From Gramella sp. AN32 (lineage in GTDB: Bacteria > Bacteroidota > Bacteroidia > Flavobacteriales > Flavobacteriaceae): a stretch of DNA of 64,000 bases. Of the stretch, positions 1-64,000 are shown piece after piece. The stretch is from NCBI RefSeq assembly GCF_023718305.1, contig NZ_QEYO01000008.1:1-64000 (forward strand). The letters are read 5' to 3'. The notes below the pieces were generated by a model. It was not told where the DNA came from and did no database searches. It was given only the letters and a program-made list of their open reading frames with translations. A program made the translations under genes and the position numbers. The stretch's first letter is position 1. Each line of letters starts with the position of its first letter.

Positions 1-141
1 TCCCGCCTTCTGCTTCGGGTAATAAAGGAGGTGATTTACTCGGCTAACCCCTATCTTTCCATTTCCGATGGTGGATCCGGAGGAAAAATAAAGGTATTAA
101 TTGTCTTGATAACATCCCAGAAAATTTTCCCGCCACGGTAG
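1..141 (+). other. Possible 3' end of an unidentified ORF at the window edge
   Basis: Frame 1 is open from the first base to a TAG at 139-141 (46 codons) and reads like protein (SRLLLRVIKEVIYSANPYLS at the start). I do not recognise a family and the upstream part is outside the window. The open frame may be chance. The same stretch could alternatively hold the decayed N-terminal half of the AraC-type gene that follows. Confidence 0.2.
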
Positions 142-197
142 TAATTATATATTGCTATTCTGAAATTACCTCGAACTTGCCATCGGTACTTATATAA

Positions 198-818
198 ATG
201 ATACTTTCATTGATAGAAACATCTGGTTCAAGGAAGCGGCTTATATCCTCGAACTACAACCAATTGCCCGGTGAGATTATCAAAAACGAAGTGGACCGAC
301 AGCATCTGGAACTCATAGCCATGATACTTCAAGAATCGAGAGGGTATGGAGAGGAATCGATTATGCTTATAAAAAGCCTGATGACCAGTGTCCTGGAGAT
401 TTTAATACGAAATATCAAAAAAGGAAGCCATTACGAGGTGGCCGAGACCAATGCAGATGACAGGGCCACCAGGATGCTGACCTATATCAATGAAAATATC
501 AACCAACCGGAATTATTGAAGGCTGACCACCTTGTCAGCACTTTTGCCATGTCACCCACTTCTGTCAGCGAGTTTTTTAAAAAACAAATCAAGATGTCCT
601 TGCGTGAATACATTATAAAGGCGAAGCTAAAATTAGTAGAGATTCGCCTGCTTAAATCTGATTATACCCTTACCGAAATCACGGATGATTTAGCCTTTAC
701 GGATGTAAGCCACCTCTCTAAAACCTTTAAGCGATATGTGGGCATGTCCATACGTGAGTTCAAGAATAATGGGGAGTATAAACTTCTAAAAAAAAGTATA
801 TGTGAGACCAATAAATGA
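198..818 (+). CDS. AraC-family transcriptional regulator, short (possibly N-terminally truncated)
   Basis: 206 residues. The C-terminal ~100 residues (about 90-195) form an AraC/XylS double helix-turn-helix DNA-binding domain: the first helix-turn-helix lies around LLKADHLVSTFAMSPTSVSE with FFKKQ and SLREYIIKAKL, the second around LTEITDDLAFTDVSHLSKTF and ends KRYVGMSIREFK. The N-terminal ~85 residues are helical and contain no cupin sensor domain; typical AraC regulators are about 280-330 residues. A TAA lies directly before the ATG in the same frame, so the gene is either a short form or has lost its sensor half. It sits just upstream of the integrase element, which would fit truncation by insertion or rearrangement. 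Target and ligand cannot be inferred. Confidence 0.75.
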   Translation: MILSLIETSGSRKRLISSNYNQLPGEIIKNEVDRQHLELIAMILQESRGYGEESIMLIKSLMTSVLEILIRNIKKGSHYEVAETNADDRATRMLTYINENINQPELLKADHLVSTFAMSPTSVSEFFKKQIKMSLREYIIKAKLKLVEIRLLKSDYTLTEITDDLAFTDVSHLSKTFKRYVGMSIREFKNNGEYKLLKKSICETNK

Positions 819-986
819 ATGGATAAAATGCAACATTGTTAACCATATTATACTGAATCAAAATTTACTTTACCGGCAACCTCCTTTTTGAAACCATTGT
901 AATCAAACTACCATATTAAATTATAATTTTCTATATTTATTCTTATGCGCGATCTTTAAATTTCAGATCAATTAAATTGATATTTT

Positions 987-1078
987 GAGTCCGATTCGGT
1001 GACCTTTTAAAAGATAAATTTTGAAATAGCACTGTTAACAAGGCATATGGGAAAGAGTGTGCGTTCTGCCACCCCGAC
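987..1078 (+). repeat. 92-nt intergenic repeat, copy 1 (second copy at 33704-33795)
   Basis: Conserved blocks GAGTCYGATTCGGTGACCTT, ACTRTTAACAAGGCAT and GCGTTCTGMCACCCCRAC occur in the same order and spacing (one-base gap) here and at 33704. Blocks are conserved while the spacers are not, as expected for a structured RNA or a protein-binding array. A Rho-independent terminator follows 30 nt downstream here and 4 nt downstream at the other copy. The last block also recurs alone near 3423. It is not a recognisable tRNA or known riboswitch. It may be a small RNA gene or the 3' part of an integration target. Confidence 0.6.
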
Positions 1079-1080
1079 TT
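1061..1080 (+). repeat. att-like 20-mer, left copy
   Basis: GCGTTCTGCCACCCCGACTT here and GCATTCTGCCGCCCCGACTT at 3423-3442 match at 18 of 20 positions in direct orientation and bracket the integrase gene. This is the arrangement expected for attL/attR of a small integrated element. The stretch is also the end of the 92-nt repeat. Assignment as att is inference. Confidence 0.45.
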
Positions 1081-1108
1081 TTTAACATTTCATTAAGAAA
1101 TAAACAAT

Positions 1109-1147
1109 AGGGTAATTATATGATTTTCATGTAATTACCCTTTTTTT
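1109..1147 (+). terminator. Rho-independent terminator
   Basis: A 14-bp stem (AGGGTAATTATATG with CATGTAATTACCCT, one wobble pair) with an ATTTT loop is followed by seven T. It would end a transcript from the AraC gene or from the 92-nt repeat. The stem contains the GGGTAATT word that is iterated beyond the integrase. Confidence 0.75.
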
Positions 1148-1183
1148 ATGCATTAAATTAACACAATTTTACACAAATAAAAC

Positions 1184-1229
1184 GTGAGTTTTTAGTGAGT
1201 TCATGTGTCAATCGTGAGTCAATCGTGAG
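1184..1229 (+). promoter_or_regulatory. Paired GTGAG sites upstream of integrase (candidate recombinase arm sites)
   Basis: GTGAG starts at 1184, 1195, 1214 and 1225, that is two pairs each with 11-bp spacing; the second pair is a direct TCAATCGTGAG duplication. A similar 11-bp pair occurs at 3348 and 3359 on the other side of the integrase. Helically phased pairs on both sides of an integrase gene resemble arm-type recombinase or excisionase sites. Inference only. Confidence 0.4.
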
Positions 1230-1330
1230 CTTATTTTTTGTATCTTGATAGAAGTTGGATGGTCCCATCCACGTATTGTTGATTTGACTTTCGTACCCAG
1301 AATTTTTTGTCTCATTAAAGTCAAATCGTT

Positions 1331-2530
1331 ATGCGTACTACCCAAACTTTTTCTATTTCTTTTTTTACCCGCAAAAAGAAAAACCAACCTGAATCAGCCA
1401 TCCTTTATGCCCGAATTACCATTAATGGTAAAAAGCTTGAAATTAGTCTAAAACGGACCATTGCTGTGGACAAATGGAATCAAGCCTCTAGTAAAATGAT
1501 GGGAAACAGCCCGGAGGGTTTCCAGATCAATAAGAAGATTAACGAGGTCAGGAGCCAGTTATTTAAAATCCATGATGCTTTACAAAAAGAAGATAAAGTG
1601 ATTACCGTAGATTTAGTAAAATCCAGATTTCTGGGAACTGACCAGGAACACACAACCTTGTCCCAGCTGATTGAATACCATGATACGAATATGGGCAAGG
1701 TCTTAAAGTATGGCACCATGAAAAATTATACGACTACTGGTGCGTATTTAAAAGATTACCTAAAGACAACATACCAGAATAGTGATGCTTATCTAAAGCA
1801 TATCGACTACCAGTTTACCCTGGGTTTTGAGAGTTATCTAAGAAATTTGGAGGGATTGCATAACAATGGACTGATGAAGCATATGGAACGCTTTAAAAAG
1901 CTCATGCGGTTAGCGGAAGATTTAGACTGGATCGAAAAGAACCCCACCAAAAGATTTAAACTGCGTTTTGATTCGGTGGATATGGTTTACCTCTCTAAAC
2001 AGGAGCTGGAAAAACTGAAGGCAGAAGAACTGGAAAATCCAACCTTAAGGTTAAACCGGGATATTTTTATTTTCGCTTGCTATACCGGACTGGCTTATGC
2101 CGATGTAAAAGCCTTGAACAAAAACCATCTGCAGTTCGGGATTGATGGCAAGAAATGGATCTATACCCGCAGAAGCAAAACAAACACTTCGGTCAGAATT
2201 CCGCTATTAGAAGAAGCAGAGAATATATTGGACCGGTATAAAGATCACCCAAAGGCAGAGCAAAACAATACCTTGCTCCCCGTATATTCCAACCAGAAAA
2301 CCAATCATTACTTAAAGCAAATCGCCAAAAAGGCGAAGATTAATAAGAAACTAAGTTTTCATACGGCCAGACATACATTTGCCACTACCGTGACCCTGGC
2401 CAATGGAGTGCCCATTGAAACTGTATCCAAATTATTAGGTCACCATAAAATTTCCACTACCCAGATCTATGCCCGGGTGATTGATTCTAAAATAGCAAAG
2501 GATATTGACGGCCTGAGAGGAAGATTGTAG
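1331..2530 (+). CDS. Tyrosine recombinase/integrase of the Bacteroidota CTnDOT-like type
   Basis: 399 residues, full length for the family. It has an N-terminal arm-binding domain (about 1-95, beginning RTTQTFSISFFTRKKK), a SAM-like core-binding domain (about 105-215) and a catalytic domain (about 225-399). Catalytic residues visible are H344 and R347 (HTARH), H371 (LLGHH) and the nucleophile Y380 (TTQIYARV). The box I position normally occupied by arginine is A255 in TGLAYADV; loss of this arginine is known for IntDOT-type enzymes, so activity is not excluded. It would catalyse site-specific integration and excision of a mobile element. No cargo, relaxase or excisionase gene lies nearby; att-like 20-mers and paired GTGAG sites flank it. 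The ATG at 1331 keeps the complete arm domain. Confidence 0.93.
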   Translation: MRTTQTFSISFFTRKKKNQPESAILYARITINGKKLEISLKRTIAVDKWNQASSKMMGNSPEGFQINKKINEVRSQLFKIHDALQKEDKVITVDLVKSRFLGTDQEHTTLSQLIEYHDTNMGKVLKYGTMKNYTTTGAYLKDYLKTTYQNSDAYLKHIDYQFTLGFESYLRNLEGLHNNGLMKHMERFKKLMRLAEDLDWIEKNPTKRFKLRFDSVDMVYLSKQELEKLKAEELENPTLRLNRDIFIFACYTGLAYADVKALNKNHLQFGIDGKKWIYTRRSKTNTSVRIPLLEEAENILDRYKDHPKAEQNNTLLPVYSNQKTNHYLKQIAKKAKINKKLSFHTARHTFATTVTLANGVPIETVSKLLGHHKISTTQIYARVIDSKIAKDIDGLRGRL

Positions 2531-2553
2531 TTTTAAAAACAAGGTTTAAAGCA

Positions 2554-2724
2554 AGCAAAGCAAGATGTGTCATTGTCATGACAATCTTGCTTTGCGCCCG
2601 GAGGTTGCAAAGTTCTAAAAAGATTTAACTTCTGAATTATTTTTTATAAATTAGAATAATCATTTTTACAGTCCTATTGAAAATGATGAAGAGGGAAGTA
2701 CAGGTAACAGCGTACTTCCCCCTT
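2554..2724 (+). repeat. ~170-bp hairpin-bearing repeat, copy 1 (inverted copy at 18296-18465)
   Basis: This stretch is nearly identical to the reverse complement of 18296-18465. It starts with a 41-nt near-perfect hairpin at 2555-2595 (arms GCAAAGCAAGAT and ATCTTGCTTTGC, inner stem TGTCAT/ATGACA), continues through the shared core GCCCGGAGGTTGCAAAGTTC, and ends in a second hairpin (GGGAAGTAC with GTACTTCCC, then a short T run). It begins 24 nt after the integrase stop, so the first hairpin may also end that transcript. No ORF. It resembles a MITE-like or structured intergenic repeat. Confidence 0.75.
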
Positions 2725-3053
2725 TTAATTTACAGTCAACTGATGAACACCCCAAACACTTTATAGTATTAGTTCGGTAGATATGGGGGCTTTAAGTCTG
2801 CTACTATTCACGATGCTGTTTTCGCCATAAACATCTCTTTTTTCATTGCGACCATCGGGAGTAATCAAGATTGTGCCCACAGGCACACATCTTGCATTAT
2901 TTTTTCTTTATGGAATTATGAAATAGAAATTACTGCTGTTGAGAAAAAAGAAGTTCTACTCTCCTCAATTATTTAGATCCAGAATTAAATTCCTATGCCA
3001 AACCCTGGAAATTTAATTTTGAAAAGTTCTAAAATTCAAAATCTTTTTTATCC

Positions 3054-3231
3054 AATTACCCAGCCCAGTAGGAATAGGTGTTTAGATCATAATTTGATTT
3101 ATTTTCTAATTACCCAAAAGTTCAGGTGGGGTAATTAGAGGGTAATATATTTAAACTCCTTAACTACCCAGTTTGAATGGACTGATAATAGGACTTCGGA
3201 GCTATTTGGGTAATTGGGTAATTGGGTAATT
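3054..3231. repeat. Iterated TGGGTAATT words in both orientations
   Basis: AATTACCCA at 3054-3062 and 3108-3116, GGGTAATT at 3129-3136, GGGTAAT at 3140-3146, and three head-to-tail TGGGTAATT copies at 3207-3215, 3215-3223 and 3223-3231. The same word forms the terminator stem at 1109. Possible binding sites for the integrase, an excisionase or a replication protein. Confidence 0.6.
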
Positions 3232-3347
3232 AATATTATATATATTTTTATTTCATGAGCATATAAGGGAACAATACGCAGCAAAATAATTTGTACCTTT
3301 CACTTGTACAGAAGTATCAAATTACTTCAATACGTTCTATTGATGTT

Positions 3348-3363
3348 GTGAGTTAATCGTGAG
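3348..3363 (+). promoter_or_regulatory. GTGAG pair downstream of integrase
   Basis: GTGAG at 3348 and 3359 (11-bp spacing, second one in TTAATCGTGAGTTTT) mirrors the pairs at 1184-1229 on the other side of the integrase. Candidate arm-type site; inference. Confidence 0.35.
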
Positions 3364-3422
3364 TTTTAAAACTTGGGATTACGTGAAACCATATAAATAC
3401 TGGGTGTTTCAGAGCTTTAAAA

Positions 3423-3442
3423 GCATTCTGCCGCCCCGACTT
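3423..3442 (+). repeat. att-like 20-mer, right copy
   Basis: GCATTCTGCCGCCCCGACTT, 18/20 identical to 1061-1080 and in the same orientation. The upstream blocks of the 92-nt repeat are absent here, as expected if only a short core was duplicated by integration. Confidence 0.45.
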
Positions 3443-3532
3443 CTGATGTTTTAAATAACATTAAATAATACCTAAACAAATGATTTTCAATACTTTAATA
3501 GAATTGAGGGTTATTTGTTTTTATTTAAAATT

Positions 3533-3576
3533 ATCCTTAAAGTGACCTAATCGGTCACCTTTAAGGATGGTTTTTT
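3533..3576. terminator. Rho-independent terminator, possibly bidirectional
   Basis: The arms ATCCTTAAAGTGACC and GGTCACCTTTAAGGAT (one bulged base) enclose a TAATC loop and are followed by GG and six T on the plus strand. It lies 65 nt beyond the stop of the minus-strand regulator and could also end that transcript. Confidence 0.7.
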
Positions 3577-3640
3577 CTTAACTTCAACTTACCGGACTTT
3601 TCAAAGTGATTTGACTTTCGTTTATCCCAATTATCAACTT

Positions 3641-4363
3641 TTAAAAGATGAAGAGCTGGTGTTTTTCAACTATTTTATTGTAGATGTCCTTACTAAAAAT
3701 ATAGAGCTGAGCAGGTTTTTTAGAGTTTCCCTTCCTTTTTTCATCCAGAAGAACAATATATTTTTTTCTAAGAACCTTTTTCCGGAAATTTCTGTTATCC
3801 ATTTTAATGTCTAAGATGGCTTCAAATGCAATCTGGAGTTCATTTAAAGTAAATTTATCTGGCAAAAGTTCAAATATCAAAGGCTCAATTAAGACCTTCT
3901 TTTGCAAATATTCGTACGCATTTTTTATAATGTCTGTATGATCAAAACCTAATTCGGGAAGTTGGTGGATAGGGAACCATTCCAGGTTTTCATCATTTAT
4001 TTCAAATAAATTCGCTGTTAAAAGGGATATATAGCCTACGGAAAGTATCCTTGGGTTAACATCCAGTTTTTGCATCCATAATAAATCTTTTTCATTCTTA
4101 ATACGGTCTGGATCCCCAAATGCATTAAACTGTTCCTGATATGCTTGAGTTAATATAACGTATCGCTTGAGAATTCTTTTTGCTGCTTCCCGAAGTGTTT
4201 CGCTTTTCTGAACATAATCACCAGTGATCATCCAGTCATCAATAGTGGTTTCTCCGAGATTCATTTTCAGTTTCCTTTTGGATAGAAGAATTTTTAATTC
4301 CGAATCATCCAACCCAAAAATTACACACTCTAAAGAAACATTGGGGATTTTTCTGAAATCCAT
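3641..4363 (-). CDS. Nudix-like/winged-helix transcriptional regulator (NrtR/AraR type), likely polyol regulator
   Basis: 240 residues. Residues about 1-145 have a Nudix fold (start VSLECVIFGLDDSELKILL), but the Nudix box is degenerate: the usual GX5EX7REUXEEXGU is represented by GDYVQKSETLREAAKRILKR, lacking the glutamates that bind Mg2+. The domain is therefore likely a ligand sensor, not a hydrolase. Residues about 155-240 form the C-terminal winged helix-turn-helix of this family (FTLNELQIAFEAILD, then NRNFRKKVL). In Bacteroidota such proteins control sugar loci, for example the arabinose regulator AraR. It is divergent from the polyol operon starting at 4677, with the promoter and a palindrome in the 313-bp gap. 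The effector is unknown. Confidence 0.85.
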   Translation of the reverse strand: MDFRKIPNVSLECVIFGLDDSELKILLSKRKLKMNLGETTIDDWMITGDYVQKSETLREAAKRILKRYVILTQAYQEQFNAFGDPDRIKNEKDLLWMQKLDVNPRILSVGYISLLTANLFEINDENLEWFPIHQLPELGFDHTDIIKNAYEYLQKKVLIEPLIFELLPDKFTLNELQIAFEAILDIKMDNRNFRKKVLRKKYIVLLDEKRKGNSKKPAQLYIFSKDIYNKIVEKHQLFIF

Positions 4364-4592
4364 TTATCATGCTTTTTGAAAGACAATCATAGATAGTCTT
4401 AATTGTGAACGAAAATACTAATTGAAAACTTTAATCCCAACTAAAAACTTAAAAACAAATATATTTAAACGTGTATACTACGCTTAATAGTGTCATTTTA
4501 AACAATTATATTATTGGAATTATAAGGCTAATTTATTAGCAATAACAGCTATATAATAGGATAAATTTACAATTATATAAAATAAATCATGG

Positions 4593-4642
4593 TGTTTTAT
4601 GAAAATTTGATATATTTGAAAATATATAACGTCATATAGACG
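4593..4642 (+). promoter_or_regulatory. Predicted promoter and operator of the polyol operon
   Basis: TATATTTG at 4611-4618 matches the Bacteroidota -7 element TAnnTTTG, with a weak -33-like TGTTTT near 4593. Downstream, CGTCATATAGACG at 4630-4642 is an inverted repeat (CGTC/GACG) between the promoter and the ATG at 4677. It is a candidate site for the divergent Nudix-type regulator. Confidence 0.45.
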
Positions 4643-4676
4643 CTTTATAAATTTTATTTTAATGTATTAAATATAT

Positions 4677-5462
4677 ATGATGAAGCCTGATAAAAACTAT
4701 ATAAAACAATATTTCCAAATTGGCTTATTTATATTTATAGTTTTAGGCGTTGCTCGTTTTTCCTATGGGCAAAGAGAAAATAGATCGTTTTACGAAAACG
4801 TTTCCTTAAGTATAAATTTAAAAAATATGCACACGTGGCATGGATTCGTGGTTACTCCCGGGGCTATGGTAGCCTCCAGCTTAGATTATAGCTTTTATAA
4901 TAATAAATTTAAAATTGGTGCCTGGGGTGGTTCAAGTTTTAATGGAGAATATATCGAGCTTTCCTATTTCTTAACTTACAATACGGGCAAAAGCTTCAAA
5001 GCTTCCTTAATTAGTCACAATAACTATAGTGGGTGGGAAAATCCAAATATTTTTAGTTGGAATAAATATAATTCTCCAAATTTTCTAGATATCGTAGTAG
5101 AAACCTCAATCTCAGAAAAGTTTCCTTTAGATATGTACTTCTCAACCATCTTATTTGGTCAGGGTGGTGATTTCCAGACTACTCCTAATGGAGAAGTAAC
5201 TAATTCTTATTCTAATTATTTAGAATTAAGATATCCGGTTGTTATTAATGATAGATTAAAAATAACGCTATTTGCCGGAGGGGCTTTCTCCTTCTTTACA
5301 GAAAAAACATTCTACACCAGGCACGATAATCTTGTGAATATAGGCCTGAAGTTACAAAAGAATATTTCCATTTTAAAATATTACAGAATCATTAAAGCAA
5401 AGGCATTTTGGAATCCCGAAAGTAAAAGAGCGGCTCTGGAAGTAAACATTGCACTTTTATAA
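4677..5462 (+). CDS. Predicted outer-membrane beta-barrel protein of the polyol locus
   Basis: 261 residues. A signal peptide (about 1-32, hydrophobic FIFIVLGVARF, cleavage after SYG/Q) is followed by alternating aromatic, glycine-rich segments such as FKIGAWGGSSFNGEYIELSY and LKITLFAGGAFSFF, as in a small transmembrane beta barrel. No TonB box or plug domain is visible, so it is not a SusC-type receptor. As first gene of the operon ahead of an inner-membrane permease, dehydrogenase and kinase, it may be the outer-membrane entry channel for the polyol. I do not recognise a named family. The stop lies 25 nt before the chosen start of the permease. Confidence 0.7.
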   Translation: MMKPDKNYIKQYFQIGLFIFIVLGVARFSYGQRENRSFYENVSLSINLKNMHTWHGFVVTPGAMVASSLDYSFYNNKFKIGAWGGSSFNGEYIELSYFLTYNTGKSFKASLISHNNYSGWENPNIFSWNKYNSPNFLDIVVETSISEKFPLDMYFSTILFGQGGDFQTTPNGEVTNSYSNYLELRYPVVINDRLKITLFAGGAFSFFTEKTFYTRHDNLVNIGLKLQKNISILKYYRIIKAKAFWNPESKRAALEVNIALL

Positions 5463-5487
5463 ACCCACTTTTAAATATAAACCAAGC

Positions 5488-7203
5488 ATGGAAAATACAT
5501 CTCAGCAAAATTTTGATCATTTAAATGAGGAGCAATTACCTGTTCCCAAGTCTAAACTCCATGGCGGTAAGTACTTTGCGGGATTATACGCAGGAGAACA
5601 TGTTGCCGCGACCGAGTTTGTTATTGGTGCTACATTTGTTTCGCTCGGTGCAGGCGTCCAAGATATTATTCTTGGATTATTAATAGGGAATATTCTGGCT
5701 GTGCTCAGTTGGACATTTATTACCGCACCCATTGCGGTACAAACCCGGCTAAGTCTTTATACCTATTTAAATAAGATTGCGGGAGATTCTATGACAAAAT
5801 TATATAACTGGGCGAATGCAATAATATTTACGGTGATATCGGCCGCAATGATTACTGTATCTGCTTCAGCGGTACGCTTGTTATTCGATATACCTGCACA
5901 ATTGCACTGGTACTCCACTAACCTGGGGTTTTTATTAATTGTAGTAGCGGTAGGTGCCGTGGTAGTTTTTGTGGCGATTTACGGTTTTAAAACAGTGGCA
6001 AATTTTTCTGGTATTTGTGCGCCATGGTTATTTGTTTTATTTGTGTCTGGAGCCTTACTCCTATTGCCTGTATTATCTCATGCAGTTCTTGGGGAAACTT
6101 CCGTGGGAAGTTTCCAGGAGTTTTTAAAAATTGGGAGCGAATCTATTTGGAAAGGCGTTACTAATACGGGAGAATCGGGTATTGGACTTTTAGAGGTAAT
6201 TGGTTTTGCCTGGGCGGCAAATAGTATTACTCATTTTGGATTAATAGATATGGCCCTTTTTAGGTTTGCAAAAAAACCATCTTATGGGTTATATACAAGT
6301 TTTGGGATGTTATTTGGTCATTACATCGCCTGGATCGCGGCCGGGATTATGGGAGCTGGTGCGGCAATTTTATTAAAACAAGATGTAATTGCTTTAGATC
6401 CTGGTGATGTCGCTTTTAAGGCACTGGGGGCCTCCGGCTTCATTATAGTTATCGTAGCAGGATGGACTACGGCAAATGCTAATCTTTATAGGGCAGGACT
6501 CGCAGCCCAGGCTATTTTCACAAGCTGTTCAAGAAGAAAAGCCACGATCATAGTTGGTATTTTCACCGTGATTATAGCATGTTTCCCATTTGTATTTTCA
6601 AAAATTTTACCTCTGCTTACTTATGCCGGATTATTGGTAGTTCCTGTGGGCGCTATTGTGTTTGCTGAACATTTTATATTTCCCAAAATAGGGCTCAATC
6701 GATATTGGGCGTATTATAAAGATTTAACTACCAGTAAACCTGCAATAATTTCGTGGATTGTTGGCCTTGTTTTCGGTTTTGCCTTAAATGCGCTAGATAT
6801 TATGTCATTCTATTATTTGTTTATTCCCACCTGGATTTTTACCATAATTTTGTATACCGTATTAGCCAAATTTAATGGTGCTTCTGAAGATTTTACTGAA
6901 GAAATTCAGAAAGAAAAAGAGCTTCAGGAAAATATAAAAAGTTATCAGGAATCTAAATCCAGAAATGATAAGGAACATGTTGATGATACTTCAGTTTTTT
7001 CCAAAATCTTGAAGGGTTTATCAATAATATTTTTACTCATTATTGTAATACTGGCAATAAATACTTTTGTAAACAGCGAGAATCTGGATATTTACTACAC
7101 AAACAAAAACCTCTTCAATACATACGCTTTTGTTGCAACTCTGGGATATTTTATAACTGCGTACTGGGCGTTGAAAAGATCACAAACCTTAAATAAGAAT
7201 TAA
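5488..7203 (+). CDS. NCS1-family (cytosine/purine permease-like) inner-membrane transporter
   Basis: 571 residues from the ATG at 5488; an in-frame ATG at 5449 would overlap the preceding gene and add a non-conserved tail. About 12 hydrophobic segments span residues ~45-450 (for example VIGATFVSLGAGVQDIILGL, ANFSGICAPWLFVLFVSGAL), matching the nucleobase:cation symporter 1 fold. A hydrophilic Lys/Glu-rich stretch and two extra hydrophobic segments (around FLLIIVILAINTFV) follow, which is longer than the typical family. Family members carry nucleobases and vitamins with H+ or Na+. The neighbours here (polyol dehydrogenase, sugar kinase) make a sugar alcohol a more likely substrate; this is inference from context. 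Confidence 0.85.
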   Translation: MENTSQQNFDHLNEEQLPVPKSKLHGGKYFAGLYAGEHVAATEFVIGATFVSLGAGVQDIILGLLIGNILAVLSWTFITAPIAVQTRLSLYTYLNKIAGDSMTKLYNWANAIIFTVISAAMITVSASAVRLLFDIPAQLHWYSTNLGFLLIVVAVGAVVVFVAIYGFKTVANFSGICAPWLFVLFVSGALLLLPVLSHAVLGETSVGSFQEFLKIGSESIWKGVTNTGESGIGLLEVIGFAWAANSITHFGLIDMALFRFAKKPSYGLYTSFGMLFGHYIAWIAAGIMGAGAAILLKQDVIALDPGDVAFKALGASGFIIVIVAGWTTANANLYRAGLAAQAIFTSCSRRKATIIVGIFTVIIACFPFVFSKILPLLTYAGLLVVPVGAIVFAEHFIFPKIGLNRYWAYYKDLTTSKPAIISWIVGLVFGFALNALDIMSFYYLFIPTWIFTIILYTVLAKFNGASEDFTEEIQKEKELQENIKSYQESKSRNDKEHVDDTSVFSKILKGLSIIFLLIIVILAINTFVNSENLDIYYTNKNLFNTYAFVATLGYFITAYWALKRSQTLNKN

Positions 7204-7222
7204 AATACATTATACATATCTT

Positions 7223-8719
7223 ATGAAAACATCAGTAATATTAAATCAGGAAAATTTAGGTAGCGTGCTTTCGAACGTGAAAGCACCTACTTACGATCGG
7301 GATAAAGTAACTACCAGTATTGTGCATATTGGCGTGGGAAATTTCCATAGGTCTCATGAAGCCTATTATACAAATGAACTTATGGAACATTTTGGTGTGC
7401 TGGACTGCGGAATTTGTGGCATTGGATTACTGGATTATGACCGAAAAATTTATAACATTCTTAAAGATCAGGATGGACTGTATACCTTGATGATTAAGGA
7501 ATTAGACGGGACTTATACGGCAAAGGTTATCGGCTCTATTGTTGAATTTATTTTTGCCCCGGAGAATCCCTTTGCGGTTATCGAGAAAATCGCCCATCCA
7601 GATATAAAAATAGTATCCTTGACGATAACGGAAGGAGGGTATAACCTGAATGAAGCGACCGGTAAATTTGATTTCAGCAATCCGGTGATCATTGAGGATA
7701 TGAAGAATCCCATGTCGCCAAAATCTGTATTTGGCTACCTTACCCAGGCTCTAAAATTACGAATGGAGCGTGGAGTTGGGGGAATCACTATTCAATCTTG
7801 CGACAATATTCAGGGGAATGGAGATGTTGCAAAAAAAGCGCTTACAAATTATGTGAAAGAAGCAGCACCTGAATTACTTTCCTGGATCGAAGAAAATGTA
7901 TCCTTCCCAAACGCAATGGTAGATAGAATAACCCCTGTAACGGTTGCAGCAGATAAAGAAATCCTGAAAGAAGAATTTTTAATAGAGGATCAATGGCCGG
8001 TAGTTTGCGAACCTTTTATTCAATGGGTGATTGAAGATGATTTCAAAGCTGGACGCCCGGCCTGGGAAAAAGTAGGAGCTCAATTTGTTGAAAATGTGGT
8101 TCCTTTTGAGAACATGAAGCTTCGATTGTTGAATGCAGGTCATAGCTTACTGGGAATGCTGGGTGCACTTCACGGGTACAATACGATTGATGAGGCGGCA
8201 AATGATCCCGATTTCGAGCAATTCTTAAAAGATTTTATGGATGTGGAAGTCACTCCAACCTTAGGGGATCTGGGAGATATCAATCTTGATAAATACAAGA
8301 AGAGTTTAATAGATCGTTTTCAGAATATTTATATCAAAGATCTTATTTCAAGGATATGTTTAGAAAGTTCGGCAAAAATCCCAATTTTCCTACTTCCCAC
8401 CTTAAAACAACAATTAAGAAATGATGGGGAAATTACCCGAGCTGCATTTGTAGTTGCGGCCTGGTGCAAATATAACGATGGCGTTGATGAGAATGGTAAC
8501 ACTTACGAAATTAAGGATGCAATGAGCGATACACTAATTAGAGCTGCGGCCTTGTCACATAAAGATCCTATTGCATTTCTTAAAATTGAAGCTGTTTTTG
8601 GAGAACTTGTCAATAACAAGAGGTTTGTTGAAACTTTCACCAACACATTGAATATGTTACGGATTAATAGTGTTAAACTTTGCGTTCAGAAAATAAACAG
8701 CTCTTCTACGAGTGTATAA
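7223..8719 (+). CDS. Mannitol 2-dehydrogenase family polyol dehydrogenase (long-chain)
   Basis: 498 residues, the usual length. It oxidises a sugar alcohol with NAD(P)+ to a ketose, most likely mannitol to fructose; arabinitol or a related substrate is possible. The N-terminal nucleotide-binding fold has HIGVGNFHRSHEAYY (GxGxFHRxH family motif). The active-site signature K-x4-N-x2-H is intact as K299, N304, H307 in MKLRLLNAGHS, corresponding to K295/N300/H303 of the Pseudomonas fluorescens enzyme. The C-terminal helical domain (about 300-498) is complete. It is followed by a PfkB kinase and preceded by a permease (19-nt gap), giving an import, oxidation and phosphorylation route. Cytoplasmic. 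Confidence 0.93.
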   Translation: MKTSVILNQENLGSVLSNVKAPTYDRDKVTTSIVHIGVGNFHRSHEAYYTNELMEHFGVLDCGICGIGLLDYDRKIYNILKDQDGLYTLMIKELDGTYTAKVIGSIVEFIFAPENPFAVIEKIAHPDIKIVSLTITEGGYNLNEATGKFDFSNPVIIEDMKNPMSPKSVFGYLTQALKLRMERGVGGITIQSCDNIQGNGDVAKKALTNYVKEAAPELLSWIEENVSFPNAMVDRITPVTVAADKEILKEEFLIEDQWPVVCEPFIQWVIEDDFKAGRPAWEKVGAQFVENVVPFENMKLRLLNAGHSLLGMLGALHGYNTIDEAANDPDFEQFLKDFMDVEVTPTLGDLGDINLDKYKKSLIDRFQNIYIKDLISRICLESSAKIPIFLLPTLKQQLRNDGEITRAAFVVAAWCKYNDGVDENGNTYEIKDAMSDTLIRAAALSHKDPIAFLKIEAVFGELVNNKRFVETFTNTLNMLRINSVKLCVQKINSSSTSV

Positions 8720-8829
8720 TGGCATCCGATTTAACCAAGTGGCAAGTTTACACGAGTTCATTCCCTCTAACGGCACTTAAAACGTTTGGGGGATTTTAAA
8801 ATCTTAAAAAATTACCAGTTCTAAGTAGT

Positions 8830-9759
8830 ATGTTTAAAAATAAAAATCTCAAGTTCATCAGTTTCGGGGAAGTTTTGTTTGATGACTTCGGAAAAGACAA
8901 AAAAATAGGAGGAGCTCCTTTAAATATTGCGTTGCGTATTAAGTCTTTCGGCTTTCCGGTAGCGATGATTAGTGCTGTTGGGGCAGATGAAAGCGGAAAA
9001 GAAATTCTTGAATTTATACAGCAGAAGGAAATTCATATGGCTTCAGTTTCAATTGTTCCTGAATATCAAACCGGCCTGGTGAAGGTGTCTTTAGATGAAG
9101 AAGGAGTAGCCGACTATGAAATAGGCCATCCAGTAGCCTGGGATGCAATTTCATTATCTGATAATACCAAAAAGATTGTGAATAATGCCGATGTGATTAT
9201 TTACGGCAGCTTAGCTAGTAGAGATGAGGTTTCCAAAGATTCGCTTTTGCAAATACTTAAGAAATCAAATGGCATGAAAGCATTTGATGTAAACCTTCGC
9301 CCGCCACATTATAATGTGGAAACCTTAAAAGAATTAATTCAGCAGGCTGATTTCATTAAATTTAATGAAGAGGAATTGTTGGAGATTTCAGGTTTATTGG
9401 GTTCTAACGACATTTTGATAGAGAAAAATATAAAATTTATACATAAAATCACCAATGTTCAAACAATTTGCGTAACGCGGGGAGGTGCCGGAGCAGTTCT
9501 TTTTCATAATAATCAACTTTACTACAACGGTGGTCATAAAATTCAAGTGGTAGATACCGTAGGAGCAGGAGATTCATTTCTGGGATCTCTTTTATGTCAC
9601 TTGTTAAGCAATGGAAATCCTCAAAATGCCCTCGATTTTGCCTGTACCGTAGGAGGAATTGTAGCCAGTTCCGCCGGAGCGAACCCCAATATTGATCTTG
9701 GAGAAACAGAAGCTATACTAAACAGGTCTAAAATATTTGCAACTAAATCTTCATTTTAG
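8830..9759 (+). CDS. PfkB-family sugar kinase, probable fructokinase
   Basis: 309 residues, full length. The N-terminal motif FGEVLFDDFG...KKIGGAPLNIALR forms the sugar-binding start of PfkB kinases. The C-terminal signature VVDTVGAGDSFLGSLL contains the catalytic Asp (GAGD) and anion hole. It would phosphorylate the ketose released by the dehydrogenase, giving fructose 6-phosphate if the substrate is mannitol. It lies 110 nt after the dehydrogenase, probably in the same operon. Substrate assignment is from context and the GE/GGAP-type N-terminus shared with fructokinases. Confidence 0.9.
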   Translation: MFKNKNLKFISFGEVLFDDFGKDKKIGGAPLNIALRIKSFGFPVAMISAVGADESGKEILEFIQQKEIHMASVSIVPEYQTGLVKVSLDEEGVADYEIGHPVAWDAISLSDNTKKIVNNADVIIYGSLASRDEVSKDSLLQILKKSNGMKAFDVNLRPPHYNVETLKELIQQADFIKFNEEELLEISGLLGSNDILIEKNIKFIHKITNVQTICVTRGGAGAVLFHNNQLYYNGGHKIQVVDTVGAGDSFLGSLLCHLLSNGNPQNALDFACTVGGIVASSAGANPNIDLGETEAILNRSKIFATKSSF

Positions 9760-9798
9760 CCGTAACTGACTATAATTATAAACATCTCTCTGGAATAA

Positions 9799-9821
9799 AA
9801 TTCCCGGTCAGAGCGGGAATT
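9799..9821. terminator. Hairpin after the polyol operon
   Basis: AATTCCCG and CGGGAATT form an 8-bp stem with a 7-nt loop, 39 nt after the kinase stop. There is no T run, so it may be a weak terminator or an mRNA-stabilising 3' hairpin. It lies between convergent genes. Confidence 0.4.
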
Positions 9822-9935
9822 AATAGATTATTAGTTCGAAACAATCTAAAAAAGAAAGATTTCTAATTCCCATCGATATCGATAAGGTTTGATACAATTT
9901 TCTTTCTATATTTTATGAAGTACTTAGAGTAAGGA

Positions 9936-11393
9936 TTATTCCAGATATTCCTTTATCTGCAAAAAGTTAGAACGATCTTCGGTTAGGATTAATAAAATAT
10001 CGTTTTCCTCTACTACGGTATCTCCTTTAGGTGTAATGAAGTTATTGTTCCGCGTAATCATCGCTATAATGGCGCCACTTGGAATTTTCAGATCCACAAT
10101 GCGTTTTCCTATTGCAATACTGCCTTTCGGAATTTCAATTTCCTGTAAATGGGATTTACTTTCATCCATCAGGATCTTATCTACCGGAGATAATTTTTTT
10201 TCAGAGCTTGGCAGCGATACCCGAAACCAATGTGCAACAGCAGCCAGGCTGGAACCTTGAATCAATACCGAAGTAAGCGAAACAAAGAAAACAATGTTAA
10301 ATATCAAATTAGCCTTTTCGATCCCGGCGATAAGTGGATATGTCGCAAAAACAATGGGAACAGCACCTCTTAGGCCTACCCAGGAAATGTACAGCCTTCT
10401 TTTCAATTTCATTTTAAAAAAAATCAAACTTAGAAATACTGCAATTGGCCTTGCCACGAATATGAGAACTGCTGCTATCGCCATCCCAATTCCTATCACG
10501 GGGACCACCTGAGAAGGAAATACCAGTAGTCCCAAAGTTAAGAATAATACTATTTGCATAAGCCAGGCCAGCCCGTCAAACATGCGAATCACTGTATTTT
10601 TATGGATTAGGTTCTGGTTTCCAAGATAAACTCCACATAAATAGACCGCTAAAAACCCATTTCCACCAATGGCATCTGTAGCTGAAAAAGTGATGAACAT
10701 GAGGGATATAACTAGCACCGGATAAAGCCCTTCAAATCCAAGCTTAATTTTATTGATAACCAGTTTACTTATATGTCCAAAGGCAAATCCGGCAATTGTT
10801 CCAATTATTATTTGCAGGAAAAAGATAGGGATGATACTCCAAACTGAATCTTCAGGATTCATTACTAAACTTAAAAAAGCAATGGTCAGGAAATAAGCCA
10901 TGGGATCGTTACTACCACTTTCTAATTCCAGGGTTGGCCTTAAGTTGGAGCGTAAGGCCAGATTCTTAGATCTCAAAATAGAAAAAACCGCGGCGGCATC
11001 TGTAGAAGAAATTATGGCCCCTAATAATAACCCCTCCATTAAAGTAAAATCTGTAATCTGCCAGGCAAAAATTCCAATACACAAAGCTGTTATCAGTACA
11101 CCTAAAGTTGAAAGCGATATTCCCTGCCATAGCACAGGCTGAATACTTTTCCAGCGAGTATCCAGACCCCCAGAAAATAAGATAAAATTGAGGGCTACAA
11201 TCCCAATAAACTGGGCAATTTTGGGCTCGTCAAAATAGATCCCCCCAATACCTTCGGAACCTGCAAGCATTCCAACTGCCAGGAATAATAGCAGGGTGGG
11301 TACTCCAAATCTATATGAAGTTTTACCCGCCAAAATACTGATGAACAAAAGAAGTGAACCAATAAGTAAAATATTCTCAATAGTAATATCCAT
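9936..11393 (-). CDS. CPA1-family K+/H+ (or Na+/H+) antiporter with TrkA-C domain (NhaP2/CvrA-like)
   Basis: 485 residues from the ATG at 11393 (MDITIENILLIGSLLLF); an ATG nine codons upstream gives 494. About 12 transmembrane segments carry the CPA fold, with the family motifs ISSTDAAAVFSILR (ion-binding Asp pair) and LESGSNDPMAYFL. WVGLRGAVPIVFATYPLIAG is the late conserved helix. The C-terminal ~75 residues (EIEIPKGSIAIGKRIVDLKI) are a TrkA-C/RCK-C ligand-binding domain, which in NhaP2-type proteins regulates export of K+ against H+. Inner membrane. It is a single gene, convergent with the polyol operon and separated by about 0.16 kb from the hybrid kinase. Confidence 0.92.
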   Translation of the reverse strand: MDITIENILLIGSLLLFISILAGKTSYRFGVPTLLLFLAVGMLAGSEGIGGIYFDEPKIAQFIGIVALNFILFSGGLDTRWKSIQPVLWQGISLSTLGVLITALCIGIFAWQITDFTLMEGLLLGAIISSTDAAAVFSILRSKNLALRSNLRPTLELESGSNDPMAYFLTIAFLSLVMNPEDSVWSIIPIFFLQIIIGTIAGFAFGHISKLVINKIKLGFEGLYPVLVISLMFITFSATDAIGGNGFLAVYLCGVYLGNQNLIHKNTVIRMFDGLAWLMQIVLFLTLGLLVFPSQVVPVIGIGMAIAAVLIFVARPIAVFLSLIFFKMKLKRRLYISWVGLRGAVPIVFATYPLIAGIEKANLIFNIVFFVSLTSVLIQGSSLAAVAHWFRVSLPSSEKKLSPVDKILMDESKSHLQEIEIPKGSIAIGKRIVDLKIPSGAIIAMITRNNNFITPKGDTVVEENDILLILTEDRSNFLQIKEYLE

Positions 11394-11553
11394 CAGGGCC
11401 GTAGCATAAAGTTTTTGCAAAAATATTGTTTTAAATACAAATCAACATATTAATATTTTCGTAATCCTTTAAAATAGAAATTTGGTAGGTATGGAAAACT
11501 ATGAGTGCTATTCCTTCTTAGTTTAGCTCTATGATTTACTTCATTCTCTGATA

Positions 11554-14500
11554 TTATTGGCTTAGCCATAAACGCACTACGTTTATTAATTTATCAATTT
11601 TAACCGGTTTGGTAAGGTAATCATTGGCACCTGCCTCCAGGCTTTTGGCTTTATCTTCCGGCATTGCTTTCGCGGTTAATGAAATTATTGGTAATTTTTT
11701 ATAGGTTGCATATTTCCTTATTTTTGTCGTGGCTTCATACCCATTCATAATGGGCATCATTACATCCATTAGGACAATATCTATATCTTTATCCTCTTCT
11801 AATTTTTCAATTGCAACTTTTCCATTATTTGCGACTATCACCTTCATACCTGAGTCAGATAAAGCTTTAGAAAGTGCATAAGAATTGCGTTCATCATCAT
11901 CTACTATCAGTACTTTTCTGTTCTTCAAGACATGTTTCGGATCATGCAAGTCAGATATTATCTTTTTTTGCTTAGGCGATAATTTAATTTCGTTAAAATG
12001 TATATATAAAGAAACCTCATCTAAAAGTAACTCCGGTGAAGATGCCCCTTTAATTAAAATACTGTCTGTAAATTTGTTAAGTTCTACGTTTTCTTTTTTT
12101 GTGAGTTCCTTTCCGGTATATACCACTACCGGAATATGATCTGCTTTTTGACGGGATTTCAGCTTTTCCAGTAACTCAAATCCGGTAATATCCGGGAGTT
12201 TAAGATCAAGAATTATACAATCGAAGCTTTTGGATTTTAGCTTTTGCAATGCAACTTTCCCCGTAGTTGCGGTAGAAATTTTAACCTCCTTATTCTTCAG
12301 GATACTTTTAATTGCCTTTAAAGTTGCCTCATCATCTTCAATAATAAGAATCTCCCTAACCGGTGTGTTATCTATTTTTTCCACCTTTTGAATGACATTC
12401 TCAACAACCTTGGCACTTATAGGCTTTAGACTAAATCCCATTGCTCCTTTACTAAGGGCCTCACGACTTTTATCTTCATCTGCCATGAAATATACCGGTA
12501 TATGTCTGGTTTTTAAATTAAATTTTAAATGATCCAAAACACTTAGCCCTTTCATATCAGGTAACTTTTCATTCATGAGGATACCCTTGGGTTGATATTG
12601 CTCTGCCAGTTTCATTCCTTCTTTTCCATCCTTTGCAAAAAGTAACTTAAAGCCATATTTCTTAACTAGTTTTTTTATTGTCTGCGCTAGATATTGATCC
12701 TGATCAATTATCAACAGGGTGTATTCCGAAACTTTTAAATTCTCTCTATCATCAGGTATATAAGATTCTATAGTATTTGTAGTTTCACTTTCTGTCAACT
12801 CCCTCCCCTTATCTCTAGAATGAATTTGATTTGACTCACTATAAGAAGAAATGGCATCATCCATTTCTTTTATAGGCGCACTTGGTAGGTCCATAGGAAT
12901 ATATACTTTAAAGTCGCTTCCTTTTCCTTCCTTACTCTCTATATGTATTTCACCTCCTAATAATCGTGATAATTCCCTCGAAATTGTCAATCCAAGCCCT
13001 GTGCCTCCATATTGACGACTGGTACCTCCTTCCGCCTGTTGAAAGGCTTCAAAGATCATCATTCGCTTGGCTTCAGGAATTCCAATTCCTGTATCTTTTA
13101 CTGAAATTTCTAATACTTCAGATTTTGAGAGGGTTATTTCACTGAATTTAACGCTTGCATCTGGTTTACAAATCATAACATTCACCGATCCTTTTTCTGT
13201 AAATTTAATGGCGTTTGAAATAAGGTTCTTAATAATTTGTTCCAACCGCTGCCCATCGGTTACTATCCTTTCAGGTGCATTTGGTTTAGATTGTATAGAA
13301 AACTTTAGCTTTTTCGATTTTGCCAGGGGCTCAAACTGGTTTTTAAGGTTATTTACAAGACCTTCTATTACGACTTCTTCTGGATTAATCTGTAGTTTTC
13401 CTGCTTCTACTTTTGAAAGATCTAAAATATCGTTAATAAGGTTTAACAGGTTTAATCCTCCTTCATATATAATGCTAGCGGACTTTTGTTGATCTTTAAA
13501 TAAGTTCCCTTTATTATTATCACTAAGGTCTTTGGAAAGGATCAGAAGACTGTTTAATGGTGTTCTCAATTCATGAGACATATTGGCCAGAAATTCTGAT
13601 TTATATTTACTGGCAAGTTCTAATTCTTTTGCTTTGCGCTCTACCTCGACTCTACTGGATTGTAAATCCTCTTTCTGCATCTCTAAATCTGTAGTCTTAG
13701 TTTCAAGATCCTCATTGGCCATCTGTAATTCCTGACTCTGAATCTTTAATTTTTCCTGTTGTTGTAATAACTCTTCAGATTGTCGCTGCGACTCTTCCAG
13801 GAGGTCTTTCATTTTTTCCCTATCCAGGGCAGAGTTGGTAGTAATAGCTATATTTTCTCCTACTGACCGTACTAATTCCAGCTGATTATCATTAAAAGAC
13901 TTGAAGGAACCAATCTCAATTACACCTTTTACCTCACCATCAATGATGAATGGCTGAACCAGAATATGTCTGGGTTCTTTTTTTCCCAGGCCTGACGATA
14001 CACTTATATAATCTCCGGGTATACCTGAAAGAACAATGGCTTCTTTCTCCATAGCAGCCTGACCCACGAGTCCTTCGCCAAAATCAAAAGTAGTTTTAAG
14101 GGATTTTCGGTGGGTAAACGCATAGGAACCTGTCATCCTTAGTTGTTTCTTCTCTTTATTTTTTTCAGACAGATAAATTACTCCTACCTGACCATCAAGG
14201 TACTTAGTTAAATAGGAAATAATATTCTTCGACAAAGTCAAAAGATCTTGTTCGCCCCGCATTCGGTCATTAAGCCCGGCCTGTCCGGTCTTAATCCAGG
14301 CTTCATTTTCGTTTTCCTCTGATATCCGTTTTAAGTTCTCAGTCATTGAATTCAGGGCAATACCCAGCTGATCAGCTTCACTTCGAAGGGGCATCTCTAT
14401 TGCAAAGTTCCCTTCAGCAATAGTATTTGCCGCCTTCACAATAGTGGTGAAACTGTCTACCATTGCATTAATGTTATTTTTTAGTTCCTGAACTTCACCT

Positions 14501-17490
14501 TTTACTTCTACATCAATTTTTCTGGAGAAATCACCCCTGGCAAGGGCAGTAGAGACCCCGGCGATATCCCGTACCTGCGACGTTAAATTGCTCGCCATTT
14601 GATTTACATTATCGGTAAGGTCTTTCCATGACCCGGCCACATTTGGCACCTCGGCCTGCCCGCCAAGAATCCCTTCCGTACCCACTTCGCGGGCAACATT
14701 GGTCACCTCATCTGCAAAAATGTTAAGAGCATCCACCATTATATTAATGGTAGTAGAAAGTTCTAATACTTCGCCCCCTTTTCCCTGTTCTGAAATTTTC
14801 TGTGAAAGATCTCCGTGAGCAACGGCAGTGGTCACCGAAGCAATCTCTCGTACCTGTGTGGTCAAATTACTGGCCATGGTATTCACGTTATCGGTAAGCC
14901 CCTTCCAGGTACCTGCAACATTAGGCACCCTGGCCTGGCCCCCAAGCATACCTTCAGTTCCAACTTCCCTCGCCACACGTGTTACCTCCGCTGCAAAGAC
15001 ATTCAGCGAATCCACCATCTGATTAATAGTGTCTTTTAATTCGGCTATTTCACCTTTTACATCAATAGATATCTTTTGGGAGAGATCTCCGTGTGCTACC
15101 GCTGTTGCTACATTGGCAATCTCCCTCACCTGACTGGTAAGATTACTAGCCATAGTATTCACATTACCGGTAAGGTCCAACCAGGCACCTGCAACATTAG
15201 GAACTTCTGCCTGACCTCCCAACATACCTTCAGTACCTACCTCACGGGCTACACGCGTTACCTCATTAGAAAGTATGTTCAGGGAATCCACCATCGTGTT
15301 AATAATGGTAGAGAGTTCCAGTACTTCTCCTCCTTTTTCCTCTTCAGAAATCTTTTTAGATAAATCCCCATTGGCAACGGCTTTGGTTACCGATGCAATT
15401 TCCCTTACCTGTGTGGTAAGATTTGATGCCATGGTATTTACGTTATCCGTTAATTCCCACCATGCGCCACCTACGTTGGGAACTTCTGCCTGACCACCCA
15501 GGATACCTTCGGTACCTACTTCCCGTGCAACACGGGTAACCTCATCAGAAAAAATGTTCAGAGAATCCACCATCGTGTTGATGGTTTCTTTTAGTTCGGC
15601 TATTTCACCTTTGGCCTCAATACCAATTTTTTGTGCCAAATCACCTTTTGCCACTGCGGTTGCTACATTTGCAATCTCCCTTACCTGTGTGGTAAGATTC
15701 GAGGCCATATAATTCACATTATCGGTAAGGTCTTTCCAGGTTCCGGCCACATCGGGCACCTTAGCCTGTCCGCCAAGAATTCCCTCTGTACCTACTTCAC
15801 GGGCCACACGCGTTACCTCATCAGAGAAAATATTAAGGGAATCCACCATCTGGTTGATCGTATCCTTAAGTTCCGCTATCTCTCCTTTTACATCAATCGT
15901 TATTTTTTGTGAAAGATCACCATCGGCTACTGCGGTTGCTACGTTTGCTATTTCTCTAACCTGGGTAGTAAGGTTGCTCGCCATGATATTAACATTATCA
16001 GTAAGATCTTTCCAGGTTCCGGCTGCACTTGGCACAGTTGCCTGGCCTCCCAGTTTTCCTTCCGTACCCACTTCACGGGCCACACGCGTTACCTCAGCGG
16101 CAAACAAGGTTAATGAATCAACCATACTGTTGATTGTGTTGGAAAGAATTAATACTTCTCCTCCTTTTCCTTCTTCAGTAATCTTTTGTGAAAGGTCTCC
16201 CTGCGCAACCGCGGTTGTGACCGAGGCGATTTCCCGCACCTGATTGGTCAGGTTATTTGCCATGGTATTTACATTGTCTGTAAGGTCTTTCCAGGTTCCG
16301 GCCACATCGGGAACTTTGGCTTGTCCTCCCAGTTTTCCCTCTGTACCTACTTCCCGTGCCACACGGGTAACCTCATCGGAGAAAATGTTCAGCGAGTCCA
16401 CCATCTGGTTAATCGTATCCTTTAGCTCTGCGATTTCTCCTTTTACATTAATAGATATTTTCTTTGAAAGGTCACCATTTGCAACTGAAGTTGCCACTCC
16501 GGCGATCTCCCGCACCTGAGCGGTAAGATTGGAAGCCATTGTATTTACGTTTACCGTAAGATCTTTCCAGGTTCCTGCAACGTCCGGCACATCTGCCTGG
16601 CCTCCCAGTTTTCCTTCAACCCCCACTTCCCGGGCAACATTTGTTACCTCTGCGGCAAAAATGTTCAGGGAATCTACCATTCTATTTATGGTGGTGGATA
16701 ACCCAAGAACTTCCCCACCCTTTCCTTCTTCCGTAATTTTTCTTGAGAGATCTCCATCAGCTACCGCTGTGGTTACTCCCGCTATTTCACGTACTTGCTC
16801 CGTCAGGTTGCTTGCCATCTGGTTTACATTATCTGTAAGATCTTTCCAGGTCCCCGAAACGTTCGGTACACTTGCCTGTCCTCCCAGTTTTCCTTCCACT
16901 CCCACCTCACGGGCCACTTGCGTTACTTGTTCTGCAAAAATGTTCAGACTACCTAAGGTTCGGTTGATTACATCAGCCATGGCTCGAAAATCACCGGTTA
17001 CCGTCAGACTAAATTTATCTTCCAGCTTTCCTGCCGCTATACTATTAAGGATCCGACTTACTTCAAGTACAGGTTTGGCTATCGCTTCAATAAGGATGTT
17101 TATATTGTCTATCATATCCTTCCATACCCCACTGGAAGCCTTAAATTCCGCCCTCGCGTCCAAATTACCTTCAATTCCCCCCACACGTGATATACGTGAT
17201 ACTTCAGTACTAACCCCACCAATCATTTCAACCATGGAATTGTAAGCTTCGGCCACATCCGCGAATTTATCATTTCGCTCCTTTGATAGCCGAACGGAAA
17301 TATCCCCTTCCCTAAACGCCTCCAGTGCAAATATCAGTCTATCCAGTTGTTCATGCATATAATCATTATCCTTGAACATATCTTTATCTGGTACGCGTTT
17401 GGCCTTTTTAACAATTTGGTCTTTTGCCGGGATAGTTTTACGGGTAGAGGTTTTACTTTTGGTGTTAGGGGAAGTGGTCTTTTTGGACAT
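11554..17490 (-). CDS. Giant soluble poly-HAMP hybrid histidine kinase with GAF and three receiver domains
   Basis: 1978 residues with no transmembrane segment or signal peptide, so probably cytoplasmic. A Lys-rich N-terminus is followed by about 12 HAMP cores (xGDxSxKI-like motifs, about residues 58-1000) in units of 92-93 residues. Most units alternate between a KGGEVL-type and a KGEIAELK-type connector. Then come GAF (about 1060-1210), a long coiled coil, HisKA with H1306 ([10 protein letters not shown]), HATPase ([25 protein letters not shown]), REC1 (about 1590-1700) with N1640 where the phospho-acceptor Asp should be, REC2 with D1762 and REC3 with D1909. The layout resembles fungal group III osmosensing kinases (Nik1/Os-1). 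A divergent receiver at 17731 is a likely partner. The repeats are visible in DNA as 276-279-bp units. Confidence 0.95.
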
Positions 17491-17730
17491 TCTAATTGGC
17501 TGATTTAAATTATTTAAGAAAAATAAAAATGAATGTTTTATTAGGAATCATTAAAATTTCGAAATGTAAAAAAAGCTTTTAAATCTAAAAGTTGTGTGAA
17601 ATTTATGTGAAAAATGGAGAAAAATATATTTCTAAAGGTATTTTTGATAAAAGAAAATTCGTTTTCGCCACATATATTTTTCTACCCTCTATAGCGGGCA
17701 AAAACTACAAATTTGACAAAAAGTCTCAAA

Positions 17731-18108
17731 ATGAATAAAATCTTACTGGTTGAGGATGACGATCACCTGGGTTTAATACTCAGAGACCAACTGGAATTGA
17801 ATGGTTATGAGGTGCAACTATTAAGGTTACCCTCTAAAACGGTCGAAAATCTCTTAAAAGATAAATTTGATTTGGTAATAATGGATAAGTTATTGAGCGG
17901 AATCGATGGGACGGATATCTGTGCCGATATTAGAAATACAGTGCCTATTTCAACTACTCCCATTCTTATGATGTCCGGATGGGATGGGGCTGAAAAAATA
18001 TGTATCGCCGCCGGGGCTACAAATTTTATTGCCAAACCCTTTGATGTTAATAGCTTCCTAAGGCACATTGAAAGTACCCTAAATAAGGCCAAGGATTTTC
18101 AGGATTGA
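17731..18108 (+). CDS. Single-domain response regulator
   Basis: 125 residues, one REC domain without output domain. The acidic pocket is in ILLVEDDDH, the phospho-acceptor Asp in DLVIMDKLLSGIDG, and the conserved Lys in FIAKPFDV, so it should be phosphorylatable. The ATG at 17731 is preferred to an in-frame TTG at 17713, which would put six extra residues before the usual MNKILLVEDD start. It is divergent from the poly-HAMP kinase across a 240-bp gap and is its probable partner or phosphate sink. TATTTTTG at 17639-17646 resembles a -7 promoter element but has no clear -33 partner. Confidence 0.85.
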   Translation: MNKILLVEDDDHLGLILRDQLELNGYEVQLLRLPSKTVENLLKDKFDLVIMDKLLSGIDGTDICADIRNTVPISTTPILMMSGWDGAEKICIAAGATNFIAKPFDVNSFLRHIESTLNKAKDFQD

Positions 18109-18749
18109 ATTGGTTTATTTTATCATTGGGTTAATCCATAATTATCAGGAAAAACCAAGTTTTATCTTAAAACATTTGAGTCCAATTCAATGATCTCTTA
18201 TTATTTTGGACTGATTGCCCCAACAGAAAATTCTTCCACGAGCTTCAAAAAGAAAATAATGAAGTGTTGGCATTTTTTATCAGTGAAAGGGAATTTAGAG
18301 GGAAGTACGTGTTACCTGTAATTCACTCTTGATCATTTTCCAATAGTACTGAAAAATGACTATTCCAATTTATAAAAAATAATTCAGAAGTTAAATCTAT
18401 TTAGAACTTTGCAACCTCCGGGCGCAAAGCAAGATTATCATAACAATGACACATCTTGCTTTGCTACTCAAAAATGAATTCCTCCCTAGGAGAAATTACT
18501 GGTCTATTTATATTTCTCATATGAAATTAATTTTTCCACTTTACTACCTTTTTTTAAATTAAATTTCCAATAACAGCTCCAATTAAAATTCAGGTAGTTT
18601 GTCTATACATCTTATATATTTCGTCGAAAAACAGGTCTATTAAGAAGATAATTACCTCAATTTTAAAGAGAAATTAGAGGTAGTTAACTAATGACAAAAC
18701 AATTTCCTATTTCTATTGTCTCCCAAAATTATTAATAAAAATAATTCAG
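18109..18749. other. Gene-free stretch
   Basis: 640 bp between two receiver genes. Apart from the 170-bp repeat at 18296-18465 I see no ORF, RNA or clear promoter. Confidence 0.5.
18296..18465 (-). repeat. ~170-bp hairpin-bearing repeat, copy 2 (inverted)
   Basis: Reverse complement of 2554-2724 with scattered differences. The 41-nt hairpin is at 18424-18464 (GCAAAGCAAGAT with ATCTTGCTTTGC). Divergence is concentrated at the distal end, where the second hairpin is less regular than in copy 1. No coding potential. Confidence 0.75.
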
Positions 18750-19142
18750 ATGAATAGTATTACTATATTTAATGACATGTATACGGGAATGCTTATAAAG
18801 GAGTTTTCCGATGGTATGGATTGCCTAACCTCCATGGAATATTTTTCCAATGCTATGGATGCAATAAAATATGTGAATGAAAATCCAGTTGATCTTATTT
18901 TATTAGAGCTTCACCTCCCTGAATTTATGGGATTAATTCAATCTTTAAAGAAAATTCCAAAAATAATTATCATTATTTCAGATTTGCCATCCGTTTATAA
19001 AGCCTCTGGATTTCCTTGTGAAGTAGAGTATTTGATAAAGCCTTTTTCCAAGGAAAAATTCGATGTAGCATTACATAAAGCTCACAATTATAAATCTATA
19101 AACAGCAATTCTTTTCCAATTGGATTTGCAGGGAAAAATTAA
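18750..19142 (+). CDS. Stand-alone pseudo-receiver related to the LytTR regulator's receiver
   Basis: 130 residues. It aligns along its length with the receiver half of the LytTR regulator at 26665-27372: SNAMDAIKYVNENPVDLILL here against SNAIEAIKFLNQNAVDLIFL there. It has no DNA-binding domain. The phospho-acceptor is Glu (E53 in LLELHLPEFMG) where the paralogue has D53, and the acidic pocket DDEE is reduced to NDMY, so it cannot be phosphorylated normally. The Lys of the active site remains (YLIKPFS). A role as constitutive mimic, decoy or heterodimer partner of the LytTR regulator is inference. It is transcribed on the plus strand and convergent with the fibre locus; a hairpin follows. Confidence 0.75.
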   Translation: MNSITIFNDMYTGMLIKEFSDGMDCLTSMEYFSNAMDAIKYVNENPVDLILLELHLPEFMGLIQSLKKIPKIIIIISDLPSVYKASGFPCEVEYLIKPFSKEKFDVALHKAHNYKSINSNSFPIGFAGKN

Positions 19143-19486
19143 GAATCTAAAAGGCCCTACTGGCAGACTCTAATCTAGATGATTGTTGTTTGGTTAACTT
19201 CTTGAAGAAACGAAATGCCGGTAAAATTACCGGCATTTCTATATTGAAAAGGTTAAATGCGCAGGTATTGAATAACCATCCTTTTATTACCTGTTTTAAT
19301 TGAATTATCTTGAATGAGAGATCAGGAAGTTTATATTTGAATTAGATAACCCAGTGTTCTAAAAAAGGTATATAAGACAGTAAGTATAAAATTGAATTGT
19401 AAACCAACACGTTACACTTTTTTATATGCCAAATTTGAAGAACATTATAACATACAAAAAGTAACTACTAATAAGCTTAAAAGCTT
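19143..19486. other. Intergenic region between convergent genes
   Basis: 344 bp. It contains the hairpin at 19212-19239; otherwise nothing recognisable. Confidence 0.5.
19212..19239. terminator. Perfect inverted repeat, probable terminator
   Basis: GAAATGCCGGTAA and its exact complement are separated by two A, 70 nt after the pseudo-receiver stop. The T run is poor (TCTATATT), so termination strength is uncertain. It may serve both converging transcripts. Confidence 0.55.
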
Positions 19487-20068
19487 TTACATTAAACTTC
19501 CAACAACGGTATAATAAATATCAAAGTTACTAGGCGTGCCGGGAACCAAGGCACTTGCTTTAATTTTGAATTGAATAGGAATATCAGTTCGGCAACCTGT
19601 AAACTCAAATATTTTTATAGCTTGGGAACCGCTATTTGGAACGGTAATATAAGATCCTCCATTATTTGGCGTAAGGTCTCTAGGCCCAAGTGGTTGTATG
19701 GGAAGTGAATCATAAGTGCTAACCGCTGGAAAACGCAGTCCGCTATTAAAAGTTGTTTTCGCTTCAAGTATTAATCCTACTGGAGCATTGGTCGTATGAA
19801 TATACACACTATATCTAAAAACGTTTGCTTCACACATTATTTCTGAATTCAGGAGGAGCTGAGGATTTAAAACAAAACCAATTAGAGTTGCATCAAAATT
19901 ACTTTCAAAGCCAATTGTAGTATCATCCAGACCTGCTTCCATTACGACATCATCTAAAGATTGAATAAAATTTGGCATTCCTGAAACATCTAATGTTCCT
20001 GGTAATAATTGCGAATATGTAGTTTGTGTTAAACTCAAACAGATTATAAAGAGGATTAGCTTTTTCAT
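19487..20068 (-). CDS. Secreted protein, last gene of the chaperone-usher-like locus (candidate minor subunit)
   Basis: 193 residues. Signal peptide about 1-19 (LILFIICLSLTQTTYS, cleavage before QLLPG). The mature part is beta-rich with two Cys (EIMCEAN, FTGCRTD) that could form a disulfide. It ends in a hydrophobic, alternating strand (SNFDIYYTVVGSLM), as pilin-like subunits do. I do not recognise a family. It lies 100 nt after the 192-residue secreted protein and is the last gene of the run pilin-like, chaperone-like, usher-like, subunit, subunit. A tip or minor subunit is possible by position. Confidence 0.6.
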   Translation of the reverse strand: MKKLILFIICLSLTQTTYSQLLPGTLDVSGMPNFIQSLDDVVMEAGLDDTTIGFESNFDATLIGFVLNPQLLLNSEIMCEANVFRYSVYIHTTNAPVGLILEAKTTFNSGLRFPAVSTYDSLPIQPLGPRDLTPNNGGSYITVPNSGSQAIKIFEFTGCRTDIPIQFKIKASALVPGTPSNFDIYYTVVGSLM

Positions 20069-20168
20069 ATGTAGATATTTATTGTTTTTTATTTGTCATA
20101 TGCAATTCGCATATCTTCATGGGTGTTTGTATCTTATTCCCGTTATGCTCATTTCATAATATAGAGAT

Positions 20169-20747
20169 TTATCTAATTTCAAAAATTATTTCAAATCCTG
20201 TTGGTAAGGATTTAAAACTTGGGTTTTCTATTGTGTATCTTATTAAGTACCCGGTGTTTTCTCCATCACCTGTATAGCCACTGTCAAAATCATTAACAAT
20301 AACTTGGTCAGAAGTGGTTAAGGTTATTGGATTGGTATTAGGATTGGCATTATATACCCCGCCAATATTTGCGGTAGAAATTATTTGAATAATTACATTT
20401 ATGCCTTCAGGAATGGGTTGATTTGATCTAGTGAATATCCTGGCATTTTCATTATTTATGGATCTATAAGTGAAATTAAGCCAGAACTCATCAGTTGTAG
20501 GGCTTCCTGTATTAATATAAGGCTTTCCCGCTTCTATAGGTGTTGCATTGGAGGATAATCCTGTATATAGATCCGGTTCAATATCTGTAATAGCAATTCT
20601 CTGCAAATCCATAAATGCAGTATTGGTTTCTTGGCCTCCTCCTAAAATAAATGTATCTGGATTAGAAGCGTCAATGATTTCCTGAGAGAAGCAATTCCCT
20701 ATAAATAATGAGAAAATAGCAATTGATATGAGTTGTGATTTTTTCAT
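20169..20747 (-). CDS. Secreted pilin-like protein of the chaperone-usher-like locus
   Basis: 192 residues. Signal peptide about 1-21 (ISIAIFSLFIGNCFS, cleavage before QEIID). Near the C-terminus the stretch DSGYTGDGENTGYLIRYTIE matches ESVYTGDENYGVRLTYTLE of the protein at 24869-25513, so the two are related subunits. The protein ends in alternating hydrophobic residues (GFEIIFEIR), as in donor-strand or final beta-strand segments. It starts 2 nt after the usher-like stop, so the two are translationally coupled. No named family recognised; function as surface-fibre subunit is inferred from context. Confidence 0.65.
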   Translation of the reverse strand: MKKSQLISIAIFSLFIGNCFSQEIIDASNPDTFILGGGQETNTAFMDLQRIAITDIEPDLYTGLSSNATPIEAGKPYINTGSPTTDEFWLNFTYRSINNENARIFTRSNQPIPEGINVIIQIISTANIGGVYNANPNTNPITLTTSDQVIVNDFDSGYTGDGENTGYLIRYTIENPSFKSLPTGFEIIFEIR

Positions 20748-20749
20748 GA

Positions 20750-23700
20750 TTACTGTCCTATTTTAAAATTCTTATTGGTAAATTTCACTTTTCGTTCCTT
20801 AGCGATTATAACAAAGGGAACATCCATTGTTTCTCCCGCCCCCACAGATATCTGTATATCCTTTTTTATTTCGAAGTCATCATTTTCTTTGAATCTTATT
20901 AAATTGAGGGTGTAGGTGCCAGGTACAATATCTTTGAACTGGAAGATTCCTTCTTTGTTCGACTCTACATGATAGGTGAAATTTTTATTTTCTATTTTGA
21001 AATATTTTTCAAGCATATTGGAAGCGGTTTTATTACCAGCAATGCTAATTGTTCCATTGATGTTGGCAGATTTAATAAGTTGGAGCGTAATATCGCTTTC
21101 TCTTTCTTGACGGATTTCTACTTCTATAGATGTTTTTTGCGAAGAAACTATGCCCATGGGAAGGGATGATTCATCGATTAGAACGTAATTTTTTCCTAGC
21201 GGAAGGTTATTCAATTGAAATCTTCCATTTTTATCGGTTAGTATGGTTTGCCCCGCAGCGATTATTTTAATTCCAGATACTTTGATGGATTCATCTTCTG
21301 CATAAATAACTCCTCTTAAGCCGCCTTGTTGTAAAACTCTTTTTAAGGGAACTCCAAAAGAATAGGTGTATTTACCTAATGCTAATAATTCCTTTTTATT
21401 AACGCTCCCGGGATTTTCATAATAATTTGCCCTTACCTCAAATTGATGGTTTTTGTTGAGATGTACTAAAAGATTGGCATTAATAAAATCTCGTTTTAAA
21501 TAATTTTCTTCCGGACTAAACCCGCTGTTATATGATGCATTTATGCGTAAAGTTTTATTCATATTATAATTAAAACCTAGGCTATATCTTAGATAGTTCA
21601 TATTAATATTAGAATTACCATACCTGTTACTGTAATTATGATTGATGCTTCCTCTTAAAGTTAGTTCATCCAAAATTCTGTAAGAAGAATTTAAGTTATG
21701 GGAAAAGGTATTCCTATATTTTAAGCTTTCACTTAATAGGTTTTTGGTCCTGGATAACCTTCCGCTAAAGTTTAATACAAATGCTGGAGAGGAATAAAGG
21801 TACCTATAGTTAATACCATGTTCTTTATAATAATAGGATTTGGGTTCCATTTGATCTTCTCTCGTTCTTTGTTCTAAACGAATATTTACTAAATGACGAT
21901 TTTTAAATCGGTAACCAAGCATCCCGTAATAATTTTCATAATAAGGTTCTGCAGCATAAAATAAAGGATCCAAGCGTCTATTAACTTTGGAAATGGTTTG
22001 CCCTAATGCAAAATTCCAACGATTATTTTTATAATAGAAGTTATTGGAGTATTGTAGGCTATTGCGTATACTTCCAAAATAATCTTTTCCTGCAATGGTA
22101 AGAGTTCCTGAATATGTTAAATTTTTATACTGCTGTACCAAATTGATATAATTGGCCAAGGCAGTAGCTTCATTAGTCAAACTAACCGAAGTTTCTGCAT
22201 CTATATAAGTACCCTTATTTCTATAATTTAAATTAACAGTACCTATTTGGCCAGATTCGTTTGGATTAGCTTCAATATTACTGTTTACGCCTTGGATGGT
22301 TCCCTGTGATCTTTCTATAGCAAGACCAATTTTTAAGGAATCGCTAACATTATACACCGATTTTACACCATAAAGAGCTGAAGAGTTAAAGCTGTATAAC
22401 CTAGGTTTAGAATAAAAAGTTGAAAATGTCCATTTTTTTATATCCTGATCTATTCTAAAACCCATACCATATCTACTATCAAAACCCAAGCGGTTAATAA
22501 AATAAGCATGATCCCCCACATAAATGTTCGTTTTGTTATTGTACCTGTATATAAAACTATACTGATCTGTTACTCCAAATCGTTTTAAATTTTGTTGTTG
22601 AGGGGCTCTTATTATAAAATTTAAATGATGCTTTTTATTTAAATCCAAGTAACCATCTCCCATAAGCTCCGAAGAGATTGTAGAAAAATGATTGTTTTTA
22701 TAGGTATGACTGTTGTAATTTAAACTAGCTCTAATTGGAAATCTAAAAAAAGGATCTTTTTTCTCAATTTTACTAGGAAATATTTGAGTACTGGTATACG
22801 CTCTATAGGTTTGTTTAGAAGTTTTACTATAAACATCTAACTGAGAACCTACATTTCTCAAAAAGTAAACTTTAGAATCTGTTTTCTTTGAAACTTCAAT
22901 TACAAGCGTGGAATCTGGAGCAATAGAATATTTTTTATCACCGGTTATTGTTCCTGTAGAATTTAACTCTATTTCTTGTTTGATATTTCCATTGTTTTGG
23001 ATACCAAATCTGGCATTTATCGTTTCTCCGGCTTTTAAAGTTTGTGGAGCAGAAATATTATATACCTGAAGTTCATAATTTTTATCTACTTCAAAATCAA
23101 CCTCTAGAGTTTTTACAATAGTGCCTTCGGCGTCAACCAAATTAAATACCGCATTAGATTTTCCAGATTTAGCTTTGGCAGGAATATTAAAGCTTACAAG
23201 AACAAGTTTTTTCTCATTGGGTTTTAGGTTTTCAATATCCCCAGCAGATACTAACTTCCATGATTCAGGTAAAGTTTCATTTAGAAATAGATTTTGTATG
23301 GTGTCAGTTTCATTGGTGATTTGTAAAGTAATAGTATGGTTAGAGGCGGTTTTATAAATTTCAGATGGATTAAGAATCTCCATTTTTATTAGGATGTTCT
23401 CTTTCTGGTTTACAGAGGTATTTATTTGCGATCCGTTATTAGATACGGTAGGCGAATTTCTTTTTTTATTTATTCTCAGTGCAGTTGTATTTTGTTCATA
23501 TGAGGTTTCTCCAACATTTACTATACTGTCCACCTTATTGTTTGAAGTTTTTACAGAAGGTCTTTTCTTTGAATCTTGTCCTTGCTGAAAATTATCCTTA
23601 GAATTTTTATAAGATATGGTTTTTACAGTCTTATTAGGGGCATCTGAAAATACCGTTAAATCTTTCACACTGTCATTTCTTGCTTCTTGCTCTAAAAAGA

Positions 23701-23821
23701 TGGGCGATGGTGTGTTGTATATATCACTAGGATTTGCATCAAAACGTTCATTTTGCAAATCTCCCTCGCATCCCACTATTAGGACAACAAAAAAATAGCT
23801 AAGTTTTAATACATTCTTCAT
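20750..23821 (-). CDS. Usher-like outer-membrane lipoprotein with Ig-like N-terminus, beta barrel and CnaB-like C-terminus
   Basis: 1023 residues. A lipoprotein signal peptide with lipobox LIVGC (C18) is followed by a low-complexity region, two NEW3-like Ig domains (about 145-350; SFNIPAKAKSGKSNAVFNLV), and a ~450-residue region of aromatic amphipathic strands (about 360-825). The segment NIYVGDHAYFINRLGFDSR resembles the start of usher barrels. Two carboxypeptidase-regulatory/CnaB-like domains follow (from residue 833: ILTDKNGRFQLNNLPLGKNY and SSLPMGIVSS), comparable to the C-terminal domain of alpha-type (CFA/I CooC/TcfC-like) ushers. It lies between a chaperone-like gene and secreted pilin-like genes, which supports an export-pore role. 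Homology to ushers is inferred from layout, not proven. Confidence 0.65.
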   Translation of the reverse strand: MKNVLKLSYFFVVLIVGCEGDLQNERFDANPSDIYNTPSPIFLEQEARNDSVKDLTVFSDAPNKTVKTISYKNSKDNFQQGQDSKKRPSVKTSNNKVDSIVNVGETSYEQNTTALRINKKRNSPTVSNNGSQINTSVNQKENILIKMEILNPSEIYKTASNHTITLQITNETDTIQNLFLNETLPESWKLVSAGDIENLKPNEKKLVLVSFNIPAKAKSGKSNAVFNLVDAEGTIVKTLEVDFEVDKNYELQVYNISAPQTLKAGETINARFGIQNNGNIKQEIELNSTGTITGDKKYSIAPDSTLVIEVSKKTDSKVYFLRNVGSQLDVYSKTSKQTYRAYTSTQIFPSKIEKKDPFFRFPIRASLNYNSHTYKNNHFSTISSELMGDGYLDLNKKHHLNFIIRAPQQQNLKRFGVTDQYSFIYRYNNKTNIYVGDHAYFINRLGFDSRYGMGFRIDQDIKKWTFSTFYSKPRLYSFNSSALYGVKSVYNVSDSLKIGLAIERSQGTIQGVNSNIEANPNESGQIGTVNLNYRNKGTYIDAETSVSLTNEATALANYINLVQQYKNLTYSGTLTIAGKDYFGSIRNSLQYSNNFYYKNNRWNFALGQTISKVNRRLDPLFYAAEPYYENYYGMLGYRFKNRHLVNIRLEQRTREDQMEPKSYYYKEHGINYRYLYSSPAFVLNFSGRLSRTKNLLSESLKYRNTFSHNLNSSYRILDELTLRGSINHNYSNRYGNSNINMNYLRYSLGFNYNMNKTLRINASYNSGFSPEENYLKRDFINANLLVHLNKNHQFEVRANYYENPGSVNKKELLALGKYTYSFGVPLKRVLQQGGLRGVIYAEDESIKVSGIKIIAAGQTILTDKNGRFQLNNLPLGKNYVLIDESSLPMGIVSSQKTSIEVEIRQERESDITLQLIKSANINGTISIAGNKTASNMLEKYFKIENKNFTYHVESNKEGIFQFKDIVPGTYTLNLIRFKENDDFEIKKDIQISVGAGETMDVPFVIIAKERKVKFTNKNFKIGQ

Positions 23822-23851
23822 GAGTAATGGTTTTATGTGAGAGGTATTTTT

Positions 23852-24643
23852 TTATTCTATAGTAAGGCTAACGTTAGTGGCTACAAATTCCTTTCTAGCA
23901 TCGGCAATTAGAATACATTCATAGTTCCCATTTTCTAACTGTGAAATATCAATATCATATTTTTTACAAAATCCAGGAAAGACCATGTTTCTCTTCGTGC
24001 TAGTTTCCAGAACTTTTTCTCCATTTTGATTGTATACTTCTAAAGAGAGTTTTACACCTTCTATAAATAAACTTTCATTTATTAGTTTGATAAAAAGGCT
24101 TTTTCCACCCGTATTGGTATTTTGCTCCAGATCCAATTTTTGAAAATCTAAATTAACCTCGCTGTAATTGTTTACATTAGTAAGTAATCCTATAGCATAT
24201 CTTATTTTAGTGTCTAGATCTATGTTTTGGGTAAGTCTTTCTTCTTTAATGGGTTTTTCAATATCAAGCATTAATGCTGTCCAGAAAGAACCTCTTAATG
24301 TTGGATCTTTAGGAATATTAATAGAGAATCTGTATACATATTTTTCTTTTGGTGCCAATACTTTATCCATAAGGCTTCCATCAAACCATTTATTTGAAGA
24401 CTGACTGTGGGAAATTTCTTCAGAGAAAAAGCGATCGCTATCACAAGAAAAGATAGCATCGTTAAGTTGAAAACTTACTCTTTGTTCAAATTCGGTAGTA
24501 TTAAGTAAAATAATTTCACCTTGCAATTGATCTCCAGAAGCTCCAGAATAAACATGGGTCAATCCGTTGATTATAACTACACTTGAATAACTTTGGTTGA
24601 CCATTAGTAATAATAAAATACTAGTAAAAAAAATATGTCTCAT
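23852..24643 (-). CDS. Periplasmic chaperone-like protein of the usher-like locus
   Basis: 263 residues. Signal peptide about 1-20 (FFTSILLLLMVNQSYS). The mature protein has two predicted Ig-like halves: one beginning with a beta-rich HVYSGASGDQLQGEIILLNT, and a second around KSLFIKLINESLFIEGVKLS. It resembles PapD-type chaperones or the DUF916-like part of WxL-associated proteins (conserved N.t......v.f.l...i pattern after the first strand). It lies 30 nt upstream of the usher-like gene and downstream of the major pilin-like gene, matching the order of alpha-type fimbrial operons. Function inferred. Confidence 0.6.
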   Translation of the reverse strand: MRHIFFTSILLLLMVNQSYSSVVIINGLTHVYSGASGDQLQGEIILLNTTEFEQRVSFQLNDAIFSCDSDRFFSEEISHSQSSNKWFDGSLMDKVLAPKEKYVYRFSINIPKDPTLRGSFWTALMLDIEKPIKEERLTQNIDLDTKIRYAIGLLTNVNNYSEVNLDFQKLDLEQNTNTGGKSLFIKLINESLFIEGVKLSLEVYNQNGEKVLETSTKRNMVFPGFCKKYDIDISQLENGNYECILIADARKEFVATNVSLTIE

Positions 24644-24820
24644 GGCAGTAAAATTTAAGATTTGATTTAGATAGACTTTCTATACAAGTAAATTTAAGGG
24701 GATGTAGGTGCTTTAAATAGTAGTATTCGTTGGGGAGTCTGTTTCTGTAGATAAGAGGTGGATAATCTACTTTTAATGGAAAATGATATAAATCGATGTT
24801 TATCATCATTTTTATAAAAT

Positions 24821-24850
24821 AAAAGAGGCTCCTTATAAGGAGCCTCTTTT
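24821..24850. terminator. Perfect 30-nt palindrome, bidirectional terminator inside the fibre operon
   Basis: AAAAGAGGCTCCTTA is followed directly by its reverse complement; the A and T ends give a T run on either strand. It lies 18 nt after the stop of the pilin-like gene (minus strand) and before the chaperone-like gene. Partial termination here would make more subunit mRNA than chaperone/usher mRNA. Confidence 0.8.
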
Positions 24851-24868
24851 GATGGAGCAAAAAAAGAA

Positions 24869-25513
24869 TTAAAAATCTGTAAGGGTGTACTTCACAGTAG
24901 ATTGATAAGTTCCGGCATAGTATCCGGCAAAATTTCCATTTTGCTCTAGTGTATAAGTTAACCTTACACCATAGTTCTCATCTCCAGTATATACACTTTC
25001 AATGCTATCTACCAATAGAGCATCTGTACCAATAGGAGTAGTTGCACCTAATGCAACACCACCTGGCATTACAGTCCCTGCAGAGTCAGCAGTACCACCA
25101 TCTACAACAATCACCGGTGCTTCTGGCATTATTCTAAGGTCTAGGTTCCCTGGAAATGTGCTTCCGGCTTCAAATTGAACGTTTATTTTTCGATCCAGAT
25201 CGTATCCACTAACATTGGCAGCTCCTGCTACAACGCTGGTGTAATTCAAATATAAATCTGAATAACTAACATCCTGAAAGGCATATAAACCAGCCTCTGC
25301 ATTTGTTCCTGAAAGCGTGACATTTGTCATATCAAACATTATGGCAGCGGCTTCTGTTCCGGTATTGGCATCAAAAATATCCAATAAGGCTACTTCAGGA
25401 ACATTCACATCCAATATATGCGTTGCAATATTGGTGTCATCATTGTCTTGGGCACTCAGGCTTTGTGAAAGTACAATTGTAAGTGCAACAAATAAAAGTT
25501 TTACATTTTTCAT
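24869..25513 (-). CDS. Secreted pilin-like protein, first gene of the chaperone-usher-like locus (candidate major subunit)
   Basis: 214 residues. Signal peptide about 1-21 (LLFVALTIVLSQSLSA, cleavage before QDNDD). The mature protein is acidic, rich in Ala/Gly/Thr/Val, has no Cys, and is predicted all-beta. It shares the near-C-terminal pattern SxYTGDxEN...LxYTxE with the protein at 20169-20747 and ends in alternating strand-like residues (STVKYTLTDF). First position and a terminator directly after it suit an abundant major subunit. No named family recognised; spore-coat-U-like or alpha-fimbrial subunits are the nearest general comparison. Confidence 0.65.
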   Translation of the reverse strand: MKNVKLLFVALTIVLSQSLSAQDNDDTNIATHILDVNVPEVALLDIFDANTGTEAAAIMFDMTNVTLSGTNAEAGLYAFQDVSYSDLYLNYTSVVAGAANVSGYDLDRKINVQFEAGSTFPGNLDLRIMPEAPVIVVDGGTADSAGTVMPGGVALGATTPIGTDALLVDSIESVYTGDENYGVRLTYTLEQNGNFAGYYAGTYQSTVKYTLTDF

Positions 25514-25706
25514 AATAAAAGGGTTTAAAGATTAATTTTGAGTAAATTTAATTTGAAAGGAAGCATTAGGATTTAATTTTTCGTTGGATGGTACATAAGT
25601 GTAGGTAATTGAGCAATAAGCTTGGATAATTATATTTGAGTTTATATTAATTTGAATACATACTCTATTATTGATTGCCCGTAAAGTATCATAAAGGAAT
25701 ATAAGG

Positions 25707-25824
25707 ACGTCATTCTGTTCCCATAGCTATCGGGATGTTTCAGAATCTTTAACATTGTAAATCTTTACAATAATAGAAGACCCTGAAATCAAAAATTCGA
25801 CGGAGTCAAATAAATTCAGGGTGA
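25707..25824. repeat. Bacteroidota-type palindromic intergenic repeat, copy 1
   Basis: ACGTCATTCTG...TTTCAGAATCT on the left and GACCCTGAAAT...AATTCAGGGTG on the right match the repeat at 53112-53198. This copy carries an inserted CCCATAGCTATCGGG palindrome and a short CGACGGAGTC insertion. Such elements are common between genes in Flavobacteriia. Confidence 0.7.
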
Positions 25825-25878
25825 AGAGATAAATATTCTGACAAAAACAGATATACATTAATATATTATGTCATTATG

Positions 25879-25917
25879 AAAAAAGGGTTCATGAAGTAAA
25901 ATTCATGAACCCTTTTT
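25879..25917. terminator. Rho-independent terminator after the STAS gene
   Basis: Arms AAAAAGGGTTCATGAA and TTCATGAACCCTTTTT around a GTAAAA loop give a T run on both strands. It lies 46 nt past the STAS stop (minus strand). Confidence 0.8.
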
Positions 25918-25963
25918 AGCGATATGATAGCTATTGCCAACTAGCCTTTAGTACGACCTATTA

Positions 25964-26260
25964 CTAAGCAGCTTCTACAAATATTCTTTTAACTCCTGCG
26001 ATAGACATTGCGGTTTTAATAACTTGGTTATCTAGACCATGAAATAAAATTTCTTTCTTTTTTTCTTTAGCTTTTACAATAAGAAGGTACAGCATAAATA
26101 TGCCTGATATATCCATGGAGCTTACAGAATTTAAGTTAATGATTACATTATTGAATATTTCTAAAGCATATTCAATTTGTTGTTGTGTTTCAGTTACATT
26201 TCCACAATAAAGTTTTCCCTTTATTTCTAATATTTTTCCAGTAGAGTTTAGTACAGACAT
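25964..26260 (-). CDS. STAS-domain protein (anti-sigma factor antagonist type)
   Basis: 98 residues from the ATG at 26260 (MSVLNSTGKILEIKG); an upstream in-frame ATG at 26302 would add 14 residues unlike the family. One STAS domain: NVIINLNSVSSMDISGIFML contains the DxSG loop, whose Ser is the phosphorylation site in SpoIIAA/RsbV-type proteins. It may relay a signal by partner switching, but no RsbW-type kinase or phosphatase lies in this window. It sits between the sensory operon and the fibre locus, on the same strand as both, with its own terminator. Confidence 0.8.
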   Translation of the reverse strand: MSVLNSTGKILEIKGKLYCGNVTETQQQIEYALEIFNNVIINLNSVSSMDISGIFMLYLLIVKAKEKKKEILFHGLDNQVIKTAMSIAGVKRIFVEAA

Positions 26261-26664
26261 CGTAAACAGTTTTAAAATTATAGATGCAAAGTTGGTATTC
26301 AATTCAAGAAAAAGGGAGTTTTTTCGATAGATGGAATCTTGGTGTAGATGAATAGCAATAAATGATTATTTGACATGAAAATTTTATATCCTGCACTAAT
26401 ACATCTGCAAATAAAAGCCTGCTATTTAAAATGAAGATACTAAGGCAGAAACCTTGCCTTGGTAAAATAAAACCCACAACTATTCAACTAATGAAGTAAG
26501 ATTGAAATGAAATTTTGATACGTTATTTATAATAATTTCATAGAACCGATATTATCCCATGTAGTAAATACAAAATAGATAAAATGGTAGATTTTTAATG
26601 TCTGGTACCAGGCTTTTAGTGTTGGTGGATGCCAACATGGTTTGCGATGAATACAAAAAGGAAA
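26261..26664. other. Intergenic region upstream of the STAS gene
   Basis: About 400 bp without a gene. GTGTAGATGAAT at 26342-26353 also occurs upstream of the H-NOX operon at 33286-33297 and may be a shared regulator site. Nothing else recognised. Confidence 0.4.
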
Positions 26665-27372
26665 TTATAATAAATTAAGTTTTTTCATTAATTCGCCTCT
26701 ATTCGATCTGCTTATTGGAATAACATCTTTTTCAATGAGCACACTATTATCTTCAATGTCAATAATTTTTTGAAAATTAATTACATAAGATCTGTGAACT
26801 TTTAAAAACATATTCCCAGGTAGCTTGTCCTCAATTTTTTTTAAAGTAGAATGTACGGTATAATTCTTTTTTTCCGTTTTAATCAATATATAATCACCTT
26901 TAGCTTCAATAATATTGATAGAAGGAAGATCAATTTTAATAAGTCTCCTATCTATATTAACATAAAGGATTTTATGGGTTTCCTCATCTAAGGATTCGGC
27001 CTCACTTGGTATTACGGTATTATTAGAAGAGAATGCTTTTTGAACTGATTTATTGAACCGATCTATAGATAATGGCTTTACCAAATAATCTACTATACAG
27101 TCATATTCAAATGCGGTTATGGCAAAATCTTTATCTGAAGTAGTAAGGACTATTTTTGGTGGATTTTTTATAGTTTGTATAAAATCAAACCCGGTAAATC
27201 CGGGCATATGGATATCTAAAAAAATAAGATCGACCGCATTTTGGTTTAAGAATTTTATAGCTTCTATTGCATTTGAGAAACAACCTACTAACATTACCTG
27301 GGGAGTATTCGAGATCATCCCTTCAATAATAGTTCTTGCCATTTCTTCGTCATCAATAATAATACAATTCAT
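26665..27372 (-). CDS. LytTR-family response regulator
   Basis: 235 residues. The REC domain (1-120) has IIIDDEE, phospho-acceptor D53 (LIFLDIHMPGFTG), and Lys in YLVKPLS. The LytTR DNA-binding domain (about 135-235) has the typical core YILIKTEKKNYTVHSTLKKI and FLKVHRSYVINFQKI, then ENDSVLIEK-like strands and ISRSNRGEL. LytTR proteins bind direct repeats about 21 bp apart. It is the last gene of the H-NOX/FIST operon and the only DNA-binding protein there, hence the probable output. The stand-alone pseudo-receiver at 18750 is a paralogue of its receiver half. Confidence 0.93.
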   Translation of the reverse strand: MNCIIIDDEEMARTIIEGMISNTPQVMLVGCFSNAIEAIKFLNQNAVDLIFLDIHMPGFTGFDFIQTIKNPPKIVLTTSDKDFAITAFEYDCIVDYLVKPLSIDRFNKSVQKAFSSNNTVIPSEAESLDEETHKILYVNIDRRLIKIDLPSINIIEAKGDYILIKTEKKNYTVHSTLKKIEDKLPGNMFLKVHRSYVINFQKIIDIEDNSVLIEKDVIPISRSNRGELMKKLNLL

Positions 27373-27384
27373 ATAAATTATGTG

Positions 27385-27708
27385 TTAAAGATCCGCAGTA
27401 AAAGCAAGCATGGAATTTAGTATCTCATCAAATTCAACTTTCCGTTTTAAGTTAGATTTTCTTAAGTCTTCCTCAAAAAATACTGCAATTTCATAGGACT
27501 TCTCAAGGCCTAAAATACTAATTTTATGCTTCAGTTTATGAACATTTTCTGCACATTCGATATAATTGTTCAAAGAAAGATTTTTTTGGTAGGTATCTAT
27601 TTCTGAAATAAGTTCACTCTTAAGAATATATATAAGCTTTGTTTTAAAATCTATATTGCTTCCGCAAATTTCGTTTACTTGTATGAGGTTAGGATGCTCT
27701 TCTATCAT
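27385..27708 (-). CDS. HPt domain phosphotransfer protein
   Basis: 107 residues, helical. The motif CAENVHKLKHKISILGLE matches the HPt signature, with H57 as phospho-acceptor. Its first 20 nt overlap the end of the upstream kinase gene, and it ends 12 nt before the LytTR regulator start. It probably passes phosphate between the operon's kinases and receivers. In Vibrio and Shewanella H-NOX systems, and in the Pseudomonas NosP system, an HPt is likewise the hub. Confidence 0.8.
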   Translation of the reverse strand: MIEEHPNLIQVNEICGSNIDFKTKLIYILKSELISEIDTYQKNLSLNNYIECAENVHKLKHKISILGLEKSYEIAVFFEEDLRKSNLKRKVEFDEILNSMLAFTADL

Positions 27709-28753
27709 CTCGACTATTTTTGGGTAACATAAAGTAAAAGGTACTTCCTGAATTGGGCTTACTCTCTAACCATAGCTTTCCATTATAAAAATCTATGATT
27801 TTTTTCACTATGGAGAGGCCTATTCCAGTTGCTGCTTGATCATTTTCTATTTTTTCAAAAATTCGAAAGATCTTTGTATGATACTCCTCAGGGATTCCTA
27901 TTCCATTATCTTTTATGGAAAATTTCCAAAATACATCATCTTCTACTACATCGATTTCTATTTCGCCAAAAGGTTTATCAATACTTTTTATCGCATTTTG
28001 AATTAAATTTTGGAATAATTGCTGAAGCCTAAATTTGTCTCCTTTAATAGTAGGTAAAACTTTGTTAATAGTGAATTTTATATTTTTTGGAATATAGAGT
28101 ATTTGAATGATGTCTTTGGTTAAGACATTTAAATTTACAGGATAGCTGTCTATTACGGCTTGGTCTATTGTAGAGTAATTTAAGATTCCATCAATTAAGG
28201 CATCCATTTTTTCTACATTTAGTAATAGGAGTTTAAAGTGGTGTATACCTTCTTTAGTAAGCTTTTCTTTATTGTCTTGCAAAATCCAATTCGCCAGGGA
28301 ATCTATACTTCTTAAGGGAGATTTTAGATCATGAGAGACCATGTGGGCATAGTCTGATAATGCTTGATTTTTTTTCTCTAAGTTTTTTAGCAATTCTTCT
28401 CGTTGAAATTGAATTTTATGAATCTCCTCAGACTGCTCTTCAATAAAACCCGTCAAGTCTTCAATCTCCATTCTGTTTTCTCCATTTGTTGGAGTTTTTA
28501 AATTTAGTGTGTTTATGCAATTTTTAATAGTATCTATTATCCTTTGCTGGTTATTCGCTTCTAAATTTAATTTTTTATTAGCTTCAAAAAGTTCATCTGA
28601 GCTAAGTTTCATAGCTCTTTGAATCATTTTTAAATGTTCATCATTATTATAATATGATTTCTCTACAGCCTCTAGAAAAACTTTTAAGTTTTCATTTGCA
28701 TGAAATTCTTCAGGTAAATATTTTCGTATCTGTCTTTGAAGTAATAAGTTCAC
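27689..28753 (-). CDS. Histidine kinase associated with FIST protein
   Basis: 354 residues, no transmembrane segment. A helical N-terminus (1-60), coiled coil (about 60-135), HisKA with H141 (YAHMVSHDLKSPLRSI), and HATPase (about 215-350; NLIQNAIKSI, DNGIGIPEE, TGIGLSIVKKI). With no sensor domain of its own it probably takes input from a separate protein. The start codon overlaps the stop of the FIST gene (ATGA), which makes the FIST protein the likely sensor subunit, as for NosP and its kinase. Autophosphorylation and transfer to the HPt is the expected role. Confidence 0.9.
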   Translation of the reverse strand: MNLLLQRQIRKYLPEEFHANENLKVFLEAVEKSYYNNDEHLKMIQRAMKLSSDELFEANKKLNLEANNQQRIIDTIKNCINTLNLKTPTNGENRMEIEDLTGFIEEQSEEIHKIQFQREELLKNLEKKNQALSDYAHMVSHDLKSPLRSIDSLANWILQDNKEKLTKEGIHHFKLLLLNVEKMDALIDGILNYSTIDQAVIDSYPVNLNVLTKDIIQILYIPKNIKFTINKVLPTIKGDKFRLQQLFQNLIQNAIKSIDKPFGEIEIDVVEDDVFWKFSIKDNGIGIPEEYHTKIFRIFEKIENDQAATGIGLSIVKKIIDFYNGKLWLESKPNSGSTFYFMLPKNSRDDRRAS

Positions 28754-29886
28754 ATTTCGCTAATTAAAGTTAGAGTCATTGTTTGATTGTGTAATTCACT
28801 TACATATTGATCTTGGAGAGGAGCCATTTCACCATAAGAGTAAAAACCGGCTATATTTACTTTTTCGCCAATTATATGATTTATTTCTTCTATTTCTTCC
28901 TCAACTCTTTGATCCATCACCAATTTCCGTCCAATACAACTAACCAAAAGAGCGAGCTGTGGTTTCTGTTTCCTGTTTTTCATTGCAATGGTGGCCGCTT
29001 CTGCTGCTCCTTGTACAAGCCCATCTACAGAAGCCATCATTAGTTGGACTTTGGAGTTTAAGGGAACATCCCCAGCCAAAATCATAGAATTGTTGGTATT
29101 ATCAATATTTAAAATTGTTCTAACAACAGGTTCAGTCTTCCCCTCGGCAGTAATATTTAGTGGGTAAAAAAGGGAAGCTTTTGGGAGTTCTTTAGCTTTA
29201 TCACCTAAGTATTTTGAATATAAATCCAATGCAGGCAACTTATCTATCTCATATAATATATTTCCTTCAGCTTTGGTAATTGTTCGTTCCGGTCCAAATG
29301 GAATCCATCCGCCGGAACTTGCACAGGTTACTTCGAGCTTCTCACCGTATAAACCAATAATAATAACTTCCCCTTCCCTGGGTTTATCTTTATATGAAAC
29401 CAAAGTTTTTTCAAACCTGTCATTGTCCCCACACATCCCTCCAGCTAAAATGACACTTGAGTCCAGATGCTTCTGTAGGCCTTCAATTAACTTACTTCCG
29501 TTTATGTAACTGCCTTCAGAGATAACAAAAACATGCTTGAGCTCATTCTTTGAGAGTGATTTCAATAAAGCTTCTCCAAGCTTATTAGAATCCTTATTGA
29601 AATCAAGTATGTTGGCACGTTTTATCTCAAATTTACTTTTTTCAAATTCTATGGCTGTTATTACAGCTGAATCTTCATTAACACAGTTTCCAATAATTTC
29701 ACCAGAGGTAGATCCAAATATAAGATGCTCATATGGAAAGTTGTTTTTAACATCATTATAGAATGATTCATTTTCCAATAACATTCTATCCGCAAAAATG
29801 AATACTAAAGGATTTTGTAGTCTTAAATTGGGGGTCAGGTATTCCCATTCCTTATTATTAAATTTTTGGGCTTGAACTATTTTCAT
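28750..29886 (-). CDS. FIST-domain sensor protein (NosP-like)
   Basis: 378 residues, cytoplasmic. The FIST N domain (about 20-210; LIFGSTSGEIIGN, VILAGGMCGDNDRFE, EVIIIGLYGEKLEV) and FIST C domain (about 215-360; LALLVSCIGRKLVMDQRVEE, IAGFYSYGEMAP, ELHNQTMTLTLI) are complete. The FIST family includes NosP, a haem-based NO sensor that controls biofilm through a co-encoded kinase; other members may sense amino acids. Which His binds haem, if any, cannot be told here. It is located between the PAS kinase (3-nt gap) and the second kinase (4-nt overlap). Confidence 0.9.
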   Translation of the reverse strand: MKIVQAQKFNNKEWEYLTPNLRLQNPLVFIFADRMLLENESFYNDVKNNFPYEHLIFGSTSGEIIGNCVNEDSAVITAIEFEKSKFEIKRANILDFNKDSNKLGEALLKSLSKNELKHVFVISEGSYINGSKLIEGLQKHLDSSVILAGGMCGDNDRFEKTLVSYKDKPREGEVIIIGLYGEKLEVTCASSGGWIPFGPERTITKAEGNILYEIDKLPALDLYSKYLGDKAKELPKASLFYPLNITAEGKTEPVVRTILNIDNTNNSMILAGDVPLNSKVQLMMASVDGLVQGAAEAATIAMKNRKQKPQLALLVSCIGRKLVMDQRVEEEIEEINHIIGEKVNIAGFYSYGEMAPLQDQYVSELHNQTMTLTLISEM

Positions 29887-29889
29887 TTT

Positions 29890-32256
29890 CTATTTTTTTA
29901 AACTGAAGTAGAATGTGGTTCCATTTCCTAAAGTGCTTTCCAACCAAATATCACCTTTATGTAAATCGATAATCTTTTTAACTATACTTAATCCTATACC
30001 TGTTGATTTATCATGATTCCCGAGTGATTTAAATATGGTAAAGATCTTTTTATGATCCTCTTCGGCAATTCCAATTCCGTTGTCTTTTATCGAAAAAACA
30101 TAATGAGATTCATTTTCTAAATGATCTATCTCGATGAGCCCTTTTTCTTTATCAATATAATTTACCGCATTGCTTAGTATATTTTGAAATAGTTGTTGCA
30201 ACCTGGTAGAATCTCCTTTAATGGTTGGAAGTTTTGAAATGATTTTAATTTCAATATGCTTTGGAATGTGTATAGAGTCTATAATATGATCTATAATATT
30301 ATTTAAGTCGACATCGTGTGAGAGTTCTATATTATTGGAAATGCTGGAATACTTTAAAATGTTTTCTATCAGGTAATCCATTTTTTCTATTCGGTCTTGC
30401 ATTAAATCAAGATTTTCCATGCTTTCCTTTCCTAATTTTTCTTTGAAGTCTTCTTTTGTCCAAGTTAAAAGAGCAGAAATATTTCTTAAAGGAGATTTTA
30501 AATCATGAGAAACTATGTGAGCATACTCATTTAATTGATCATTTTGTTGTTCTAAACTTTTTAACAACTCTTCTTTTTGCAATTCTAGTTTTTTCTGATC
30601 GGTAATATCAAGATGAATCCCTATAGAACCAATTACCTTCCCGTGAACATCATAATTCGGTGCCCCACTTAATAGCCAATGTCTAATTTCATTGGTTTTA
30701 GTTCGAACTGTAATTTCGTACGAATCAGAAATTCCCTTATTACGTTTATTAATAATATCTTGAGCTCTTTCTTGATCTTCAGGTAATAGCATTAAGCTTT
30801 TAGCCTTTTGATTTAGCAGTTCTTCTTCAGAAAAACCACTAATTTCACAAAAGTTTTGATTTACAAATCGAATTGAGCCTTCAGTGTCAATTTCCATTAA
30901 GCCCAGCTTCATATTAGCAATAATATTGCTGTATTTCTCCTTTTGAGCCTTAAGACTTTCTTTATAATTTTTCTGGATGGTTACATCTTCATAGCTCCAT
31001 AAATGCCCTTTATAATCACCATTATTGTATATAGGAATATAATTACGTTCATAAATTTTCCCATTTACCAGTTCAAGTTCGTCGCCAATAACGATCTCCT
31101 TTTTCTCCAGTAATTCTTTTATTCTCTTTACAAATGCTTTTGGATTTTTAAAGAAGTGTTTTGAGTCTTCCGCAGCATTTGAACAATCACTTCCTATGAG
31201 ATCATTAGGAGATACATTAATGGAAAACATTTTACAGAATTGTTTATTGGTAAGTGTTATTTTTCGATTCTCGTTTTCCAGTAAAACACCTATTTGTAAA
31301 TTACTTATTAAAGTTGAAAGTCTATTTTCAGACTCCTTTAGTTTTTCTTTTGCAACTTTTTCTTTTGTGATATCTTGTATAGTAGCTACTTGATATTCTA
31401 TGTTTCCCTTTTCATCCCTAATTGCTGTCACAATTGTTTTAGCCCAAATGATGTTATTTGTTTTTGTTATATATCTTTTCTCAAGGCTAAATGTATCTAT
31501 TTCACCGGCATATAATTTTTTTAGGAATTTTTTAGATTCAGTTCTGTCTTCGGGGTGCGTAAGGTCCTGGAGCCTTAAATTATTAAATTCTTCCTGAGAA
31601 TATTCCAGTATGTTACAGAGTGCATTGTTGGCAATAAGCAATCCAAGTTGATGCTGAGTAGAAAGGGAAATTCCGATTGAAGAATTATCCATAATTAATT
31701 TTAACTGCTTTTGCTGAGCTATCACCATCTCTTTATTGGCTGTTTCTTCTGTGATATCTCTTGCTATACCTTGTGCTGCTATTGGTTTGCCCTCACTATT
31801 ATATATTAAACATGCATTTATTTGAACAATTTTTTCTTTTAGATCTTTGGTGATAATAACTGCCTGATAATTGGAATAAGATCCTAATTCAAGCAATTCT
31901 TTAAATGCACGTACAGTATAATCTTTATAACCTTTCTTTAATAATTCAAACAGGTTTATGGCTTCCAGTGTCATATTGTAGCCTATTAAATTAATAGCTG
32001 CATCATTCATTTTTATAACATTTCCGGTAAGATCCATTACTATATAGGCATCTATAATATTTACAAAAACCCCTTCAAGTTCAGAGGATTTTTCATTAAG
32101 TAATTCTTTTAGTTGATTGTTAGATTGGGTTAAGGCATTAGAAATACTATAAAGTTCACTTGATTTTGCTTCAAGGATTTTTTCTGCTTCTTTACGAGCA
32201 GCCTTTTCCCGTTTAAGAGCCCTTTCTAAAATTTCATTTCTTTCGGTTAAGTCCAT
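29890..32256 (-). CDS. Multi-PAS sensor histidine kinase
   Basis: 788 residues, no transmembrane segment. An N-terminal coiled coil (1-60) is followed by four PAS domains (about 60-175, 185-305, 310-430, 435-555; for example LGLMEIDTEGSIRFVNQNFC with PAC ends SIGIHLDITDQKK), HisKA with H584 (EYAHIVSHDLKSPLRNI), and HATPase (NILSNAVNYI, DNGIGIAEE, TGIGLSIVKKI). It is probably cytoplasmic and starts 4 nt after the H-NOX stop, so H-NOX is its likely partner, as in HnoX-HnoK pairs. Its kinase core closely resembles that of the second kinase in the operon. PAS ligands are unknown. Confidence 0.92.
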   Translation of the reverse strand: MDLTERNEILERALKREKAARKEAEKILEAKSSELYSISNALTQSNNQLKELLNEKSSELEGVFVNIIDAYIVMDLTGNVIKMNDAAINLIGYNMTLEAINLFELLKKGYKDYTVRAFKELLELGSYSNYQAVIITKDLKEKIVQINACLIYNSEGKPIAAQGIARDITEETANKEMVIAQQKQLKLIMDNSSIGISLSTQHQLGLLIANNALCNILEYSQEEFNNLRLQDLTHPEDRTESKKFLKKLYAGEIDTFSLEKRYITKTNNIIWAKTIVTAIRDEKGNIEYQVATIQDITKEKVAKEKLKESENRLSTLISNLQIGVLLENENRKITLTNKQFCKMFSINVSPNDLIGSDCSNAAEDSKHFFKNPKAFVKRIKELLEKKEIVIGDELELVNGKIYERNYIPIYNNGDYKGHLWSYEDVTIQKNYKESLKAQKEKYSNIIANMKLGLMEIDTEGSIRFVNQNFCEISGFSEEELLNQKAKSLMLLPEDQERAQDIINKRNKGISDSYEITVRTKTNEIRHWLLSGAPNYDVHGKVIGSIGIHLDITDQKKLELQKEELLKSLEQQNDQLNEYAHIVSHDLKSPLRNISALLTWTKEDFKEKLGKESMENLDLMQDRIEKMDYLIENILKYSSISNNIELSHDVDLNNIIDHIIDSIHIPKHIEIKIISKLPTIKGDSTRLQQLFQNILSNAVNYIDKEKGLIEIDHLENESHYVFSIKDNGIGIAEEDHKKIFTIFKSLGNHDKSTGIGLSIVKKIIDLHKGDIWLESTLGNGTTFYFSLKK

Positions 32257-32260
32257 GAGG

Positions 32261-32794
32261 TTATGAAATTAAAAATTTCACTTTAGTGCCATCTTTCTTT
32301 AATTTTATGTAGGTAATATTTGAATCCTGATCATAATATTCAAATGTTTTATCCATCAAGGCCTTGGCAAACATATACATGGCATTATTTGAATGATAAA
32401 TCATTTCCAGGTAATCATCCTTGAATTCTATAACTTCAAAAGTCGGAAGGTCAGCACCTGGATAGAGTTTTTTAACTTGAACGTGAATATGATCTTCTAC
32501 GGAAGCAAGCATTGCAAATGGCGAAGAGTAATGTTTAAATATATCTGGATGGATTCTTACAAGCGTATTAAAAAAATAACAACCATAGGTGTAAATCAAA
32601 TCTTCTTTAGAAATATTTGTTTTTTCACTTAGATGTATAATTAATTGTTGCATTTCAAAAAAATCATACACTCCCACAGCGGTATATGCTCCCTGGGACT
32701 TTAATTTTGATTTGGTAATTATAAAATCTACGGTTTCTAAACCAAATGAAGTTTCTACCATTTCTAAAAATTCTGTAAAAACAATTCCTTTCAT
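32261..32794 (-). CDS. H-NOX (haem NO-binding) domain protein
   Basis: 177 residues, the usual size of a stand-alone H-NOX. It starts MKGIVFTEFLEMVETSFGLE, as typical family members do. H104 in EDHIHVQVKKLYPGADLP corresponds to the proximal haem ligand, and Pro residues after YPGA are kept. The haem-propionate motif YxSxR appears as Y133-H-S135-N-N137, so the Arg is replaced by Asn. The protein would bind NO (possibly O2) through ferrous haem and modulate the kinase encoded 4 nt downstream. It follows a single receiver gene. The Arg change could weaken haem retention or mark a subfamily. Confidence 0.9.
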   Translation of the reverse strand: MKGIVFTEFLEMVETSFGLETVDFIITKSKLKSQGAYTAVGVYDFFEMQQLIIHLSEKTNISKEDLIYTYGCYFFNTLVRIHPDIFKHYSSPFAMLASVEDHIHVQVKKLYPGADLPTFEVIEFKDDYLEMIYHSNNAMYMFAKALMDKTFEYYDQDSNITYIKLKKDGTKVKFLIS

Positions 32795-32797
32795 TAT

Positions 32798-33211
32798 TTA
32801 AATATTTATCAATTCATTTATTCTCCAATAATCGAAGACCACTCTAATTTTTTCTACATAATCCTCATATTTTAAGGGCTTAACTATGTAGCCGGATATC
32901 CCAATTTTATAACACTCCATCAAATCTTTGTGATTTTCGGAGGTTGTTAGAATGATTACAGGAATGTGTCTTAACTCAGGTTTGGATTTTAACATTTCTA
33001 GAAACTCTGTTCCATTTATTTTAGGCATATGTAAATCCAGCAAAATAATATCGGGTAGTTGACTGGTTTGCTGTAAAACTTCCATTGCTTCTTGCCCATT
33101 GGTTGCCTCAATAATATTATGGGGTAAATAGAGGCTGGTAATTGTTCTATTCATTTTCATAACCTCTATAAAATCGTCTTCAATAAGAAGAATATTTAAT
33201 TTCTTTTTCAT
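32798..33211 (-). CDS. Single-domain response regulator, first gene of the H-NOX/FIST operon
   Basis: 137 residues, Rcp1/CheY-like REC. The acidic pocket is in LLIEDDF, the acceptor is D59 (IILLDLHMPKINGTEFLEML), with ILTTSE and YIVKPLKYEDY completing the active site. No output domain. It lies 3 nt before H-NOX and heads the seven-gene operon ending at the LytTR regulator. It may act by protein contact or as phosphate sink within the relay. A 21-bp-spaced direct repeat lies about 80 nt upstream. Confidence 0.9.
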   Translation of the reverse strand: MKKKLNILLIEDDFIEVMKMNRTITSLYLPHNIIEATNGQEAMEVLQQTSQLPDIILLDLHMPKINGTEFLEMLKSKPELRHIPVIILTTSENHKDLMECYKIGISGYIVKPLKYEDYVEKIRVVFDYWRINELINI

Positions 33212-33287
33212 TTTAATAAGATAAGTTATAAAAATCTATATTTAATAATAAAAACTATCGTCTTTATAGTTGAAACAATGGTTAAGT

Positions 33288-33319
33288 GTAGATGAATGAT
33301 CCTTCTCTGTCGATGAATG
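33288..33319. promoter_or_regulatory. Direct repeat upstream of the H-NOX operon (candidate LytTR site)
   Basis: GTAGATGAATG at 33288-33298 and GTCGATGAATG at 33309-33319 start exactly 21 bp apart, the spacing LytTR regulators use. The site lies 77 nt before the operon's first start codon (minus strand), which suits autoregulation. The exact LytTR consensus is not matched, so this is a spacing-based inference. Confidence 0.4.
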
Positions 33320-33703
33320 TAATTTCATCTTTGGATAAATTTTATTTAGTTGAATTGTGGTAAAAAAGAAAACCTTGAGTAAATGATGATTTACATAAGA
33401 ATGATTAATTCAAAAATTGAATAAATTATAAACTTTCATTCTAATACTCTCTTTGATTTTCATTATATAATGTATATGTGTAAAGCCACCTACACTAAGA
33501 TCAGGAAAAACATCTGCAATTATACCCCAATTGTGATGGCAGGCATTACAGCGAATGCATACTAAATAGATACCAATTACTTTTTATTTTCTTAATCATT
33601 CAGCAAAAAGCTGACTTGACACAATTTAAAAAAGAGAAAAAAAGATTTATATTAAATTTAGTGTGAATAAATAAAGGCTGAGTTCAACGAATATTTATAA
33701 TAT

Positions 33704-33795
33704 GAGTCTGATTCGGTGACCTTTCGAAAACAAAAAATTAAACATCACTATTAACAAGGCATTTAGCATTAAGTATGCGTTCTGACACCCCAACC
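33704..33795 (+). repeat. 92-nt intergenic repeat, copy 2
   Basis: The same ordered blocks as 987-1078: GAGTCTGATTCGGTGACCTT, ACTATTAACAAGGCAT and GCGTTCTGACACCCCAAC. It is followed at once by a terminator. It lies in a 0.7-kb gap with no ORF between the divergent H-NOX operon promoter and the APC permease terminus. Confidence 0.6.
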
Positions 33796-33798
33796 AAG

Positions 33799-33825
33799 AC
33801 CAGTCTATTAGGACTGGTTTTTTTT
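33799..33825 (+). terminator. Rho-independent terminator after the 92-nt repeat
   Basis: ACCAGTC and GACTGGT form the stem, followed by eight T. No plus-strand gene precedes it within 13 kb, so it most likely ends a non-coding transcript containing the 92-nt repeat. Confidence 0.75.
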
Positions 33826-33910
33826 GAACAACAGTTTCAAAGGGCGAGAAATTTATTGGGTGTAAGTAATGAAGAAATCGGGAACAGCGGCGGGATTTGT
33901 GCCAGATCCA

Positions 33911-36133
33911 TTAATTTTTACTTATAAATATCAAAGCCGTTTCTGTTTTTTCAGCGAGGCTTAGTGCCAGGTTCCCAAATGCTTTCTGATGTTTACCGGC
34001 TTTGCCCAATCCCATTATGACCAAATCATGCCCAGACGCCTGTTTAATTATTTCAGATACTACATCATCATTTGAAATAATATGCACCTCAGTCTTTCCA
34101 GGGATTATACGACCCGCAAAACGTGAAAGTTTCAGTTTATTCTTTTGAAGTGTTTCCCGGGGGGTATTGTGAGGCAGAATTTGGATAAATGTGATTTCCG
34201 GTTGTGAGGCGCGCCACAGGCTGGCAGCAACCCGTGCCCGAAGCGGATCATGACTTTCAAAACCTGCTACCGGAATTAGGATTTTTCTGGCTTCATTTAT
34301 ATTCCAGCCGCTGTAAGGCTGCCGGAAAACAACCACATCTGCTTTAACATGTTTTACCAGTTTTTCAAGATTTTGATTGGTTTGTAAATCATTCAGATCG
34401 CTCAACCCTAACAGCAAACTCTGGCAGTTGTGTATTTGGACAACCCGTTCGATCTCTTCCCATGGATGGTCTGCAATAGTGGTGAGGGTTTCCGGTCTCA
34501 AGCCTGCTTCAAAGGAGGCTTTAAGGGCATATTGTGTAACATCACGGCTTGACAACAATCGTTTCTCAAGGTCATCCTTTTTGGTGCTTGGGATAACGAT
34601 GGAATGAAGCAGGATTCTGCCAATTACCGGAGGTGCCAGTGCATTTGCCAGGAAAACCATGGATTCCGCATTTGCCGGATTAGAAATGGGGAGCAGCACG
34701 AGTGGACTTAACCCCCTTAACCGGACCAGATCCGGATTCAGGGCATGTTCAGACGCTTCAATAGCCCGGGCTTTTTTTACAAAAAAAGATACAAAGAGGA
34801 CGGCACCTATCAAAAGCCATAACAGGGCAATAAAGCCGGCAGCAGGCACCACAATAGCCTGAAAAATTGCCAGGCCTAAACAGGTTATAATTCCCACGAT
34901 GGGAAGGGCAGGAAAAAAAGGCGCTCTATATGTTTCACTCTCTTTATATCCCCTATTTCGCATTAAGATCATGATGAGATGTGCCAGTGCGAAGGTGATC
35001 AAAAAGATCAAACTGGAAGCCGCACCGGCTGCCGCTAGATCTGGCAGGATCAATACTAGAAATGCCACGATTCCACAGGTGACCAATATGGAGGTTACGG
35101 GAGTACCAAATTTTTCATTGATATTTGAAAGGTAATGGTTTAAGGTACGGTCTTTCGCCATGCTCAGGGAGATGCGCGAAGCGGCAAAGAGGTTGGCCTG
35201 TAAAGCTGATAACATTGAAAATATACCCGCTACCAAAACCAGCCAGAACCCAAAGGCTCCCAGGTAGTTTTGTGCCGCGACAGCCAAAACGGTCTCGGGA
35301 TTTTCCCGGCTCATTTCTGTTATTGAATCCCCCGGCAGCACTCCCACGGTGGACATTATAAATAGCAACGGAATATAAACCGCCAGTCCCACGGCAAGTG
35401 TCCCTACCATTGCTTTCGGGATTGTCTTTTCCGGATTTTTGATTTCCCCTGCGGCCGAACCAATTAAATCAAAACCCTGTAGGGCGATAAAAGTATAACC
35501 CATTGCCGCTACCACCCCACTGAAGCCCCCGGAGAAAAAAGGATCTAAGCTCTGGGTAATTTGGCTGAATGGCGTTTGTACAAAAACAGCGAGTCCGCCG
35601 GCAATGAGAATAGCGAATACGGCAAGTTTTCCAATGTTGATAACGGCACCGCCATCACCGGAATTTCTGGTAAGGCTGAAAGTGAAAAAGGCTATGGCAG
35701 CCAGGGCCAGCAAAACCGGAAGCATTCCAAACTCCAGGATTTCGCTGAATTCTCCCAGCGGAATTTGCTGCAGGGCAAACACTGCAAAGGCCCCAAAGCC
35801 AAGTGCATACAAAACGGCCGCTACCAGAGAAGCAAACCAAACAATCCAACCTACCCCAAAAGCTACCTGAAGGGATAGCGCCTTTTTGGCATAAGTATAA
35901 GTGCCGCCCGACTGCGGATTTGCCGAAGCCATTTCGGCAAAACTTAGAGCAGTTATAAAGGCAATCAATCCGTTTAATGCAAAGGCCAGGATGGCGGAAG
36001 GTCCGCTCACCGAAAAGGCCACCCCGGCCAGGGCCAGGATTCCGCCGCCTACCATGGCACCAACGCCAATGCCTAAGGCCCCAAAAAAACCGATGGTACG
36101 TTTGGCTACTGAAGAGGATGGATCTGGATTCAT
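33911..36133 (-). CDS. APC-family amino acid permease with C-terminal universal-stress-like domains
   Basis: 740 residues. Residues about 10-460 have 12 or more hydrophobic segments with the APC start IGFFGALGIGVGAMVGGGIL and FAEMASANPQSGGTYTYAKK (helices 1-2 substrate region), as in CAT-like permeases. Residues about 475-740 are hydrophilic, with two UspA-like segments (LLPISNPANAESMVFLANAL; KILIPVAGFESHDPLRARVA, ending HDLVIMGLGKAGKH). Such fusions are known and may sense nucleotide or stress state. Inner membrane; substrate probably amino acids or amines, not determinable. GC content is visibly higher than in the signalling genes to its left, which may indicate a different history. Confidence 0.88.
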   Translation of the reverse strand: MNPDPSSSVAKRTIGFFGALGIGVGAMVGGGILALAGVAFSVSGPSAILAFALNGLIAFITALSFAEMASANPQSGGTYTYAKKALSLQVAFGVGWIVWFASLVAAVLYALGFGAFAVFALQQIPLGEFSEILEFGMLPVLLALAAIAFFTFSLTRNSGDGGAVINIGKLAVFAILIAGGLAVFVQTPFSQITQSLDPFFSGGFSGVVAAMGYTFIALQGFDLIGSAAGEIKNPEKTIPKAMVGTLAVGLAVYIPLLFIMSTVGVLPGDSITEMSRENPETVLAVAAQNYLGAFGFWLVLVAGIFSMLSALQANLFAASRISLSMAKDRTLNHYLSNINEKFGTPVTSILVTCGIVAFLVLILPDLAAAGAASSLIFLITFALAHLIMILMRNRGYKESETYRAPFFPALPIVGIITCLGLAIFQAIVVPAAGFIALLWLLIGAVLFVSFFVKKARAIEASEHALNPDLVRLRGLSPLVLLPISNPANAESMVFLANALAPPVIGRILLHSIVIPSTKKDDLEKRLLSSRDVTQYALKASFEAGLRPETLTTIADHPWEEIERVVQIHNCQSLLLGLSDLNDLQTNQNLEKLVKHVKADVVVFRQPYSGWNINEARKILIPVAGFESHDPLRARVAASLWRASQPEITFIQILPHNTPRETLQKNKLKLSRFAGRIIPGKTEVHIISNDDVVSEIIKQASGHDLVIMGLGKAGKHQKAFGNLALSLAEKTETALIFISKN

Positions 36134-36268
36134 ATTAGCTCAATATCTGGAAAATAATCAGGAGTTTATTTGGGCTAAATTTAGTCAATACTAGCCCCCC
36201 TGCACCAATAGGAAGAAATTTTTTACGTGCGGATAACTCAAAGTCAGTAAATAGATGATTCGGCCATA

Positions 36269-36661
36269 TTAGAAAACTGTTTTTTTAAGATCCTCCAACA
36301 TTCTTAATACTAAAGGCTTAGTAAGGAATTTCTTTACGAAAGGATATTGAAATGAGCGGTCAATATCTTTTGGATCATTGGAGGAAGTTAGCATGATCAC
36401 CCTACATTGATTTTGAATTGATTCCGAAAATTTCTTGAATTCTTCAAGAAATCCAAACCCATTCATTTCAGGCATCTGGATGTCAAGAAAAATATTATCA
36501 GGAAATTCTTCAGGATTGTTTTTTAATGTTCCTAAAAATTCCAGTGCATCTATGGCAGAATTTTGAACATTAATTTTTTGCGCCATTTTACTTTTGGTGA
36601 TGATATGTTTGGCAATGTAACTGTCAATTTCATTATCATCAATTAATAGGACGTGTTTCAT
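36269..36661 (-). CDS. Single-domain response regulator
   Basis: 130 residues, REC only. LLIDDNEIDSY, acceptor Asp in NIFLDIQMPEMNGFGFLEEF, VIMLTSS and FLTKPL are all present, so it is a functional receiver of the Rcp1-like group. It is encoded 10 nt after the multi-PAS kinase and is its probable cognate partner. No output domain; it probably acts by protein interaction. Confidence 0.9.
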   Translation of the reverse strand: MKHVLLIDDNEIDSYIAKHIITKSKMAQKINVQNSAIDALEFLGTLKNNPEEFPDNIFLDIQMPEMNGFGFLEEFKKFSESIQNQCRVIMLTSSNDPKDIDRSFQYPFVKKFLTKPLVLRMLEDLKKTVF

Positions 36662-36671
36662 AAATGGATTT

Positions 36672-39362
36672 TTAATTAAGTACGGGCAGTTGATTGGGAA
36701 TGCTTACAATAAATCTTGTCCCTTCGCCCAGTTCCGATTCTACCTTAATAGTGCCTTTAAGCTTATCAAGGGTTTCCTTTACAATATACAATCCAAGTCC
36801 AGAACCTTTAGAAACCTTGGTGGCCCTGTAAAACATTTCAAATATTTTTTCCTTATCCTTTGGGCCAATGCCAATACCGTTATCTTTAACACATATAGTG
36901 GCCTTGTCTTTATTATACTTAATTGTAACAGTTACAACTTGATTTACTTTTGAAGGGTCTTTATATTTAAGAGCATTGACGAGGAGGTTGTTCAAAACCA
37001 CAATGATCCTTTTTTTATCTGAAATAAACTTCCTGTCCTGTGATATGTCTCCTTCTAGTTTTATTTCCTTAGCTCCATCTAAGTACTCATGCTTTTTAAG
37101 AATCCCTTGAAATATTTCTTTAAAATTCATTTCTTCAAGTTCTACCTCGGTACGCGCATTGCTTGAATACAGTAATATATCTTCAATAAAATTATCCAGT
37201 TTTAAAATACTTTTTTTCATCATGTCCATCTGTTCCAATTGAATAATATTATCCTGATCCATATCTTCTTTTATCAAATCTGATAGGCCGAGCAATGATT
37301 TTAATGGGGACCTTAAATCGTGCGATGCGCTGTAAACAAAACGGTCCAATTCGTGGTTTGTTTTTTGGAGCTCTTTATTGGTAATGTTCAACTCTTCCGC
37401 GCGTATTTCAGTCTCGTGGTTTTGAAAGGCAAGTTCTTTATTGGCAATTATCAACTCTTCCGCGCGTTTTTGTTTTTCCCCATTTTGAAAAGCAAGTTCT
37501 TTATTTGCAATAATTAACTCCTCGGCTCGTTTTTGTTTTTCCTCGTTTTGAAAAGCAAGTTTTTTATATTGTTCTTTTATCTTCTCACGTATTTCCTTTC
37601 GTTCAGTAATATCAACAATGCTGGCATAGATTGTTGGGGTTTTAGATTCGGGCATGGAGGCAAGGTGCACTTCACACGAAATATTCTTTTTGTTGGCATC
37701 ACAATGCATCCATTCAAAACTTACTCTTTCGCCCTGCATAGCTTTTTCAATATACCTCTTCGCTTTTTCTTCTGAAAGACTGCCATCCGGCTGAAACTTC
37801 GGACTAATGTCTACAGGTCCTTTTTCAATAAACTCTTTTGCGGAATATTTAAACAATTTTATGGCATTTTTATTGACTTTTTCAAATTTGAAAGTTATCA
37901 AATCAAGTACAAGGCTACTTTCAGGGGCATTCGCAAAAAGATTTCGAAACCTGTCTTCGCTTTCGGTCAATTCCTGGGTCCTTACTTCAATTTTTTGTTC
38001 TAATTCAATATTAAATTGTTTGATTTGATCTTCTAATTGTTTTTTTTTCGTAATATCTTCTCTAATCACTAAATACTGATAAGGCTTGCTCTGTTCATTT
38101 AGGAAAGGAACAATGGTGGTATCTACCCAATAAATGGAACAGTCTTTTGCTTTATTTTTTAATTCCCCTTTCCACACATTTCCCCCGGCAATGGTGGTCC
38201 ATAAATCCCTTATAAATTCTTTGGTATGAAATCCTGAATTAATAATTCTGTGATCCTGCCCAATCAATTCCTCACGGCTGTATTTTGAAATTTTGCAGAA
38301 GTTATCATTAACAGATTTAATAATGCCCTTTTGGTCGGTAATAGCCACTATGGCCGATTCGTCCAAAGCGTGTTTATAATCAGAGACTTCTTTAATATTA
38401 AGTTGGAGACTGTCTTCTTTTTGTTTGATTTTCGTAATATCCCAATTGGTTCCTATCATCGTTATGGGCTTACCAACTTTATCACGCTCTATGATTGCAA
38501 GTCTCCGGATATGATGAACAGACTTATCTGGCCAGATAATCCTAAATTCGGTGTTGATATTCTTGTTACCAAGCATAGCCACATTCACATCATCATTGCA
38601 ACGCGCCCTGTCTTCAGGATGAAGTCCCTGCTGCCACAATTCGTATACGTTATCAAATGTTCCGGGCGTAAGACCATAAATATTATACATTTGATCGTCC
38701 CATTTCATTTCATTAGTAACAAGGTCATATTGCCAAATGCCAACCCCTCCCGCTCGAACGGCAAGCGACAGTTTTCTGTTGACTTCAGAAATCTTTGCTT
38801 CACCTTCTTTTACCTCTGAAATATCAATCCAGTTACCTACCATTTCAATAGGTTTTCCTTGCTCATTATATATAAGATGTAACTCATCGCTCATCCAGTG
38901 ATATTCCCCATTCTTATATTTCCAACGATATTCATGCTTGTGGTGACCTTCTGTAAAAAGCTTGGAAAGTCCACTTATAACCCTCTCTTTATCGTCTGGA
39001 TGAATGTTACTTGCCCAAAAATTAGGGTCCTGGATATAATCTTTAGGGGTATAACCTGTAAGTTTATTCACATTTTCACTGATGAAGATTGCCCCATAAG
39101 GTACTTCTGCTTCACAGGTATATGTAATAGTGGTGGTAGATTCGAGTAAAAACCGAAATCGCTTTTCCGAATCAAAAAGAGACTTTTTCTCCCGTTGTGT
39201 AATTTTAAGTTTATCTGTAGTTTCTTGTAGGTTTTCCAGCGTATCCTTGTGTAGGCTAATCTCATTTTCTAATAGTTGGCCTTGATGCTTAAGCTCATTA
39301 TTAGCCATTAAAAGCTGGTCTGTTAGTTCTTTGTTATTTTTAATGGGGAGGTCGTTCTCCAT
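36672..39362 (-). CDS. Multi-PAS sensor histidine kinase with heptad-repeat linker
   Basis: 896 residues, no transmembrane segment. An N-terminal coiled coil is followed by four PAS domains (about 65-190, 195-315, 330-440, 470-590; the first two PAS-fold-3 type with W-rich PAC ends such as MVGNWIDISEVKE). The signalling helix holds three tandem copies of a 21-residue unit (LAFQN..K.KRAEELIIANKE), encoded at about 37384-37570. HisKA has H681 (YSASHDLRSPLKSLL), and HATPase has NLLVNALKYKD, DNGIGIGPKD and GSGLGLYIVKE. Cytoplasmic; signal unknown. It forms a pair with the receiver 10 nt downstream. Confidence 0.92.
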   Translation of the reverse strand: MENDLPIKNNKELTDQLLMANNELKHQGQLLENEISLHKDTLENLQETTDKLKITQREKKSLFDSEKRFRFLLESTTTITYTCEAEVPYGAIFISENVNKLTGYTPKDYIQDPNFWASNIHPDDKERVISGLSKLFTEGHHKHEYRWKYKNGEYHWMSDELHLIYNEQGKPIEMVGNWIDISEVKEGEAKISEVNRKLSLAVRAGGVGIWQYDLVTNEMKWDDQMYNIYGLTPGTFDNVYELWQQGLHPEDRARCNDDVNVAMLGNKNINTEFRIIWPDKSVHHIRRLAIIERDKVGKPITMIGTNWDITKIKQKEDSLQLNIKEVSDYKHALDESAIVAITDQKGIIKSVNDNFCKISKYSREELIGQDHRIINSGFHTKEFIRDLWTTIAGGNVWKGELKNKAKDCSIYWVDTTIVPFLNEQSKPYQYLVIREDITKKKQLEDQIKQFNIELEQKIEVRTQELTESEDRFRNLFANAPESSLVLDLITFKFEKVNKNAIKLFKYSAKEFIEKGPVDISPKFQPDGSLSEEKAKRYIEKAMQGERVSFEWMHCDANKKNISCEVHLASMPESKTPTIYASIVDITERKEIREKIKEQYKKLAFQNEEKQKRAEELIIANKELAFQNGEKQKRAEELIIANKELAFQNHETEIRAEELNITNKELQKTNHELDRFVYSASHDLRSPLKSLLGLSDLIKEDMDQDNIIQLEQMDMMKKSILKLDNFIEDILLYSSNARTEVELEEMNFKEIFQGILKKHEYLDGAKEIKLEGDISQDRKFISDKKRIIVVLNNLLVNALKYKDPSKVNQVVTVTIKYNKDKATICVKDNGIGIGPKDKEKIFEMFYRATKVSKGSGLGLYIVKETLDKLKGTIKVESELGEGTRFIVSIPNQLPVLN

Positions 39363-39717
39363 ATGCTGCAGCCTAATTAGTTTAGATAAAAATTTTATGG
39401 ATTTTCATCTACATTGTATGATTTTAAAACTTTGATCATTTCACTAAAATCTGATTTATAAAAAAATGGTCTTAAACACAAATATCCCTATAAACTTCGG
39501 AAAATCAGATAAATAGAATTTTTTAAATCTATTGAATCATTTTCAATTCCCGGCTGAAAATGTTGATGAGGTATAATAGCTAAAATACTATTTTCTATTT
39601 TAGGTCAATTTAGAACTTAAAAAAGAATCCCTCCAATTTTTCATAGTATTAGTATGATAGACGGAGGGGAAACTCGATATTTTCTGAAAATAATTACAAA
39701 AGAAAAAATAATCCTAC
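39363..39717. other. Gene-free stretch upstream of the PAS kinase
   Basis: 355 bp, AT-rich. It presumably holds the kinase promoter (minus strand), but I see no clear TAnnTTTG element. CCCTCC and GGAGGG words near 39630 and 39663 could pair as a weak hairpin after the desaturase. Confidence 0.4.
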
Positions 39718-40794
39718 TTATTTTCCAAGGGTTTTGAGCATTTTTAAATGGTCACCAAGAGCTTCTACAAAGGTAGATTTTTCATTGTAGGCGATTCCAT
39801 ATTGTAAGGCTATGTCTTTTACAATGGGTGAAATATGGCGATAGTGTACATGACAGATATTTGGAAATAAATGATGTTCAATTTGATAGTTTAGGCCCCC
39901 TATTAACCAAGAAAATAATTTGCTTTTAGGTGAGAAATTAGAAGTCGTTAATAGCTGGTGAACTAACCAGTTGTTTTCAATTTCTCCTTCTTCATTTGAT
40001 GTGGGATATTCTATTCCAGGCATAATATGGGCAACTTGGAACACACAGCTAATCACTAAACCTGTAACAATATGCATACTTAAAAAAGCTAATAAAACTA
40101 AACCAAAAGAAAAGGGTAAGAATACAGCGGGTAAAATAAGGGCATAAGTATAATAGAGTATTTTCCAAAAAATAAGTTTTATTAGGCTATCCCGAAATTC
40201 TGCCTTACTGGGAATCATCCCCATATTCCTATATCTGAAAAGCCTCACAAAATCCTTCATAGTGATCCAGGCGATCGTTGAGATAGAATAAAAAAACCAA
40301 ACATAGATAAACTGAAATTTATGGATTTTATATTTTTTTGCATGAGGTGAAAAACGGAGGAAAAAAGGCATATTAATATCGTCATCAGATTCTTGGATAT
40401 TTGTATACGTATGATGAAGGACATTATGTTGAAGTTTCCAAACAGTCGCGTTCGCACCAATTAAGTTCATCGTATACCCCAGAATTTTATTTAGTTTAGA
40501 ACTCTTAGAATAAGATCCATGAATAGCGTCATGCATGACTCCCATACCTATACCCGCCATACCAAACCCACTTAAAATGTATAAAGTAAAAAGCATTCCT
40601 GTAGAATTGATAATTCCCAAAGAAAGGGTGGTGAGAGGAATGAGAAAGAGCGAAAGCATCAGGGCAGTTTTCAACTTCATACTTATATTAGCATGAGTAG
40701 AAATACCATTGTCTTTAAAGTACCTACGTACTCTTTTTTTTACTTCGTTGGAAAAGTTTTTATCTAGAGATCTAGAAAATTTGGGATGTTGCAA
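39718..40794 (-). CDS. Membrane fatty acid desaturase (acyl-CoA/acyl-lipid, front-end type)
   Basis: 358 residues. Three His boxes typical of membrane di-iron desaturases: HDAIHG (HxxxH), HNVLHHTYTN (HxxxHH) and QIEHHLFPNICH (QxxHH). The Gln in the third box and the spacing match linoleoyl-CoA-like, Delta-5/Delta-6 front-end desaturases; no cytochrome b5 domain is fused, as usual in bacteria. About four to six transmembrane helices around the boxes. It introduces a double bond into membrane acyl chains using O2 and an electron donor encoded elsewhere. Single gene; the position of the double bond is not determinable. Confidence 0.9.
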   Translation of the reverse strand: MQHPKFSRSLDKNFSNEVKKRVRRYFKDNGISTHANISMKLKTALMLSLFLIPLTTLSLGIINSTGMLFTLYILSGFGMAGIGMGVMHDAIHGSYSKSSKLNKILGYTMNLIGANATVWKLQHNVLHHTYTNIQESDDDINMPFFLRFSPHAKKYKIHKFQFIYVWFFYSISTIAWITMKDFVRLFRYRNMGMIPSKAEFRDSLIKLIFWKILYYTYALILPAVFLPFSFGLVLLAFLSMHIVTGLVISCVFQVAHIMPGIEYPTSNEEGEIENNWLVHQLLTTSNFSPKSKLFSWLIGGLNYQIEHHLFPNICHVHYRHISPIVKDIALQYGIAYNEKSTFVEALGDHLKMLKTLGK

Positions 40795-41180
40795 ATAAGA
40801 TAAATTAGAAAAAATTTAGTAAAACGTTACTCGGTCAGAAGGAAATCCTTATAAAACGTACACTACTACCTACTTTCAGTTAATAAAAAACTTTCGATTT
40901 TATGGAAAGTTGTGAACTTTGTTCTTATAATATCGTCCAAAGACCGTGCCTTTAAATATTTCTGCAATGGATTTGAGATAAGGGATGGGTAAGAAGTATC
41001 AAATAATTCCAATACTTTCTAATAAAGTGGCCAACCAACCCATAAGCTTAAAAAACTCGAAATTACATAAAACCTTGGAAATCCTGGTCTCTTAGAACTT
41101 TTAAATTATTCTGCCAACGAGACAAAAAAAGCCAGCTATTTTGCTGACTTTTTATTCAATAAACCGGGACTTAAAATATC
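40795..41180. other. Intergenic region upstream of the desaturase
   Basis: 386 bp. It contains the terminator at 41126-41153 for the gene at 41181; nothing else recognised. Confidence 0.4.
41126..41153 (-). terminator. Rho-independent terminator
   Basis: AAAAAGCCAGC and GCTGACTTTTT (one mismatch) form the stem, loop TATTTT. On the minus strand it ends in a T run 27 nt after the stop of the 111-residue protein gene. Confidence 0.65.
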
Positions 41181-41516
41181 CTAATAAATAATATTATCAA
41201 GGATACGCTCCATGTTACGCTCCATCAATTTATAAATCCTGTCGCTAAAGAAAATTTGCTGCATCTCACTTTTTAACTGATTAATTTCCCTTTGAGAAAA
41301 TTTAAGTACCGCAATGGAGTCCTGGATTTTTTCCAGGCTCTCCTCTTCAGAATCATCTCGAAATTCCCCATAAATTTTCTCGAATTTCTTTTCTTTGAAA
41401 CGGCTTTTAATCATGTTCAATTCCTCTTCGGTTTCTTCGGAATCAACATTTGCACATAGAAGGAGAATATAAATTTGAAGCTCCTTTTTCGACCAGTAAT
41501 CTTTTTTACTTTTCAT
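41181..41516 (-). CDS. Small all-helical hypothetical protein (TerB-like?)
   Basis: 111 residues, rich in Glu and Lys, predicted all-helical, no signal peptide or membrane segment. The start KELQIYILLLCANVDSEETE resembles the first helix and acidic loop of TerB/TerB-like proteins, but the metal-binding residues cannot be confirmed. Single gene with its own terminator, 86 nt upstream of the oxidoreductase stop. Function unknown. Confidence 0.65.
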   Translation of the reverse strand: MKSKKDYWSKKELQIYILLLCANVDSEETEEELNMIKSRFKEKKFEKIYGEFRDDSEEESLEKIQDSIAVLKFSQREINQLKSEMQQIFFSDRIYKLMERNMERILDNIIY

Positions 41517-41602
41517 TTGGTTGTTTTTTAATGTCGCTCACGTAATTGATGAGTAGTAAAAAGGGTCTTTTTTATAGTTTTATTTAATTAAACAATTTGT
41601 TA

Positions 41603-43852
41603 TTAACCTAAAATTTGTTTTGAGGTCATATAGGGTTGATGATAATGTCTTTCCCCGGTGGCCTTATATAATGCGTTTGCCAGAGCTCCCATAATTGGTG
41701 GGAATGGCGGCTCCCCAAGACCGGTAGGATCAATTTTATTTTCTACAAAATAAACCTCGATAGATTTTGGAGCTTCACCATGCCTTATTAATCGATATTT
41801 ATCAAAATTGGTTTGATCTGGAACTCCTTCTTTTAAAGTTAATTCGCTGTACAACGCGTGTCCAACTCCATCTACAATTCCTCCCTGGGCAAGATTTGTT
41901 GCGGCATCTGGATTTACAACAATTCCACAGTCAATTGCACAATGCACTTTTTCAATCACCGGCTGATTATTTTTCATGGTCATTTCCAAAACCTGTGCTA
42001 CATACGAATTATGGCAAAAATAGGCAGCCACTCCCCTATGCGCCCCGGAATCATTTTTAACCCAGTTAGATTTTTCCCTGACCAGTTCTAAAACACCGGC
42101 ATATCTATCCGCTTCATAATCGTTATTTTCACCTACAGGATTCTCTTGAGCTTTTTTCAGCAATTCTAATCTAAATTCTATAGGATCTTTACCTAATTCT
42201 TCAGCTAATTCATCTAAGAAGGATTGCTCGGCACCAGCAATAAAATTAGAGCGCGGTGCTCTAAATGCCCCTACGCTAACATGGGAATCTATCGTCCATT
42301 CTTCAGCTAAATAATTTTCCAATGCCCCGGCAGGGAAACGATTGGCCGCAAGCGGACTTTCAGGAATACCTCCGGCAATTACATGAAAGCCTGTAAGATT
42401 ATTATTGGCATCTAAAGCTGCTTTATAAGTGGCATAATATGCGGGACGGTAGGTTCCCTGAGTCATATCATCTTCCCGGGTGTAAACCAATTTAACCGGA
42501 GCACCCACTTTTTGAGAAATAAGCGCTGCCTCTACAAGGAAGTGGCCATAAAGCCGGCGCCCAAAACCACCGCCCATCCGGGTCATTTGGATATCTACAT
42601 TTTCAAGTGGAATTCCCAGTCTTTTGGAAACACTTTGTTCCATATATTCTGGAGTTTGTACAGGCCCTACCAGCAAAGCCTTGTTATCACTAACATTTGC
42701 AAAGAAATTCATGGGTTCCATAGTGTTATGGGCCAAAAAAGGGCAGGAATAACTTCTCTCTACGATCCTTGCCGCATTTTTAAAAGCTTTTTCAGGATCA
42801 CCATCTTTACGCACTACTTTTGCCCGATCTGAACCAATTTGCTCCATCAACGATTTATGGATTTTGGTAGATTCCAGGCCACCTGTAGAACTAAGATCAG
42901 GAGTTTTATCCAGAATTATTTGTTGCTCTGTGATATGTTTGGACAATTCCCATTCTACTTTTAATTTTTTCTTGGCCTGCATCACTTCCCAGGTAGAATC
43001 ACCGGTAATCACCGCCAGCTTGCTAAATGCGTTTACATCAACCCAACTCTTTTCAAAATCTTCCGGATAGGTTTCAATTTCAAAAACGTCCCGTATTCCC
43101 GGCATTTCTTTAACTTCGGAAGCATCTATAGATTTTAATTTCATTCCAAAAGCAGGCGGGTGTACCATCATGGCATATATCATCCCTTTTTCTTTATAAT
43201 CCAATCCAAAAAGCGGCTTTCCAGTTACTATTTTTTTTCCATCTACATTTTTCCTGGAGGTGCCTATAATTTTAAAATCCTTCGGATCTTTTAATACAAC
43301 TTCTTCCGGAGCTTCAATTTTAGCTGCGGCAGATGCAATTTCACCATACCCCATAGAACGGTTTGAACCCGCATGTATAATTTTGCCTTCGTTGGTGCTT
43401 AATTCCCCAATAGGGACTTCCCATTCCTGGGCTGTCGCCTCCAATAACATACACCTGGCAGTTGCCCCTGCCATTCTTAAGGATTCCCAACCCTGTCTTA
43501 TGGACTGACTTCCCCCGGCAAGCTGACGTGTAAAAATATCAATATTTAAAGGTGCCTGTTCTACGATCACATCATTCCAGTCCACATCCAGTTCTTCAGC
43601 AACGAGCATAGGCATGGACGTTTTAACATTCTGACCAATTTCAGGATTTGGGGACATGATCGTCACCATCCCATTATCAGCAATTTTTAGAAATCCGTTG
43701 ATCTCAAACCACTCTTTGGGCAGGTTCTCCACTTCTTCTTTGCTCATATTACATGAAGCCAGCCAGCTAAATCCTACTACCAGCCCACCACTGGCTAATG
43801 CGGAAGTTTTAATAAATGAACGTCTTCCTATCTTTGTTTTAATGATCTTCAT
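41603..43852 (-). CDS. Xanthine-dehydrogenase family molybdopterin-binding subunit (IorB-like), Tat-exported
   Basis: 749 residues. A Tat signal (GRRSFIKTSALASGGLVVGF, then SWLASC, possibly a lipobox) is followed by the molybdenum-hydroxylase large-subunit domains (FKIIGTSRKNVDGKKIVTGK; GPVQTPEYMEQSV; MTRMGGGFGRRLYGHFLVEA; VGAFRAPRSN; CAIDCGIVVNPDAATNLAQG; GLGEPPFPPIMGALANALY). The length and domain order match isoquinoline 1-oxidoreductase beta-type subunits, which oxidise N-heterocycles or aldehydes in the periplasm. Its partner iron-sulfur subunit is encoded 48 nt upstream. The usual cytochrome c and XdhC-type maturation genes are not nearby. Substrate unknown. Confidence 0.9.
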   Translation of the reverse strand: MKIIKTKIGRRSFIKTSALASGGLVVGFSWLASCNMSKEEVENLPKEWFEINGFLKIADNGMVTIMSPNPEIGQNVKTSMPMLVAEELDVDWNDVIVEQAPLNIDIFTRQLAGGSQSIRQGWESLRMAGATARCMLLEATAQEWEVPIGELSTNEGKIIHAGSNRSMGYGEIASAAAKIEAPEEVVLKDPKDFKIIGTSRKNVDGKKIVTGKPLFGLDYKEKGMIYAMMVHPPAFGMKLKSIDASEVKEMPGIRDVFEIETYPEDFEKSWVDVNAFSKLAVITGDSTWEVMQAKKKLKVEWELSKHITEQQIILDKTPDLSSTGGLESTKIHKSLMEQIGSDRAKVVRKDGDPEKAFKNAARIVERSYSCPFLAHNTMEPMNFFANVSDNKALLVGPVQTPEYMEQSVSKRLGIPLENVDIQMTRMGGGFGRRLYGHFLVEAALISQKVGAPVKLVYTREDDMTQGTYRPAYYATYKAALDANNNLTGFHVIAGGIPESPLAANRFPAGALENYLAEEWTIDSHVSVGAFRAPRSNFIAGAEQSFLDELAEELGKDPIEFRLELLKKAQENPVGENNDYEADRYAGVLELVREKSNWVKNDSGAHRGVAAYFCHNSYVAQVLEMTMKNNQPVIEKVHCAIDCGIVVNPDAATNLAQGGIVDGVGHALYSELTLKEGVPDQTNFDKYRLIRHGEAPKSIEVYFVENKIDPTGLGEPPFPPIMGALANALYKATGERHYHQPYMTSKQILG

Positions 43853-43900
43853 TTTATAAGGTTTTGAATTGAAATGCAGAAGGTTTTTTCTTCTGAAAAG

Positions 43901-44368
43901 TTAAGCAACTGGACTATTTTTTCCGGCAGTTTTGATTGCTTCCTTAATTCTAACATAGGTTCCGCAGCGGCAAATATTACCATTCATAGCCCTGTCTATC
44001 TGATCATCACTGGGATTTGGATTTTTTTTCAACAAAGCTGAAGCACTCATGATCTGTCCTGCCTGGCAATATCCACATTGTGGAACATCATGCTCCAACC
44101 AGGCCTGCTGTATAGGATGATCCCCCTCTTCTGAAAGACCCTCGATAGTGGTGATCTTTTGATCTCCTATAGAAGATATAGGAAGCTGGCAGGATCTTAC
44201 TGCTGTACTTCCCAAATGAACGGTGCAGGCACCACATTGAGCGATTCCACAACCATATTTTGTACCTACTAAATTTAGGTGGTCCCTTAAGATCCAGAGC
44301 ATTGGAGTTGTTGGATCAACGTCCAATTCTTTTTGCTCTCCGTTTACATTTATTTTAAAATTTGCCAT
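43901..44368 (-). CDS. (2Fe-2S) subunit of a molybdenum hydroxylase (IorA-like)
   Basis: 155 residues, typical length. The plant-type ferredoxin domain has cluster Cys in [20 protein letters not shown] and a following SCQ. The C-terminal [2Fe-2S] helical domain has Cys in [18 protein letters not shown] and [11 protein letters not shown]. It carries electrons from the molybdopterin site to an external acceptor. No signal peptide; it probably travels with the Tat-bearing large subunit by hitchhiking. First gene of a two-gene operon. Confidence 0.92.
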
Positions 44369-44510
44369 AGTGATAAAAATTCATAGAAATTTAAGGAATA
44401 ATTTCCACAATCACGTAGACTTCACAAGATGTAAACATCTGAAAATACAAAATTTAACTATTAGTAAATTTTACTATAAAATAGTAAAGTCAGAAAAGAT
44501 TAATAATATT

Positions 44511-44550
44511 TGTAAAGTTTGCTTTACATTTAAAATAATACTTATATTTG
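44511..44550 (+). promoter_or_regulatory. Promoter with overlapping operator for the membrane protein/Xre pair
   Basis: TATATTTG at 44543-44550 fits the Bacteroidota -7 element, and TTTG at 44518-44521 fits the -33 element, with 21 nt between. The -33 TTTG is the centre of a perfect palindrome TGTAAAGTTTGCTTTACA (44511-44528). A related TAGTAAATTTTACTA lies at 44462-44476 and a half site CTTTACA at 44560-44566. The layout suggests autorepression by the Xre protein of this operon. Confidence 0.6.
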
Positions 44551-44584
44551 TCAAATAAACTTTACATTATAAATAAGATTCAAA

Positions 44585-44971
44585 ATGAAAACACGATCAA
44601 AAACAAAAAGTCTCGCTATTTGGACTGGTCTCTGGACCTTGAGTATTGCCCTGGTAACTTTTGGTTCGAAATTTATCTGGGATGAAAACACAGCTATATC
44701 AGCGATAGCAATTTTATTCTCTACGATTATTGGATTGGGAATGATAAGAGCTAATATTAAATACCTAATGTCTATCGATGAATTACAACGAAAGATAATG
44801 TTGGACGCTATGGGAATTGCCCTTGGCACCGCTTTAGTAGGCGGCTTAAGTCTTGCAATGCTGGATAGTACCAACGTGATTTCTTTTGATGCGGATATTT
44901 CTTATCTGGTCATTCTTATTAGCTTAACCTATTTAGGCGCTGTTATAATTGGAAATGCCAGATATCGATGA
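44585..44971 (+). CDS. Small four-helix inner-membrane protein paired with an Xre regulator
   Basis: 128 residues with four hydrophobic segments (about 15-32, 38-56, 78-98, 105-122). The cytoplasmic loop IKYLMSIDELQRKIMLDAMG is typical of the small membrane proteins encoded with Xre regulators in many bacteria. Its stop overlaps the regulator start by 4 nt (ATGA). It may bind or anchor the regulator or sense the membrane. Exact function unknown. Confidence 0.75.
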   Translation: MKTRSKTKSLAIWTGLWTLSIALVTFGSKFIWDENTAISAIAILFSTIIGLGMIRANIKYLMSIDELQRKIMLDAMGIALGTALVGGLSLAMLDSTNVISFDADISYLVILISLTYLGAVIIGNARYR

Positions 44972-45162
44972 AAAACAGGCTTAAAGATTTACGTTCAGAA
45001 AACAACTGGACCCAGGCACAACTTGCTAAGGAAACAGGGGTTTCACGGCAAACCATTAACGCCATTGAAAAAGGCAAATTTGATCCCAGTTTACCTCTAG
45101 CATTTAAATTTTCTAAACTCTTTAATCTAAAAATAGAAGATATTTTTATTAGTGAAGAATGA
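44968..45162 (+). CDS. Xre-family small transcriptional regulator
   Basis: 64 residues, a single Cro/C1-type helix-turn-helix: LRSENNWTQAQLAKETGVSR then QTINAIEKGKFDPSLPLAFK, with the usual end LFNLKIEDIF. This is the stand-alone YozG/YgzD-like class. It is translationally coupled to the membrane protein before it. The likely binding site is the TGTAAAG/CTTTACA palindrome over the operon promoter. Confidence 0.9.
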   Translation: MKNRLKDLRSENNWTQAQLAKETGVSRQTINAIEKGKFDPSLPLAFKFSKLFNLKIEDIFISEE

Positions 45163-45163
45163 T

Positions 45164-45739
45164 TTATAAAAGCTTTGTTCCAATAATCACACCGGTAGAC
45201 CAGTTTAATTTGGTGAAGACGAGATCTGTTCGGGAATCAAGGATTTCTATAAGAGAATTCGCTTTTTCGGCATGGCCATCAGGCCAGTTGGGCTGTTCTT
45301 TCATATCATCGATCATGTAGAAGCCACCGGGATTCAGCATTGCCAGGGTTTCATCTAACAGACTATATTTTCCGGGCCAGGCATCAGCGAAGATCAAATC
45401 AAATTTTAAATCATTCTGAACGATCCATTCTTCTCCATTAGCACAAATAAGTTCGAGCCTTTGATCATTTCCGAAGAAGGAATTTGCAATTTCAATAAGT
45501 TTAGGATCATTATCTACGGAAACCATCCTGGATCCTGAATCCATCCCGGAAAGCATCCAGGAAAGGGAAAGACCGATCCCCGTTCCCAGTTCTAAAAAAT
45601 TTGAATTGGGCTTAGAAGTTATCAGGTTTTTTAATAAACTTCCTATGTAAAGATCTGATGGCATATTAAAACCAATCTCCTTCCCTTTTCTTTCTAATTC
45701 TGCAAAAATTGATGGCTTATTAATATCTTCTAGTTTCAT
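45164..45739 (-). CDS. O-methyltransferase-like class I SAM-dependent methyltransferase
   Basis: 191 residues. The Rossmann methyltransferase motif I is NFLELGTGIGLSLSWML, motif II around RMVSVDNDPKLIEIA, and the post-II segment LKFDLIFADAWPGKYSLLDE carries the Asp of the COMT-like metal site. FYMIDDMKEQPNWPDGHAE follows. It resembles small bacterial O-methyltransferases (family 3). Its start overlaps the Yip1 gene stop by 4 nt. It converges with the Xre gene with only 1 nt between stops. Substrate unknown. Confidence 0.85.
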   Translation of the reverse strand: MKLEDINKPSIFAELERKGKEIGFNMPSDLYIGSLLKNLITSKPNSNFLELGTGIGLSLSWMLSGMDSGSRMVSVDNDPKLIEIANSFFGNDQRLELICANGEEWIVQNDLKFDLIFADAWPGKYSLLDETLAMLNPGGFYMIDDMKEQPNWPDGHAEKANSLIEILDSRTDLVFTKLNWSTGVIIGTKLL

Positions 45740-46368
45740 ATAATTTGCGTAAATAAAAAAATGATTAAAACTATTCCCACAATGACCATAACCGGCAAAA
45801 GAAGGTTTCCAATAGCTCTTAAAGTACTAAAATTTTGGATTAATTTAACCCCAATAACCAGCAAAACAAATGACCAAATACTAAGGACTAGATGAATCCC
45901 GCCAAAGATAAAAAATACGATCATGAGGGCGACATTTGTTTGATCTGTCGAGCTGCTAAACCAATCACTACCAAAAATGATCAATTCGGGTACTAAAAGA
46001 ATTAGTGTGGCGATTTGGGGAATCATCGAACAGGCGAGAATGGTTCTATGTCGTTCAGATCCCGCTTTACCACCCAACCAGTTCCCGGTAACACTTAAAG
46101 CATAGGAATACAGATAATAACCAATAATTCCTGCAATTCCTCCCAAAAGTGACAGAAGAAGTATGGAGGTTAACGACTGGCTATCCCCAGCATCTTTTTG
46201 TACTGCACGATCCAGATAATTCACAATCCCAGCGAGATAAAAAAGAAGCAGGATATTTTTTCGGGGATCGGTTTTTAAAAGATATTGAAATACTTCTTTT
46301 GGTTTAGTCCAAATATCAATTAGCAGTTCTTTATTCTCCCGAGAAGAAATATTGTTGGCTTCGGTCAA
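45736..46368 (-). CDS. Yip1-family inner-membrane protein
   Basis: 210 residues with five or six hydrophobic segments (about 38-55, 68-90, 100-120, 128-150, 155-178, 185-207). The N-terminus IWTKPKEVFQYLLKTDPRKN is the conserved entry of bacterial Yip1-domain proteins, followed by GNWLGGKAGSERHRTILACS. Function in bacteria is unclear, perhaps membrane organisation. It is coupled to the methyltransferase through a 4-nt overlap. Confidence 0.8.
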   Translation of the reverse strand: MTEANNISSRENKELLIDIWTKPKEVFQYLLKTDPRKNILLLFYLAGIVNYLDRAVQKDAGDSQSLTSILLLSLLGGIAGIIGYYLYSYALSVTGNWLGGKAGSERHRTILACSMIPQIATLILLVPELIIFGSDWFSSSTDQTNVALMIVFFIFGGIHLVLSIWSFVLLVIGVKLIQNFSTLRAIGNLLLPVMVIVGIVLIIFLFTQII

Positions 46369-46886
46369 AATTTAAGTTTAAAATAGAAATAAAAAAATTA
46401 GTTATTAATTGGAATTAAGCTTCAGTTTTTAAATTTTTAATAAAAGAGGCGTCTGTTTTTATAAAATGGTTCTCTCCTAATTTCCAGAATTCAAACAAAC
46501 ACTTCAGATTATATTTTTTATCATTTAATCTTCTACTGAACTTTGCTATAATCGATTCAGAAGAAGGAATAAAAACAATATTGGCTTATGCATAGGACTG
46601 GCTACTATCAGCACTTAATTTTTTAAATAGAAATTAAGCGAGCTGTTTAAGCGGAGTGAAGTTAATTATTTTTTGAAAAGTGAAAAGAACATATTTACCG
46701 GAAAGACTAATTGCCCTAATCAAATAACTAAAATAGAAACAAATTGATAATCTGGTTTATTTTATTTCTAAAAAGAATTAATGATATCATTTCTCAGGTT
46801 TCCTTTTCTAATGCTGAAAAGAAATTGGCTATAAAAATCCTTCAGAATTGAATAGCCAATTAAACAATAAGAGAAAATTTAAATGT
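46369..46886. other. Intergenic region with a coding-like remnant
   Basis: 518 bp. On the minus strand 46415-46585 is open for 56 codons and protein-like (for example KFSRRLNDKKYNLKCLFEFW, ending KNLKTEA), but a TAA directly precedes it and it lacks a start codon. It is perhaps the tail of a decayed gene. The remainder shows nothing recognisable. Confidence 0.3.
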
Positions 46887-47300
46887 TTACCGTCCGGAAA
46901 TACTCAGAGCTACGGAATAATCATCCTGCATAATATTTTCCGGAGTTTCCGGATATGGCGAAACATTTAATAGAACTATTTTCAGGCCATCTATTAAAGT
47001 ATCTTGTGGAAAATTTTCATTGGTATGCAATAGGAAATCTTTTTCAACTGTTGCAGATTTTAAACTTAATCCAACAACTGCATCACCTTCCCAAATACAA
47101 ACTACCCCGGTAGGGCATCTTGAATCCTCAACAAAATCGAGGCAAAGTTCAAAAGCGGTTTCTTTAATATCCAAGCATTCACTCACTTTTAAAGTTGCAT
47201 TTTCATCAACTTGCAGATCATATTGCCGGATATCACTATTATCTTCTTCACTACATCCTAAAATAAGGATCGATATCAAAATAACAAGAGCTCTTTTCAT
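46887..47300 (-). CDS. Small lipoprotein of unknown function
   Basis: 137 residues from the ATG at 47300 (MKRALVILISILILGCSEED). A longer in-frame start would bury this lipobox (LILGC) inside the protein. The mature domain is beta-rich with four Cys (SECLDIK, FELCLDF, RCPTGVVCIW), which could form two disulfides. CPTGVVCIWEGDAVV is a pattern I recall from many Bacteroidota lipoproteins of unknown role. Single gene, probably anchored in the outer or inner membrane facing the periplasm. Confidence 0.8.
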   Translation of the reverse strand: MKRALVILISILILGCSEEDNSDIRQYDLQVDENATLKVSECLDIKETAFELCLDFVEDSRCPTGVVCIWEGDAVVGLSLKSATVEKDFLLHTNENFPQDTLIDGLKIVLLNVSPYPETPENIMQDDYSVALSISGR

Positions 47301-47616
47301 AATTTCAAATGCTAAATCATATATATAATCAGATGCGAAAATGGGGAAAAGGTTGCGTAATTTATAGGCCGATTTTTTCAGAAAACTACCCATTTATTCC
47401 TGGTATAAAATTGGGCGGTTTTTTTTATTAAAGCAGGAACGCTAATCCCCAAAGCCTTACCAATAAGCTGTTTCAATACCACAAACGTTTATTTAATTGT
47501 ATATCACCTCCTACCTCTTTGTAAAAAAGTTTATCTACTGGAAGAACTATAAACAAGATAAAATTGCGGTTCCAAAATTTGAATGCACCCTTACCTTCAA
47601 TTATAATGATCCTATA
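47301..47616. other. Intergenic region
   Basis: 316 bp between the small lipoprotein and the CusA-like pump. There is a T8 run at about 47418, but I see no convincing hairpin before it. No gene recognised. Confidence 0.35.
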
Positions 47617-50600
47617 TCACTCTTTCGTAACCAATTCATAAACACACGGAATTACAATCAAATTCAAAATAGTAGCCGACAGTAATCCACCAAGGATCAC
47701 TACCGCCATGGGACTTTGAATTTCACTTCCCGGCTCCCCTCCTTTTAATGCTAAAGGAATAAGTGCCAGGCCTGTGGTAAATGCCGTCATCAAAATAGGG
47801 TTAAGCCTGTCCAATGCACCTGTCCTTATAAGTTCAAAACCTCTCATCCCTTCCTTGCGAAGGTCTTCATATCTGGACACCAATAAAATTCCGTTACGGG
47901 TCGCGATCCCGAAAAGGCTAATAAAGCCAATGGTCGCAGCAATGCTCACTATTCCTGAAGTAAAGTAAACGATTAGGATTCCCCCAATTAAAGCCAGCGG
48001 AAGGTTAATAAGCACTACGAATGCTAATTTAACATTCTTAAACTCAAAATAGAGCAGCAAAAAGATCACGAAAATGGCAATTATTGCGGTAATAAGCAAT
48101 AATTGTGAGGCTTTCGATTCACTTTCAAATTGCCCGCCATACTGCACCCGGTATCCTTCGGGAATATTCACCGAATTACTTACCGTTTCCTTAATTTCTT
48201 CCACGGCACTGCGCAAATCCCGTCCCTGTACGTTCGCAGCAACTACAATTTTGCGTTGTACATCTTCGCGGCTAATGGTATTCGGACTACTAACCGATGA
48301 AACTGTCGCCAGTCTTGTTAAAGCAACCTGGCTGCCATTGGGCAAACCTATAAGTGCAGACTTTATATTTTCTATAGTGTTCCGGAAACCTTCACCATAG
48401 CGCACCACCAGGTCAAAATACTTCTGGCCTTCATAGATCTCACCTACTTCTTCCCCGGCAAAAGCGACATCTACCTGTCCCATCAAATCGCCAACCGTCA
48501 TTCCGTAGGCAGATAAGATTTGGCGTTTCGGGGTTATCTTTAACTGCGGAACTTCAATTTGTTGATCAACTGCTACATCGGCCAGGCCTTCGATAGGCTT
48601 GATACTTTCTTCAATCGCTTTTCCGGTTTCGTATAACTGCTGAAGGTCCGGACCAAAAATTTTAATGGCGATATTGGCCCGTGTCCCTGAAAGCATATGA
48701 TCTATCCGGTGCGCAATAGGCTGGCCCAAAGTGATATTCACCCCGGGAACAATACTCAGTTTTCTTCTTACTTCTTCAAAAAATTCCTCTTTCGATTTAT
48801 CTTCCAAAATAAAAGGAACGTCAATTTCGGCAGCATTCACTCCCTGGGCATGTTCGTCCAGTTCTGCCCGGCCAGTCCTCCGGGTGACCACTTCAACTTC
48901 GGGCATTTCCATCAACAATTCTTCCACCTGCCGGCCAGTTTTATTGCTTTCTTCCAAAGACATTCCCGGAGGCCCTACCACACTTATTACCAGGGAACCT
49001 TCATTAAATTCAGGAAGGAAACTTCGACCTAATTGGGTAAACACAATAATACTTAAGAGGAATGCGACCACGGTGATGCCAATCACCGTCTTCGGAATAC
49101 GCATTGCCCGGTTTAATACATCGGAATAAGCTTTTTGAAGCCAACGTTCCACCCTGGTGCCTTCCGATTTTTTCTTCAGCATTTTTTTATTCCGAAGAAG
49201 ATAAGAACACAACACCGGGGTTACCGTTACTGCAACAATCAGGGAAGTAAGCACCGATGTCACAAAAGCAATTCCCAGCGGTTTTAGCAACCTGCCTTCC
49301 ATTCCGCTTAAGAAAAACAGGGGAACAAAAGAGACGATTATGATCAGGGTGGCAATGATAATGGAACTTCTAATTTCCACCGAAGCGTCCTTTACTACCG
49401 TTAAAACTGGCAAACGCTCTTCTTTTGGTTTTCTAATGTTTTCCCGAAGGCGTTTATAAACATTTTCCACATCTATAATTGCATCATCCACCAAAGCCCC
49501 AATAGCGATGGCCATTCCTCCCAGGCTCATCGTATTGATCGTGTAACCCAAAAGTTTCAGAACAATTATTGAAACTAACAGCGAGATAGGGATTGCCAGT
49601 AAAGAAATCAGGGTAGTTCGCCAGTTCATAAGAAAAATAAAGAGGACTACCATCACAAAAAAAGCGCCTTCCAGCAGGGTCATATTTAGGTTGCTAATAG
49701 AGGCGTCAATAAAATCGGCCTGCCTAAAAATTTGACTTTTGATCTCCACACTTTCAGGTAAACTGGTTTCCAGTTCGGCGATGGCTTCATCCAGCCTTTC
49801 AGTGAGTTCTAAAGTATTTACATCAGGCTGTTTGGAGATCGTTAAGATCACGGCCGGTTTCCCATTTAAAGAACCATCCCCTATTTTATCGGCAGCGCCA
49901 ATTTTTACACTGGCAACATCTTTTATTTTGATACTTTGGCCGTTAACCTGCTTGACTACGGCCTCTTCGAGATCTTCTACGGCATAAGCCCTTCCGTTCC
50001 CTTTAATGATATATTGATTGCCGTGCTGATTTAAAAATCCGCCCGGAGCATTGGTATTGGCTTCCTGCACTTTTTCCGTGAGTTCCTTGAGGCTAACATC
50101 GTAATATTTCATCTTGCCGGGATCGGCAAAAACCTGGTATTGCTTATAATCCCCACCAATCACAACTACGTTGGCAATCCCACCAATTGCTTTGATCCGC
50201 GGACGAATTTGCCAGTCAGATAATGTTCTTAGCTCCATTGGATTCAGGCTATCTGAAGTTACCCCCAGCAGCATGACTTCGCCCATTATTGATGAGATTG
50301 GGGCCATTGTTGGAGATCCTATTCCGCTGGGCAGGTTTTCCCTAACTATGGGGATTCGTTCGCTCACAATTTGCCGGGCCTTGTAAATATCAGTGCCCCA
50401 TTCAAATTCAACCCACACAATGGATATTCCGGCAGCCGATGAGGATCGGATCCTTCTTACATTTGGAGAACCGTTCATCGCAGTCTCCAGCTGGTAGGTG
50501 ACCAGTTTTTCAACTTCTTCAGATTCCATACCGTGGGCTTCCGTAAGGATGGTTACCGTTGGTGCGGTGAGGTCTGGAAATACATCCACGTTCATGCTCC

Positions 50601-50694
50601 GTGCGAGATAAAACCCCATAACACTAAGCACTACCGCCGCTAACAGTACCAAAAGCCTGTTATGGAGTGATATTGATAATATTTTATTTAACAC
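47617..50694 (-). CDS. Heavy-metal RND efflux pump (CusA/CzcA family)
   Basis: 1025 residues, full length. The N-terminal transmembrane helix (NRLLVLLAAVVLSVMGFYLA) is followed by a first periplasmic porter domain (FPDLTAPTVTILTEAHGMES), helices 2-6, a second porter loop (FLPEFNEGSLVISVVGPPGM), and helices 8-12. The helix-4 proton-relay motif reads AIGALVDDAIIDVEN, a variant of the CusA-like pattern and unlike the DFG-VDG form of the second pump in this window, so the metal spectrum may differ. It would export metal cations from the periplasm across the outer membrane with the adaptor and TolC encoded upstream. Last gene of the operon. Confidence 0.93.
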   Translation of the reverse strand: MLNKILSISLHNRLLVLLAAVVLSVMGFYLARSMNVDVFPDLTAPTVTILTEAHGMESEEVEKLVTYQLETAMNGSPNVRRIRSSSAAGISIVWVEFEWGTDIYKARQIVSERIPIVRENLPSGIGSPTMAPISSIMGEVMLLGVTSDSLNPMELRTLSDWQIRPRIKAIGGIANVVVIGGDYKQYQVFADPGKMKYYDVSLKELTEKVQEANTNAPGGFLNQHGNQYIIKGNGRAYAVEDLEEAVVKQVNGQSIKIKDVASVKIGAADKIGDGSLNGKPAVILTISKQPDVNTLELTERLDEAIAELETSLPESVEIKSQIFRQADFIDASISNLNMTLLEGAFFVMVVLFIFLMNWRTTLISLLAIPISLLVSIIVLKLLGYTINTMSLGGMAIAIGALVDDAIIDVENVYKRLRENIRKPKEERLPVLTVVKDASVEIRSSIIIATLIIIVSFVPLFFLSGMEGRLLKPLGIAFVTSVLTSLIVAVTVTPVLCSYLLRNKKMLKKKSEGTRVERWLQKAYSDVLNRAMRIPKTVIGITVVAFLLSIIVFTQLGRSFLPEFNEGSLVISVVGPPGMSLEESNKTGRQVEELLMEMPEVEVVTRRTGRAELDEHAQGVNAAEIDVPFILEDKSKEEFFEEVRRKLSIVPGVNITLGQPIAHRIDHMLSGTRANIAIKIFGPDLQQLYETGKAIEESIKPIEGLADVAVDQQIEVPQLKITPKRQILSAYGMTVGDLMGQVDVAFAGEEVGEIYEGQKYFDLVVRYGEGFRNTIENIKSALIGLPNGSQVALTRLATVSSVSSPNTISREDVQRKIVVAANVQGRDLRSAVEEIKETVSNSVNIPEGYRVQYGGQFESESKASQLLLITAIIAIFVIFLLLYFEFKNVKLAFVVLINLPLALIGGILIVYFTSGIVSIAATIGFISLFGIATRNGILLVSRYEDLRKEGMRGFELIRTGALDRLNPILMTAFTTGLALIPLALKGGEPGSEIQSPMAVVILGGLLSATILNLIVIPCVYELVTKE

Positions 50695-50749
50695 GTTTTT
50701 TTAAATTTTGAATTATTAATGCTGAATTTTGAATGTCAAATTTTGAATG

Positions 50750-50910
50750 TTATTCCAATCCATTTTGGGAAGTCTTAATTATGGAGGTCAAAATCCGGAT
50801 AAGTTCTTCTGATTTTTCAAGTACCACTGAAATATCAATTTTAACTCAATAATCAGGAATGCAAAATCAAAGGCCTTCACCCGAACTAAATTTTCTTTTA
50901 CTTCCTTCAT
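50750..50910 (-). pseudogene. Remnant of a four-helix-bundle (S23/bAvd-like) protein gene
   Basis: The minus strand from 50910 encodes MKEVKENLVRVKAFDFAFLI, the usual start of S23-type four-helix-bundle proteins. A different frame further on encodes EKSEELIRILTSIIKTSQN and stops at 50750, the usual end of the family. The middle (about 60-70 residues) is deleted and the junction shifts frame. The flanks carry inverted AATTTTGAATGT words (near 50738 and 50925). The gene lies inside the efflux operon between adaptor and pump, so it was a late insertion that has decayed. Confidence 0.75.
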
Positions 50911-50937
50911 AATTAAAAATTCAACATTCAAAATTGT

Positions 50938-52440
50938 CTAATGGTCATGCCCATGTGCCGGAGTTTGTCCGGACATCGATGACATTTTAACCTGGTACGC
51001 ACCAGTAGTTACCACAACTTCTCCGGGTTTTAAACCTTCAACAACTTCCACATTCTTACCATTTCGTTTTCCAATTTTAATTGGTCTTCTTTCAAAACTT
51101 TCCCCACCTGCTTGAACAATTACTGAATAATTTCCGTAATCTTCCAATAATGCGGCTTCCGGTACTAAAATGCTTTCTTTAGCTTCACCCAGGGCGATTT
51201 GTACTTCGGTAAAACTGCCTTCAGGCATCTCTACAACTTCAGTAACCTGTACGTACACAGGAATCATCGGTTTTTGGTTTTCAACCTCTTTTCCTACCGA
51301 AATTACCGAGCCACCAGATTCTTTTATCCCTTCCCAATTACCGCTATCGGTTTGATACCATACATTATGGATAGATTCAATGGAAGGGTTATAAGACGGA
51401 CTTATCTGGGTCTCCAACAGTCGGGAACGATCGGTTCCTATAGAAATCAAGGTTTTTCCCTGTTCTACATAGTCACCATTCGAGGTATTGATGGATTTGA
51501 TAAAACCATCAAATGGCGCACGTATTTGCTTTCCACCAGCTCCATAGCCCGAGGCCAGGGTTCGATAATTCGATTCGGCAACCTTAAAATTGCTTTCTAC
51601 CTTTTCAAATTCAGCTTTGGGAACGATTTTGTCTTCATACAATTCCTTTTTCCGCTCATATTCCGCTTTAGCTTGGTCATACCTCGCACGAGCCTGGGCA
51701 ATCTCCGCCTGAATATTATTCGAGGAAAGGCCTTCACTGCTCAGGTTCATCAATAACTGCCCTTTTTTAACCTGGGTGCCTTCGGTAAGGTTTTCAGTAT
51801 CAAAATCCACCATTCCGTTGGCATTTGCCGCAAGCGCTTTATAAGTGCCGGGAGCCGCTTTCCAAATTCCGGAAGTATGCACAATCTCAAACACCTCCCC
51901 TAGGGTGACCGGCTGGGTCTGGAAATCGATTTTCCAGGCCTGTTCCTTTAGGAAACTAATCCCACCGGCTTCTTCTTCACCACCCAGAGCCTTGATTGCG
52001 GCTTCAGGATTGGCGTAAACCTGCACATTTTCAAGCACAATCCTGTCTTCATAATCAGGGGTGTTTAATTCAAAAACCAGATCATAAATTCCGGGTTCTT
52101 TGGGTTGCAGTGCCGGGGAAAAAATTCCGGGAGATGAAGGCGTTTCTACGGTATGACGGATGCCTTTTCCCTTCTTTAACAGGCTCACTGTAACTGAACC
52201 CTTTCTTACGGGTTGATGTTTATCCAGTACCGTAAAATGTGCGGCAAATTTGCTGGTATTTCCTTCCACTAAAGCCGGAAATTCCACAAAAAGTTCTGTT
52301 TTATCGGTCCAGACCGTATGGCTTAATGCTGGGATTTCACCTGCTAGATGGTTCCCTTCCGCATCATGGGCATGATCTTCTTCACTACCCGACTGGCAGG
52401 AAGCCATGATCAATACCATTAATATTATTAAATATCTCAT
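50938..52440 (-). CDS. RND periplasmic adaptor (membrane fusion) lipoprotein with His-rich ends
   Basis: 500 residues from the ATG at 52440 (MRYLIILMVLIMASCQSG, lipobox MASC); an upstream ATG at 52500 would bury the lipobox. His clusters follow the Cys (EEDHAHDAEGNHLAG) and end the protein (AHGHDH). There is an N-terminal extra beta domain (about 35-150), then barrel-sandwich and coiled-coil hairpin (about 215-330; QAEIAQARARYDQAKAEYER), beta-barrel (IRAPFDGFIKSINTSNGDYV) and membrane-proximal domains. It links the pump to TolC. The His tails may capture metal. The CusB-type extra domain is uncommon in CzcB proteins. Confidence 0.9.
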   Translation of the reverse strand: MRYLIILMVLIMASCQSGSEEDHAHDAEGNHLAGEIPALSHTVWTDKTELFVEFPALVEGNTSKFAAHFTVLDKHQPVRKGSVTVSLLKKGKGIRHTVETPSSPGIFSPALQPKEPGIYDLVFELNTPDYEDRIVLENVQVYANPEAAIKALGGEEEAGGISFLKEQAWKIDFQTQPVTLGEVFEIVHTSGIWKAAPGTYKALAANANGMVDFDTENLTEGTQVKKGQLLMNLSSEGLSSNNIQAEIAQARARYDQAKAEYERKKELYEDKIVPKAEFEKVESNFKVAESNYRTLASGYGAGGKQIRAPFDGFIKSINTSNGDYVEQGKTLISIGTDRSRLLETQISPSYNPSIESIHNVWYQTDSGNWEGIKESGGSVISVGKEVENQKPMIPVYVQVTEVVEMPEGSFTEVQIALGEAKESILVPEAALLEDYGNYSVIVQAGGESFERRPIKIGKRNGKNVEVVEGLKPGEVVVTTGAYQVKMSSMSGQTPAHGHDH

Positions 52441-52795
52441 TTTATGTATTGTTAATTTTAATGTTCGTATTACAGAATAATGTTTGTTCATTTTTTCCAT
52501 TGATGAAAAAACGAACCAAAAAAATCTAGGCTTACGAAACTTTCTTTAAATTTTTCGTTCGGCGCCTAAATTTTAGGAACTCGCCATAATATAAATTATA
52601 CAACGAAAATTAAGGAAGCTCAAACAGCCTAAAATTTGGCGGCGCTTTCACTTCAAATTTTACTATAAATTTTCGATAGGCCCGAAAACATCAAAGCATC
52701 TAGTTTTAAAAAAGATGTGGAATTGATACCCCTCTCTAAATTTTGAAAACAATGCTTTATTCATTATCGAAATTTTTTTTAGAATATTTGTTTTT
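52441..52795. other. Gene-free stretch in the efflux module
   Basis: 355 bp between the adaptor and the His-rich lipoprotein. AT-rich, with several CCTAAA/TTTAGG words that could pair; no gene or known element recognised. It presumably holds a promoter for the adaptor and pump. Confidence 0.35.
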
Positions 52796-53053
52796 TTAAT
52801 GATCGTCATGTTCACTTCCGTCGGCATGGGTATGATGGCTCGCTTCTTCTTTGTGCTCTAGAGAATCTTCCCCCACGGTAAATTCCTCCTGTTCAGGATG
52901 ATCCTCATGCGGGTGGCCGTGTTCAGCTTCTTCTTCATGGGCATGTTCCCCGGCTTCGTTACCATGCTCATGGCCGTGGTCATTAGATTTGGTTTCCCGA
53001 CAGGAAAAACTTAAAAAAAGAAGGCTGGCGAATACTATATGTTTGAAATTCAT
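52796..53053 (-). CDS. His/Glu-rich small lipoprotein, putative metal-binding
   Basis: 85 residues from the ATG at 53053 (NFKHIVFASLLFLSFSCRET, lipobox FSC). The mature part is almost entirely His, Glu, Asp and Gly (DHGHEHGNEAGEHAHEEEAE), with over 15 His. It would bind Zn, Cu, Co or Ni in the periplasm or at the outer membrane. It lies between TolC and the adaptor of the same efflux module and may buffer or deliver metal. A longer upstream start is disfavoured because it would bury the signal peptide. Confidence 0.75.
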   Translation of the reverse strand: MNFKHIVFASLLFLSFSCRETKSNDHGHEHGNEAGEHAHEEEAEHGHPHEDHPEQEEFTVGEDSLEHKEEASHHTHADGSEHDDH

Positions 53054-53111
53054 GATTTTATGTTTTAAAAAATTATTTGATTGTCTGTTTAGAATCACGT
53101 ATTTATAAACT

Positions 53112-53198
53112 ACGTTATTCTGAACCTGTTTCAGAATCTTATTATATTGTGAATCAGTATAATAGGATAAGACCCTGAAATAAATTCAGGGTGACGTT
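53112..53198. repeat. Bacteroidota-type palindromic intergenic repeat, copy 2
   Basis: CGTTATTCTGAACCTGTTTC with AGAATCTTA, then GACCCTGAAATAAATTCAGG and GTGACG, the same family as 25707-25824 but without its internal insertion. It lies between TolC and the His-rich lipoprotein genes. Confidence 0.75.
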
Positions 53199-53234
53199 CT
53201 AACTATATGACAAAAAGCGGACATATTTAAATAT

Positions 53235-54419
53235 TTATAATTGATGTTTTAATAATTCTGCTTTTAGCTGGAAAAGTTCTTTTTGCATTTCCAGCATATT
53301 ATTATATGCGCTTCGGTAGAACTGAAGCTCCAGATAATACTCCATATAAGAAATTTCACCCAGGTTATAGGCTTTGTACAATAGGTCTTCCGTATTCAGA
53401 TTTCCTAATGTTTCCTGATATTCCTCCAATTTTTTCAGAAGGAGAACATACTGGTTATACCGCGTTTGGAATTCAGTAAAAAATTCTGCGGTCATGGCTT
53501 CCGTATGGGATTGCTCATAATCGTAGTTGGCCTGGGCAGCCTTTACCTTGTTTTTACTGTTCCATAACGGAATGGAAATTCCGCCCAGAAAGCCGGAATA
53601 ATTTTCAGAATTTATCCCCTGATAATTATAGCCAATATTTAGATCTGGCAAGACTTTGTTCTTTTCCAGTTTTACTTGCTGAAGTGCCACTGTTTTCCTG
53701 CTTTCCAACATTTTAACTTCAGCATCACGGGCTAGTTTCTCTTCCCAGATAATTTCCATGGAAGCAATTTCAGGTGAGGGAAGAAAATGGATTTCCTCAA
53801 CAGTAATAGATTTTCCACCGTTCAATTTTTGGAGGCTAAGCAATACATTGCGCATCTCAGTTTCCAGTTGTTCTACTTTGAACTGGTCCTGAAGCCAGGC
53901 CACCTTGGCTTTATTCAGTTCCAGGATTCCCAGCTGTTCCGCATCAAACAATTTCTGAATCTGATCGTACACTTTTTTAGCCTGTTCGGCACGAACATGT
54001 TCTACTTCTTTTCTTCGTTTCAGGAAATTTAGCTCCAGAAGCTGTTTTTTCGCCATAAGCAAAACTTCCTGCCGTAATTGGGAATATTGAAGTTCCAGAA
54101 GCTCCTTTTGCCTTTCAATTTGTTTTCCCCTGGCCGTATAAACCGTGGGAAATTCAAAACGTTGCGAAATTTGATATTCTGAATAATCCCCGGTAGCATG
54201 TTCCCCGTAAGGCAGATAAAAAGCCGAAAGCTGTGGGTCTGGCAGATTATTCTCCGTTTTATTCATGAGTTGCCTGCTTCCTATATAAGACTGATAGGCC
54301 CGGAGCTGTTTATCGTTTTGCTCAATTTGCTTTAATAAGGTTTCTTCCGGTGCATTTTGTGCAAAAAGACCGAATGTAAGCAGGCACCCGCAAATAGCGG
54401 ATACGATATTTCTATACAT
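53235..54419 (-). CDS. TolC-family outer-membrane efflux protein (CusC/CzcC-like)
   Basis: 394 residues. Signal peptide about 1-20 (ICGCLLTFGLFA, then QNAPEE). Two OEP repeats with long periplasmic helices and short barrel strands follow: the first around SAFYLPYGEHATGDYSEYQI with QRFEFPTVYTARGKQIERQK, the second around DLNIGYNYQGINSENYSGFL with GGISIPLWNSKNKVKAAQAN. The pattern FEFPTVYTARG is shared with other metal-efflux TolC proteins, including the fused one at 58239. It forms the outer-membrane duct for the pump at 47617. It is preceded 76 nt upstream by a His-rich small protein gene. Confidence 0.9.
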   Translation of the reverse strand: MYRNIVSAICGCLLTFGLFAQNAPEETLLKQIEQNDKQLRAYQSYIGSRQLMNKTENNLPDPQLSAFYLPYGEHATGDYSEYQISQRFEFPTVYTARGKQIERQKELLELQYSQLRQEVLLMAKKQLLELNFLKRRKEVEHVRAEQAKKVYDQIQKLFDAEQLGILELNKAKVAWLQDQFKVEQLETEMRNVLLSLQKLNGGKSITVEEIHFLPSPEIASMEIIWEEKLARDAEVKMLESRKTVALQQVKLEKNKVLPDLNIGYNYQGINSENYSGFLGGISIPLWNSKNKVKAAQANYDYEQSHTEAMTAEFFTEFQTRYNQYVLLLKKLEEYQETLGNLNTEDLLYKAYNLGEISYMEYYLELQFYRSAYNNMLEMQKELFQLKAELLKHQL

Positions 54420-54495
54420 TTAATTATTTTTTAGATTAATCTTAGTTAAAGAGGAAAAGCCTGACTATAAAAACTATAGCAGAACCATCCTGAGA

Positions 54496-54930
54496 TTAAC
54501 CTAAAGCTGGAGGTCCCCGTAAGGAAAGGTTGGAGAGGTTAGGATTAAAATAGAGCTGGGGAGGCTGATAAACCAATGGTTTTTCAGGTTCTGGGTATGC
54601 TGTGAATAAAGATTTTAAAGAATAGGACTTATCTAAGGCTTTAGAAAATTCCTTTTTCTTATGATAATCTGAAACTGCATTTTCAACGATAAGTACTTCA
54701 CTGGCGTTCCCAAGATGGGTATGTGTTGCTAATAAAAGTGATAGAAAACCATCTTTTTCGTCATGATTCTTATTGTGCTTGTGCTCATGGGAATGACCAT
54801 GCTCCGTTTGTGCTATCTCATGATTTGTTTTGACATGATCATGATGTAAATGTGGAAATACCTGATGCAGCAACAGCATACTGAATATGCCGAGAAAGAA
54901 AAAAGCTTTTATTTGGTTTTTTAATTGCAC
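54496..54930 (-). CDS. His-rich small secreted protein ahead of the efflux operon
   Basis: 144 residues. A hydrophobic leader (FFFLGIFSMLLLHQVFP) runs into HLHHDH, then a second His block (EHGHSHEHKHNKNHDEKD). The C-terminus ends LSNLSLRGPPALG. It resembles the small uncharacterised proteins that precede metal-efflux TolC genes in Flavobacteriaceae; two others occur in this window (56308 and 63117), all with a C-terminal PP motif. A role in periplasmic metal binding or sensing is inferred. Confidence 0.7.
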   Translation of the reverse strand: MQLKNQIKAFFFLGIFSMLLLHQVFPHLHHDHVKTNHEIAQTEHGHSHEHKHNKNHDEKDGFLSLLLATHTHLGNASEVLIVENAVSDYHKKKEFSKALDKSYSLKSLFTAYPEPEKPLVYQPPQLYFNPNLSNLSLRGPPALG

Positions 54931-55038
54931 CGATTACAAAAATAGTAATTTATTACAGGGATTTATGTAAAAATAAAATAAACCACGAAAACTTCCGCTC
55001 TCATGGTTTATACTTGAACTAATTAAATATCAAATCAT

Positions 55039-55461
55039 TTAAAGTTCTATACTCAAATAGCCTTTCTTCTGAAGTTGAAAATCGTGTAATATACCATTGT
55101 CCACAACTTCAAGTTCCTCAGGGATATCTTCTTTATTGACTTTGAATTTTTTTAAAGAGAATCCGCACACCACAATTTTCACGTGGGATTTTTCAGCTTT
55201 TTCAATAAAGCTTTTCATCATTTCCTTATCAGTGAGGTCTTCAACAGTTTTTCCACAGATAATCGTCTGAAAATCACCAAAACTCACTCCATCTTCTTCC
55301 GCCAGGGCCTCCGCCGTTAAAATAATGGGCTGAAGTTGGGGGATCTTTTTTGTGAGCACTACATAATTATGTGAGTGATGCTCTTGTTTAGAGGTTTGTG
55401 CATTTAGAGTATTTGTTAATGTTAGTGCTAGGATAGTTAAACCTAAAATTAGTTTTTTCAT
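55039..55461 (-). CDS. Periplasmic DsrE/DsrF-like protein
   Basis: 140 residues. Signal peptide about 1-21 (ILGLTILALTLTNTLNA). The mature domain has the DsrE-like fold pattern: YVVLTKKIPQLQPIILTAEA early, TIICGKTVEDL and HVKIVVCGFSLKKFKV with two Cys in strand-loop positions as in sulfur-transfer members. A short His segment (EHHSHN) follows the leader. Its start overlaps the stop of the DoxX-like gene by 4 nt. The pair may handle sulfur or thiol redox connected with metal stress. Function inferred. Confidence 0.7.
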   Translation of the reverse strand: MKKLILGLTILALTLTNTLNAQTSKQEHHSHNYVVLTKKIPQLQPIILTAEALAEEDGVSFGDFQTIICGKTVEDLTDKEMMKSFIEKAEKSHVKIVVCGFSLKKFKVNKEDIPEELEVVDNGILHDFQLQKKGYLSIEL

Positions 55462-55865
55462 AGTTCTTGTTTTTGAAACGTTTGAATATCATTTAATATA
55501 AAAAATAGGAGCCCTCCTAAAATTGCTATATTTTTAAAAAGAGGGCCTAAAGTGTGAATCTGTCCAACCTGTACGGTTAAGGTTATTGGGATAATAACTG
55601 CTGCCAGGGCTATCGCAGCCCATCTGGTTTTATAACCGATTAGGAGACAAAAGCCTGCGATCATCATCACCACTCCAGATATAATTACCAGGTACTCCGG
55701 ATTGCCAAAGAAATAGGCCATTCCTTTAAATCTCGCCTGGTCAATCCGCGTTAGTGTCTTCTCCAGGTTTAAAATATGGTTAAAACTCGCTACTAAAAAT
55801 ATTCCGCTGAGTAAAATGCGAAATAGCTGTACCGATCTATAGGATACAGAGATTTTTGCTTTCAT
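55458..55865 (-). CDS. DoxX/MauE-like four-helix membrane protein
   Basis: 135 residues from the ATG at 55865 (MKAKISVSYRSVQLFR); an upstream ATG at 55910 would add 15 residues before the family start. Four transmembrane helices are visible (ILLSGIFLVASFNHI, LVIISGVVMMIAGFCLLIG, WAAIALAAVIIPITLTV, NIAILGGLLFFIL). DoxX-type proteins take part in quinone-linked thiol or sulfur oxidation. It is translationally coupled to the periplasmic DsrE-like protein, which supports a redox or sulfur role. Confidence 0.75.
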   Translation of the reverse strand: MKAKISVSYRSVQLFRILLSGIFLVASFNHILNLEKTLTRIDQARFKGMAYFFGNPEYLVIISGVVMMIAGFCLLIGYKTRWAAIALAAVIIPITLTVQVGQIHTLGPLFKNIAILGGLLFFILNDIQTFQKQEL

Positions 55866-55933
55866 TAAATTCAATAAGTTATCGTTAATAATTTGATCTG
55901 GAAATAACATACAGATCCAAAACCAGTTTTGAA

Positions 55934-56308
55934 TTATATTGCTATTGAATATTTTGGAGGCGGGTATAATTTTCTCGAATAATTATTATTTATTCGAAGT
56001 TTTTTATACACAAATTGCTTATAATCGGAAGGGAAGACGATAGGGATTTCTTTTCCTGAAATCAGCTGATAATTATTGGAACAGGTCCTGGCCAGTTTCA
56101 ATATTTGAACCGGAGAGGAGGTTTTAAAATGATCACCCGTTTCCTTAATATTATTGCTTTTCTTTTCACAAAAGGGATTTAGAAGCACTACCTGATTAGC
56201 TTCAAGTATAAAACTGAGAATATCAGTATCCACAGTGATTAGTTTTCCTGAAAAAACCATCACTAGAAATATCGCTATGTATTCTTTTCCCGGCATAGAA
56301 GTTTTCAA
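55934..56308 (-). CDS. Small secreted protein of metal-efflux loci, unknown function
   Basis: 124 residues. A weak signal peptide or anchor (IAIFLVMVFSGKLI) is followed by a polar domain with two Cys (NPFCEKK, ARTCSNN) and the C-terminal motif NYSRKLYPPPK. No recognised domain. It shares position (head of an efflux-related cluster) and a C-terminal PP motif with the small proteins at 54496 and 62734. A palindromic operator lies 27 nt upstream of its start. Confidence 0.55.
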   Translation of the reverse strand: MKTSMPGKEYIAIFLVMVFSGKLITVDTDILSFILEANQVVLLNPFCEKKSNNIKETGDHFKTSSPVQILKLARTCSNNYQLISGKEIPIVFPSDYKQFVYKKLRINNNYSRKLYPPPKYSIAI

Positions 56309-56334
56309 ATATATAGGATTTCAAACCCTTTCAT

Positions 56335-56350
56335 TGTAACTGTTGTTACA
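56335..56350. promoter_or_regulatory. Palindromic operator, candidate Fur/Zur-type site
   Basis: TGTAACTGTTGTTACA is a perfect inverted repeat (TGTAAC-N4-GTTACA) 27 nt upstream of the start of the 124-residue protein. A Fur-family regulator is encoded at 56568. Size and spacing suit a Fur/Zur/PerR dimer; assignment is inference. Confidence 0.45.
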
Positions 56351-56567
56351 CATGATTTTTAATAAACTGAGTTGCAATAAGTTAATGCGTCATTTTATAT
56401 CGCCTTATTTTATGAGTAAAATTCTAAAAAATTAAAGACGAAACCCAAATGATTAAAAGTACGGCCTATGAAGATATTAGTTCTTACGTCTTAATTTACA
56501 AAGCTTATGCCTCCTTAAGGCTATTTTATAAAATAATAAGTTCTTTAAAACAATACTGCCAAGTGCA

Positions 56568-56984
56568 TTATTGTCCGCTACATTTTTCACAGATTCCCGT
56601 TAATACTAAATTTGCATCCTCTGCAATGTATCCATCCGGAAGGTTGATATGCGGTATTTTATGGGCGGTCAAACAAACCGTTTCATCACAATGATTGCAA
56701 TGAAAATGTAAATGCAAATCCTGGTCAAGTTCACAATTGCAACCAGGTTCGCATAAAGCAAATTTTGAAATGTTCGTACCATCATCTATCTGGTGAACGA
56801 TTCCCTTTTCCTCAAAGGTTTTTAGGGTTCGGTAGAGGGTCGTACGTTCTGCTTTGGCGAAGGTCTTCTCTATATCAGTTAAGGCAACCGCTATTTCCTT
56901 TTCGGCCATATACTTATAAATCAAAATACGCATTGCCGTAGGACGTATTCCATTGTTTTCTAAGGTTTTCTCTATCTCTGTCAT
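56568..56984 (-). CDS. Fur-family transcriptional regulator (metal-responsive)
   Basis: 138 residues from the ATG at 56984 (MTEIEKTLENNGIRPTAMRI); the upstream ATG at 57014 would overlap the adaptor gene. A winged helix (LTDIEKTFAKAERTTLYRTL) is followed by the dimerisation domain with the metal-rich DLHLHFHCNHCDETVCL, where CNHC pairs with the C-terminal CEKC as the structural Zn site. The extra Cys cluster CEPGCNC is unusual. A Zur, PerR or other metal sensor cannot be told apart. It lies 13 nt downstream of the CzcB-like gene and is probably the last gene of the czc operon, giving feedback control. Confidence 0.9.
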   Translation of the reverse strand: MTEIEKTLENNGIRPTAMRILIYKYMAEKEIAVALTDIEKTFAKAERTTLYRTLKTFEEKGIVHQIDDGTNISKFALCEPGCNCELDQDLHLHFHCNHCDETVCLTAHKIPHINLPDGYIAEDANLVLTGICEKCSGQ

Positions 56985-56997
56985 AAATCGTATTATT

Positions 56998-58182
56998 TTA
57001 ATCATGATGCCCACCTTCAGCTTTGTTCATAACGGCTTTAAGCATTAGTGCCCCATTTAGGACAATCGAGGTAGTGTCTTCTATTTCATCAAAACTACTA
57101 ATTTGAACAAGTTCGGCCGATTTTATGCCCTGTTCAAAAGCAACTTTCTCAAAACTGATTTTGTTTTGTTTATTTTTGGTTTTAATAAAGAAGTAGGAAA
57201 TACCCTTATCGGAAACAACTGCCGAAGCTGGTAATACCCTAAGCTTTTTGCTATCCTGCATAATCTTTGCTTCCACGTAAAGTCCTGGTATCAACATTTC
57301 GTTTTCTTTAAAGTGGGCATGTACCCGGATAGTCCTGGATTCCATATTCAGGTTTTTACCTACCAGGGAAACTTCTCCTTTAAACACAGGACTATCCTCA
57401 AATGCCGGAATTGTAAAAATCACATTTTGACCCTTTCTTACCTTCGGAATGTCTTTCTGAAAAAGTTGAAGCTCCAGGTGCATATGTTCCCTATTGATGA
57501 CCTGCATAATTTCCTGGCCAGACGGTACCTTCTCCCCGTTATTTGCTGAAACCGAAGTAACCGTTCCGCCAAATGGCGCGCGCAGATATACCCGGTTTTG
57601 AATCTTGCCGTTTTCAATAGCGGTGGCACTAATCCCCACGTAATTCAATTGCTCTTTCAAAGCTGCAAGTTCTGCTTTTTTTGCGGAGTATTCAGATTGT
57701 GCCTGTTGAAGGTTTTTCTTCGCTCCAACATCAGCATCGTTTAAAATCTGTTGACGTTCCAATTCTTGTTCTAGATAATTCAGGCGACCATAAACGCTCA
57801 AATATTCCTGTTGAAGCTTTACATAAGCAGGGTCTTTCAATTCTACCAGAGCCTCACCCTTTTTAACCACATCGCCTTCCAAAAAATTGATTTTGACCAC
57901 AAACCCATCCAACAATGAAGAAATTGAAGCTATATTATTTGGAGGAAGTTCTATGCTACCGTTGACCTCAATGGGCACTTTGATTTCCTCCTGTCTAAAG
58001 GTGCCATAGACAAGCCCGGCATCTTCCGCCTGTGATTGTGTTAGGCTGATATGTTCTTCTTCGTGATGTTCTGTTTCAGAATTTTCTGACTTTATTTTAA
58101 CAGTATCATTTTGATTTTCCTTACAGGCGGCCAACGAAAAAATTGCAAGTCCCAATACCGTTATTTTTGATAAATATTTCAT
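56998..58182 (-). CDS. czcB: RND periplasmic adaptor lipoprotein (CzcB-like)
   Basis: 394 residues. Lipoprotein signal ITVLGLAIFSLAACKENQ (lipobox LAAC). A short acidic/His segment (ETEHHEEEHIS) is followed by lipoyl-like halves (GFVVKINFLEGDVVKKGEAL; LRAPFGGTVTSVSANNGEKV) that enclose a coiled-coil hairpin (about 125-195), then barrel and membrane-proximal domains. It joins the inner-membrane pump to the TolC part, both of which are encoded by the single fused gene 56 nt upstream. Gene symbol is by family, not proven substrate. Confidence 0.9.
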   Translation of the reverse strand: MKYLSKITVLGLAIFSLAACKENQNDTVKIKSENSETEHHEEEHISLTQSQAEDAGLVYGTFRQEEIKVPIEVNGSIELPPNNIASISSLLDGFVVKINFLEGDVVKKGEALVELKDPAYVKLQQEYLSVYGRLNYLEQELERQQILNDADVGAKKNLQQAQSEYSAKKAELAALKEQLNYVGISATAIENGKIQNRVYLRAPFGGTVTSVSANNGEKVPSGQEIMQVINREHMHLELQLFQKDIPKVRKGQNVIFTIPAFEDSPVFKGEVSLVGKNLNMESRTIRVHAHFKENEMLIPGLYVEAKIMQDSKKLRVLPASAVVSDKGISYFFIKTKNKQNKISFEKVAFEQGIKSAELVQISSFDEIEDTTSIVLNGALMLKAVMNKAEGGHHD

Positions 58183-58208
58183 TTGTATATATTTTAGATG
58201 CCCATCCG

Positions 58209-58224
58209 CCTGCCGTTGGGCAGG
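58209..58224. repeat. Small GC-rich hairpin between the fusion pump and the adaptor gene
   Basis: CCTGCCGTTGGGCAGG folds into a 6-bp stem with GTTG loop in the 56-nt intercistronic gap. It stands out from the AT-rich surroundings. It may be a remnant repeat or an mRNA-processing hairpin. Confidence 0.35.
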
Positions 58225-58238
58225 TTATAGGCTCATTT

Positions 58239-61200
58239 TTATTGCTTTTTCGCAGTTAAATATTCCAGTTCGATCACAGATAAATTGTAGTTCAGCAGGG
58301 CATCGAACCAGTTGGTTTTTATAGTGGTCGCTTCCGAAAGACTCTGGATGTATTCGATATAATTGATACCGCCCACACGGAAGGAAAGAGAAGCCCCATT
58401 GAAAAGTTCCTCGCTCATCGGCAGTCCGGTTTTCCTATAATATGCCACTTGCTCTAACCATTGTGCATAATTTGCTGTGGCCGTGGCAAGCCTTTGGTGT
58501 ATGCTTAGTCTATCATTTTTCAATAATTCTTCCTGGCGCAACCTATCGATTTTCAGCGCCTGTACATTTGCCTTCTGGGAGTTGAAAATCAATGGAATGC
58601 TGATACCTGCCTGAAAACCATAAAATCCGCTTGTACCGTCAACAGTCTGCAAGGAATACTGTAAGTTGATATCAGGCAACCATTGGGTTTGCTGAAGATA
58701 AGTCTCTTCCTGGGCAAGATTTACCAACTCGTTTCTATAAGCAAGGAAGGCATTATCCTCGGTAAGTTCTTCATTGTTCCCAGAACTTAAAATGGATGTA
58801 TGTTGTATCTCTAAGGGATAATCAACCATAGAAATTTTAGAGGCCGTCAACTGTTCGAGCTCCAAAACTGCAGAATTGTAAAGAACCCGGGATTCCTTCA
58901 GTTTCAGTTCGATCTGTTTTCTCTTGCTACTGGCATTTAACTGTTCCAGTTTGGTAGTCTCACCTGTCTCGTAGCGGAGTTTGGCCGCCTTCTCAAAATT
59001 GGCATATAGACTGTCCAGTTGGTTATAGAATTCCACTTTCTGCCACCCGTTTACCCATTTATAATAGGCCGTTGCCACCTGCTTTTCCAGTTCGTTTTGC
59101 TGTAAGCGATAGCTATTTTCGGCAACTTTTGTACGTTGTTTCAATACTTGCGAACGTTGGATATAAGTGGTGGGAAAATCGAATTTTTGGCCTATGCCAT
59201 AGCTGTTGATACCGCTACCTAAATTGGATTGATCAACACCGTTGCCCGGCACTTCTTCCTCGGAATAGAAAAAATTTGTATTCGACGGATTAAAGGCCGT
59301 TCCTTGCAGCTTTCTGTTTTTAGTGATGTTCAAACTATCTGCCCTTAGCATGGGATTGTTGCTCGTCGCTCTTTTCTGAAGTTGGGTCAGGGAAATTCCA
59401 ACCCTATCTTTTGTGGTTTGTCCTTTCGCGGAAAACGAAAAAACTAAAAGCACCAGGAATGTTGCTATTATCGGATTTATTTTCATTTTTTTGGGTTTTT
59501 CGAACCAGCTATATAAAACCGGTAATACCACTAGCGTAAGTAGGGTGGCCGTAAACAGCCCGCCGATGACCACGGTCGCCAAAGGCCGTTGTACTTCCGC
59601 GCCCGAGGAGCCGGAAAGTGCCATGGGCAGAAAGCCTACGATATCAGTTACGGCGGTTAGAAAAATTGGACGTAAGCGTGATTTGGTTGCTTTTCTAATT
59701 CGGGTCTTTAGATCGGTTACACCATCGGCTTTCAATTCGTTTAAGCTGCTTATCAAGACGAGACCATTGAGCACCGCTACCCCGAATAAGGCTATAAAAC
59801 CTACCCCTGCAGAAATACTGAATGGCATTCCCCGCAACCAGAGCGCGAACACGCCGCCCACCGCTGCAAAAGGAATGGCAGTATAGATTAATAAGGACTG
59901 CTTCAATGAGCCAAGGCTGATGAACAGGATGACAAAAATGAGCACCAAGGCCAAGGGAACGACGAACGAAAGTCGTTTTTGCGCCCGCTGCAGGTTCTCA
60001 AATTCCCCGCCATAGGTAACCGAATAGCCCGGTGGAAGGTCGAGTTGCTGCTGAATGGTTTTCTGCATTTCTTCGACCAGGGATTGTGTGTCCCGGTTGC
60101 GCACGTTCACCCCGATAACGATGCGACGGCTCGTATCATCACGGGAAATCTGGGCGGGGGCGTCCTCAAAACTGATGTCGGCCACTTCCCTCAAAGGAAT
60201 TTTTTGACCATTGGCAAGCGGGACGTAAAGATTCTGAATCGATGCAATTCCATCACGGGATTTTTCCTGTAACCTAACGCTAAGGTCGAACCTCCTTTCG
60301 CCCTCAAAAACTTTACCTGTGGTTGCCCCGGCGAAAGCGGTACTGATTATTTGGTTAAGTTCTGAAATAGTAAGTCCGTACTCGGCTATTCGGCTACGTT
60401 TAAAGTCGATAACGATTTGAGGTAGGCCAACGACCTGTTCCACGCGAACATCGGCTGCGCCTGTAATGCCCCTAATAATTTCCGCAGCTTCGTTTCCTTT
60501 TTCCTGCAAAAGATCCAAATCCTCCCCATAGATTTTTACGGCGATGTCCTGTTTTACTCCGGTCATCAGTTCATTGAATCGCATCTCGATGGGCTGCGAA
60601 AATTCCACCTCCACGCCCGGTAGTACAGAAAGGGCTTCCTCCATCTGTTCGGCCAGCTCTTGTTTGCTTTCGGCAGACACCCATTCAGACTTATTTTTAA
60701 GGCTTACCATAATATCGGCACCTTCTATGGGCATCGGGTCGGTAGGGATTTCTCCCGCCCCTATTTTCGTAACCACGGTCTTGACCTCCGGAAATTGATC
60801 TAATAGAATCGCTTCCAGTTTGGTCATATTTTTGGTCATTTCTGCTAGGGAAGTACCGGGGGCCATACGCGTTTCCAGCGCAAAATCGCCTTCATCCAGT
60901 TTTGGGATAAATTCACCACCCAGTGTCGAGAATATGAAAATGGCAATCGCTAAAAGAGCTATAGCTACTATGACCACAAGCTTTTTAGCAGATAATGCCC
61001 AATCCAGCACAGGTCGATACTTGCGCTCCATCCATCCCATAAACTTGTCCCCCCATGTCTTTTTATCTAGTTTTTTTGAATACAATAAACTGGAGGCAAT
61101 CATTGGAACGTAAGTAAGACATAGAATCATCGCGCCAATGATGGCAAAAATAAAAACAAGTGCCATTGGACGGAACATTTTCCCTTCAATACCCGTGAGT

Positions 61201-62606
61201 GTTAAAATAGGGATAAAGACAATCAGAATAATAATCTGACCAAAAATTGCAGCGTTCATCATCTGGGAAGATGATTTGAGAGCTAATTTGTTTACCTCAG
61301 ATTTTCGTTCTTCTTTGGAAAGCTTTTTGAGCTTGGCAAGCCTTGCCACCAGGAGAACGACCATTGCTTCGATAATAATTACCGCTCCATCGACGATAAT
61401 CCCAAAATCAATAGCACCCAGACTCATTAGGTTGGCCGAAACGCCAAAGGTGTTCATCATACCTAATGCAAACAACATCGAAAGCGGAATCACAGAAGCC
61501 ACAATAAGACCGGAACGCCACGTTCCTAACAGAAATACCAAGAAAAATATCACGATAAGCCCGCCGATTATCAGGTTTTCTGAAATGGTGGAGGTAGTTT
61601 TCTCTACCAGTCGGGTACGGTCAAGGAAAGGCTTAATGCTAATGCCTTCCGGTAGCGTCTGTTGGATTTTTGATACATTTTCCTTTACCCTCTTAATAAC
61701 ATCTGCAGAATTGGCATCTTTTAGCATCATTACGATTCCGACTACGGTTTCGCCTTTTCCGTCCTTTGTGGCAGCTCCGTATCGCGGGGCTTTGCCAACG
61801 CCCACTTTTCCTATTTGTCCAACGGTAAGCGGGACACCGTTCCTATTTGTAATTACGGTTTGGCGGATATCGTCAAAATCTCGGGCCAGTCCTTTGCTAC
61901 GTATGTAGAACAGTTCCGGCCCTTTTTCAATATAGCTGCCCCCGGTATTGGCGTTGTTCTGTTGTAGTGCATTAAAAACTTCCGGTAAGGTTATGTTATA
62001 AGAATTGAGAACGGAAGGGTCAATGGCCACCTCGTATTGCTTGATGTAACCACCCCAGCTACTGATTTCAACTACGCCGGGCGTCATACTCAACTGGCGT
62101 TTTACGATCCAGTCCTGAATACTTCGCAACTTAACGGCATCGTATTGGGATTCATAGCCGGGTTCGACTTCTAAAGAGTACTGATAAATTTCCCCCAGTC
62201 CTGTAGATATAGGTCCGATGGAAGGGGTCCCCAAATCCGAACCGATATTTTCTTCGGCTTCCTTCAGTTTTTCATTGACCAGTTGGCGGGGTAGATAAGT
62301 GCCCCTATCTTCTTCGAAAACTACAGTAACAACCGAAAGCCCAAAACGGGATATCGAACGGATTTCCAGCACCCCGGGAATATTGGCCATGGCCAGTTCT
62401 ATGGGATAAGTAATGAATTGCTCCACTTCCTGGGCGGCAAGGTTCTGGGAAGTCGTGATAACCTGTACCTGATTATTGGTAATATCGGGTACGGCATCTA
62501 TGGGAATTTGATTGAGCGAGTATATTCCCCAGCCCACAATAAGTAGACTAAACAACCCAATAATAAGTTTGTTATTGATTGAAAAATCAATGGTTCGGTT
62601 AATCAT
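58239..62606 (-). CDS. czcA: CzcA-type RND metal pump fused to a TolC-family protein
   Basis: 1455 residues. Residues 1-~1036 are a complete heavy-metal RND pump: FPDL-like entry replaced by VPDITNNQVQVITTSQNLAA, the helix-4 motif DFGIIVDGAVIIIEA (Zn/Co/Cd-type CzcA pattern), and the final helix ending VLYSWFEKPKK. Residues ~1041-1455 are a TolC/CzcC-like protein (SYGIGQKFDFPTTYIQRSQV; LPDINLQYSLQTVDGTSGFY). The junction at M1041 reads MKINPIIATFLVLLVFSFSA-KGQ, which looks like a complete signal peptide. It is probably two formerly separate genes, joined as one in many Bacteroidota. Pump, duct and adaptor form one czcCBA unit. Confidence 0.93.
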   Translation of the reverse strand: MINRTIDFSINNKLIIGLFSLLIVGWGIYSLNQIPIDAVPDITNNQVQVITTSQNLAAQEVEQFITYPIELAMANIPGVLEIRSISRFGLSVVTVVFEEDRGTYLPRQLVNEKLKEAEENIGSDLGTPSIGPISTGLGEIYQYSLEVEPGYESQYDAVKLRSIQDWIVKRQLSMTPGVVEISSWGGYIKQYEVAIDPSVLNSYNITLPEVFNALQQNNANTGGSYIEKGPELFYIRSKGLARDFDDIRQTVITNRNGVPLTVGQIGKVGVGKAPRYGAATKDGKGETVVGIVMMLKDANSADVIKRVKENVSKIQQTLPEGISIKPFLDRTRLVEKTTSTISENLIIGGLIVIFFLVFLLGTWRSGLIVASVIPLSMLFALGMMNTFGVSANLMSLGAIDFGIIVDGAVIIIEAMVVLLVARLAKLKKLSKEERKSEVNKLALKSSSQMMNAAIFGQIIILIVFIPILTLTGIEGKMFRPMALVFIFAIIGAMILCLTYVPMIASSLLYSKKLDKKTWGDKFMGWMERKYRPVLDWALSAKKLVVIVAIALLAIAIFIFSTLGGEFIPKLDEGDFALETRMAPGTSLAEMTKNMTKLEAILLDQFPEVKTVVTKIGAGEIPTDPMPIEGADIMVSLKNKSEWVSAESKQELAEQMEEALSVLPGVEVEFSQPIEMRFNELMTGVKQDIAVKIYGEDLDLLQEKGNEAAEIIRGITGAADVRVEQVVGLPQIVIDFKRSRIAEYGLTISELNQIISTAFAGATTGKVFEGERRFDLSVRLQEKSRDGIASIQNLYVPLANGQKIPLREVADISFEDAPAQISRDDTSRRIVIGVNVRNRDTQSLVEEMQKTIQQQLDLPPGYSVTYGGEFENLQRAQKRLSFVVPLALVLIFVILFISLGSLKQSLLIYTAIPFAAVGGVFALWLRGMPFSISAGVGFIALFGVAVLNGLVLISSLNELKADGVTDLKTRIRKATKSRLRPIFLTAVTDIVGFLPMALSGSSGAEVQRPLATVVIGGLFTATLLTLVVLPVLYSWFEKPKKMKINPIIATFLVLLVFSFSAKGQTTKDRVGISLTQLQKRATSNNPMLRADSLNITKNRKLQGTAFNPSNTNFFYSEEEVPGNGVDQSNLGSGINSYGIGQKFDFPTTYIQRSQVLKQRTKVAENSYRLQQNELEKQVATAYYKWVNGWQKVEFYNQLDSLYANFEKAAKLRYETGETTKLEQLNASSKRKQIELKLKESRVLYNSAVLELEQLTASKISMVDYPLEIQHTSILSSGNNEELTEDNAFLAYRNELVNLAQEETYLQQTQWLPDINLQYSLQTVDGTSGFYGFQAGISIPLIFNSQKANVQALKIDRLRQEELLKNDRLSIHQRLATATANYAQWLEQVAYYRKTGLPMSEELFNGASLSFRVGGINYIEYIQSLSEATTIKTNWFDALLNYNLSVIELEYLTAKKQ

Positions 62607-62733
62607 AAAAATGGTCTAAATTCAGTTAAACTAGTATTGAAAAATTTCACACAGGGAAAGTGAACGATATTGATGTTTCCAAAAAGGAAATACATTAAAA
62701 AAGGATATAATTAATTATCCTATAAAAACTGAA

Positions 62734-63117
62734 TTAAGCCCGAGGTGGCTGGAAAGGGGATTCCAGATATCTGGAATTGAAATTGAAAGAATAATTATCA
62801 AATTTATTCCTGTTTTCCAGTCTTATCACTTTAAAATCAACCCACTGGGATGAGGCAAGAAAGACTACGGGATGGCAACATTGATTAGAAGTATGCGAAG
62901 GTATCTTCTGATCAAAGCCATTGTGATGCCCCTCTTTATCACCGTTATCATTAAAATAGTCTTCAACCACAAAATCTATAAAAGAATCTCCATCGTATTC
63001 TTTGTGGTCTTGATAATGGGAGATAAAATTTGAGATTTTTTCACATAAATCCATATCTAATACCAATCCCTGAAGTAGGAAAACGAAAGACATCAATATG
63101 GAAATGAATATTTTCAT
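62734..63117 (-). CDS. Small secreted protein of the HYC_CC_PP type, head of the czc operon
   Basis: 127 residues. Signal peptide about 1-20 (FISILMSFVFLLQGLVL). The mature part has Cys in DLCEKIS, the motif ISHYQDHKEY, a double Cys in SNQCCHPVVF, and a C-terminus ESPFQPPRA. This resembles the HYC_CC_PP family of small proteins found with metal-efflux operons in Bacteroidota (family name from memory). The Cys/His content suggests metal binding in the periplasm. It lies 127 nt upstream of the CzcA-TolC fusion and on the same strand. Confidence 0.65.
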   Translation of the reverse strand: MKIFISILMSFVFLLQGLVLDMDLCEKISNFISHYQDHKEYDGDSFIDFVVEDYFNDNGDKEGHHNGFDQKIPSHTSNQCCHPVVFLASSQWVDFKVIRLENRNKFDNYSFNFNSRYLESPFQPPRA

Positions 63118-63509
63118 ATAAAATTCAAAGATAAAAGAAATTTAATGCAACTGGAATGCAAAACCAGAAAGGACAATTGATTATACATGCCCATCGCGAT
63201 AAAGGGCAATATTCATATCATCTTTCTAAAATTTTGACTTATATATAAATGTCTTCACAAATGAGTACCAGTCTTGTGAACCATAAAATTTCGATAATTT
63301 GAAGAAGCCTGATAAAAATAGTGTTGAATTATATGGGGACAGGTCCAGAAACGAATGGCTCGTAAAACAAAATTAACACATCGAAATGTACCCCCAACCC
63401 CTTAACTTAGGAGAATTGCTTTTAGAATTAAATACCATATTGTTATAGTTGTTTTAAACTCCAACCTTATTTCCTAAGAATGTTTTTTATTTGTGCCTAG
63501 ATTTCTAAA
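63118..63509. other. Divergent promoter region of the czc operon and the TerC-family gene
   Basis: 392 bp. TGCAACTGGAATGCA at 63146-63160 (TGCA arms) lies 29 nt upstream of the small protein start and is a weak candidate regulator site. I looked for a yybP-ykoY manganese riboswitch ahead of the TerC-family gene and did not see its conserved core. Confidence 0.4.
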
Positions 63510-64000
63510 ATGATTCAACAATTTTTTTTCATTAATTATTTCCTAAACCCGTCAACTGGTTCTCCTGAAATTGACACATGGATTTGGGTGGCCTTTGCCG
63601 CATTTATTGCTATTTTGTTATTAGTGGATCTTAAACTGGTCATGAAAAATCCTCATGAGATCAATACTAAAGAGGCTGCCTGGTATAGCGCGGGATGGAT
63701 TAGTTTAGGAGTTGCCTTTACCGGAGTCATTTATTTTTGGATGGGTGCACCTGCGGCAGGAGAATATATCACCGGTTATTTGATTGAAAAATCGCTTTCC
63801 ATGGATAATGTTTTTCTATGGGCAGTTTTATTCACCTATTTCAAAGTTCCCAAGCAATATCACCACAAAGTTCTTTTTTGGGGAATATTCGGGGCACTGG
63901 TACTTAGGCTTATATTTATTTTAGGCGGAATTGCCCTTATTGAATCAGTACACTGGATTATTTATGTATTTGGAGCTTTTCTTCTCTTTACTGCCTACAA
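63510..64000 (+). CDS. TerC/Alx-family integral membrane protein (3' end outside window)
   Basis: 163 codons from the ATG at 63510 are present; the frame is open to the window end. Hydrophobic helices include WIWVAFAAFIAILLLVDLKL and LVLRLIFILGGIALI. The family motif EKSLSMDNVFLWAVLFTYFK is intact; its Asp-Asn pair is conserved in the TerC/Alx family. Members export Mn2+ or protect against tellurite or alkaline stress. It is divergent from the czc operon, which fits a metal-homeostasis neighbourhood. Confidence 0.88.
   Translation, partial: MIQQFFFINYFLNPSTGSPEIDTWIWVAFAAFIAILLLVDLKLVMKNPHEINTKEAAWYSAGWISLGVAFTGVIYFWMGAPAAGEYITGYLIEKSLSMDNVFLWAVLFTYFKVPKQYHHKVLFWGIFGALVLRLIFILGGIALIESVHWIIYVFGAFLLFTAY

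Follow-up and report, generated by a model that had tools for sequence, protein, structure and literature searches.

Do five neighbouring genes of a Bacteroidota genome encode a machine of the chaperone-usher kind? The question is raised by positions 19487-25513 of the window (the whole stretch of 64,000 nucleotides that was analysed, from Gramella sp. AN32), where the ORF list with its translations gives five ORFs, all on the minus strand. The order claimed in the original prediction (pilin-like, chaperone-like, large outer-membrane protein, pilin-like, secreted protein) agrees with their places and strand:

24869..25513, minus strand: PIL1, first pilin-like subunit (214 aa), probably the major subunit
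23852..24643, minus strand: CHAP, periplasmic chaperone candidate (263 aa) with two Ig-like domains
20750..23821, minus strand: USHER, usher-like outer-membrane protein (1023 aa)
20169..20747, minus strand: SUB2, second pilin-like subunit (192 aa), a PIL1 homologue
19487..20068, minus strand: SUB3, third secreted subunit (193 aa), a distant SUB2 homologue

NCBIfam has no family for any of the five proteins. Together, the genes probably form a pathway of the chaperone-usher-like type for assembling Ig-like subunits into a surface fibre, and the best reading is a pathway with non-classical parts that connects WxL/WxLIP of Gram-positive bacteria with the chaperones of pili. The original interpretation is partly supported: two predicted structures and the synteny speak for the working model, and membership in the classical pathway is not supported. 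Prediction or comparison backs the domain architecture, the fold of the chaperone, the class of the barrel, the synteny and the terminator.

According to distribution searches that sampled each species by a single genome and covered a portion of the phylum, the gene order recurs across Bacteroidota. CHAP lies directly before the USHER gene in 18/18 loci, all fetched by their barrel gene (counts out of 18 refer to L007-L024 only, of which L012 and L023 appear identical to L004 and L006, with equal protein lengths and scores). In these loci CHAP was found with the five-row profile A2, which includes L004 and L006, and also with A4, a profile in which all 18 are represented. CHAP and USHER remain neighbours in distant genomes, and pilin-like genes are adjacent where wider flanks were read. 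The CFA/I-like gene order proposed originally is upheld by conserved synteny.

Regarding the chaperone candidate, its AlphaFold2 model (pLDDT 88.9; both models were built on 19-row alignments) has WxLIP of Enterococcus faecium (9i25/9i1y) as the best fold match, with a Foldseek E-value of 6e-14 and a VIA-align Z of 17.0 (VIA-align was applied only to structures already matched by Foldseek). In the Foldseek order WxLIP is followed by two unrelated rows and then by pilus chaperones such as CfaA; CfaA, SfaE, FimC, Caf1M, CsuC, and PapD align over both CHAP domains (Z 11-13). The WxLIP crystal structures were compared as search rows and in one sequence alignment. Profile comparison with hhalign also relates CHAP to WxLIP, over 212 columns spanning both domains (E 1.4e-7); the score of 58.9 compares with a maximum of 22.3 among 20 shuffles of the columns. 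No relation is detectable between the CHAP profile and the PapD-type chaperones of E. coli K-12, and the PapD family is absent among the 17 Pfam families matched by 19 CHAP proteins, where PF11797 (8/19) and PF06030 (1/19) occur at E <= 0.1. Based on profile comparison and the predicted model, CHAP is a WxLIP relative by sequence and both WxLIP- and PapD-like by fold. The PapD-like chaperone of the original prediction holds at the level of fold; the sequence kinship with WxLIP was not anticipated there.

Pfam evidence for the WxLIP relation is mixed and weaker than the profile match. The WxLIP_HBD score of the window's CHAP protein is 26.6 bits, below the cut-off of 28.9, and rises above it (30.6 bits) only in a six-frame search that reads through a stop. 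Above-cut-off matches occur in 4/296 genomes of the phylum, all four with this operon (the window's own through that read-through), and one usher-bearing genome, G086, has no WxLIP_HBD match. At E <= 0.001 there are matches in 7 genomes, 3 of which are without an usher match. Weak matches of CHU_C (0.008) and Por_Secre_tail (0.01) fall on an Ig-like domain of CHAP, and type IX secretion cargo was rejected as a reading. A tblastn search of CHAP on plasmids returned one chance match (E 8), and PDB sequence searches with the usher, the chaperone, the chaperone profile, and the pilin profile gave no relative.

The 19-row alignment also points to a segment of CHAP that may be donated to subunits:

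24173..24223, minus strand: candidate donor strand (CHAP residues 141-157), comprising the G1 strand and the last part of the F1-G1 loop

Positions 141, 143, 147, 149, 151, and 153 are each hydrophobic in 19/19 proteins, the alternation being interrupted at 145 (Thr/Ser) and 154 (hydrophobic), and the model is less confident at about 131-150. The F1-G1 loop has 18 residues in the model; averages in three known chaperone subfamilies are 13, 20, and 24 in the available part of PMC4133393. His30 (19/19) and Lys146 (18/19) take places roughly similar to Arg8 and Lys112 of PapD, and this classical anchor pair is not plainly conserved; class 5 chaperones also deviate at the anchor positions, according to the same part of that source. 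NGLTH is found at the N-terminus in 19/19 CHAP proteins, and the NQIDK motif of WxLIP is absent. CHAP ends in a strand (252-262), without the C-terminal membrane helix of WxLIP.

The closeness of CHAP to WxLIP in both sequence and fold is what an unlikely alternative draws on, in which no polymer forms and the product is a surface complex of the WxL/WxLIP type: CHAP would stay on one or a few Ig-like adhesins and the barrel would only export or anchor them. For Gram-positive bacteria, the available part of PMC10599100 proposes that WxLIP binds WxL at the wall and stabilises it, and predicts that a WxLIP strand completes the WxL sandwich. In 7/8 Gram-positive stretches the WxLIP gene is immediately preceded by a WxL gene (the eighth, L062, is without a WxLIP gene). 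The missing membrane helix, however, speaks against it, as does the usher-size barrel that adjoins CHAP in all 18 loci, with the reservation that these were fetched by the barrel gene. A polymer also agrees better with the presence of three distinct subunits, of which the first has a terminator to itself.

As for these subunits, PIL1 has a signal peptide by eye, an N-terminal segment of alternating hydrophobics, and a C-terminal YQSTVKYTLTD. The motif originally said to be common to two secreted proteins, SxYTGD...YTxE, was located in the first and fourth genes, PIL1 and SUB2 (SVYTGDENYGVRLTYTLE; SGYTGDGENTGYLIRYTIE), whose profiles are homologous with E 2e-31 (A5, without L011, L019, and L023, against A6, without L012, L014, L016, L018, and L023). 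The SUB3 profile (A7, without L008, L012, L014, L016, L018, and L023) matches SUB2 with E 8e-9 and shows no detectable relation to PIL1 (Prob 12). Among distant subunits, 18 of 22 were compared. Pfam offers no convincing family for the subunits and none for PIL1, and subunit profiles against the FimA-type pilins of K-12 and against WxL domains gave nothing usable (Prob at most 26). The match to the WxL domain profile (A9, a set that omits WxL fragments as well as a single large WxL protein) covers 14 C-terminal columns with E 0.004 and Prob 8, with nothing from wider alignments. The C-terminal motif has Tyr in place of Trp in 17/17, and since no profile match is usable, the likeness of YTLSD to the WxLSD of WxL is a hint only.

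Three further features lie between or beside the genes:

24821..24850, minus strand: intrinsic-terminator-like hairpin between the PIL1 and CHAP genes, 13 pairs followed by a T-rich tail
19212..19239, minus strand: terminator-like hairpin 3' of SUB3, 12 pairs, possible operon end
26665..27372, minus strand: LytTR-type response regulator, upstream, candidate regulator with homologues in the flanks of related loci

The whole region has three terminator-like sites, no excess over the mean of 3.2 in shuffles that preserved base composition only. Across related loci, a hairpin stands behind the PIL1 gene in 12 of the 16 gaps examined, a count that leaves out L011, L019, and L023 (PIL1 not adjacent or outside the stretch) and L021 (a 7-base gap, too short), and such a hairpin is expected for a major subunit. 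LytTR-type homologues flank 10/18 related loci, a raw count taken without the background frequency of such genes.

The barrel protein divides into four parts:

23390..23770, minus strand: USHER residues 18-144, lipobox Cys18 and a long low-confidence linker (pLDDT <50 at 16-142)
22751..23389, minus strand: residues 145-357, two N-terminal Ig-like domains (predicted model; weak NEW3-type Pfam matches)
21338..22750, minus strand: residues 358-828, predicted 26-strand barrel with no plug insertion (model, fold search, and alignment)
20801..21328, minus strand: residues 832-1007, two C-terminal prealbumin-like domains (Pfam and model)

The model (mean pLDDT 79, pTM 0.58) thus contains the barrel-like region and the Ig-like domains anticipated for the large protein, two of the latter being N-terminal. 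The CnaB-like C-terminal domains are likewise borne out by two predicted Ig-like domains, where SpaA and CarboxypepD_reg exceed the Pfam cut-offs among the prealbumin/CarboxypepD-like families, and both TDKNGRFQLNNLPLG and SSLPMG are present in the 1023-aa protein. CooC_C, of the CS1-pilus usher, matches a C-terminal domain in 1/3 distant ushers scanned (1.3e-5); the match stays under the family's cut-off, and CarboxypepD_reg gives a stronger one. For the whole model, Foldseek ranks 1-9 in the PDB are all FimD or PapC (E 2e-15 to 4e-12), with TM-scores of only 0.2-0.26 of the query; further matches are unrelated axoneme Ig arrays (3e-10) and siderophore receptors (about 1e-7). VIA-align with FimD covers the barrel and the C-terminal domains (model 361-1006) with Z 15.9.

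According to the available part of PMC4356140, the classical usher has a 24-strand barrel, and its plug is an insertion lying between strands 6 and 7. Structure prediction, suggested originally as a check for such a barrel, returned an usher-like fold, but with 26 strands and no plug, both read from one predicted model and extended to other rows by alignment. By that alignment the barrel measures 459-471 aa with a longest inter-strand stretch of 16 in 19/19 rows, which leaves no room for a plug in these members; in seven distant barrels the values are 437-447 aa and at most 13 (7/7). With 26 strands predicted, the 16-18-strand porin named originally as a refuting outcome did not appear, and a porin-like barrel was set aside. 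The barrel alone, however, is matched best by MtrB (Z 19.1, rmsd 5.6, 410 residues), above FimD (15.9). This geometry would suit another large outer-membrane machine, MtrB-like or otherwise 26-stranded, that exports some other cargo and to which the Ig-like proteins are accessory; MtrB-type barrels have 26 strands and are partnered with a multihaem cytochrome. It is a very unlikely reading, as the Pfam matches of the five proteins include no haem-protein family, whole-chain Foldseek puts ushers first, and both the pair of Ig-like domains at the C-terminus and the neighbouring chaperone are typical of ushers.

In terms of sequence, PF00577 (Usher) has no match in the window's own genome at E <= 0.01 and is absent among 25 of the 27 matched families listed for 19 USHER relatives. 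The USHER profile has no detectable relation to 8 ushers of E. coli K-12 (Prob 0.9; set without the pseudogene yfcU). Usher identity as first proposed therefore stands by architecture and fold ranking and fails as sequence membership, and classical usher membership was rejected. A true classical system that came from Proteobacteria and then diverged would share its gene order with ecpABCD of K-12 and have similar folds, but it is highly improbable given the lack of profile similarity of CHAP or USHER to K-12 proteins, the better match of CHAP to WxLIP, the different predicted strand number without a plug, and the spread across Bacteroidota.

The lipobox predicted for the window protein is present (VLIVGC, Cys18). 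A strict pattern flags 4/19 USHER proteins, two of which (L010, L016) look false, and by eye a lipobox-like Cys occurs in 6/19 (window, L007, L008, L009, L013, and L022), each with at least 138 residues ahead of the Ig domains. Judged from these sequences, lipidation is a variant in part of the USHER family and not its defining trait. The barrel protein of L003 has a lipobox-like Cys too.

For the chaperone-usher-like pathway, we infer subunit structure, capping, strand exchange, export, and the fibre itself as follows. PIL1, SUB2, and SUB3 would reach the periplasm by Sec, where CHAP would cap each of them by donating its F1-G1 hairpin strand, as PapD-type chaperones do with pilins and as predicted for WxLIP with WxL. 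The complexes would dock on the periplasmic Ig-like domains of USHER, the N-terminal strand of an incoming subunit would displace the CHAP strand, and the fibre would be threaded outward through the barrel. PIL1, probably the major subunit and set apart by the terminator, would be made in excess and form the shaft, with SUB2 and SUB3 as minor subunits at tip or base.

A wider interpretation, held tentatively as a real possibility, is a separate Bacteroidota-native lineage of chaperone-usher-like machines, in which CHAP shares ancestry with Gram-positive WxLIP, WxL/WxLIP clusters and pilus chaperones have branched from a single old family of donor-strand chaperones, and plug-free barrel export is an alternative gating solution. 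If so, Bacteroidota would own a second surface-fibre route besides type V pili, the plug-free usher would allow the purpose of the plug to be probed, and WxL/WxLIP at the Gram-positive surface would gain a testable link to Gram-negative pilus assembly. Neither a plug-free usher nor a WxL/WxLIP-pilus link is among the literature matches listed, as titles and abstract starts, and the available parts of PMC4793230, PMC12537917, and PMC13067283 contain nothing on this system.

Compared with known systems, the locus shares the subunit-chaperone-usher-subunit order with ecpABCDE and class 5, alpha-type (CFA/I) pili (ecpABCD in K-12), and in addition a two-domain Ig chaperone whose F1-G1 loop is long and whose donor-like strand is hydrophobic; it differs in variable N-terminal lipidation and in its Bacteroidota host. 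As in classical ushers, the barrel of the model is large and is flanked by periplasmic Ig-like domains on the N-terminal side and by two more on the C-terminal side. Classical ushers use a plug for gating, whereas here 26 strands and no plug are predicted, two N-terminal Ig-like domains replace one N-terminal domain, and sequence matches to classical Usher and PapD-type proteins are absent. With WxL/WxLIP (DUF916-DUF3324) clusters the locus has in common a CHAP related over both domains in sequence and fold and a subunit gene directly upstream of it; in contrast, CHAP has neither membrane helix nor NQIDK, an outer-membrane barrel is added, and the subunits are not detectably WxL, which carries two Trp-x-Leu motifs. 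Type V pili of Bacteroidota (FimA/Mfa1) are also surface fibres of sandwich-fold subunits, built from lipoproteins by protease-triggered strand exchange, and to our knowledge without an usher or a dedicated chaperone; here, however, the signal peptides of the subunits look ordinary by eye, and the subunit genes have a barrel gene as neighbour.

On the minus strand from 25513 to 19487, five genes follow one another in the order given in the original prediction, and their parts fit best a chaperone-usher-like pathway, which would work as chaperone-usher systems do. The genes, in transcription order, and the accompanying hairpins are:

first, (-): PIL1, pilin-like subunit, 214 aa
second, (-): CHAP, chaperone candidate, 263 aa
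third, (-): USHER, usher-like barrel protein, 1023 aa
fourth, (-): SUB2, secreted subunit, 192 aa
fifth, (-): SUB3, secreted subunit, 193 aa
24850-24821 (-): terminator-like hairpin behind PIL1
19239-19212 (-): terminator-like hairpin behind SUB3

The gaps from PIL1 to SUB3 are 225, 30, 2, and 100 bases. In its own genome the barrel gene is single-copy (the sole other match is weak and limited to one C-terminal domain), PF00577 has no match, and the PIL1 profile finds nothing beyond PIL1 and SUB2. The barrel protein occurs in 5 of the 59 genomes of relatives searched and in 18 of 395 phylum genomes sampled, both counts including its own genome, as well as at 18 loci of named records, including Lutibacter, Tenacibaculum, Arenibacter, Leeuwenhoekiella, Maribacter, Algoriphagus, Roseivirga, Dyadobacter, Runella, and uncultured Owenweeksia. 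At these loci CHAP is always directly upstream of USHER (18/18), PIL1 lies upstream in 17 (~2.5–2.8 kb away at L011 and L019), and SUB2 and SUB3 lie downstream in 17 and 16, respectively. The single PIL1 miss (L023) is a contig start, and L018, missing both SUB2 and SUB3, a contig end; the other SUB3 miss, L014, has an ORF of suitable size that gives no match. In more distant genomes of the phylum CHAP adjoins USHER with pilin-like genes near; L077, L078, and L082, where ORF picking showed no CHAP, are the same places as L035, L030, and L034, where it is present. Profile comparison identifies the distant subunits as homologues of PIL1 (E 2e-14) and the distant chaperones as homologues of CHAP (E 4e-41). 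Extra PIL1 paralogues, perhaps alternative major subunits, lie near the operon at L010:13460-14074, L013:2739-3368, L016:2394-3008 and 14423-15037, and L024:3851-4414.

As for USHER, Pfam reports C-terminal prealbumin/CarboxypepD-like domains and weak N-terminal NEW3-like Ig matches. In the AlphaFold2 model (built from 19 sequences; mean pLDDT 79, pTM 0.58), the lipobox is followed by a linker of low confidence, then by a first pair of Ig-like domains (145-348), a barrel of 26 successive strands (358-828), and a second, C-terminal pair (832-1007). The best nine Foldseek matches in the PDB all come from the ushers FimD and PapC (E from 2e-15 to 4e-12, with low TM-scores); axonemal Ig arrays follow from 3e-10, and siderophore receptors and LptD at ~1e-8 to 1e-6. 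For the barrel alone, VIA-align places MtrB first (Z 19.1), then FimD/PapC entries from Z 15.9 down amid other barrels at 13–15. Ushers are described as having a 24-strand barrel with an Ig-like plug between strands 6 and 7 (PMC4356140). In contrast, the predicted 26-strand barrel spans 459–471 residues in all 19 sequences (window protein and 18 loci) with inter-strand stretches of at most 16, and 437–447 residues in 7 distant relatives with stretches of at most 13 (both aligned to the model), so it would have no room for such a plug. Profile comparison finds nothing between USHER and 8 K-12 ushers (Prob 0.9), and distant members reach Prob 16 against ushers. Of 3 distant ushers scanned, 1 matches CooC_C, which represents the C-terminal domain in CS1-type ushers (1.3e-5); the match stays below cut-off, and CarboxypepD_reg matches that protein more strongly. 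The usher-like character originally proposed is supported by the whole-chain Foldseek ranking, but not by strand number, plug space, or profile matches. Among the 19 barrel proteins, the Ig domains are preceded by 138–449 residues in the 6 with a lipobox-like Cys and by at most 70 in 11 of the 13 others (L010 has 344, L016 473). In one distant usher-like protein (L076:3852-7508), the C-terminal Ig-like domains are followed by SPOR domains (three stretches, E 2.6e-25), which suggests peptidoglycan binding.

According to profile comparison, PIL1 is homologous to SUB2, with SUB3 a distant relative of the latter; profiles of PIL1 and SUB2 match neither WxL nor FimA-type pilins. All three subunits have ordinary signal peptides by eye. 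Alternating N-terminal hydrophobic residues (PIL1 34, 36, 38 in 17/17; SUB2 46, 48 in 18/18) could mark a donor strand or merely the first strand. Terminator-like sites in the region (3) do not exceed the shuffle mean (3.2), so the place and length of the hairpins are what counts. Of 16 gaps examined behind PIL1, one in the window and 15 at other loci, 12 contain a hairpin whose strength is reached by at most 1 of 60 shuffles; none was found at L014, L017, and L020, and the L021 gap is too short. Since the hairpins differ in sequence between loci, structure is what recurs. The arrangement is consistent with a major subunit produced in larger amounts than the assembly machinery, although a terminator may end any separate gene. 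Upstream of the operon lies a LytTR response regulator (26665-27372), with homologues in the flanks of 10 of 18 loci. The window also encodes its relative, a 130-aa lone receiver-like protein (18750-19142, +; phmmer E 2e-20), and a 1978-aa hybrid sensor kinase (11554-17490, -) with, by eye, many tandem HAMP-like repeats and several receiver domains.

CHAP had been named a PapD-like chaperone candidate, and its model, of good quality (pLDDT 88.9), indeed aligns with pilus chaperones from about residue 20 across both domains. The top three Foldseek matches are Enterococcus faecium WxLIP (9i1y, 9i25; E 6e-14 to 9e-13), the proposed DUF916-DUF3324 partner of the Gram-positive surface protein WxL. 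Two unrelated rows (Vpr, RbmA) precede the pilus chaperone entries: the CFA/I chaperone-adhesin complex 6k73 (1.1e-8), CfaA 4ncd (5.8e-8), and CsuC, Caf1M, and FimC (~1e-7), with a few other Ig proteins among them. In VIA-align, WxLIP reaches Z 17.0 and 16.0 (rmsd 6), CfaA 13.2, and SfaE, FimC, Caf1M, CsuC, and PapD 11–13 (rmsd ~3.6–5), where single Ig domains of glycosidases also fall. On profile evidence, CHAP is a WxLIP homologue (212 columns, E 1.4e-7, Prob 94), scoring 58.9 vs at most 22.3 in twenty column shuffles and one reversed profile; against ten K-12 chaperones it reaches Prob 3, score 24. The Pfam family WxLIP_HBD exceeds its cut-off in 4 of 296 phylum genomes, all with the operon; the window's match passed only via six-frame read-through of a stop (30.6 bits), CHAP alone scoring 26.6 against a cut-off of 28.9. 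The family has no match in usher-bearing G086, and 3 further genomes with WxLIP_HBD at E ≤ 0.001 have no usher match. The closeness of the CHAP model to both groups suggests shared ancestry of WxLIP and PapD chaperones by fold; their profiles (A8 vs A10) reach only Prob 16.

By the features tested, the system is outside the known usher and PapD families. The chaperone would cap the subunits, strand exchange would follow, and export would yield a surface fibre. Full-text literature on chaperone-usher with Bacteroidetes/Bacteroidota or usher with Flavobacterium, and on WxL with donor strand, chaperone, or chaperone-usher, has no such system among the matches listed (titles and opening lines of abstracts; few subscription papers, no bioRxiv preprints). 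The F1-G1 segment of CHAP resembles the donor strands of pilus chaperones: residues 141, 143, 147, 149, 151, and 153 are hydrophobic in 19/19 rows and 142, 144, 146, 148, and 152 in at most one, the alternation being imperfect at 145 (Thr or Ser) and 154 (hydrophobic). The F1-G1 loop, at 18 residues, comes close to the 20 given for class 5 chaperones (PMC4133393). A WxLIP hairpin strand is predicted to lie alongside a WxL strand, in parallel, and to complete the WxL sandwich (PMC10599100, whose main text lacks the words chaperone, pilus, and PapD), which amounts in effect to donor-strand complementation. WxLIP has a membrane helix and an NQIDK motif, whereas CHAP has neither. On Gram-positive plasmids (L058-L061, L063-L065) a WxL gene immediately precedes the gene for DUF916-DUF3324, just as the pilin gene precedes that of the chaperone in the operon.
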